Position numbers and translations under genes: made by a program. Positions 1-27,300 of a DNA stretch of 27,300 bases are shown one piece after another; the stretch's first letter is position 1, and the number at the start of each line of letters is the position of its first letter. This DNA comes from a virus. The notes under the pieces were generated by a model. It saw only the letters and a program-made list of their open reading frames with translations. It was not told the origin of the DNA and searched no databases. The stretch lies in IMG/VR virus record IMGVR_UViG_3300042521_001903, positions 1 through 27,300 of that record. The stretch is one strand, 5' to 3'.

Positions 1-1
1 G

Positions 2-664
2 TCCCGGTGGACGGTTGTCAGCGGAACAGCAGGCACGCAGTTCCTCACGGAGACGGGCGCATCGAACATCTGGCGCGGCGCGAGCGGCATTCGCCTTGCG
101 TCTGGCACTGCTGCCACGTTCAACATCCGACAAGAGATCGGCAGCGCGTCGGGTACTTTCTCCCGACTGTCGCCAGACCGCCCGTACGTGATTGCGTTTG
201 CCGCGCGGAAGGTGGCAACGGCGACAGGCAACATTCGGCTCTCGGTGAAGGATGCCAGCGGCAACATCATCGACGGCGGAAACTTCAACGGTGCGTGGGA
301 TGTCTCCGCGTTCACTACGTCAATGGCTCTCTTTACGCTTACGCTGCGCACTCCGCGCAACGTGCCGCTTACGACGTACTTCCACATTGAGAGTACGACG
401 GCAATCGCAAACGCCGACGTGTACATTGATGAAGTCGTGTTTGCGGAGTTGATGCCAGTTGCGCCCGGCGGTCAAGCCATCGGGCTGATTGCTGGCTCGA
501 CGGATTGGCGCGTCGATGACAACGGTAGGTTTACATTCACGAACAACAACGAGGGCGAGTTTGTGCGAGCCTTCGACCGCCTGTTCGATATGTACAACAA
601 GGGCTTGTCGCTGCCGCAGAATTACTCCAACACGGAAACGATTTCGGATTCACTCATCGCGTAA
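2..664 (+). CDS. Phage tail protein, C-terminal part (5' end outside window)
   Basis: The reading frame is open from base 2 to a TAA at 662-664, so only the last 220 residues are seen and the true start lies upstream. The sequence is rich in beta-strand, Gly, Ser and Thr, with alternating hydrophobic residues (for example NIWRGASGIRLASGTAATF and YVIAFAARK). This resembles a jelly-roll, carbohydrate-binding-like domain of a phage tail or fibre protein. The last 45 residues turn into a short helical end (FVRAFDRLFDMYNKG). That it is a tail protein is inferred from composition and from the phage context; no catalytic motif is visible. It runs convergently into the minus-strand gene at 654-905, and the two 3' ends overlap by 11 bases. 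Confidence 0.6.
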   Translation, partial: SRWTVVSGTAGTQFLTETGASNIWRGASGIRLASGTAATFNIRQEIGSASGTFSRLSPDRPYVIAFAARKVATATGNIRLSVKDASGNIIDGGNFNGAWDVSAFTTSMALFTLTLRTPRNVPLTTYFHIESTTAIANADVYIDEVVFAELMPVAPGGQAIGLIAGSTDWRVDDNGRFTFTNNNEGEFVRAFDRLFDMYNKGLSLPQNYSNTETISDSLIA

Positions 665-905
665 GATGCGCGAGCAGCGTTCCCCGCGCTTGCGCCACCA
701 GTTCACGGAGCCGTTCATCCGGCGCGGTGTCGAGCGCGAGCGTGTAGAGGTCTAGCGTCTCCCACGTCATCGCGTCGATCCCTTCACACTGAGCGGCATC
801 GCGCGCGAGACGCATCCTGCGAATCGCAATCAGCGTGGTTGACACGTGTTCGCGGACGCGGCGCGCCTTGAGTTTGCAGGGTAGCGGGGGCTGCATGGCA
901 TCCAT
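654..905 (-). CDS. Small helical protein of unknown function
   Basis: The 83-residue product starts MDAMQPPLPCKLKARR and ends LVAQARGTLLAHLTR. It is basic at the N-terminus, then mostly helical with an acidic centre (ETLDLYTLALDTAPDERL). I do not recognise a family. The ATG at 905 has no clear ribosome binding site. A second ATG at 896 has a weak GGA at suitable distance and may be the real start. It is one of only two plausible minus-strand genes in the window. It is divergent from the early operon starting at 1018 and converges on the tail gene. This position resembles that of a small regulator or superinfection gene, but nothing in the protein proves either. Confidence 0.45.
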   Translation of the reverse strand: MDAMQPPLPCKLKARRVREHVSTTLIAIRRMRLARDAAQCEGIDAMTWETLDLYTLALDTAPDERLRELVAQARGTLLAHLTR

Positions 906-942
906 GATATGGGGAGATTTGAACGGAATCGGGCAATTTGTG

Positions 943-971
943 TTGCCGAATGGCGAAACCGCCGATAGATT
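943..971 (+). promoter_or_regulatory. Candidate promoter of the first early operon
   Basis: A TTGCCG (-35-like) at 943-948 and a TAGATT (-10-like) at 966-971 are separated by 17 bases. They lie just before the leader hairpin at 986-1004 and the start at 1018. The site sits in the divergent gap between the minus-strand gene (start 905) and the RecT-like operon. It matches the sigma70 consensus moderately. Confidence 0.45.
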
Positions 972-985
972 GGGGTCACGGCAGC

Positions 986-1004
986 GCGCGGCACGAAGCC
1001 GCGC
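986..1004 (+). promoter_or_regulatory. Leader hairpin with ACGAA loop, copy 1
   Basis: GCGCGGC (986-992) and GCCGCGC (998-1004) form a perfect 7-bp stem closing the loop ACGAA. It is followed at once by AGAAAGGTACAC, which holds the ribosome binding site of the gene at 1018. The same twelve bases and a similar hairpin occur before the gene at 2701. A third hairpin with the same loop precedes the gene at 3786. The role is probably translational or post-transcriptional control, or transcript stability. Confidence 0.55.
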
Positions 1005-1017
1005 AGAAAGGTACACC

Positions 1018-1116
1018 ATGCCAGACTATGACTTGACACCGTTGGTGTTCGTGGGAGCGTTGTTGCTCCCGGGGCTGATCGCACACATTCTCAAGAGGGG
1101 GTGCGACAATGAGTGA
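1018..1116 (+). CDS. Very small single-pass membrane protein
   Basis: The product has 32 residues. A short acidic head (MPDYD) is followed by one hydrophobic segment, LTPLVFVGALLLPGLIAHIL, and a charged tail KRGCDNE, so the C-terminus is probably cytoplasmic. The start is fixed by a good ribosome binding site (GAAAGG, seven bases upstream) just after the leader hairpin. Its stop overlaps the next gene by eight bases, so the two are translationally coupled. It is the first gene of the operon carrying the RecT-like protein. Function is unknown. Confidence 0.6.
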   Translation: MPDYDLTPLVFVGALLLPGLIAHILKRGCDNE

Positions 1117-2029
1117 CATTGTGCTTTCTCGTCCCGGCGGCGGCGCGCAACTCGACCCAATGACGGTCGCGCGCGTGTTCCGCGAGTCGGGAATGTTCCC
1201 CGACATCCATCACGAAGCCGCAGCGGCGGCGAAACTCATCATCGGTCGTGACCTGGGGATTTCAGACTACGACGCGATGTCGGGTCTGCACATCATCAAG
1301 GGCAAGGCAGTGTTGGCCGCAAACCTCATGGCAGCGGCCATCAAGAGGAGCGGCAAGTACGACTACCGCGCGACGTGTACGGATACCGAGTGTCGCATCC
1401 AGTTCCTCGGGCGCACGGCTTCCGGGTGGGAGCCTATCGGGGAAACCACTTTCACGATGGAGGATGCCAAGCGCGCCGGGTTGAACGGCGACAACTGGCG
1501 CAAGTATCCGCGCGCCATGCTGTTTGCGCGCGGCATTTCCGCCGGGTACAAGCAGCATTGCCCGGATGCGCTCGGATGCGCGCCCGTCTACGTCGAGGCG
1601 CACGGGGAAACGGAGATCACGGAGGACGCGCCGCCGCCACCAGTGCGAAAGGCGCTGCCCGCACCCGCGCCGACCCGGGAGGAACGCCAAGCGCTGTTTG
1701 ATCCGAAGCCGAAGGCGGCGTTGCCCGCACCGGCGGCGGAAATCCCCATCGACGGTGGCACGGATCGCGCGCCGGATGCGGCGGCTCCCAACGTCGTCCG
1801 GCTCCGTCCGGGTGCAACCCGGGTCACGCGCGTAGACCGGAAGACGGGCGGCGCTGTGTGGCGCGTGGATGTCGATGGCGAGGAGATGCCGTACGCGATC
1901 ACGGAGGCGGCGCTCGCGGATTCGGTGCAAGCCCAACTGGCTTTCAAGGTCACGTGCGATGCGACGTTCCGCACGAACAGCGACGGGAAGCGAATCATCC
2001 AGACCATTGAGGAGGTGGGGCATGGTTGA
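1109..2029 (+). CDS. RecT-like single-strand annealing protein with added C-terminal domain
   Basis: The 306-residue protein resembles phage RecT-family annealing proteins, which coat and pair single strands during replication and recombination. Residues 15-75 hold the family-like start (GMFPDIHHEAAAAAKLIIGR, then LGISDYDAMSGLHIIKGK). Residues 114-160 hold the most telling part: TFTMEDAKRAGL, then WRKYPRAMLFARGISAG and CPDALG. After a Pro/Ala-rich linker (about 172-235) comes a compact beta-rich stretch, 236-303 (GGAVWRVDVDGEEMPYAIT), which looks like an OB-fold or SSB-like add-on. The ATG at 1109 overlaps the previous gene and has an AGAGGGGG binding site. RusA, Gp157 and a loader-like protein nearby fit a replication/recombination role. 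The exact annealing family is not certain. Confidence 0.65.
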   Translation: MSDIVLSRPGGGAQLDPMTVARVFRESGMFPDIHHEAAAAAKLIIGRDLGISDYDAMSGLHIIKGKAVLAANLMAAAIKRSGKYDYRATCTDTECRIQFLGRTASGWEPIGETTFTMEDAKRAGLNGDNWRKYPRAMLFARGISAGYKQHCPDALGCAPVYVEAHGETEITEDAPPPPVRKALPAPAPTREERQALFDPKPKAALPAPAAEIPIDGGTDRAPDAAAPNVVRLRPGATRVTRVDRKTGGAVWRVDVDGEEMPYAITEAALADSVQAQLAFKVTCDATFRTNSDGKRIIQTIEEVGHG

Positions 2030-2387
2030 ACGAATCACCGAACCGGGAGCCGCGTCGATTCGCTCGCAACTCGACATCGAACAGGAAGACCCGGCGATCT
2101 TCCACCCCTACACGCTTGATGAGGCTTCGTGGGCGGCGCGCGTCATTCGCGGCGACTGCGAGATTCCAATTGAGGTGCGGTCACTGGTGGAAATTGGTAT
2201 CCCACTCGACATGATGCCTCAACATCTGAGGCCAACGCCGACGCGGCTCGCGCGATCCGCGCGCGTCACGACGCGCACGGCGCGTATCCGGGAGTTGGCG
2301 TGGGAAGGCACAGACCCCGTACTACGGCTTGTGCTCGTCCGGCGCGCCTGTCGCATGGTTTTGGCGCGCCGCGCTGCCGATAGATGA
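2022..2387 (+). CDS. Conserved-looking early phage protein of unknown function
   Basis: A 121-residue product starts at the ATG at 2022 behind a strong GAGGAGGTGGGG site and overlaps the end of the RecT-like gene by eight bases. The N-terminal half is acidic and mixed (ITEPGAASIRSQLDIEQED, then SWAARVIRGDCEIPIEVRS). The C-terminal half is Arg-rich and helical (RPTPTRLARSARVTTRTARI, then ACRMVLARRAADR), which could bind nucleic acid. I do not recognise a family. It is the last gene before the strong hairpin at 2403-2431, so it closes this operon. Confidence 0.6.
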   Translation: MVERITEPGAASIRSQLDIEQEDPAIFHPYTLDEASWAARVIRGDCEIPIEVRSLVEIGIPLDMMPQHLRPTPTRLARSARVTTRTARIRELAWEGTDPVLRLVLVRRACRMVLARRAADR

Positions 2388-2402
2388 GCGCGAGCAGGGA
2401 TC

Positions 2403-2431
2403 AGCGGCGGCGGATCGTTTCCGCCGCCGCT
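2403..2431 (+). terminator. Strong hairpin terminator ending the RecT-like operon
   Basis: AGCGGCGGCGGA (2403-2414) pairs perfectly with TCCGCCGCCGCT (2420-2431) around the loop TCGTT, giving a 12-bp GC-rich stem. The following bases GTCTTTCCC hold only a short T-run, so this is terminator-like and not a canonical intrinsic terminator. It starts 16 bases after the stop at 2387. Confidence 0.6.
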
Positions 2432-2495
2432 GTCTTTCCCGCGTCGGAATCTCTGCCATTTTTGGAATTCTGAGAAATCCAACCAGTTTGCCCCC

Positions 2496-2525
2496 TTGAC
2501 AAGCCACATCCTCCCCCCCTAAAAC
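2496..2525 (+). promoter_or_regulatory. Candidate promoter of the 2701 gene
   Basis: A perfect -35 consensus TTGACA (2496-2501) is followed after 18 bases by TAAAAC (2520-2525), a weak -10 match. It lies downstream of the terminator-like hairpin and about 175 bases before the start at 2701. A transcript from here would carry a long leader with the paired hairpins at 2615-2654 and 2672-2688. Confidence 0.35.
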
Positions 2526-2614
2526 CCCCCCACCACAACAAGTGGTTGTCACGCGCAAGGCGTGTCCAGTCGATGTCAACGCACAGCGACTCCCAAATAA
2601 ATATATCCGTGTTC

Positions 2615-2654
2615 GTATCGCTCTCCGAAAGGAAGCGATACGGTCACGTATCGC
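2615..2654 (+). promoter_or_regulatory. Two mutually exclusive leader hairpins
   Basis: GTATCGCT (2615-2622) pairs with AGCGATAC (2634-2641), and inside it TCC (2624-2626) pairs with GGA (2631-2633) around a GAAA tetraloop, leaving one bulged C. The right arm GCGATAC (2635-2641) can instead pair with GTATCGC (2648-2654). Both hairpins therefore compete for one arm. This could be an RNA switch in the leader. On double-stranded DNA it could be an operator with three half-sites. Confidence 0.45.
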
Positions 2655-2671
2655 AGTAGAGGCCATCGTTT

Positions 2672-2688
2672 TCGCGCACGACGCGCGA
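2672..2688 (+). promoter_or_regulatory. Leader hairpin with ACGAC loop, copy 2
   Basis: TCGCGC (2672-2677) pairs with GCGCGA (2683-2688) around ACGAC. The bases AGAAAGGTACAC at 2688-2699 follow, identical to those after copy 1, and lead straight to the ATG at 2701. The stem differs from copies 1 and 3 but remains fully paired. Confidence 0.5.
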
Positions 2689-2700
2689 GAAAGGTACACG

Positions 2701-3276
2701 ATGACAGCAAGCGAACTGGCGGCGTTTCTCACACGCGCGCGCGAACTATTCCCGCGCGGCGCTGAGAATCAAGACGTGTACGCGGCATTCCAACACAGGC
2801 TGAAGGAGGAGGATTCCGAGCGCGCGAACGCTGCGCTTGAGGATTACGCCGTGCATCACGCGGGCGCGGGTAGGTGGTTCATCCCCGGGGTGTTCATGCA
2901 GCACCTTGCAAGGCAACCAGACTCCCGCGAGCAGCGCGAGACGACGGAGCGCATTGCGAAAGCCCGCGAGGAGCGGAGCGCGTATGAGGCGGCGGTTGAA
3001 GCCGACTGGCAGCGGATGCGCCGCCGGGTGGCGGCGGCTGACCCGTTCGTGGTCGCGGAGGTTGTCGATAGGCTCCGAGACTGCGGGTGGCGCGTCGATG
3101 GTGGCGACCCCGAGCGGTGGAGCCGTTCCGTGATCGTGTGCATCGTGGAGCATCTGGAGGGACGAGGACTGCCGACATGGGCGCGGGAGCGGGGTAGGCT
3201 CGCGTCTACGCCGCGCGCGCGAGCGGAGGCGGTGTCCGGGGGGCTTTCGGCTCCTACGTCTCAGACGGGCGTATAG
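2701..3276 (+). CDS. Early protein, possibly helicase-loader-like
   Basis: The 191-residue product starts at the ATG at 2701 with GAAAGG eight bases upstream. Residues 1-75 follow the pattern of small phage replication proteins of the G39P helicase loader/inhibitor type: a hydrophobic helix (ELAAFLTRARELFP), an aromatic-rich helix (DVYAAFQHRLKEED), an Ala/Tyr helix (ANAALEDYAVHH) and then RWFIPGVFMQHLARQ. Residues 75-110 are a charged Arg/Glu helix, and the end is Gly/Ser/Pro-rich. The resemblance is one of pattern only, so the loader role is a suggestion. The gene stands alone between a terminator-like hairpin and the convergent HTH gene. Confidence 0.5.
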   Translation: MTASELAAFLTRARELFPRGAENQDVYAAFQHRLKEEDSERANAALEDYAVHHAGAGRWFIPGVFMQHLARQPDSREQRETTERIAKAREERSAYEAAVEADWQRMRRRVAAADPFVVAEVVDRLRDCGWRVDGGDPERWSRSVIVCIVEHLEGRGLPTWARERGRLASTPRARAEAVSGGLSAPTSQTGV

Positions 3277-3315
3277 GCGGAATCCGACACGCTTGGAAGT
3301 TCGCCGCAGCGCCTC

Positions 3316-3330
3316 GCTGGTCGCACCAGC
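3316..3330 (+). terminator. Small hairpin between convergent genes
   Basis: GCTGGT (3316-3321) and ACCAGC (3325-3330) form a 6-bp stem with the loop CGC. It lies between the convergent stops at 3276 (+) and 3344 (-), where a shared terminator would be expected. No T-run follows on either strand, so this is weak. Confidence 0.2.
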
Positions 3331-3343
3331 ACGGGTGTTCGCG

Positions 3344-3541
3344 TCAATCACGCGCCACCGCCTTTCCCGCGTCGTGTCGATTCGCCAGCGCCTTCAGCAC
3401 AGCGGCTGTGTCGAAGAAGCGCCGTCGTCCGGCTTGGATGCTGGGAATCCTCCCCGCCTCGGCTTCGCGCCTCAGCCAAGCCACGGGTAGTCCTGTTCGA
3501 TCCGCAAGTTCGTTGATGGAGACAAGTCGTGCGTCAGTCAT
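3344..3541 (-). CDS. Excisionase/AlpA-like helix-turn-helix DNA-binding protein
   Basis: The 65-residue product matches the MerR-like HTH fold of small excisionase and AlpA-type regulators: LVSINELADRTGLPVAWLRR (residues 6-25), then EAEAGRIPSIQAGRRRFF and a last helix TAAVLKALANR. The first two helices form the HTH, and GRIPSIQAGRRRFF is the typical wing. The ATG at 3541 is chosen because it gives the usual family length. In-frame GTG codons at 3556 and 3589 would add 5 or 16 residues, and none of the three has a clear ribosome binding site. Divergent from the 3786 operon, it has five phased 10-bp repeats upstream (3591-3640) that are good candidates for its binding sites. No integrase is in the window, so regulator versus excisionase stays open. 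Confidence 0.75.
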   Translation of the reverse strand: MTDARLVSINELADRTGLPVAWLRREAEAGRIPSIQAGRRRFFDTAAVLKALANRHDAGKAVARD

Positions 3542-3590
3542 GCGGACAGCATTCACGCCCGCGCCGCGCTTGGAAGCACCTTCGCACACG

Positions 3591-3640
3591 CTTCACGCAG
3601 ACTCACGCCGCCTCACGCAGATTCACGCAGAATCACTCTA
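3591..3640. repeat. Phased 10-bp direct repeats (candidate operator)
   Basis: Five consecutive 10-base units start at 3591, 3601, 3611, 3621 and 3631: CTTCACGCAG, ACTCACGCCG, CCTCACGCAG, ATTCACGCAG, AATCACTCTA. The consensus is NNTCACGCAG, with the last copy decayed. The spacing of about one helical turn puts all copies on one face of the DNA, as expected for cooperative binding. They lie between the excisionase-like gene and the promoter of the divergent operon. Confidence 0.6.
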
Positions 3641-3712
3641 GTACGGATACCAAACAGGACGTCCAGATAAACAGAATTTCCGGGAATCCGTGCGGAATAT
3701 CAAGAAAGTGTC

Positions 3713-3740
3713 TTGCATTGGCCGATTGTTGCTGTAGGAT
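3713..3740 (+). promoter_or_regulatory. Candidate promoter of the Gp157/RusA operon
   Basis: TTGCAT (3713-3718) and TAGGAT (3735-3740) are separated by 16 bases. They lie 46 bases before the ATG at 3786, with the third leader hairpin in between. The imperfect palindrome ATTTCCGGGAAT about 30 bases upstream could be a further operator. Confidence 0.5.
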
Positions 3741-3757
3741 GGGTGCATACAACCAAC

Positions 3758-3772
3758 GCGGCACGAAGCCGC
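3758..3772 (+). promoter_or_regulatory. Leader hairpin with ACGAA loop, copy 3
   Basis: GCGGC (3758-3762) pairs with GCCGC (3768-3772) around ACGAA. The binding site AGGAG of the 3786 gene follows directly. The inner stem and loop are the same as in copy 1, but the bases after the hairpin differ. Confidence 0.5.
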
Positions 3773-3785
3773 AGGAGCCAGAGCC

Positions 3786-4178
3786 ATGCAGAACGACACA
3801 ACGAACATCAACATCATGATTGCCAGCCTGACCGACCGCCAGCGCCGCGAGTTCGCTGTGTGGTGCGCGGAGCGTGTGCGCCACCTGATGACTGATTCGC
3901 GCAGCACCGCCGCTCTCGATGTCGCGGCTCGGCATCTGCGCGGCGAGGCGACGGACGAGGAACTGGATGAGGCGGGGGATGCGGCGCGGGCTGCGGCGCG
4001 GGATGCGGCGTGGACTGCGGAGGCTGCGGATGGGGATGCGGCGTGGGCTGCGGCGGCTGCGGCGTTGGCTGCGGCGTGGCATGCGGCGTGGGCTGCGGCG
4101 CGGGCTGCGGCGCACCATGCCGAACTCGCATCGCAACGCGAGCAGTTGCAGCGGATGCTCGCGGAGGTGAAGTCGTGA
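3786..4178 (+). CDS. Ala/Trp-rich helical protein
   Basis: The 130-residue product has a mixed N-terminal part (residues 1-58, including LTDRQRREFAVWCAERVRHL) and then a long Ala-rich helix with regularly placed Trp and Asp (DAAW, HAAW, DAAR units, about residues 60-112). It ends with a short charged helix (ASQREQLQRMLAEVKS). Such AAW repeats recur in five members of the coiled-coil array at 6.3-9.2 kb, so this protein may be related to them. The start has an AGGAG site just after the leader hairpin. The stop overlaps the next start (GTGA). No function can be given. Confidence 0.65.
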   Translation: MQNDTTNINIMIASLTDRQRREFAVWCAERVRHLMTDSRSTAALDVAARHLRGEATDEELDEAGDAARAAARDAAWTAEAADGDAAWAAAAAALAAAWHAAWAAARAAAHHAELASQREQLQRMLAEVKS

Positions 4179-4381
4179 ACGAAAAAATCGAACTATCCCG
4201 GAAATTCGTCGTGGAAATCTTGGACGATCTCAACCTTCTCCACGATTACATGGGTGACGATCCGGAGCCAAAACGCCAGGGCAAAGACGAAGAACAGCGC
4301 CACTACCAAGACAAACAGAGAGTCCTTGAATCAATCCGCGCGTTGCGGTTCATCCTCAAGACAACGGAAGGTGCGAAATGA
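4175..4381 (+). CDS. Small charged phage protein
   Basis: The product has 68 residues from a GTG at 4175 that overlaps the previous stop by four bases; GGAGG lies upstream. It is highly charged and helical (NEKIELSRKFVVEILDDLNL, then QDKQRVLESIRALRFILK). It overlaps the following Gp157 gene through ATGA, so it is probably made together with it. I do not recognise a family. Confidence 0.6.
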   Translation: MNEKIELSRKFVVEILDDLNLLHDYMGDDPEPKRQGKDEEQRHYQDKQRVLESIRALRFILKTTEGAK

Positions 4382-4899
4382 AACAGACACTCCTTGACAT
4401 CACCGAAGACATGGCCGCCATCGACGCGCTCCTTGCAGAGTCCGGCGGCGAAATCACCCCGGAAACCGAAGGCACGTTAAATGCTTGGTTCGCGGAGTTG
4501 GACACCAACTTTACCGGCAAAGTGGACAACTACTGCGCTCTCATCACGGAAATTGAGTCTCGCGCGGCAGTGCGCAAGGCGGAAGCCGACAGGCTGTACG
4601 AGCGCGCAAGGATCGACGAGAACGCATCAAACGCGCTGCGCGAGCGGCTGCGGTTCGTTTGGGAGTTGCGAGCAATGGGAAAGGTTCAGACCTCGCGCTA
4701 CACCGTGGCGCTCGCAAAGAACGGCGGCAAAGCCAAACTGGACGTGCGCTGTGGCGTGGAGGACTTGCCGTCGTGGGCAGTCGTAACCGAAACCACGGTG
4801 AAGCCGAACACCGACGCAATCCGCGAGAGACTGGAGCGCGGGGAAACGCTCGACTTCGCGTCACTCATGGAGCGCGGTACGCGAATCAACATCAAGTAA
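4378..4899 (+). CDS. Siphovirus Gp157 family protein
   Basis: The 173-residue protein matches the Gp157 family known from siphoviruses of streptococci and many others: a helical first half with a Glu-rich coiled coil (ALITEIESRAAVRKAEADRL, then NASNALRERLRFVWELRAMG) and a beta-rich second half (KVQTSRYTVALAKNGGKAKL, then LPSWAVVTETTVKPNTDAIR and INIK at the end). Family members sit in early replication/recombination operons, as here just upstream of RusA; their molecular role is not settled. The length is usual for the family. The start overlaps the previous gene (ATGA). Confidence 0.88.
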   Translation: MKQTLLDITEDMAAIDALLAESGGEITPETEGTLNAWFAELDTNFTGKVDNYCALITEIESRAAVRKAEADRLYERARIDENASNALRERLRFVWELRAMGKVQTSRYTVALAKNGGKAKLDVRCGVEDLPSWAVVTETTVKPNTDAIRERLERGETLDFASLMERGTRINIK

Positions 4900-4965
4900 T
4901 CCGGATACGGGCGCGACGTGTTGAGTCCATCTAGCGTCCGTATCTATCGCGCGCGTTGCGCGAAC

Positions 4966-5015
4966 CGTGCCGGGGTGAACCCGTCAGTTACCCTCGCTGC
5001 GAACACCCCGGCGCG
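4966..5015 (+). promoter_or_regulatory. Long stem-loop in the leader of the 5029 gene
   Basis: CGTGCCGGGGTG (4966-4977) pairs with CACCCCGGCGCG (5004-5015) over 12 bp with one G-T pair, closing a 26-base loop. It lies in the 129-base gap between Gp157 and the gene at 5029, ending 13 bases before that ATG. It could hold transcripts or modulate translation of the downstream genes. There is no T-run, so it is not an obvious terminator. Confidence 0.4.
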
Positions 5016-5028
5016 GAACCTTTCAAAC

Positions 5029-5256
5029 ATGACCAGACCCTATCTTTCAGTTCGTGTATCGCGTGGCCTCAATACCCTCATGGCGCGTTCCGTGCCACAG
5101 GACGAGGATGAAATCAAGGCGCTGAGATACGTGCAACGGATGCTGCTACGATCCGCGCTGCGGCAACGTCAGGACGACGGAGCGAGTACCACGCGAGCCG
5201 CGCCGGTTAGGCCGGGGGAGCAATCTCCCGGCCTACCGGGGGAGGAAACATCGTGA
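5029..5256 (+). CDS. Small basic protein upstream of RusA
   Basis: The ATG at 5029 gives 75 residues: a beta-like N-terminus (MTRPYLSVRVSRGLNTLMAR), a helix (DEDEIKALRYVQRMLLRSAL) and a Gly/Pro tail. The frame is open upstream to a TTG at 4918, but that would run through the hairpin at 4966-5015, so the shorter form is preferred. The 3' end overlaps the RusA start (GTGA) and holds an inverted repeat that may affect RusA translation. Family unknown. Confidence 0.5.
   Translation: MTRPYLSVRVSRGLNTLMARSVPQDEDEIKALRYVQRMLLRSALRQRQDDGASTTRAAPVRPGEQSPGLPGEETS
5208..5244 (+). promoter_or_regulatory. Inverted repeat that can hide or free the RusA ribosome binding site
   Basis: TAGGCCGGG (5208-5216) pairs with CCCGGCCTA (5227-5235). 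The stretch CTCCCGG inside this pairing can alternatively pair with CCGGGGGAG (5236-5244), which contains the ribosome binding site of the rusA gene (start 5253). The two pairings exclude one another. Ribosomes finishing the upstream gene would pass through the structure, which fits translational coupling. Confidence 0.35.
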
Positions 5257-5612
5257 CCAGAGAAATCACGATTACGCTACCGCTGCCGCCGAAGTCGCTG
5301 TCACCTAACGCGCGCGTTCATTGGGCGACAAAAGCCCGCGCGACAAAGTCTTATCGCTCTACCGCGAAATACCGCGCGAGTTTTGAAGCGCCGTCGAAGC
5401 CGTGGCGGCAAGTCGAAATACACGCGACGTTCGTATTTGCTACGAACCGCCGCCGTGACAAAGACAATCTGCTTGCGTCACTCAAGGCCGCGTTTGATGG
5501 TCTGGTGGACGCGGGCATCGTCGAAGATGACGCGGGCGTTTCTCATGCGCCGATGACGCTCAAGACGATTGAAGAAAGCGTAACGCTGAAAGTGCGGTGC
5601 TTAGATGAATGA
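5253..5612 (+). CDS. rusA: RusA-family Holliday junction resolvase
   Basis: The 119-residue protein matches RusA, a dimeric endonuclease that cuts four-way DNA junctions during recombination and before packaging. Visible marks are the N-terminal LPLPPKSLSPNARVHW (residues 9-24) and the catalytic NRRRDKDNLLASLKAAFDGL (65-84) with Asp69 and Asp71. VEDD (90-93) follows, supplying the third acidic residue. E. coli RusA uses Asp70, Asp72 and Asp91, so spacing and length agree. The GTG start overlaps the previous stop, with a GGGGGAGG site upstream. It lies in the same operon as Gp157. Confidence 0.92.
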   Translation: MTREITITLPLPPKSLSPNARVHWATKARATKSYRSTAKYRASFEAPSKPWRQVEIHATFVFATNRRRDKDNLLASLKAAFDGLVDAGIVEDDAGVSHAPMTLKTIEESVTLKVRCLDE

Positions 5613-5976
5613 TCCACGGTTCGGTACAATCGTGCGAACGATGCGATACGGCGATGTCGTATCCATCATGGATGGCGATACCGTGGTTGGCATCGTGACG
5701 ATGCGACACATGGGAAAGACGAACGGGAAAGCGCGTGTAGCGTTCACGTTCGACAAGGCATTGCATATCACGCGCAGGGACGGAGTGTCCGTCCCCGCAA
5801 CAATGGAAGCCGAGCGCACGACGCGCGAGGAGTTGGTACATGATGACGAGACGATACGAAAGCGATCCGTTGATGAGGTCGCCAGTTCCGCAGCCTCTCG
5901 GGGAGTTGTTCCAGGGCGCGGCGACCGACTGCGGAAGACCCACAGCGCGCCAATCGACGCGCCGCGCAACCAGTGA
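5605..5976 (+). CDS. CsrA-like small RNA-binding protein (tentative)
   Basis: The product has 123 residues; only the first 65 or so look like a conserved fold. RYGDVVSIMDGDTVVGIVTM (15-34), then GKARVAFTFDKALHITRRD (41-59), follows the beta-strand order of CsrA: an R-x-G-[ED] start, then the strand ending R-[IVL]-[GA]-[VF] and a last strand ending in Arg plus an acidic residue. A loop about five residues longer than in CsrA lies between. CsrA binds GGA in RNA hairpins and controls translation. After about residue 78 the protein overlaps the well-supported gene at 5840 in another frame by 137 bases, so its tail may not be conserved. The start overlaps the rusA stop. Confidence in the family is modest. 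Confidence 0.5.
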   Translation: MNDPRFGTIVRTMRYGDVVSIMDGDTVVGIVTMRHMGKTNGKARVAFTFDKALHITRRDGVSVPATMEAERTTREELVHDDETIRKRSVDEVASSAASRGVVPGRGDRLRKTHSAPIDAPRNQ

Positions 5977-6331
5977 CGAGGCGTACGAATCATCGGAACT
6001 TTCCGCGAATCGCGCGAAGATTGCCACTCTGATTATGGAGTGTCCGCGCACGTGCGACGAGATTGTGTCGATGGGCTACGCTCACCAGAGCGCGAGCGCG
6101 TCCATCAATTGGCTGATGCGTCGTGGCTTGATCGTGCCAACTGGCGAGACACGAACAACGCGCATGGGTCGCCGCGCCATCGTGTGGCGGCATGAGCCAA
6201 ACCCGCATCCGATTTCTACGTTACGACCGACGCGCAGTGAACTGGAGCGGCGAATATCTGCCGCGTTGTTTCACATTGGCGATACCGACGAGACGTTGTA
6301 CGCAATTCTTACAGGGGAGGTGCAGCGATGA
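5840..6331 (+). CDS. Winged-helix DNA-binding protein
   Basis: The 163-residue product has a strong GAGGAG site eight bases before its ATG. After an unstructured head, residues 55-115 form a winged helix of a kind common in phage early regions: RAKIATLIMECPRTCDEIV, then HQSASASINWLMRRGLIV, and the wing TGETRTTRMGRRAIVWRH. The helix pair around TCDEIVSMGYAHQSASASIN is the HTH, and the TRMGRRA wing would contact DNA. The C-terminal 45 residues (LERRISAALFHIGDT) are acidic and helical. It is probably a regulator of phage transcription or replication. It overlaps both neighbours, and its stop overlaps the first gene of the coiled-coil array (ATGA). Confidence 0.7.
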   Translation: MMTRRYESDPLMRSPVPQPLGELFQGAATDCGRPTARQSTRRATSDEAYESSELSANRAKIATLIMECPRTCDEIVSMGYAHQSASASINWLMRRGLIVPTGETRTTRMGRRAIVWRHEPNPHPISTLRPTRSELERRISAALFHIGDTDETLYAILTGEVQR

Positions 6332-6819
6332 GCAGCGATTTCAACACATGGTGGCGCGATATTGGCAGCGGAATCAGGCCGTTGGCAAGACATGATTACG
6401 AGCAACACGGTCAACGGATTTCGATGTTGGCGTGGAATGACTCGTCTGTGAGAGCCACCGCCGATATCACCCGTCTCCGCGCCGAACTCGCGCAGCGCAC
6501 CGCCGAGCGCGACGCTCTCGCAGCCGAGGTCGCCGCGCTCAAGGCTCAGCCCGACCCGCTCGCGGAGATGTGGCGCGAACTCGCGGAGTACCAGCCGTTC
6601 GCCGACCGCGATGGACACGGCGACTCATGGCGAGCCATGTGCGCGGAGCGGACGGACGCGGCTGCGCACGCGGCGGCGCTGGCTGCGGCGTGGGCGTCGC
6701 CTGCGGCGACTGCCGCAGAATGGGCTAAGTATGCGGCGTTTGCGCTTTCGAACGCGGGACAGCCAGAAGCAGAGAGCGCCATCGCCGCGATCCGCCGTGC
6801 GAAGGAGGGGCAGCGATGA
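6328..6819 (+). CDS. Coiled-coil array protein 1 (long form)
   Basis: This 163-residue protein is the first member of a mosaic family. After a unique head (1-45) come the shared modules: ITRLRAELA (47-55), QRTAERDALAAEVAALKA (56-73), PDPLAEMWREL (75-85), DGHGDSWRAMCAERT (95-109), an Ala/Trp-rich helix (110-135) and the tail AIAAIRRAKEGQR. Members at 7052, 7447, 7797 and 8724 share this order. The heptad pattern predicts a coiled coil; no signal peptide or catalytic motif is visible. The tail codons hold GAAGGAGGGG, the ribosome binding site of the next gene, which overlaps by ATGA. Function unknown. Confidence 0.7.
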   Translation: MSSDFNTWWRDIGSGIRPLARHDYEQHGQRISMLAWNDSSVRATADITRLRAELAQRTAERDALAAEVAALKAQPDPLAEMWRELAEYQPFADRDGHGDSWRAMCAERTDAAAHAAALAAAWASPAATAAEWAKYAAFALSNAGQPEAESAIAAIRRAKEGQR

Positions 6820-7055
6820 GCGACCCCACCAACGACATCAATGAACTGCTTGCACTTTTTGAGAGGTTGAGTAGGTCGACGAGCGGTCTGCTTTTCGAGC
6901 GCCGTCACCACGCCCTCACCGCGCTTCTCGCCGAGCGCGACGAGGCGCGGCGGGAGGTGTGTGAGTTGAGGGCTGATCTTCGCGTCAACCCTACCTGCAA
7001 GAGGCAGGTCGCCGCCGAGCGCGGGTGGGACTGCTTCAAGGAGGATGGGCAATGA
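6816..7055 (+). CDS. Coiled-coil array protein 2 (GWDCF form)
   Basis: The 79-residue product has a unique head (MSDPTNDINELLALFERLSR), then AERDEARREVCEL and the ending AAERGWDCFKEDGQ. The AERDEARREVC module and the GWDCF ending recur in the genes at 8503 and, altered, at 10058. It is coupled on both sides by ATGA overlaps. The Cys residues at VC and DCF are conserved among the three copies. No known family is recognised. Confidence 0.65.
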   Translation: MSDPTNDINELLALFERLSRSTSGLLFERRHHALTALLAERDEARREVCELRADLRVNPTCKRQVAAERGWDCFKEDGQ

Positions 7056-7450
7056 GCGACACAGACATCTTGGATCGCCTGTCTAATCGGAAAACTTGGC
7101 TTGAACTGGAGGGGCTTGATCCGTCAGCCGCCGATGTTCAGTCAGCGATTGAGGAAATAGACCGCCTCCGCGCCGAGGTCGCCGCGCTCAAGGCGAACGA
7201 CCCGCTCGCGGAGATGTGGCGCGAGTTGGAGGCGTATCAGGAGCAAGCGAACCGTGATGGACACGGGGAGTCGTGGCGGCGGATGTGCGAGGAACGGACA
7301 CAGGCGGCGGCGTGTAATGCGGCGCATGCGGCGCGGGAATTTTCGCGGGAATCGGCGTGGTCTGCGTCGTATGCGGTGCGGGAAGCGGCGCAGATGTCGG
7401 CAACGGCGGCCATCGCCGCGATCCGCCGCGCGAAGGAGGGGCAGCGATGA
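7052..7450 (+). CDS. Coiled-coil array protein 3 (long form)
   Basis: The product has 132 residues. Its head (MSDTDILDRLSNRKTWLELE, residues 1-20, and on to about 47) is encoded by DNA that recurs almost perfectly in the gene at 9747. The centre (DPLAEMWRELEAYQEQANRD, then GHGESWRRMCEERT) is almost identical at DNA level to the gene at 8724. The variable Ala-rich stretch (84-118) and the tail IAAIRRAKEGQR follow. It is therefore a hybrid of blocks found separately elsewhere in the array. The start overlaps the previous stop, and an AAGGAGG site lies upstream. Confidence 0.7.
   Translation: MSDTDILDRLSNRKTWLELEGLDPSAADVQSAIEEIDRLRAEVAALKANDPLAEMWRELEAYQEQANRDGHGESWRRMCEERTQAAACNAAHAAREFSRESAWSASYAVREAAQMSATAAIAAIRRAKEGQR
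7053..7192 (+). repeat. Duplicated block A, copy 1
   Basis: Bases 7053-7177 are identical to 9748-9872. After one G/A difference (7178 against 9873) identity goes on to 7192, giving 139 matches in 140. The block encodes the head and DRLRAE[VI]AALK part of two array genes that differ completely afterwards. Confidence 0.85.
7174..7293 (+). repeat. Duplicated block B, copy 1
   Basis: Bases 7174-7293 match 8993-9112 with one difference (A7196 against C9015). The block encodes the VAALKA to MCEE part of two array genes with unrelated heads and different Ala-rich tails. It partly overlaps block A, so this gene joins two duplications. Confidence 0.85.
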
Positions 7451-7800
7451 ACGACCGAGCCAAAGAACTTGCAGACGAGTTGCGTGAGGACGGCGTATTC
7501 GTTGATGCCGCTGATGAGTTAGACCGACTCCGCGCCGAAGTCGACGCGCTCAAGAAGGCCGACCCCCTCGCGGAGATGTGGTGGAAGTTGAGCAAGTACC
7601 AAGAGCAAGCAGACCGAGACGGCCACGGCGAGTCGTGGCGAGCCATGTGCAGCGAGAAAACGCAGTCTGCGGCGTGGTATGCGGCGGAGTTTGTGCCGGA
7701 AGCGGCGGCGCGGGATGCGGCGGCTGCGGCGGGGACTGCGGCGATCTGCGCACAACGCGCCATAGCCGCGATCCGTAAGGCGAAGGAGGCGAAGCGATGA
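7447..7800 (+). CDS. Coiled-coil array protein 4 (long form)
   Basis: The product has 117 residues. Its head, RAKELADELREDGVFVDAAD (4-23), is shared with the gene at 8503. It continues with ELDRLRAEVDALKKADPLAE and DGHGESWRAMCSEKT, then an Ala-rich variable stretch (WYAAEFVPEAAARDAAAAAG) and the tail IAAIRKAKEAKR. The start overlaps the previous stop (ATGA) behind GAAGGAGGGGCAGCG. The head DNA resembles that at 8503 with scattered, mostly third-position changes, so this exchange is older than blocks A and B. Confidence 0.7.
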   Translation: MNDRAKELADELREDGVFVDAADELDRLRAEVDALKKADPLAEMWWKLSKYQEQADRDGHGESWRAMCSEKTQSAAWYAAEFVPEAAARDAAAAAGTAAICAQRAIAAIRKAKEAKR

Positions 7801-8249
7801 GCGACACCAAAGACATCGTACAACGACTGCAAAACCATTACGAACGCTGCGAGATTGACATCGAAAGAGCCGTTGTGGAGATCAAGCGCCTTCGCGCCGA
7901 CCTCGCGCAGCGCACCGCCGAGCGCGACGCTCTCGCAGCCGAGGTCGCCGCGCTCAAGGCGCACGACCCGCTCGCGGAGATGTGGCGCGAGTTGGCGGAG
8001 TATCAAGAGCAAGCGGACGCAAACGGCCACGGCGACACATGGCGAGCCATGTGCCATAAGCGAACGGAAGAAGCGGCGTCGGCGGCGTATCTGGCGCGGC
8101 AATGGTCAAGCCATGTCGCGGCTGCGGCGTATGGCGCATGGTGGGCAGCGCAGCGGGATGCGGCGGTTCGACGGATTTCGAATGATGCAGTCAAGTGGGC
8201 GGCGGACGCGGTGGCCGCTATCCGCCGCGCGAAGGAGGGGCAGCGATGA
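7797..8249 (+). CDS. Coiled-coil array protein 5 (long form)
   Basis: The 150-residue product has a unique head (MSDTKDIVQRLQNHYERCEI), then the modules IKRLRADLA, QRTAERDALAAEVAALKA, DPLAEMWRELAEYQEQAD and GHGDTWRAMCHKRT. The variable part is rich in Ala and Trp (WSSHVAAAAYGAWWAAQRDA), followed by AAIRRAKEGQR. The first two shared modules match those of the gene at 6328 very closely at DNA level. The start is coupled by ATGA behind AAGGAGGCGAAGCG. Confidence 0.7.
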   Translation: MSDTKDIVQRLQNHYERCEIDIERAVVEIKRLRADLAQRTAERDALAAEVAALKAHDPLAEMWRELAEYQEQADANGHGDTWRAMCHKRTEEAASAAYLARQWSSHVAAAAYGAWWAAQRDAAVRRISNDAVKWAADAVAAIRRAKEGQR

Positions 8250-8506
8250 GCGACACACCGAGGACGGACGCGGCGAGAAAACACGCCTTCACGAATAGCG
8301 GAATGCGCTCAGAATCCGTGGTTCCTGTATCGCTGGCGTATGAACTGGAGCGCGAACTCGCGAAGCGCACCGCCGAGCGCGACGAGGCGCTACTCAGATG
8401 GCAGCGGCTGTATAACGAGATTGACTGCCGTGTAGAGCATGGTGCGAACAGCAATGGCCATCTTGAGGCCATCCGCAAGATGATGCAGAAGGAGGCGAAG
8501 CCATGA
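8246..8506 (+). CDS. Coiled-coil array protein 6 (MMQKE form)
   Basis: The product has 86 residues: MSDTPRTDAARKHAF at the head, then LAYELERELAKRTAERDEAL and the ending IRKMMQKEAKP. The motif MSDTPRTDAA is frequent at the start of small phage proteins. The RTAERDEA module links it to the array, and MMQKE[AV]KP links it to the gene at 9451. The C-terminal codons again contain the next ribosome binding site (AGAAGGAGG). Confidence 0.7.
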   Translation: MSDTPRTDAARKHAFTNSGMRSESVVPVSLAYELERELAKRTAERDEALLRWQRLYNEIDCRVEHGANSNGHLEAIRKMMQKEAKP

Positions 8507-8727
8507 GCGACCGAGCCAAAGAACTTGCGGACGAACTGCGCGCGGATGGCGTATTCGTTGACGCCGCCGACGAGATCGACCGCCTCCGCGCCGAAGTCGC
8601 GCGGCGCACCGCCGAGCGCGACGAGGCGCGGCGGGAGGTGTGCTACGCATACGGTTCGAGAGCGGAGACGCTGGCTGCTGCCGAGCGGCGCGGCTGGGAC
8701 TGCTTCGACGCCAAGGAGGTGCGATGA
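8503..8727 (+). CDS. Coiled-coil array protein 7 (GWDCF form)
   Basis: The product has 74 residues. The head RAKELADELRADGVFVDAAD matches the gene at 7447. IDRLRAEVARRTAERDEARR joins it to the other modules, and the ending AAERRGWDCFDAKEVR matches the gene at 6816. It is the clearest hybrid in the array: the head of a long-form member with the tail of a short-form one. The start overlaps the previous stop (ATGA), and CAAGGAGGTGCG serves the following gene. Confidence 0.7.
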   Translation: MSDRAKELADELRADGVFVDAADEIDRLRAEVARRTAERDEARREVCYAYGSRAETLAAAERRGWDCFDAKEVR

Positions 8728-9239
8728 GCGACACACCGAACATTGACAACTCCGAAGAACTTACCAAGAATTCGTTTCCGCCTCTTGATCCCGATCCGAT
8801 TGGAGATAATGGGCGGGAATGGGAACTCGGGATTCTTCGACTTCGGAATCTGATCGGTCAACAGGAAATGCTGGTCGAGGGCGCGAAACGCGAGATGAGT
8901 CTGGGAGCATGGACTTACAACTGGACTCAGCCTCACGCCGAACTGCAAGGAATGATCGACGATCTGATCACCAAACTAAGGAGAGCGAAGGGCGAGGTCG
9001 CCGCGCTCAAGGCGCACGACCCGCTCGCGGAGATGTGGCGCGAGTTGGAGGCGTATCAGGAGCAAGCGAACCGTGATGGACACGGGGAGTCGTGGCGGCG
9101 GATGTGCGAGGAGCGCACGGAGCAATCGGCGCGGGATGCTGCGCGGGATGCTGCGCGGGCTGAGAAGGCTTCGTCGTATGCGGTTGCGTATGCGTCGTGC
9201 GCGGTGGCAGAGATCCGCCGCGCGAAGGAGGCGAAGTGA
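8724..9239 (+). CDS. Coiled-coil array protein 8 (long form)
   Basis: The product has 171 residues. The long head (1-88, MSDTPNIDNSEELTKNSF, then RNLIGQQEMLVEGAKREMSL) is unique in the window. The second part is block B: GEVAALKAHDPLAEMWRELE, then DGHGESWRRMCEERTEQ. A short Ala-rich segment with tandem ARDAARDAAR follows, then AEIRRAKEAK. The DNA of block B is nearly identical to that of the gene at 7052. The stop TGA overlaps the next ATG by one base. Confidence 0.7.
   Translation: MSDTPNIDNSEELTKNSFPPLDPDPIGDNGREWELGILRLRNLIGQQEMLVEGAKREMSLGAWTYNWTQPHAELQGMIDDLITKLRRAKGEVAALKAHDPLAEMWRELEAYQEQANRDGHGESWRRMCEERTEQSARDAARDAARAEKASSYAVAYASCAVAEIRRAKEAK
8993..9112 (+). repeat. Duplicated block B, copy 2
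   Basis: This is the partner of 7174-7293, with one difference in 120 bases. In this gene it is joined to a head not found elsewhere in the window. Confidence 0.85.
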
Positions 9240-9454
9240 TGCCGACAACGATTTACATCGGCTCTGAGTCGCAACGCACTGGCATCAGCATTGAATGGAC
9301 TCCGTCTACCGAAAGGCTGTACATCTCAGGTTGGTACGACGGCATGGTCGGCATCGAAGGCGAATCACTGACCCTGCGCGAGTTCTTCGACCGCCTGAAC
9401 ATCACCGAGGCGCATTGCCGCAAGGCGTTCCGTGCGAAGGAGGCGAAGCCGTGA
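9239..9454 (+). CDS. Array gene 9, beta-rich small protein
   Basis: The 71-residue product is unlike the others in its body: IYIGSESQRTGISIEWTPS, then LYISGWYDGMVGIEGESLTL, looks beta-stranded, and REFFDRLNITEAHCRKAF is helical. Only its end RAKEAKP follows the array pattern, because those codons hold the AAGGAGG site of the next gene. It starts one base inside the previous stop (TGATG). Function unknown. Confidence 0.65.
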   Translation: MPTTIYIGSESQRTGISIEWTPSTERLYISGWYDGMVGIEGESLTLREFFDRLNITEAHCRKAFRAKEAKP

Positions 9455-9750
9455 ACCTCCTCACCTACCTGCTCTCCTGCAAGCCATTTCGCACTCCGCT
9501 TCCGCCGTCTCGTCCACGATGCGAGACTGCGGAAGAGCCGTACTTTGCGGGGTACGAGGATCGCATGGCGGGAAACGGCATGAGCGTACACGCGGGCGTG
9601 TACATGACGGAGTGCCTGTGCGTGCGATGCACCGAGTACCGCGCGGGATGGCTCGCGGCGCACGAAGACCGCATCGTCTATCTCGACAAGGCGCGAAAGC
9701 GTGCGAGGAAACTGGCGCGCAAGATGATGCAGAAGGAGGTGAAGCCGTGA
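9451..9750 (+). CDS. Array gene 10, Cys-containing small protein
   Basis: The 99-residue product comes from a GTG that overlaps the previous stop by four bases. CETAEEPYFAGYEDRMAGNG, then VYMTECLCVRCTEYRAGWLA, contains a C-x-C-x2-C cluster that could bind a metal; I do not know a matching family. The end RKMMQKEVKP is shared with the gene at 8246. The KARKRARKLARK stretch is strongly basic. Confidence 0.65.
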   Translation: MNLLTYLLSCKPFRTPLPPSRPRCETAEEPYFAGYEDRMAGNGMSVHAGVYMTECLCVRCTEYRAGWLAAHEDRIVYLDKARKRARKLARKMMQKEVKP

Positions 9751-10061
9751 GCGACACAGACATCTTGGATCGCCTGTCTAATCGGAAAACTTGGCTTGAA
9801 CTGGAGGGGCTTGATCCGTCAGCCGCCGATGTTCAGTCAGCGATTGAGGAAATAGACCGCCTCCGCGCCGAGATCGCCGCGCTCAAGCCCCAAAGCAACG
9901 CTGATGAGTTTGCTTCGATCCCACTCAGTTCGTGGGTGATCGAAGTCTTCCATCATCTCTGCGACAGTCCGCACACGCCCGATTCGTGGAAGCGCGACTT
10001 GAATAAGAAGACACAAGTGCTCCTCAACGCCATCGAGCAGGGGAAGGAGGCGAAGCCGTGA
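9747..10061 (+). CDS. Coiled-coil array protein 11
   Basis: The 104-residue product comes from a GTG start. Residues 1-47 are the same as in the gene at 7052, because the DNA is block A. From PQSNADEFASIPLSSWVIEV onward the protein is unrelated to any other member and has no DPLAEMWREL module. It ends EQGKEAKP, whose codons carry the GGAAGGAGG site of the next gene. The contrast between near-perfect head and foreign tail marks a recent recombination or duplication. Confidence 0.7.
   Translation: MSDTDILDRLSNRKTWLELEGLDPSAADVQSAIEEIDRLRAEIAALKPQSNADEFASIPLSSWVIEVFHHLCDSPHTPDSWKRDLNKKTQVLLNAIEQGKEAKP
9748..9887 (+). repeat. Duplicated block A, copy 2
   Basis: This is the partner of 7053-7192, with 139 of 140 bases identical. 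The start codon changes from ATG in copy 1 to GTG here because the repeat begins one base after the first start base. Confidence 0.85.
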
Positions 10062-10363
10062 CCTTCGATCCAAGGCCATACGGATCTAAGATTCCCGATG
10101 ACATCGTGGCGTCTGATTACATCGGGGAGATCAAGAACCTCCGCGCCGACCTCGCGCAGCGCACCGCCGAGCGCGACGAGGCGCGGCGAGATTGCTGCGC
10201 TTTTGAAGGCATTCTACGTTTCAACAATGCGCATCCGAAGGGCATCATTTCACAAGAAGCAACCCTGCGTCTCGCTAACGAGATCGCCGTAGAGCGCGCG
10301 TGGGACTGCTTCACAACGCACACGAACACGCCAGATGTTCCCGTGCAGAACGGAGGTGAATGA
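10058..10363 (+). CDS. Coiled-coil array protein 12 (WDCF form)
   Basis: The 101-residue product starts from a GTG behind AAGGAGGCGAAGCC. A unique head is followed by IKNLRADLAQRTAERDEARR, shared with the genes at 6816, 7797 and 8503, then CCAFEGILRFNNAHPKG. ERAWDCF is a variant of the GWDCF motif, with an extra tail after it. It is the last member of the family. The stop overlaps the ATGATG of the next gene. Confidence 0.65.
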   Translation: MTFDPRPYGSKIPDDIVASDYIGEIKNLRADLAQRTAERDEARRDCCAFEGILRFNNAHPKGIISQEATLRLANEIAVERAWDCFTTHTNTPDVPVQNGGE

Positions 10364-10581
10364 TGTTCCTATGCGGCATCGACGCGGACGGGCAACCATC
10401 CGCAATCAACATCACCGACTGTCGAACGATTAGCCTTGTCTCCTATGACGATGGCGACGTGCTTGTTGTCGAGTTCAGCGACATCGAGATAGTACAGTCG
10501 GTAGAGGCGGAAGACGCGACGATCTGCACACCGCAGCGCGTAGCGGCTGTGCTCATGAGTCTCAAGGAGCGGAAACGATGA
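10360..10581 (+). CDS. Small acidic beta-rich protein
   Basis: The product has 73 residues (MMFLCGIDADGQPSAINI, then VSYDDGDVLVVEFSDIEIVQ, ending MSLKERKR). It looks like a small beta-barrel or sandwich with a C-terminal helix and has no array module. The start is coupled to the previous gene by ATGA behind CGGAGGTGA. Two ATG codons are adjacent, and either may be used. Function unknown. Confidence 0.6.
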   Translation: MMFLCGIDADGQPSAINITDCRTISLVSYDDGDVLVVEFSDIEIVQSVEAEDATICTPQRVAAVLMSLKERKR

Positions 10582-10835
10582 CACACGAAGACACCATTTC
10601 CGAAGCGCGCGAGGAGATGACCGAGATGGAAGCATTGGTAAAGATGCTGCCGCCGGAAGAAAGAATCACGCTCAAGGCCGAGCGCATACAGCGTCTCGTA
10701 GACCTGTTTGACGTCGTCATGAAAGACGCACTGGAGCACGCGGAACAGAACCGCGCTATGCGTGCTACTATTTCAATCGCGGATAAGATGCTCGCCAAAC
10801 GCGACGGCATCGACTTGAAGGAGCCTTTGCTATGA
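10578..10835 (+). CDS. Small helical protein
   Basis: The product has 85 residues, nearly all helical and charged (ISEAREEMTEMEALVKMLPP, then RITLKAERIQRLVDLFDVVM, ending GIDLKEPLL). It overlaps both neighbours by four bases (ATGA). The pattern suits a short coiled coil, but it carries none of the modules of the array upstream. Function unknown. Confidence 0.6.
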   Translation: MTHEDTISEAREEMTEMEALVKMLPPEERITLKAERIQRLVDLFDVVMKDALEHAEQNRAMRATISIADKMLAKRDGIDLKEPLL

Positions 10836-10999
10836 CACCAGTTCTCAGGCACACAACCGGCGGACTCTGCGCTCTCGGCTGCATTGCAGCCCTGATCGGG
10901 TTCGCCACCGGAAACAACGACGTAGCCGCCATCGGAGTTCTTGCCGCGTTCCTCTTCGGAACCGCGCGTATGCTCCTCTCTGTTACGCGGCTCTTCTGA
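10832..10999 (+). CDS. Small two-pass membrane protein
   Basis: The 55-residue product from the ATG at 10832 overlaps the previous stop (ATGA); GGAG lies eleven bases upstream. It has two hydrophobic segments: GLCALGCIAALIGFATG (residues 11-27) and AAIGVLAAFLFGTARMLLS (32-50), with Asn-Asn-Asp between. The predicted hairpin topology resembles a small holin, but there is no lysis gene beside it. It ends the operon, just before the terminator at 11021. Confidence 0.6.
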   Translation: MTPVLRHTTGGLCALGCIAALIGFATGNNDVAAIGVLAAFLFGTARMLLSVTRLF

Positions 11000-11020
11000 C
11001 GAATCTTCCCCCATTCGGGC

Positions 11021-11057
11021 AACCGGCTCCGTTTCACGTGGAGCCGGTTTCCTTTTT
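11021..11057 (+). terminator. Rho-independent terminator
   Basis: AACCGGCTCC (11021-11030) pairs perfectly with GGAGCCGGTT (11040-11049) around a nine-base loop, followed by TCCTTTTT. This is the most canonical intrinsic terminator in the window and ends the long early operon, 22 bases after the stop at 10999. Confidence 0.88.
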
Positions 11058-11073
11058 GCCAAGCACCGATCCG

Positions 11074-11097
11074 TACCCCATTTCGCGCCGATGGGTA
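11074..11097 (+). promoter_or_regulatory. Hairpin covering the start region of the metallophosphoesterase
   Basis: TACCCCAT (11074-11081) can pair with ATGGGTA (11091-11097) with one bulged C. The right arm contains GGGTA, the only candidate ribosome binding site before the ATG at 11102. Folding would lower initiation. No clear promoter is seen between the terminator and this gene. Confidence 0.3.
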
Positions 11098-11101
11098 GCG
11101 C

Positions 11102-11977
11102 ATGGACGTAAAGGTTCATGGTTCAACTCCTAACGTCACAGTCTGTCATTTATCCATCGACAAGGTAGAGGAAACGCGTACGTTTCTCCTCCGATCCGAC
11201 GCACACCACGACTCGACGGCGGCGGATCAGGAAATGGAGATGCGGCATCTCCTAGAGGCCGAGCGCCGGGACGCGCTAATCTGTGACATTGGCGACCTGT
11301 TCGACTGCATGAACGGGCGCTACGACAAGCGAGCCGACCGCGAACACCTTCGACCCGAGTACCAATCCGGTTCATACATGAACCGTCTGGTAGAGGTGGC
11401 AGAGCGGCGCTACGAACGCTTCGCGCCGCGATGGTTGCATATGTCGCCCGGGAACCACGAAACCGCCGTGGCGAAACACAATGATTTCGACCTAACGCAG
11501 CAGTTGTACGCGCGGCTTAAGCCGAAAGCGCCGCACCTCAATCTTGGAAGATACGCCGGATACATTCGATTTCAAGTGAATCGACTTGGTAGGCGATCTG
11601 GTTCGATTGTGCTTGCGTATCACCACGGTTTCGGCGGCGCTGCACCCGTTACGCGCGGCGTGATCCAAACAAACCGGATGGCGATTTCATACCCCGACGC
11701 GAACATTGTTTGGAGTGGACACACCCACACAGAGTTCTATCTATCCATCGCGCGGCAACGGCTCGACCATCACAACAACGTCACCCGCGACGAGCAATAC
11801 CACATCCGTAGCCCCGGCTACAAAGAGGACACGTCGAGCGGCAGCGGGTGGGCGGTTGAGAAAGGATTCATGCCGCAAAGCCTCGGCGCGTGGTGGCTTA
11901 CGATTGGCATTGAAAAGAAGAAAAATGGGGTAACGTCGAACTACTTCCCATACTGCAAGTTGGAGGCGGCGAAATGA
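11102..11977 (+). CDS. Calcineurin-like metallophosphoesterase
   Basis: The 291-residue protein carries the full metal-binding set of the family: SDAHHD (32-37), GDLFD (64-68), GNHE (117-120), YHHG (173-176) and SGHTHTE (205-211). Asp33, His35, Asp65, Asn118, His119, His175, His207 and His209 would hold two metal ions. Family members cleave phosphoesters; phage and SbcD/Mre11-like members cut DNA, and others act on nucleotides, so the substrate is open. The N-terminal 20 residues precede the first strand. The ribosome binding site is weak and may be folded away. The stop overlaps the next gene (ATGA). It is the first gene after the terminator and opens the middle operon. Confidence 0.88.
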   Translation: MDVKVHGSTPNVTVCHLSIDKVEETRTFLLRSDAHHDSTAADQEMEMRHLLEAERRDALICDIGDLFDCMNGRYDKRADREHLRPEYQSGSYMNRLVEVAERRYERFAPRWLHMSPGNHETAVAKHNDFDLTQQLYARLKPKAPHLNLGRYAGYIRFQVNRLGRRSGSIVLAYHHGFGGAAPVTRGVIQTNRMAISYPDANIVWSGHTHTEFYLSIARQRLDHHNNVTRDEQYHIRSPGYKEDTSSGSGWAVEKGFMPQSLGAWWLTIGIEKKKNGVTSNYFPYCKLEAAK

Positions 11978-12267
11978 ACGACAACCCAACCCCGCCAAAG
12001 AAGGACGCAAAGGCTTCTGCACCGAAGGCCGAGGACATCGAAGGCGCGGAAATGGCGCGTCTCTGTCGTGAGGCCGTCGAAGTCGTGGGAGCCGACGCGG
12101 TGCTTGTCGTGTGGACGAAGCAGCGGAGGCGGAAGACGCACATTTCCCAAACGTCGCTCGGCAACGGGCTGACGGTCGTTGGGTTGATGCGGTGGGTAGC
12201 GTCAAAGGTGGAGGAGATGGACGACACCGAGAAGGACGAAGAGCCAGACGAGGAAGACGAGGATTGA
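11974..12267 (+). CDS. Small acidic-tailed protein
   Basis: The product has 97 residues: a Lys/Pro-rich head, a helix (GAEMARLCREAVEVVGADAV), a basic segment (WTKQRRRKTHISQTSLGN), a further helix and a tail of alternating Glu and Asp (EKDEEPDEEDED). It is coupled by ATGA to the metallophosphoesterase, so it may assist that enzyme, but this rests on position alone. No family is recognised. Confidence 0.6.
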   Translation: MNDNPTPPKKDAKASAPKAEDIEGAEMARLCREAVEVVGADAVLVVWTKQRRRKTHISQTSLGNGLTVVGLMRWVASKVEEMDDTEKDEEPDEEDED

Positions 12268-12302
12268 ACACGGCACAGCCTCAATCCGATGAAGGAACGA
12301 CG

Positions 12303-12593
12303 ATGGCAGACAGTCAAGACAAGCGCCCGCGCAGCGTTTCTACGATGGTTGGGATAGGCCAAATCGTGTCGATGTTGCTTGGGTTTGGTGCGGTGATTTA
12401 CTCGCTCGGTGTCAAAGGCGAGCAACTGGAGCGCGCGCGAGCGGACATGGAGGCGCTTTCTCGCGTTGTCACAGACTTAGCCGGAGCGCAAGCGTCGAGC
12501 GCGATAGCCGACGCCAAAGACAAGTCGGCCATTGAAGACATCAAGCGGCGAATTGACGCGCTAGAACGGCGCATGGATAGAGTCGATAGATGA
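12303..12593 (+). CDS. Membrane-anchored coiled-coil protein (possible inner-membrane spanin or holin accessory)
   Basis: The product has 96 residues: a short basic head, one membrane segment (about 14-36, TMVGIGQIVSMLLGFGAVIY) and a long charged coiled coil to the end (ARADMEALSRVVTDLAGAQA, then AIEDIKRRIDALERRMDRVD). This topology is that of inner-membrane spanins and related lysis proteins. The ATG at 12303 has GAAGGA upstream. The frame is also open from a TTG at 12264 overlapping the previous stop, which is less likely. A holin-like gene and a small lipoprotein follow within 1 kb, which supports a lysis role, but no endolysin is present nearby. Confidence 0.6.
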   Translation: MADSQDKRPRSVSTMVGIGQIVSMLLGFGAVIYSLGVKGEQLERARADMEALSRVVTDLAGAQASSAIADAKDKSAIEDIKRRIDALERRMDRVDR

Positions 12594-12606
12594 TCGGAAA
12601 CACGTA

Positions 12607-12623
12607 CGACGATTTGATCGTCG
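12607..12623 (+). promoter_or_regulatory. Leader hairpin before the holin-like gene
   Basis: CGACGAT (12607-12613) pairs with ATCGTCG (12617-12623) around TTG. The ribosome binding site GGGAGA and the ATG at 12635 follow directly. The placement is like that of the three ACGAA/ACGAC hairpins, but the loop differs. Confidence 0.4.
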
Positions 12624-12634
12624 GGAGACACACC

Positions 12635-12835
12635 ATGAAAGGTTCACACAAGACAACTCTCGCCGGAATCGGAGCCATCCTGATTGCGGGTGGAAGCATC
12701 CTGCAAGCACTGTTCGACGGCAACCCGACTACGGAGCCTGACTACGCGGCACTCGTTGCAGCGATCATCGCCGGAATCGGCCTGATTGCCGCGCGTGACA
12801 ACGGCGTTTCAAGCGAAGAGGCAGGGGCGAAGTGA
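12635..12835 (+). CDS. Holin-like small membrane protein
   Basis: The product has 66 residues: MKGSHKTTLAGIGAILIAGG and a first membrane segment to about residue 28, then DGNPTTEPDYAALVAAIIAG and a second segment to about residue 53, with an acidic tail. Small two-pass proteins of this pattern (KTTLAGIGAIL, DG-P, AAIIAGIGLI) are common in phages and are often called holins. The ATG at 12635 is chosen for its GGGAGA site; a start at 12590 overlapping the previous gene would add 15 polar residues and run through the hairpin at 12607-12623. The role is inferred from topology and neighbours. Confidence 0.6.
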   Translation: MKGSHKTTLAGIGAILIAGGSILQALFDGNPTTEPDYAALVAAIIAGIGLIAARDNGVSSEEAGAK

Positions 12836-13050
12836 GCGGAAATTCGGACGACACCGGATGGATTCGCGCGAGCGAGGAGTACCAAGCACGGCTCCGCCGC
12901 GCGGGGGATCGCGTAGACCGTTTGATCCTCCTATCCGAAAGTCCGATGTTCTCTTTTTGGTCTGACATCAAACGGGAACTGGTGATGGCTGCGGATGAAA
13001 TCCGGCTGCTTCGCCGCCAGTTGGAGGACAAGTCGGATGACGCGGCTTAG
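12832..13050 (+). CDS. Small helical protein in lysis-like group
   Basis: The 72-residue product comes from a GTG overlapping the previous stop (GTGA), with GCAGGGGCGAA upstream. It is charged and helical (ASEEYQARLRRAGDRVDRLI, then ADEIRLLRRQLEDKSDDAA), suggesting a coiled coil. I do not recognise a family. Confidence 0.6.
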   Translation: MSGNSDDTGWIRASEEYQARLRRAGDRVDRLILLSESPMFSFWSDIKRELVMAADEIRLLRRQLEDKSDDAA

Positions 13051-13059
13051 TGTTCACCC

Positions 13060-13251
13060 ATGCGCGAATTCATCGCCGGAATCGTCCTTGCCCTCGTTGA
13101 ATGGCTCCAACGCGCTGCAAGGCGTGGACGTGTGGCAGATGATGCGCCTAGTCGTAGCGGTACTCTTCGCCGCGCTGGCGGTCGCATCCGCGACTGGATG
13201 CACAAGAACGATTCTCGTTCCGGAGGCAAGCCCAATTCGGATCGGCCATGA
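13060..13251 (+). CDS. Short membrane-anchored protein overlapping the lipoprotein gene
   Basis: The product has 63 residues: an N-terminal hydrophobic helix (REFIAGIVLALVEWLQRAAR), then a basic segment ending GTLRRAGGRIRDWMHKND. Small phage proteins with an RRAG-RIRDWM stretch recur in lysis neighbourhoods. Its last 113 bases overlap the start of the lipoprotein gene in another frame, much like the nested Rz and Rz1 genes. It is shorter than usual inner-membrane spanins. The ATG has no good ribosome binding site, which is the main doubt. Confidence 0.5.
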   Translation: MREFIAGIVLALVEWLQRAARRGRVADDAPSRSGTLRRAGGRIRDWMHKNDSRSGGKPNSDRP

Positions 13252-13381
13252 TGCGCGGGCGCACATCTACGTACTCGACCCGGAAACGAAGTCGTGGAGA
13301 TTGAGCGACGAGCGCGTACAGATTCCAGAGGGTTGGTACTGCGTACCGCCTTCGTTCGTGGAGGAACCCGATGTCCGCTGA
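13139..13381 (+). CDS. Small lipoprotein (possible outer-membrane spanin)
   Basis: The 80-residue product starts MMRLVVAVLFAALAVASATG and has Cys21 next. This is a lipoprotein signal peptide, with ATGC as a reasonable lipobox. The mature part, about 60 residues, includes RTILVPEASPIRIGHDARAH, then SWRLSDERVQIPEGWYCVPP. This RIG / IPEGWY-VPPSF pattern occurs in small phage lipoproteins that act as outer-membrane partners in lysis. It would be tethered in the outer membrane if the host is Gram-negative. Two adjacent ATG codons occur at 13139 and 13142. The 3' end overlaps the next gene by eleven bases. Confidence 0.65.
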   Translation: MMRLVVAVLFAALAVASATGCTRTILVPEASPIRIGHDARAHIYVLDPETKSWRLSDERVQIPEGWYCVPPSFVEEPDVR

Positions 13382-13718
13382 GTATGATTGGACGATCAAG
13401 CAAGGCGAAACGGAGACGTTGACCGTCACCTATCAAGCCGACTTGACAGGCTACGAGGCGCGAGCGCAAGGCCGGGAGACCTTTGAGGCCACGTCTACGC
13501 TGTTCAGCCTGACGAGTTCGCCGGCGGCGGGGATCGTCCTCACGCCCGGTGCGACAGCATCGACGGCGATACTTACGCTCACGTCCACGGCTACCGCTGC
13601 GTTTGCTGCACCGAATAGCGGCGTGTGGGATTTGGAGTTCTTCAACGCTGCTTCGCCGCCGGTTGTGATTTCCCCGGTGCGCGGTTCGTTCTTGGTTGTT
13701 CCGGAGGTGACGAGATGA
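13371..13718 (+). CDS. Tail-associated beta-sandwich protein
   Basis: The product has 115 residues: [20 protein letters not shown], then [16 protein letters not shown], a central Thr-rich strand region, and [20 protein letters not shown] near the end, closing with EVTR. The pattern WTIKQG, DLTGYEA, GVWDLEF and a final TR is common in phage proteins encoded just before tail fibres and resembles the N-terminal domain of BppU-type baseplate proteins. The ATG has GAGGAA upstream. The stop overlaps the tail fibre start (ATGA). It is probably part of the tail tip or an attachment for the fibre. Confidence 0.6.
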
Positions 13719-15208
13719 GCAATGCGAGCGTGACAATTTCGCCAGTGGTGAAGGCTGTCACGGTCGCGCCTGTTCAGAAGGTTGTCACTATCTCCAACGT
13801 GTCAACGATTCCCACGGGCGCGGCTGGCGGCGACCTTACGGGTTCGTATCCAAATCCCACGGTTGCGCCGGGTGCAATCGGGTATGCAAAATTGCAGGAC
13901 ACGACGGCGGCGAGCGTGTTGCTCGGTCGCGGCGCGACGGTCGCTGGAGACGTGGAAGAGATCGCGCTTGGCACTGGTCTGACCATGACGGGTACGACCC
14001 TGAGCGCGACCGCTGTGGGCGTAACCGACGGCGACAAGGGCGACATAACCGTATCGAACAGCGGCGCGACGTGGACGATTGACGCGGGCGCTGTCACGAA
14101 TATCAAGATCGGCAGCAAGGCAGTCGGAACCGCAAATATCGAGAATGGCGCGGTACAAGCGCTGCAACTCGACACCAACGCAGTCGAGACGGCGAAGATC
14201 AACAACAAGGCAGTTACGCTTGCCAAGTTGCAGGACATCGCAGGATCTAGCATCATTGGCCGTACTGCTGGAACCGGAACGCCAGAGCAGGTAGCACTGT
14301 CTGCGGATTTCGTGTTGGAGGAATTGATTCCCGGCGGCGCTACGTTGTCGATTTCGACCAGAACTGCGCGATCTGTGCTCGGTCGCAGCGCGGCAACAAG
14401 CGGCGCACCCGCTGACATTGTGGCTGGCACGGATGGCCACGTACTGCGCCGCGCATCTGGGGTTCTTGGGTTCGGTTCGCCGCCTGCTACGGGTTCAAGC
14501 GGTCAAGTAATGTTCAACGACTCCGGCGTAATCGCTGGAGATTCCGGATTCACCTTTGATCCGCTGTCAGATACCGTCACTGTTGGTTCGGTTGCGTTCA
14601 CTTCAAACGGAGAATTGATCCGCAACACGACGAACGGGCAAATGGACTTCATGCCTGCGCCCGTCGCCGCGAATGCGTTCGGCGTGTACATGGACTTTAC
14701 GTCCTTCACGGTCGGCGCTCGCATGGGCGTGATCCGGTCTAGCGACGGCGTGAAGAACCCTGCTGGCTCGTACATTCAGTACGAGACGCAATTGGCGATT
14801 GTGTCGGACGTGAACACCGTCTACGGCAACAACGCCGAATGCGTGATGCGCGTCACCACGACGGGAAACGAGACGTTTCAGATCGCGCCATCTGTTTCCG
14901 CCGGACGAAGCGCCGCTGTTGTGATCTGCAACCAATCGCACGTCGGCGTGGCAAATCGCTCGCCCGCAACGGAGCACGTTGATCCGACGTTCTACGTGTA
15001 CTCAAGCGACGGAACGCAACCGCTCGACTACGTGCGCATCTCGCACAACCAAACCGACGCAGTGATTGAGTCGGGCGCGGGCAATCTGAACCTCGTAAGC
15101 GCGGCAGACATCAACAACAACGGCAACCGCATCCCGAAGGTGTTCAGCGGCACGACCGCGCCGGGCGCGGGCACTGGCACGGACGGCGACCTCTACTTCC
15201 AGTACTGA
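13715..15208 (+). CDS. Tail fibre protein
   Basis: The 497-residue protein begins with a beta-rich head and [19 protein letters not shown] (38-56), a classic phage fibre motif. A repetitive shaft follows with [34 protein letters not shown] and the reiterated [34 protein letters not shown] and [18 protein letters not shown], which are trimeric beta-structured units. The second half is a larger beta domain that probably contacts the host, and the end [16 protein letters not shown] is typical. The ATG has CGGAGGTGACG upstream. It is in an operon with the preceding gene. Confidence 0.78.
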
Positions 15209-15215
15209 GGATCAC

Positions 15216-15629
15216 ATGGCAGACAACATCGGCTATACCCCAGGCACAGGCGCGACGGTCGCGGCGGACGAGATCGGCGGCGTGCTGCATCAGCGCGTCA
15301 AGATCGGTGTCGGCGCGGACGGCACGGCTGTGGATGTCAGCGAGGCGAACCCGATGCCGATGGCCGCATACGGCGAACTCATCGAGGCCATCGAGGCGCT
15401 GCGCTTCACGTTGGCTTCTCTTAGCCGCACGCTCAACGCGTCGATTCCAGACGCTAGCGGCAGGCAGCGCGTCAATGCCGAGACGGCGGTGCTCGCAAGC
15501 GGAACGCTCACGACCTGTTCTACCGTCACCAGCGTTTCGCAGATCGGCGCAATCGACGCGCGAACCGTGGTGAACGACCTCAACAAGTTCGCAGCCGACT
15601 CGCTGCGACGCAACATCGCAACGAGTTGA
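15216..15629 (+). CDS. Phage structural protein next to the tail fibre
   Basis: The product has 137 residues. It opens MADNIGYTPGTGATVAADEI, continues with a beta hairpin (LHQRVKIGVGADGTAVDVSE) and a helix (GELIEAIEALRFTLASLSRT), and ends LRRNIATS. Proteins that start with this MADNI-YTPGTGA pattern occur in tail modules of many phages. It lacks any enzyme motif. It lies eight bases after the fibre and four bases before the propeller protein, so all three are probably co-expressed as tail parts. Confidence 0.6.
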   Translation: MADNIGYTPGTGATVAADEIGGVLHQRVKIGVGADGTAVDVSEANPMPMAAYGELIEAIEALRFTLASLSRTLNASIPDASGRQRVNAETAVLASGTLTTCSTVTSVSQIGAIDARTVVNDLNKFAADSLRRNIATS

Positions 15630-15632
15630 CCC

Positions 15633-17057
15633 ATGCCAACCACCAACGGAAACCGCAAGATCCTCGACACCAAGCGCTGGGAGTCCATGAACTCAGCGCC
15701 CGCCGCCACGGCAGCAGGATCGTTCATCGCTTCTTCGCGGCACTATCGCCAGCAGCAACTTTATGTACAGGCGCAGACGGTCGCGTACCTCTACAACCCG
15801 AACGAGGACGGCTGGGTTCTGACACCTAGCCCCGGCCTTGCGGCGGCGTTGGCGGCTGGGTCGTGCGGCACGGCGGGTTCGTTCTCCACTGGCAGCACGA
15901 TCGCTGCGGCATCGCTGACAGCGACGGCGGGCACGACCTCCACGATCACGACGAATCAGACGCTTGCCCGCGACCTTCGCGGGTACTCCATCCAAATCCT
16001 CGCGGGGGCGAACGCGGGCGTGACGCTGACCATCGTGTCGAACACCATCGGATCGAACGCCGTCATTACCGTCGCCACGCAAGCGAGCGCGTTCAGCAAT
16101 GCGACGGTCTACAGGCTCGTGACCCCTGTCTGGTATGTCGGCAACGGCGGCTCGACAGCCGCAGCCTCGTTCCGAAAGTACGACTTCGCGACCAACTCTT
16201 GGACGACGCTGGCGAATATGCCCGCATCCATCGGCACGGACGCGCGACTGATGGCCACGCCGTCTTGGGTGGACAGCGCGTATGTGTCGTTCGCAACTGG
16301 CACGGCGACGAGCGCCACGGGAACCACGCTCGTCAACAGCGCGAAGACATGGACTACGAACCAGTGGACGAACTATCAGGTTCGCATCACGGGCGGCACT
16401 GGCGCGGGTCAGATTCGCACGATCTCAAGCAACACGGGAACGACGCTCACGGTTGCGACATGGAGCACGACCCCTGACGCGACCTCGGTGTACAGCATTG
16501 AGGGGAACGACGATTTCCTGTACCTGATCGGGAACGCCGCTGTCACGCTGTACCGCTACAGCATCACATCGAACACATGGTCTACGATCACGCCGACCGC
16601 AGCGCGCGGCGGCGCGCCGGGCGCGGCTCTGTCGGGTTCGTGGATTTGGGGTGTGACGCAAGCGGATTGGACGAACGAGAGCGCCATCCTCAACGGGCGA
16701 TTCCTCTACTCGTTCCGTGGCGGCGCGGGCGCGCAGATCGACCGCTACGACATCGCGCTCAACGCGTGGAACGCCGTGACATACTCGCCCGCCGTCGAAA
16801 CATTCACCACGGGATCAAAGTGGATTTACGCGGGAGATTACCTGTACGGCACGAAGGAAGTCACAGGCCGATGGTTTCGCTACGACATCGCCCAGAGCGG
16901 CATGGACGGCATGACCACGATGAATGTCGGGCAGGGCACGGCCATAGTCGGAGACACGGCTTTCGATGTCGTCTACAAGGACGGCGCGACCAGCATCCCG
17001 TATCTGCACATGCTGATGAACACCTCCACTATTCACGCAAGGATGATGGTGATCTGA
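15633..17057 (+). CDS. Kelch-like propeller tail protein, probable receptor-binding
   Basis: The 474-residue protein has several kelch-type blades, seen as FRKYDFATNSWTTLANMP, YRYSITSNTWSTITP, DRYDIALNAWNAVTY and WFRYDIAQSGMDGM. Two related beta domains are placed at about 92-165 and 222-290. They share a pattern of Thr-rich strand, then GANAGVTLTIVSN or GTGAGQIRTISSN, then a strand ending VY. Such proteins are usually adhesins at the tail tip. The first 75 residues probably attach it to the tail (KRWESMNSAPAATAAGSF). A duplicated domain between blades is notable. The stop overlaps the next ATG (TGATG). Confidence 0.65.
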   Translation: MPTTNGNRKILDTKRWESMNSAPAATAAGSFIASSRHYRQQQLYVQAQTVAYLYNPNEDGWVLTPSPGLAAALAAGSCGTAGSFSTGSTIAAASLTATAGTTSTITTNQTLARDLRGYSIQILAGANAGVTLTIVSNTIGSNAVITVATQASAFSNATVYRLVTPVWYVGNGGSTAAASFRKYDFATNSWTTLANMPASIGTDARLMATPSWVDSAYVSFATGTATSATGTTLVNSAKTWTTNQWTNYQVRITGGTGAGQIRTISSNTGTTLTVATWSTTPDATSVYSIEGNDDFLYLIGNAAVTLYRYSITSNTWSTITPTAARGGAPGAALSGSWIWGVTQADWTNESAILNGRFLYSFRGGAGAQIDRYDIALNAWNAVTYSPAVETFTTGSKWIYAGDYLYGTKEVTGRWFRYDIAQSGMDGMTTMNVGQGTAIVGDTAFDVVYKDGATSIPYLHMLMNTSTIHARMMVI

Positions 17058-17221
17058 TGACGATCCAAGAACTTCTCGACCTCGCGCGGAACAAACTTGC
17101 CACGCTGGCGCGGCAGCGAGAGCACGCATGGTCGCAGGGCGACTCGGCGCTCGTCGCCGCGCTCGACGCGAAGATCGCGACAACGGAGGACACCGTCGCC
17201 GCGCTTGAGGAGATCGCGTAA
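17057..17221 (+). CDS. Small helical phage protein
   Basis: The product has 54 residues (MTIQELLDLARNKLATLARQ, then DSALVAALDAKIATTEDTVA, ending ALEEIA), two amphipathic helices likely to form a helical hairpin or coiled coil. Small proteins of this exact design are commonly encoded near phage tail genes. Its ATG overlaps the previous stop by one base and its TAA overlaps the next ATG. Role unknown, perhaps tail assembly. Confidence 0.65.
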   Translation: MTIQELLDLARNKLATLARQREHAWSQGDSALVAALDAKIATTEDTVAALEEIA

Positions 17222-17382
17222 TGTTCCTGACGCTGCTCTCATTGTCTGGCGCACCCCCGGTCGGCACGCAGGCGTTCATCAAGGTGAGCGGCGTATGGGA
17301 ACTTGCCACGGTCTTCATCAAGGTAAGCGGCACATGGCAACCCGCGCAGCCGTTCTGGAAAGATGCCGGACTCTGGAACTAA
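17221..17382 (+). CDS. Small repeat-containing tail protein
   Basis: The 53-residue product comes from an ATG overlapping the previous TAA. Two copies of a strand motif are visible: AFIKVSGVWELA and VFIKVSGTWQPA, followed by FWKDAGLWN. The K-V-S-G-x-W unit is typical of tail-end proteins of siphophages, where each copy forms a short beta hairpin. It has a hydrophobic head (MFLTLLSLSG) but no clear signal peptide. It closes the tail operon; 22 bases with an AGGAGG site separate it from the methyltransferase gene. Confidence 0.65.
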   Translation: MFLTLLSLSGAPPVGTQAFIKVSGVWELATVFIKVSGTWQPAQPFWKDAGLWN

Positions 17383-17404
17383 GTACAACTAGGAGGATGC
17401 GAAC

Positions 17405-17869
17405 GTGAGACTGAACATCGGATCGGGTAGCGATACGGAAGATGGGTGGATACCGTGGGACATCGCGCACGGGAACTACGCGCAGCGCATCAATATGCCG
17501 GACGCATCGGTAGAGGCAATCCGCGCGTCTCATGTGCTTGAACACATCGCGCGCGTTGAGACGCTATCGACGCTGAAAGAGTGGCGACGGGTACTCAAGC
17601 CGGGTGGACGACTATTCGTCGCCGTGCCTGACTTTGATCGGATCGTATCTCAGATGGCGGCGGGTTCCAAAGACCCCAACATGGAAGCGTACATCATGGG
17701 TGGGCAGACCGACGTACACGACTTCCATTGCGCGATCTTCAACGAAGCCAAACTGCGCCAGTTGTTGGAGTTGGCGGGATTCCAGCGCATCGCGGAGGTC
17801 GGCAAGGAAGGCGAGAAGTGGAACTGCTCTCATCACTGGTGCAGTTTGAACATGGAGGCGTTCGCGTGA
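17405..17869 (+). CDS. Class I SAM-dependent methyltransferase
   Basis: The 154-residue protein has RLNIGSGSDTEDGWIPWDI (2-20) as motif I and the first acidic strand. IRASHVLEHIARVETLSTLK (39-58) follows, then EWRRVLKPGGRLFVAVPDFD (59-78), as in Methyltransf_11-type enzymes. The last part (about 99-128, GGQTDVHDFHCAIFNEAKLR and LLELAGF) and HWCSLNMEAF complete the fold, though it is short for the family. The substrate is unknown; in phages such enzymes often modify sugars or proteins. A GTG start follows AGGAGG. Its second half resembles the head of the glycosyltransferase fusion at 26490. The stop overlaps the next gene (GTGA). Confidence 0.78.
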   Translation: MRLNIGSGSDTEDGWIPWDIAHGNYAQRINMPDASVEAIRASHVLEHIARVETLSTLKEWRRVLKPGGRLFVAVPDFDRIVSQMAAGSKDPNMEAYIMGGQTDVHDFHCAIFNEAKLRQLLELAGFQRIAEVGKEGEKWNCSHHWCSLNMEAFA

Positions 17870-19377
17870 AGTCGGAAACCGTCCCCATCGACTCGCTGAA
17901 CTTCGATCCCGCCAATGTCCGCAAGCACGGCGAGCAGAACCTTGCCACGATCAAGGCGAGCCTCAACCGCTTCGGCCAGCAGAAACCAATCGTGGTGGAT
18001 GCCAATGGCGTTGTCCGCGCCGGAAACGGCACCCTGATGGCCGCTAAGGCGCTCGGGTGGAAAGAGATAGCCGTAGTACGCTCGACGCTCGCGGGCAGCG
18101 AGGCGACCGCCTACGCCATTGCGGACAACCGTACCGCCGAACTCGCGGAGTGGGACGAGGACGCGCTTGCCGAGACGCTTTCTGCGCTCCAGTGCGAGGA
18201 CGAGGCGTTGCTCGACGCGGCGGGCTTCGACTCGGCGGAACTGTCGAGGATGATCGACGGCATGGCCGAGGTGACGGAGGACGAGGTTCCTGAGCCGCCA
18301 GCGGAGCCGATCACAAAGCCGGGCGACCTGTGGTTGTTGGGCGAGCATCGTGTGCTCTGCGGCGACTCCACGAAGCCCGAGGATGTCGAGCGGCTGATGG
18401 CGGGAGCGAAGGCGGCTTTGATTGCGGCAGATCCGCCGTACTTCGGGAAGGTGGACGCGGCATGGGACAACGACTTCGATGGTTACGAGGATTTCCTCGG
18501 CTTCCTCGACTCCGTGTTTGCCCAATGGGCTCTAGTAATGATCGAACGCGGAACCGCAGGCTGGTGGTGCGCTCCTGATTTCGCATGGCACATCGAAGGA
18601 CTTCTTCGGAAGCGGTTCGCCGTCTTCAATCACATCGTTTGGTACAAGGGCGACGGCTTGGGTACGACGGCATCCGTTGATGATATGCGTCGATGGAGGC
18701 CGCGAAGCGAGCGCCTGTTGCTTTGCGAAATGCTGCACTCGCCCGACGCCTTGCTCGCATCGTTCAACGCAAAGACGGCGCACATAGCAGCAAGATCGGC
18801 CTACTCTGCCATCATCGAACGCATGGCGGGATGGAGAAAGCAAGCGGGCATTTCTCTTGCTGAGATCGACAAGTGCCTCGGGACAAAGGGAATGGCCGGA
18901 CACTACTTCACACCGTCGCAATGGTCGCTCCCAACGCTAGAAGCATGGAGCAGGCTCCAGCCGCTTTTCGCGGCACGCGGCGTTGACATCGGCGAGCATT
19001 CAGCCCAGCGCAGCGAGTTCGACGCCCAGCGCAGAGAGTTCGACGCCCAGCGCAGCGAGTTCGACGCCCAGCGCAGAGAGTTCGACGCCCAGCAGGCCAA
19101 GACGGATGTTTGGCATATGTCTGCGCCGCATGGGCAAGATAGAAACGGCCACCCAACGCCAAAGCCTCTAGAACTGATGGTGAAGATAGTCGGCGCGCAT
19201 TCACGCCGTGAAGACCTTGTCGCCGACCCGTTCCTCGGCAGCGGCACGACCCTCATCGCCGCCGAGCAACTGGGGCGCAAGTGCTACGGCATGGAGATCA
19301 GCCCTGCCTACTGCGATGTCATCGTGAAGCGGTGGGAGACACTCACGGGAAGGAAGGCCGAACTTGCCAAGGGCTAA
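17866..19377 (+). CDS. ParB-like domain fused to DNA N6-adenine/N4-cytosine methyltransferase
   Basis: This is a 503-residue, two-part protein. Residues 5-95 form a ParB/Srx-like domain (IDSLNFDPANVRKHGEQN, then RAGNGTLMAAKALG). From 150 on lies a DNA amino-methyltransferase: LLGEHRVLCGDST, then the catalytic DPPY (189-192), and DPFLGSGTTLIAAEQLGRKC near the end for cofactor binding. DPPY before the FLGSGTT motif marks the beta class. Between them is a target-recognition region with AGISLAEIDKCLGTKGMAGH and, at about 381-409, four 7-residue repeats of the AQR[SR]EFD type. The target site is not deducible. Such enzymes protect phage DNA or act in regulation. A GTG start overlaps the previous gene. 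Confidence 0.88.
   Translation: MKSETVPIDSLNFDPANVRKHGEQNLATIKASLNRFGQQKPIVVDANGVVRAGNGTLMAAKALGWKEIAVVRSTLAGSEATAYAIADNRTAELAEWDEDALAETLSALQCEDEALLDAAGFDSAELSRMIDGMAEVTEDEVPEPPAEPITKPGDLWLLGEHRVLCGDSTKPEDVERLMAGAKAALIAADPPYFGKVDAAWDNDFDGYEDFLGFLDSVFAQWALVMIERGTAGWWCAPDFAWHIEGLLRKRFAVFNHIVWYKGDGLGTTASVDDMRRWRPRSERLLLCEMLHSPDALLASFNAKTAHIAARSAYSAIIERMAGWRKQAGISLAEIDKCLGTKGMAGHYFTPSQWSLPTLEAWSRLQPLFAARGVDIGEHSAQRSEFDAQRREFDAQRSEFDAQRREFDAQQAKTDVWHMSAPHGQDRNGHPTPKPLELMVKIVGAHSRREDLVADPFLGSGTTLIAAEQLGRKCYGMEISPAYCDVIVKRWETLTGRKAELAKG
19006..19089 (+). repeat. Four tandem 21-bp repeats inside the methyltransferase gene
   Basis: Units at 19006, 19027, 19048 and 19069 are 21 bases each, reading CAGCG-CAG[CA]GAGTTCGACGCC, with one base alternating between odd and even units (Ser or Arg codon). 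They encode QR[SR]EFDA four times. The period is in frame, so copy changes leave the enzyme readable. A partial fifth unit (CAG) follows. Confidence 0.85.
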
Positions 19378-19690
19378 GATTGACATTGATCCCAAGCAAG
19401 TCGAAGACATGGCTTCCATCGGTTGCACCATTGACGAGATGGCGACGATCCTCGGATGCTCGGGACGCACGCTTCAGCGCCGATTTGTCACCCCCATAGA
19501 AAGGGGGCGATCACGACTAAACCGCAGCCTTCGCCGCAAACAGGCGGAAATGGCGCTGAATGGCAACGTGACCATGCTCATTTGGCTCGGCAAACAGTAC
19601 CTCGGGCAGAAGGAGAAGAGCGAATCCGTCGTGCGCGAGGAGGTGATCACGATTGAGGAAATCGCGCCGAAGGTGCAGCATGACGCATGA
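19364..19690 (+). CDS. Terminase small subunit-like protein
   Basis: The 108-residue product from a TTG start has GAAGG eight bases upstream; an internal ATG (residue 16) is a weaker choice. Residues 12-40 form an HTH (VEDMASIGCTIDEMATILGC, then SGRTLQRRF). It continues with ERGRSRLNRSLRRKQAEMAL and NGNVTMLIWLGKQYLGQKEK, a highly characteristic segment in small terminase subunits directly upstream of TerL. It would recognise the packaging site and hand DNA to the motor. It overlaps the methyltransferase by 14 bases and TerL by four (ATGA). Confidence 0.82.
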   Translation: MPRAKIDIDPKQVEDMASIGCTIDEMATILGCSGRTLQRRFVTPIERGRSRLNRSLRRKQAEMALNGNVTMLIWLGKQYLGQKEKSESVVREEVITIEEIAPKVQHDA

Positions 19691-20865
19691 GGCTGCAACT
19701 ACAACCGCTGTCTTCGATCCTGCACCCGTCACAAATGACGGTAGACAAGGCGCTTGCTCGGTTCAGCGTCCTTGAAATCGGTCGGCGTTGGGGGAAGACA
19801 ACCTACGGTCGCGTCAAGGCGCAGCGCGCCGCCATCAACCGCCGGAAGGTCGGATGGTTCGCGCCAACCTACAAGTACCTTGCCGATCCCATGCGCGACA
19901 TTGAACGCGCGCTTGCACCAGTGACGGCGCGCATGGATCGCGTAGAGAAGCGGCTAGATTTGGTGACTGGCGGCGTGATCGACTTTTGGTCGCTTGAGGA
20001 CATTGATTCGGGTCGTGGCCGAGACTACGACTTGATCGTGGTTGACGAGGCCGGATTCGTGCCGAACCTCCTTGAATGGTGGCGCAACGCGGCGCGTCCG
20101 ACGCTCTCCGACCGCAAAGGTTCGGCGCTCTTCCTTGGCACACCGAAGGGAACGGGCGACTTTCACCGCCTGTTCACGGAAGCCGAAAGCGACACAACTG
20201 GCACGATGCGAACGTTCCGCATCGGAACGCGCCACAACCCGCACATTGACCCGGAGGAAGTCGAGGCCGCGCGGCGTTCGCTGCCGCCGGAAGTCTTTGC
20301 GCAGGAGTACGAAGGCATACCCGCTGAGGACGGCGGCAATCCTTTTGGCCTCGACGCTATCCGCGAGTGCGTCGGGCTGCTCTCGACGCGTCCGGCAGAG
20401 TGCTACGGGGTCGATCTTGCCAAGAGCCAAGACTACACCGTAATCGTCGGACTCGACGCGGACGGCGCGGTATCACACCTCGACCGATGGCAAGCGCCGT
20501 GGCAACTCACGCGGGAGAAGTTGGCGAAGATCATCGGGGACAAGCCCGCGCAGATCGACTCAACCGGCGTGGGCGATCCGATTGTGGAGGACTTGAAGCG
20601 CGTCTGCCGTCGCGTCGATGGCTTCAAGTTCACGTCGCAGAGCAAGCAACAACTGATGGAAGGGCTACAGATTTCGATACAAACGCGCGAGATTCGCTAC
20701 CCGGATGGGTGGCTGCGCTCGGAACTGGAGGGCTTCGGATACCGATACTCCGGAAAGCACGTCGCGTACGAGGCGACAGCGGGACACGATGACGGCGTGT
20801 GCGCCTTGGCACTTGCCGTCCATGCACGACGCGCGCGAAAGCCGCTCCTAACGAGAGTGATATGA
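19687..20865 (+). CDS. Terminase large subunit (packaging motor and nuclease)
   Basis: The 392-residue protein has Walker A GRRWGKTT (32-39), Walker B LIVVDEAG (116-123) and the coupling motif LGTPKGTG (150-157) in its ATPase half. In the nuclease half are GVDLAKSQDYT (241-251) with Asp243, IDSTGVGDPIV (290-300) with Asp291 and AGHDDGVCAL (365-374) with Asp368/369. The RNase H-like Asp triad is thus complete. The length is slightly short for the family. It pumps DNA into the prohead and cuts it. The start overlaps the small subunit (ATGA), and the stop overlaps the portal gene the same way. Confidence 0.93.
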   Translation: MRLQLQPLSSILHPSQMTVDKALARFSVLEIGRRWGKTTYGRVKAQRAAINRRKVGWFAPTYKYLADPMRDIERALAPVTARMDRVEKRLDLVTGGVIDFWSLEDIDSGRGRDYDLIVVDEAGFVPNLLEWWRNAARPTLSDRKGSALFLGTPKGTGDFHRLFTEAESDTTGTMRTFRIGTRHNPHIDPEEVEAARRSLPPEVFAQEYEGIPAEDGGNPFGLDAIRECVGLLSTRPAECYGVDLAKSQDYTVIVGLDADGAVSHLDRWQAPWQLTREKLAKIIGDKPAQIDSTGVGDPIVEDLKRVCRRVDGFKFTSQSKQQLMEGLQISIQTREIRYPDGWLRSELEGFGYRYSGKHVAYEATAGHDDGVCALALAVHARRARKPLLTRVI

Positions 20866-23774
20866 GCCTAATCGAACGCATCAAAGCGGCATTCACCAAG
20901 ACGGCGTTCACCGATGACAAGCCGCCGCGCTTCACGTCTGCTAGCGGCATGACGTTCCTTGGGCGCGAGGTGAAGCGTCCCGACTTCAGCCACAAGGCGG
21001 CGGTTCAGTATTGCGCGTCGTGGGTCTACGCTGCAGCGCGTCTCAACGCTATTGCTGTTGCGTCGCAGCCGCTCCGGCTGTACGTGCGCTCGCGCGGAAC
21101 TGGCGCGAAACTTTGGAACACGCGCAGGACGGATCGCCGCACCAAGGCGTATCTCTCCGGCGATCTTGCGCAACTCCCATCGCGGTTTGCGATGTCGAAA
21201 GCAGCGGAGTTCGGGGACGACTATGAAGCCGTCGCGGACACCCATCCACTGCTCGACCTATTGACGCGAGTCAACCCGTATCAGAACGGATTTGACGCGA
21301 CCGTCCTGCGCGTGCTTTACTTGGAGTTGACGGGCAACGCGTACGTTCATCCGGTGATTGATCGTCGGCTCGGTATCCCCGCTGAACTGTGGACGATGCC
21401 TAGCCAGTGGGTCGAAATCATGCCGGGTGACGGCGCGCGAGGGGAGCCGTTCGTGCGAGGCTACCGCTACGGGTCGAGCGATCACCAGAAGACGGACTTC
21501 ACGCCGGAAGAAGTGATCCACTTCAAGTATCCGAACCCGCGCGATATGTACTACGGACTCGGCAAGGTCGAGGCCGCGTGGGGTGCTGTGACTTCAAACG
21601 AAGCATTGCACGAGATGGACTATTTCTTCTTCAAGAACAAGAGCCGACCGGACTATCTCGCCGTCATCAAGGGCAACGCGAGCGAAGCGGAGTTGGATCG
21701 TTTCACGGCGGAAGTAGAGAACAAGATTCGCGGGACGCAGAAAACGGGCAAGTTCCTTGCCGTCACTGGTGACGTGGACTTGAAGGCGCTGTCGTTCCCA
21801 CCGAAGGACTTGGAAGGACGCGAGGAGATCGTTGAGGAGATCGCGGCAATCTTCGGTGTGCCGGTGTCGATGCTTCGTGCGAACGATCCGAACCTAGCGA
21901 GTGCTGAGGTTGGCTTTGCGTCGTGGAAGGAAACGACGATCCTCCCCGCGTGTCGCATGGATGAAGATGTGTTGAATCAGTCCCTCTTGCCGCTGTTCGG
22001 TATCGAAGAGGACGCGTTCCTTGCGTACGACAACCCGGTAAAGCGCGACGAGGTGCAGGAGTCCACGAAGCGCCTGACGTACGTTCAAGGCGGGATCATC
22101 ACGGCGAACGAGGCGCGACAGCAGGAGGGTCTAGAGCCAATCGAAGACCCGAACGCGGATCGGCTGCTCATCAACGGACAGCCGCTCGGCGGGATGCCCA
22201 CGCCGTCGCCGTTTGGAGGGCTGTTTGGCGCGTCGGTCGCACCAGTGCAAACGTCGCCGGATGACGGCGTAGACGAGACGTTGGACGCGCCGGAAGTTGT
22301 GGCAAAGGCCATCGAAACGAAGGACGCGCTAGGCGACTGCGTGAGCGCGAAGATTCCAAAACTGCTAGACGAGGGCTACCCGCAGGATCAAGCGGTGGCA
22401 ATCGCGTACGCCATGTGCAGCGAGGGGAAGGGGTTAGAGGAGGCCATCGGTAAGGCCGTCGAAGGCATCGACACGAAGCCGCCGGAGTCTGTCGCCGCGA
22501 ACGCGCGGCGGGCGCTTGAGGTGCGCGAGTCGAAGCCAGAATCCCAACGCGGCATGACCGAGGTTGGCATTGCTCGCGCGCGCGACCTTTCGAACCGCGC
22601 GAATCTCAGCGAGGACACTATCCGCCGAATGCTCGCGTACTTTGAGCGCCATGAGGTGGACAAGCAGGGCGAGACTTGGGACGACCAAGGCAAGGGTTGG
22701 CAAGCGTGGAACGGTTGGGGTGGCGACGAGGGCTTCGCGTGGGCGCGCCGGAAGGTCGAAGAGTTCGACCGGGCGCGCGAGAAGAAGTCTTGCGGGTGTG
22801 GCTGCAAATCTGCACGCAGAATTTCACAGAAGGCAATGTGGGAATCCGGTGTATCCGATGGGATACACACGAAGAGCGCGGAGAGTGAATCGCGCAAGAT
22901 CAACAAGAACGAAAACGAAGCCGCGAAGGCGGTATCTGCGGTGTTCGATAAGCAAGTTGTCGAAATCCTTGCGCTGCTCAAGGCGGCGGAACGCCCGTCG
23001 CAAGACTTGATTACGCGCGCGGAACGTGTGCTACGCGCGCGCGGCTATCAGCGCGAAATCGTCGCGGCGCTGTCGCCGTATCTCCGTGAGGCGATCACAA
23101 CTGGCGCGACAATCGGTATCGACACGGTGGCGAAGGTGGCTACCGAGGTGGATTTCCAGTTGGAGCGCGACGACTTGGCGCGATACGCGGACACGGAATC
23201 CGTGCGGCTCGCGCGTCAGACGGCATCCGGTGTCACGGAAACGACGGCGGTTCGCGTGCGCGACATCTTGGGCGATGGCTTGGAGAAAGGCGAGAACGTA
23301 GACAAACTTGCGGAGCGCGTCCAAACGTGGGCTGATTCGCAGAAGGATCAAGACGGCACTTGGAGCCGCGCTACCACGGTTGCGCGAACGGAAGCGCAAC
23401 GCGCCGCGCGTGTCGCGGAAGTCGAGGCGTGGAAGTCCACCGGCTTGGTTCGCGGCAAGACGTGGCTTCTCGCGCCTGATCCGTGCGAGTTCTGTGAGGC
23501 GGTGGCCAAGCGATACGGCGAGAAGGCCATCGGACTAGACGAAGCGTTCTACCAGAAGGGCGACCTCCTGTTCGGTGTCCCCGATGCCAACGGAAAGACG
23601 CGAGAGATGGTGCTCGACTACGAAGACATCAAGGGCGCACCGCTTCACCCGAACTGCCGCTGCTCCATGCAACCTCTACTGGATGACGATTTGGAATCCA
23701 TCTACCAAGAAATCAAGGCAGACGAGTTGGCCGCAGCAGCACGACGTATCACGGAACAGGAAGGCAACCAATGA
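20862..23774 (+). CDS. Portal protein fused to Mu-gpF-like head morphogenesis domain
   Basis: This 970-residue protein is one unbroken frame. Residues 1 to about 450 are an HK97-type portal (SWVYAAARLNAIAVASQPLR, YLELTGNAYVHPVIDR, then FGVPVSMLRANDPNLASAEV). About 485-525 is a small domain with two Cys (LGDCVSAKIPKLLDEGYPQD, then AIAYAMCSEGK). About 541-643 holds GIARARDLSNRANLSEDTIR and WNGWGGDEGFAWARRKVEEF. CGCGC follows near 645. From about 690 the Mu-gpF-like part has VARTEAQRAARVAEVEAWKS, DPCEFCEAV and HPNCRCSMQPLL. Portal and gpF-like protein are normally separate genes, so this one chain could build the DNA entry ring and carry the morphogenesis factor. Confidence 0.88.
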   Translation: MSLIERIKAAFTKTAFTDDKPPRFTSASGMTFLGREVKRPDFSHKAAVQYCASWVYAAARLNAIAVASQPLRLYVRSRGTGAKLWNTRRTDRRTKAYLSGDLAQLPSRFAMSKAAEFGDDYEAVADTHPLLDLLTRVNPYQNGFDATVLRVLYLELTGNAYVHPVIDRRLGIPAELWTMPSQWVEIMPGDGARGEPFVRGYRYGSSDHQKTDFTPEEVIHFKYPNPRDMYYGLGKVEAAWGAVTSNEALHEMDYFFFKNKSRPDYLAVIKGNASEAELDRFTAEVENKIRGTQKTGKFLAVTGDVDLKALSFPPKDLEGREEIVEEIAAIFGVPVSMLRANDPNLASAEVGFASWKETTILPACRMDEDVLNQSLLPLFGIEEDAFLAYDNPVKRDEVQESTKRLTYVQGGIITANEARQQEGLEPIEDPNADRLLINGQPLGGMPTPSPFGGLFGASVAPVQTSPDDGVDETLDAPEVVAKAIETKDALGDCVSAKIPKLLDEGYPQDQAVAIAYAMCSEGKGLEEAIGKAVEGIDTKPPESVAANARRALEVRESKPESQRGMTEVGIARARDLSNRANLSEDTIRRMLAYFERHEVDKQGETWDDQGKGWQAWNGWGGDEGFAWARRKVEEFDRAREKKSCGCGCKSARRISQKAMWESGVSDGIHTKSAESESRKINKNENEAAKAVSAVFDKQVVEILALLKAAERPSQDLITRAERVLRARGYQREIVAALSPYLREAITTGATIGIDTVAKVATEVDFQLERDDLARYADTESVRLARQTASGVTETTAVRVRDILGDGLEKGENVDKLAERVQTWADSQKDQDGTWSRATTVARTEAQRAARVAEVEAWKSTGLVRGKTWLLAPDPCEFCEAVAKRYGEKAIGLDEAFYQKGDLLFGVPDANGKTREMVLDYEDIKGAPLHPNCRCSMQPLLDDDLESIYQEIKADELAAAARRITEQEGNQ

Positions 23775-24436
23775 CGGACACACTCGTACGCAAGGCGCTC
23801 GCGGCTGAACTGAAGGGAACCGCGCGAGGATTCACGGCGGTCATCACGGCGGAAACTCTCGACCGTGACGGCGAAGTATTGATCCCGCAGGGCATGAATT
23901 CAACCGAGTTCGACCGCAACCCGACGCTCTTCTGGAATCACGACTACGCACAGCCAGTTGGTCGGTGCAACGGGCTGAAGCGGAAGGAATCGACCATCGT
24001 TGGGGACTTCACGTTCGCGCAGCGACCGGACGGATACCAAGGCGAGTTCTTCCCCGAGGTTGCGGCGGCGCTCGTCGCACAAGGCATCGTCAACGCTGTT
24101 TCGGTCGGCTATATGCCGGAGGACGGCGGCGTACGCAAGGCCATCGACGCGGATCGCAAGCGGTACGGCGAACGCGTCCATACGGTGTACTCACGGTGGA
24201 AACTGCTAGAGGTGAGCCTTGCGCCGCTTCAGTCGAACCCCGATGCGCTCATTACGGCGGTGAAAAAGGGGATCATGTCACCAGTTGCCGCGAAGCGATG
24301 GTTCGGGATTGAGACACCGAAGCGCACAGTGATTACGGTTGGCGTGCCTTCAACTGGAACGAAGCGCGCGCCGATCAATGTCGAAGAGGTCGTCAAGCGC
24401 GAGATTGCTCGCGCTCAAGGCCGCATCTTCCTCTGA
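23771..24436 (+). CDS. HK97-family prohead protease
   Basis: The 221-residue protein is of the U35/S78 type. The catalytic triad is seen as FWNHDYAQPVGR with His57, IVNAVSVGYMPE with Ser111, and KLLEVSLAPLQSNP with Glu147, close to the spacing of HK97 gp4. DRDGEVLIPQG (31-41) is a further family mark. It would cut the N-terminal delta domain of the capsid protein during maturation. The length is normal. The start overlaps the portal fusion (ATGA). After the stop, 91 bases without a gene lead to the capsid gene. Confidence 0.92.
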   Translation: MTDTLVRKALAAELKGTARGFTAVITAETLDRDGEVLIPQGMNSTEFDRNPTLFWNHDYAQPVGRCNGLKRKESTIVGDFTFAQRPDGYQGEFFPEVAAALVAQGIVNAVSVGYMPEDGGVRKAIDADRKRYGERVHTVYSRWKLLEVSLAPLQSNPDALITAVKKGIMSPVAAKRWFGIETPKRTVITVGVPSTGTKRAPINVEEVVKREIARAQGRIFL

Positions 24437-24527
24437 TCCGTTCGGCAGAGCCTACGGCGAGTCGCCTGCAAGCAGCCTAGATCGGTAAGAAAGATCACAC
24501 CTGATTTCTGACAGGAGCAGTTGTCCC

Positions 24528-25904
24528 ATGAAGACTATGAACACAGCAGACTTTACCGCTGCGCTTGAGCGCGCCGGAAAGATCAAGGGCGAACCCGGCG
24601 TGGTCGCTCAGAAGAAGTTGATTCTTGAGAACTACATGATTGTTGACGATGCCGGAATGGCCGTCGATCCCGACAGCCTTGATGTCGTCGTCAAGGGAAT
24701 GCCCGCCGCCGAGAAGGAGCCGGAGACGGACAGCGCGCTTGCTGAAGCCGTCGCCAAGAGCGTTCGTCGCTCGCTCGCGGATTTGGTTGTGGAGCGCAAG
24801 TTCGCGGTTACCGCGAATCTCGACGCGAAGCCTAACACTCCGTGGGAAACCGCGCGCGTGTACGGCTCGATCAAGAACCTCAAGAGCAAGGAAGCCGCGT
24901 ACAAGTTCGGTGCGTGGTGCTTGGCCGCGATGGGTCACCAGAAGTCCGCTGCATTCTGCAAGGACAATGGACTTTCGCTCATCCGCACCAAGGGTCACAG
25001 TGAAGGCGTGAACAGCGCGGGCGGCTTCCTCGTTCCCGAAGAGTTTGAGAACGAACTGATTACGCTGCGCGAGCAGTACGGCGTGTTCCGCCGCAATGCA
25101 ACCGTCAAGCCGATGTCGAGCGATACCAAGCGCATTCCGAAGCGCGTCGGCACGGTTACGGCTTACTTCGTCGGTGAGGCAGCAGCCATCACCGAAAGCC
25201 AGCAGACGTTCGACAACGTGCAGTTGGTTGCGAAGAAGATCGGCGCTCTCACCACGATCTCTAGCGAACTGAACGAAGACGCGCTCATCAACCTTGGCGA
25301 CGACATCGCAGGCGAAATCGCCTACGCGTTCGCACTCAAGGAAGACGACTGCGGCTTCAACGGTGACGGAACTGGTGCGAACTTCGGCGGCATCGTCGGT
25401 CTTAAGCACGCTCTCACCGATGCCACCTATCAGGTGTCGGACGGTGGACAGACCGCGTACTCGGGCGTTACCGCTGCGGAAATCGCTGCGGGTCTTCGCA
25501 AGTTGCCCGCGTGGGCGGCGCAGCGAAACAACATCAAGATTTTCTGCCCCAAGGCGGCGTTCCACGCGGTCTTTGAGCGGATCGCGCTCGGTGCAGGCGG
25601 CGTGACGGCTCTTGAGATGGCAAACGGACTCACCGCGCCGCGCTTCATGGGCTACCCCGTGGAGTTCACGCAGGTGATTCCGGTCACCGAGGGTGCGGGC
25701 GAGACGTTCGCCTACATTGGTGATCTCCGTCAGGCCGCGTACTTTGGTGATCGTCGCGCAAACTCAATCGCGTTCTCTGATTCCGCGCTCAACTCGTTTG
25801 AGCAGGACGAAATCGCGGTGCGCGGTACGCAGCGTTTCGACATCGTGTGCGCCAACGTCGGAGGCGCGACCGCTTCCGGCGCAATGGTTCGCATGACTCT
25901 CTAA
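24528..25904 (+). CDS. HK97-fold major capsid protein with N-terminal delta domain
   Basis: The 458-residue protein has residues 1 to about 155 as a charged, helical delta (scaffold) region, removed by the protease in HK97-like phages. The shell domain starts with GVNSAGGFLVPEEFENELIT (160-179), the typical N-arm entry. It continues with IPKRVGTVTAYFVGEAAAIT, KKIGALTTISSELNEDA, CGFNGDGTGANFGGIVGLK and the C-terminal AVRGTQRFDIVCANVGGAT. The ACAGGAGCAG site ten bases upstream is strong. The gap before it (24437-24527) contains no gene or clear promoter. Two competing hairpins follow the stop and may lower downstream expression. Confidence 0.93.
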   Translation: MKTMNTADFTAALERAGKIKGEPGVVAQKKLILENYMIVDDAGMAVDPDSLDVVVKGMPAAEKEPETDSALAEAVAKSVRRSLADLVVERKFAVTANLDAKPNTPWETARVYGSIKNLKSKEAAYKFGAWCLAAMGHQKSAAFCKDNGLSLIRTKGHSEGVNSAGGFLVPEEFENELITLREQYGVFRRNATVKPMSSDTKRIPKRVGTVTAYFVGEAAAITESQQTFDNVQLVAKKIGALTTISSELNEDALINLGDDIAGEIAYAFALKEDDCGFNGDGTGANFGGIVGLKHALTDATYQVSDGGQTAYSGVTAAEIAAGLRKLPAWAAQRNNIKIFCPKAAFHAVFERIALGAGGVTALEMANGLTAPRFMGYPVEFTQVIPVTEGAGETFAYIGDLRQAAYFGDRRANSIAFSDSALNSFEQDEIAVRGTQRFDIVCANVGGATASGAMVRMTL

Positions 25905-25906
25905 AA

Positions 25907-25950
25907 CCTCCCTTGTTGCAGGGGGGAGGGGGATTCGTCTCCTTCCCCCC
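25907..25950 (+). terminator. Paired, mutually exclusive hairpins after the capsid gene
   Basis: CCTCCC (25907-25912) can pair with GGGAGG (25924-25929). Alternatively GGGGGGAGGG (25921-25930) pairs with CCTTCCCCCC (25941-25950), ten base pairs including one G-T, around GGATTCGTCT. The two share the G-rich arm. There is no T-run, so this could be a leaky terminator or an RNA-end stabiliser that sets the ratio between capsid and downstream protein. Confidence 0.4.
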
Positions 25951-25975
25951 GCACCAGAACGAAAGCAGGACTTCC

Positions 25976-26401
25976 ATGCGACAGAACAGTAAGTTCGTGA
26001 TTGGCGCAATCAGCGCCACCAACGCTTCCCAACTCACGGCGACCATCGACACGCGCGGCTTCTCGTACGCGCGTCTCTACTGCCTCGGCAACACCAACGC
26101 GGGCGTGTCAACCGTTCTCACCAACAACGTTGTTCGCGAGAACGACGACAACTCAACCAACTGGGTGTCAATCGCTGCGACTCAGGCCGGAACCGGATTC
26201 ACCCCGGCTACGAACGTGCAGAGCACGGCGCTCGCCAAGATCGTGCATGACATCGACCTTCGCGGGCGCAAGCGGTATCTGAACGTCCTGTTCACGCCGC
26301 ACGCAACCACGGAAATCATCATCGCCGCTGAACTGAGCCTTCCTGCGGACGGCTGCACTTCGGCAGCGGAGATTGGCGCGGCTTTCGTCACGCAGTCTTG
26401 A
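25976..26401 (+). CDS. Small beta-rich head-associated protein
   Basis: The product has 141 residues (MRQNSKFVIGAISATNASQL, then TIDTRGFSYARLYCLGNTNA, and IVHDIDLRGRKRYLNVLFTP). It is Thr/Asn-rich with alternating hydrophobics, typical of a beta-sandwich. Proteins of this kind often follow the major capsid gene and may decorate or stabilise the head, though their role is mostly undetermined. The ATG at 25976 has AGCAGGA upstream. It ends just before the hairpin at 26424. Confidence 0.6.
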   Translation: MRQNSKFVIGAISATNASQLTATIDTRGFSYARLYCLGNTNAGVSTVLTNNVVRENDDNSTNWVSIAATQAGTGFTPATNVQSTALAKIVHDIDLRGRKRYLNVLFTPHATTEIIIAAELSLPADGCTSAAEIGAAFVTQS

Positions 26402-26423
26402 TGAGTACAGGTTTTCGCATCCG

Positions 26424-26456
26424 GCGACCCTGCGGGACACGTTCTCGCAGGGTCGC
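26424..26456 (+). terminator. Strong hairpin, possible terminator
   Basis: GCGACCCTGCG (26424-26434) pairs perfectly with CGCAGGGTCGC (26446-26456), an 11-bp stem around an eleven-base loop. The following TATGCTTCT is only partly T-rich. It lies 23 bases after the stop at 26401 and separates the head genes from the glycosyltransferase-like gene. Confidence 0.55.
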
Positions 26457-26489
26457 TATGCTTCTAGCGCGAGGGGCTTGGGAGGTCGC

Positions 26490-27300
26490 ATGGATTGCGT
26501 GAACGACATTCTCGCCACAGCGGCGAGCGGCGAAGAAGTCGAGGTTGCAAGGAAGGTCGTGGGCGCGACGGCACGATTTGACGTGCCGGATTTCGACGTG
26601 GCGATGGAGATGTATCAGCGCGGCGAAGGCAGCGCGGAGGATCACTGTCTCGCGCGCGGGAAGTACCGCAGCATTTGGAACCGCGAGAAACTGGCGAAGG
26701 TGCTGTCTATGGCCGGATGGGAGATCACCGGCGGCATCGACGGCACGTCGTGGCGTAGCCCGGACGGATGGTTGCGCGTCGTGGCAAATCGCGTCCAGAA
26801 GCCGAACCCACGGCTACCGATGTCAGAGGTGCAGGCCATTATGTCGATGCCGCGCATTGCGTGGACGGACACGATGGGGGCTACGCATCTCGCCTGTGTG
26901 AAACTCGGCATCGACTTCCTCAAGGGCGTTGGCGTGTTTTGGGGGCAGTGCTTGCAGCGGATGATGGAGCAAGTGTGCGCCGATCCATCGCGTAAGTACG
27001 TGCTGACGATTGACTACGATTCGATCTTCGATCCGGAAGACATCGTTCGTCTGTGGCAGATCATGGAGACGAACCCCGACGTAGACGCGCTGTTCCCGCT
27101 GCAAGTTGGCCGCGACCGCGATACGTGCTTGCTGTCGATGGTCAACGAGGACGGCGAGCGCATCAAGCGCGTTGACGCAGCCGAGTTCCGGCGGCAAGTG
27201 CTGCCATGTGAAACCGGACACTTCGGGCTGACGCTGATTCGTACGGACGCGCTGCGGCGCATGAAGAAGCCGTGGTTCGTGCCGACTCCCGCGCCGGACG
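26490..27300 (+). CDS. Glycosyltransferase-like protein with methyltransferase-like head (3' end outside window)
   Basis: 270 residues are visible, and the frame is still open at the window end. The ATG has GGGAGG seven bases upstream. Residues 28-80 (ARFDVPDFDVAMEMYQRGEG, then GKYRSIWNREKLAKVLSMAG) resemble the second half of the methyltransferase at 17405 but lack the SAM-binding motif I. From about 105 a GT-A-type glycosyltransferase fold begins: GIDFLKGVGVFWGQCLQRMM, then YVLTIDYDSIFDPEDIVRLW with a DYD metal-binding motif (175-177). ALFPLQVGRDRD and GHFGLTLIRTDALRRMKKPW follow. It may glycosylate virion protein, DNA or host surface sugar. The family assignment rests on motifs only. Confidence 0.65.
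   Translation, partial: MDCVNDILATAASGEEVEVARKVVGATARFDVPDFDVAMEMYQRGEGSAEDHCLARGKYRSIWNREKLAKVLSMAGWEITGGIDGTSWRSPDGWLRVVANRVQKPNPRLPMSEVQAIMSMPRIAWTDTMGATHLACVKLGIDFLKGVGVFWGQCLQRMMEQVCADPSRKYVLTIDYDSIFDPEDIVRLWQIMETNPDVDALFPLQVGRDRDTCLLSMVNEDGERIKRVDAAEFRRQVLPCETGHFGLTLIRTDALRRMKKPWFVPTPAPD

Follow-up and report, generated by a model that had tools for sequence, protein, structure and literature searches.

A phage array of small translation-coupled genes with module exchange at two conserved DNA joints

The gene array and its surroundings

The window analysed here is a 27,300-nt stretch of the IMG/VR virus record IMGVR_UViG_3300042521_001903. An ORF check of the window confirmed that twelve small genes lie between positions 6328 and 10363, coupled by short overlaps as described in the initial annotation; of the eleven internal junctions, all but one have a 4-nt overlap, the exception being the 1-nt overlap at 9239. 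A shared kit of modules had been proposed for most of these genes. Ten of the twelve do draw on a common set of heads, a single linker and several ends, while the genes starting at 9239 and 9451 lack the linker and share only the tail. The counts given for the module types were all reproduced: five long genes carry a DPLAEMW...DGHG...WR.MC core (starts at 6328, 7052, 7447, 7797 and 8724), three have [GA]WDCF ends (6816, 8503, 10058) and two have MMQKE-KP ends (8246, 9451). Repeated DNA within the window includes a 190-nt and a 155-nt family, among others.

The genes are designated w1 to w12 and are all located on the plus strand. Gene w1 (6328..6819) consists of a unique head, the linker, a DGHG core and an Ala/Trp helix. 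In w2 (6816..7055), its own head is joined to a WDCF end, which shows 94-95% DNA identity to genes with other heads on contigs L053 and L073. The head of w3 (7052..7450) is that of w11, its DGHG core that of w8 and its end that of an L005 gene. Gene w4 (7447..7800) combines the head of w7 with a DGHG core and an Ala helix, and w5 (7797..8249) contains the linker and a DGHG core; core and end of w5 match L017 at 95.9% of 319 nt, with a different head there. The PRTDAA head of w6 (8246..8506), which ends in an MMQKEAKP tail, is 97.2% identical over 143 nt to an L074 gene whose end differs. For w7 (8503..8727), which has a WDCF end, a head from the 7447 gene and an end from the 6816 gene had been suggested. 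The head assignment was upheld (84/97 nt), but the end is closest to L020, being identical in 103/103 nt to L020_10844, a gene with a different head. The head of w8 (8724..9239) agrees in 287/291 nt with an L017 gene that has an SNADEF end where w8 has a DGHG core. The two cassettes without linker are w9 (9239..9454), matching L029, a 45% GC phage, in 201/207 nt and L064 at 95.5%, and w10 (9451..9750), with an MMQKEVKP tail and 86% identity to L028. Gene w11 (9747..10061) has the head of w3 and an SNADEF end, which is found at 91-97% in L020, L017 and L064 genes bearing three other heads. The last gene, w12 (10058..10363), has a WDCF end and a TPDVPVQNGGE tail.

The array is followed on the same strand by a conserved gene, MMFLCGxD (10360..10581), which is also present 3' of other arrays (L018, L020, L025, L028, L039, L053). 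A terminator-like 12-bp stem with a T tract (11021..11049, plus strand), detected as a consensus match, possibly marks the end of the operon; matches in a promoter scan were at chance level. Upstream, again on the plus strand, the RecT-like annealing protein and RusA noted earlier were both recovered: a RecT-like single-strand annealing protein (1109..2029; phrog_561, E 1e-16; no match in a Pfam search), which is a candidate recombinase, and a RusA-like Holliday junction resolvase (5253..5612; phrog_34, E 9e-23). RusA homologues are also located inside or near the arrays of L005, L007, L008, L014, L018, L028 and L039.

Conserved joints between and inside genes

The inter-gene joint is a Shine-Dalgarno/stop-start overlap, GCGAAGGAGG-NGNAGC-ATGAGCGACAC, composed of a strong Shine-Dalgarno sequence, an ATGA/GTGA stop-start overlap and the initial codons of the gene that follows. 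The type example is GCGAAGGAGGGGCAGCGATGAGCGACCCC (6799..6827, plus strand), and further plus-strand copies of the 21-nt consensus with no more than two mismatches start at 7430, 7780, 8229, 8486, 9222, 9434, 9730 and 10041. All nine copies are within the array, compared to 0.09 expected from shuffling. AAGGAGG precedes 11 of the 12 array starts, but none of the 32 other called starts, and the information at the joint is 13.9 versus 5.7 bits upstream and 7.0 versus 2.1 bits inside the next gene. The sequence listed before as a separate tail module (AKEGQR, MMQKE-KP) is present, but it is what the Shine-Dalgarno/stop-start signal encodes when translated. A cassette bounded by this joint at both ends would consequently be in frame and translated once inserted. 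On L029, the recipient's signal is fused to a second one behind it, which came from the donor and remained after one insertion.

The intragenic joint is a coiled-coil linker, RLRAE-LAQRTAERD, located at 6472..6546 (plus strand) in w1, with other array copies at 6924-6941, 7163-7195, 7525-7542, 7887-7961, 8363-8383, 8581-8622, 8991-9014, 9858-9890 and 10136-10177. The DNA for AQRTAERD is identical in 24/24 nt in all 11 occurrences on six contigs, with an expected codon identity of 0.41. Among the distinct linker spacings, which derive from related and not independent sequences, 16 of 17 are in heptad register. Linker lengths thus vary by whole heptads, so that chimeras hold the coiled-coil register. 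AlphaFold2 models of w5 and w12 are all-helical with pLDDT values of 83-86, the w12 helix comprising residues 14-58. Pooled pN/pS, calculated for the exchanged blocks only, was 0.41; it replaced dN/dS over whole local protein alignments, because exchanged and unrelated parts were mixed there. Heptad-step linker lengths and a pN/pS of about 0.4 suggest that the products are selected coiled-coil proteins. The cassettes could instead be self-spreading or near-neutral filler, persisting through easy gain at homologous joints and not through benefit to the phage. No functional homologue was found, and the Ala/Trp helices are hypervariable with GCGGCG-type repeats, both consistent with filler. It is nevertheless an unlikely explanation in view of the pN/pS value, the maintained register and the fact that almost all starts have strong translation signals.

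Module combinations in other phages

About 30 IMG/VR contigs hold these modules in other combinations. Shared blocks are 94-100% identical at the DNA level and end abruptly at the two joints. The initial annotation had proposed diversification by module exchange, and the comparisons bear this out: breakpoint mapping showed blocks of 95-100% identity that stop abruptly, with non-uniform divergence, and neither uniform divergence nor a fixed gene order was observed. L020, for example, matches the window at 94% in the 3' flank and in the last end, but genes and head-end pairs between them differ. In one set of four genes every combination is realised, the heads being shared by w3 and w11 (99.3%, 139/140 nt) and by w8 and L017_827 (98.6%), the other halves by w11 and L017_827 (end, 95.6%) and by w3 and w8 (core, 99.2%, 119/120 nt). 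Eight such four-combination sets are present among the head-end pairings. An L053 gene appears as a chimera of two parents, with the head of L020_11804 (205/205 nt) and the end of w2 (94.5%). When 219 dereplicated genes were tested, which are related sequences and not independent, 37 of 123 pairs of linker genes with the same head also shared the end, compared to 81 of 125 for other genes of the same neighbourhoods (Fisher, 4e-8). Of 72 block ends, 49 coincided with a joint, a value reached by none of 5000 random placements, although this count is inflated by short linker-only matches and the sequences, again, are not independent.

Some blocks terminate where the conserved core ends, which is at neither of the joints. 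Such block ends could indicate illegitimate exchange anywhere, with selection sparing joins at gene borders or in the tolerant linker and no guidance of recombination by the joints, a view that has been applied to gene-border breakpoints of many phages (PMC3029335). This explanation appears rather improbable, since synonymous sites of the linker are conserved, also in a 45% GC phage, since conserved sequence continues past the start of the following gene (ATGAGCGACAC), a part required neither for ribosome pairing nor for a coiled coil, and since the L029 insertion carries a second donor signal behind the recipient's own. Conservation of the joints could still stem in part from selection for translation and coiled-coil formation, and not from a role in recombination.

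Because both joints keep their DNA, the same pieces recur in other combinations in unrelated phages. GC-rich cassettes reside within phages of 43-45% GC, and composition switches exactly at the joints. In L064_2284, GC rises from 37% upstream to 60% downstream of the linker. Cassettes of L029 also show the switch at the joint, as does an L029 gene that has acquired the tail RAKEVQR when compared with its homologue on L036. L017 and L029 have one common site with differing contents; an exact empty site for an insertion was looked for, but none was found. Modules are also doubled inside the window (w3/w11 head, w4/w7 head, w3/w8 core), as local tandem duplication and gene conversion in a single phage lineage would produce. 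Such an origin without exchange between phages is hardly credible, since modules of 95-100% identity are present in phages differing in GC and gene content (L029, L017, L064, L020); these cross-phage matches already contradict it.

All relatives are metagenome contigs, the array of L017 sits at a contig end, and repeats of 60-100 nt at the joints could mislead short-read assembly into joining unrelated genomes. Chimeric assembly is nonetheless extremely unlikely. Arrays with the same arrangement, at 99-100% identity, were found again in independent metagenomes (L014/L015, L021-L024, L071/L072/L074, L036-L038, L020/L027/L068), GC-rich cassettes are carried by three AT-rich contigs from three metagenomes, two of them with AT-rich genes on both sides, and all reading frames stay open across the joins. 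Module exchange, as deduced from these sequence comparisons, is strongly supported.

Proposed mechanism, possible function and related systems

The array probably represents exchangeable, translation-coupled cassettes of a phage early accessory region, diversified at two conserved DNA joints. The sequence comparisons show that whole cassettes are swapped at the inter-gene joint, head and end halves at the linker-coding joint inside genes, and that cassettes pass between unrelated phages. Homologous annealing by phage recombinases, for instance the RecT-like protein, would perform the exchange, and RusA would resolve the junctions. Decoy or anti-defence roles and mutual assembly of the products had been suggested as possible. 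As best guess, the array proteins are swappable accessory or counter-defence adaptors; they might be small and oligomerising, with heads choosing partners and ends binding targets, and might serve as an exchangeable set of factors for host takeover or counter-defence. Combinatorial protein building with two standard joints in unrelated phages, the products of which co-assemble as a changeable adaptor set against the host, is a tentative extension of this reading.

Tiny accessory genes, the origin and use of which are unexplained, abound in phage genomes, and whether homology guides mosaic joints has been debated for decades. The array offers two joints that can be reused and placed exactly, together with lengths locked to heptads and shifts of composition between phages that are not related. 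It is therefore directly testable if the joints recombine and if interchangeable halves yield interacting proteins. If the proposal is true, the joints let phages swap whole and half genes with translation and coiled-coil register kept. The inter-gene joint also provides a sequence handle to find accessory-gene pools in metagenomes.

Searches of the array proteins against Pfam and PHROGs gave nothing above cut-off, a PDB sequence search gave nothing, and tblastn with the w8 protein found no match in cultured phages. Against known defence and anti-defence families, the best PADLOC hit (E 0.008) was coiled-coil noise, and Foldseek with the w5 model found no match in viral and PDB libraries. A core-alignment pattern scan of prokaryote genomes yielded no confirmed relative. 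Terminase and capsid matches were below 60% identity and scattered over many hosts. When prokaryote genomes were scanned with the neighbouring Ala/Trp gene, the matches were all distant and confined to one Euryarchaeota bin and one Sandaracinaceae bin, and no host was therefore assigned.

The array is a variety of already known phage mosaicism. Domain mosaicism by ongoing fragment shuffling is known for receptor-binding proteins, endolysins and replication proteins and is predicted to be more frequent in accessory proteins and those of unknown function (Smug et al. 2023, PMC10684548); coiled-coil cases could not be confirmed there. As in that study, homologous fragments with near-identical DNA (94-100% blocks) are common to otherwise unrelated proteins and were recently exchanged across phage types, but here tiny accessory coiled-coil genes are arranged in tandem with one fixed joint. 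Exchange of modules between phages at gene borders that carry short conserved sequences is cited in PMC3029335. In the array, too, short conserved gene-border DNA marks the ends of exchanged segments, but at 11 borders in succession it doubles as Shine-Dalgarno/stop-start overlap, and the genes themselves contain another boundary. No report of a Shine-Dalgarno overlap joint used in this way was found in the literature. Mosaic phages are produced by Rad52/RecT-family recombinases acting with relaxed homology (De Paepe et al. 2014, PMC3945230). The phage analysed here likewise encodes a resolvase next to its RecT-like protein in the gene repertoire, and, judged from these genes, relaxed homology of the RecT/Rad52 type is likely to be the enzymology of exchange. 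Start-Associated Sequences of Cluster K mycobacteriophages (PMC3203893) and Microbacterium Cluster EF phages (PMC7302621) are also repeated Shine-Dalgarno-containing motifs just upstream of many non-structural starts, with conservation exceeding the need of a ribosome site. The array motif differs from them, has no extended inverted repeats and coincides with breakpoints; the Cluster K 13-bp sequence GGGATAGGAGCCC had no match in the window with up to two mismatches allowed.

A constant joint sequence between exchangeable cassettes in tandem is also reminiscent of integron arrays, and a dedicated recombinase acting site-specifically at the inter-gene joint could be envisaged. This is very unlikely: attC-like palindromes and inverted repeats of at least 12 nt are absent from the array, no integrase or other site-specific recombinase was detected among the window proteins searched on this possibly incomplete contig, the inter-gene joint overlaps coding sequence and the second joint falls inside it. 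A diversity-generating retroelement is unlikely, because long blocks are exchanged and not point variation. By inspection, some array-bearing contigs contain an ordinary phage-type integrase, for example L005 at 3827-5005.

Array layout and joints

The window, a complete IMG/VR record of 27,300 bases, represents a tailed phage encoding terminase, portal, and capsid as well as a RecT-like protein (1109), Gp157 (4378), and RusA (5253). Gene calling placed the twelve array genes, w1 to w12, on the plus strand at 6328-10363, and their coupling by overlaps, as described in the initial annotation, was confirmed: neighbours overlap by 4 nt (ATGA or GTGA) at ten of the eleven internal junctions and by 1 nt at the remaining one. 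A terminator-like stem at 11021 is a consensus match only. Five proteins (w1, w3, w4, w5, and w8) have the core DPLAEMWREL...DGHG[ED][ST]WR.MC in common. RGWDCF or AWDCF forms the C-terminus of w2, w7, and w12, MMQKE-KP that of w6 and w10, and SNADEFASIPLSSW that of w11; w9 and w10 are devoid of the linker.

Joint 1, the Shine-Dalgarno and stop-start overlap between genes, includes AAGGAGG directly upstream of 11 of the 12 array starts, compared to none of the window's 32 remaining called starts. All nine occurrences of its 21-nt consensus are in the array (0.09 expected). For 73 cassette (exchangeable array gene) starts from many contigs, information upstream was 13.9 bits versus 5.7 in neighbouring genes, and 7.0 versus 2.1 bits within the opening codons of the following gene; because of the latter, conservation exceeds the need for ribosome pairing. 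The short tails reported before (AKEGQR, AKEAKP, and MMQKE-KP) do exist, but they are the joint 1 signal read as protein.

Joint 2 is the DNA of the coiled-coil linker (RLRAE-LAQRTAERD) inside genes. Each of the 11 occurrences of AQRTAERD, from six contigs, was specified by the identical 24 nt (expected codon identity 0.41), and RLRA[EDN][LV] reached 0.78 versus 0.34, while the DGHG motif showed merely 0.64 versus 0.50. Scanning the collection with a 25-mer detected it in 10 viral contigs, often twice or three times; in four new contigs with gene maps read, linker genes are within such arrays, too.

Three further features of the window were noted. The gene at 3786-4178 (phrog_18326, unknown function) is conserved at its N-terminus (RQRREFAxWCAERVRHLM) and carries an Ala/Trp tail built from repeats, the length of which differs strongly across phages (L020, L032, L036, and L039). 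A 21-nt tandem repeat of 4.3 copies (19003-19093), encoding SEFDAQR-type heptads, sits within a ParB-like/DNA methyltransferase gene (17866-19377). Between a tail-type gene and the RecT-like gene, a 121-aa ORF on the minus strand (654-1019), opposite to its neighbours, had no match in a PHROG search.

Exchange of heads, ends, and cassettes

The module shuffling proposed initially is borne out by near-identical DNA of heads (before the linker) and ends (after it) in other combinations. The heads of w3 and w11 are identical in 139/140 nt, those of w8 and L017_827 (the gene starting at 827 in locus L017) in 287/291 nt, and within both pairs the ends differ. The end is common to w11 and L017_827 (174/182 nt) and the core to w3 and w8 (119/120 nt). 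Two heads and two ends therefore occur in every one of their four possible pairings, at 95.6-99.3% identity, a set that descent without exchange would not produce. A gene in L053 consists of the head of L020_11804 (205/205 nt) fused to the w2 end (103/109 nt), which is also found under another head in L073. Moreover, w7 and L020_10844 are identical over 103/103 nt with different heads, and the w6 head (139/143 nt) carries a different end in L074. An assembly artefact is very unlikely, given that the same arrays recur at 99-100% across independent metagenomes.

When 219 dereplicated genes were clustered on their first 35 and their last residues, linker-bearing genes with the same head also had the same end in 37 of 123 pairs, versus 81 of 125 for comparison genes of the same neighbourhoods, such as Gp157, RusA, and flank genes (Fisher 4e-8). 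Since head-end pairs are not independent, this test is supportive only, and the DNA-level evidence is stronger. Blocks matching between window and contigs ended at either joint in 49 of 72 cases, a figure inflated by short linker-only matches and reached by 0 of 5000 random placements; some blocks stop where the conserved core ends.

L029 (~45% GC) contains GC-rich cassettes at two places, and its positions 368-586 match w9 in 201/207 nt. The gene preceding the second insertion ends with KESKR-RAKEVQR and its L036 homologue with NKESKR; the extra residues are a donor joint appended to that of the recipient. In L056, which is the same contig, the first insertion is preceded by an AT-rich gene with the C-terminus PEEVQP, encoded by the joint AGAAGAGGTGCAGCCGTGA; GC content changes from 40 to 59% exactly there and returns to 42% at the next joint. 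The same AT-rich flank gene occurs in L017 (~43% GC; flank 81% identical), where the cassettes immediately preceding it are quite unlike those in L029. An exact empty site for cassette insertion was not found. A single gene of L064, with the SNADEF end, has 37% GC before the linker and 60% after it, and arose by exchange at joint 2 between phages differing in composition. Sequence comparison shows that cassettes as well as half-genes have been exchanged between phages at two DNA joints.

Around the cassette insertion site, the AT-rich phage of L056 has a local repeated-gene family of its own, KxxWxxALRSGxYxQGxxxLC...YCCLGVLxDL (2811-3197, 4838-5197, 5197-5538, and 6220-6567).

Selection, mechanism, and possible function

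Pooled exchanged blocks gave a pS of 0.129 and a pN of 0.052; with a ratio of 0.41, they are under moderate purifying selection. Spacings of linker landmarks fell into four classes (6, 13, 20, 27, 48; 9, 37; 6, 13, 20, 34, 41, 48; 10, 17, 31), and 16 of 17 distinct distances, the exception being 46, are in register modulo 7 within classes defined post hoc. Length changes involve complete heptads, which preserves the coiled coil. Structures predicted with AlphaFold2 were all-helical for w5 (helices 2-55, 58-75, 79-103, and 105-148; pLDDT 85.6, pTM 0.47) and w12 (helix 14-58 and one short helix; pLDDT 83.2, pTM 0.59). The exchanged products are under selection with the coiled-coil register preserved; that the array consists of near-neutral cassettes is considered unlikely.

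The RecT-like protein, together with RusA, could carry out the exchange through homologous recombination of the annealing type, in agreement with the implication of Rad52-like recombinases in phage mosaicism (PMC3945230). Speculatively, the proteins may be adaptors, the heads oligomerising and the ends binding targets, directed at host functions or defences. A role as accessory adaptors in host takeover or counter-defence is suggested tentatively, as a possibility somewhat short of probable.

The array behaves like protein domain mosaicism (PMC10684548) and boundary-sequence exchange (PMC3029335) combined. In its position, though not in its sequence, joint 1 is similar to start-associated sequences (PMC3203893), and by the tests made the array is not an integron. 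New here are two standard joints in one array, common to unrelated phages, one doubling as translation signal and the other heptad-locked.

Relatives and accompanying genes

Searches of IMG/VR revealed 7 loci, then 33, and flank-based and single-module scans added further ones; no relatives were found in cultured phages or in a prokaryote genome scan. According to gene calling, most of these contigs hold the same type of array, small coupled genes with the same heads and ends recombined otherwise. Headless forms, only core and Ala/Trp helix, are present in L033 (9505-10246), L035 (9989-10264), L036 (9989-10261), and L040 (3710-4365), so the core is able to stand alone. They are paired in L033 and L040. 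Their phages differ widely in GC content (L033 and L035 ~40%, L036 ~57%), the GC-poor ones again having a GC-rich cassette region.

A cassette of 40-43 residues with a single membrane span, LLAIGAAVGLxxxYLIWG, accompanies arrays and uses the same joint (L029 9654-9785, L021 6413-6544, and L039 10258-10380). Another one, possibly metal-binding, with the motif PRCETAEEPYxAGYEDR...CxCxRC...YRAGW, recurs in several arrays (window 9451-9750, L028 11909, L061 7000, and L008 3627).
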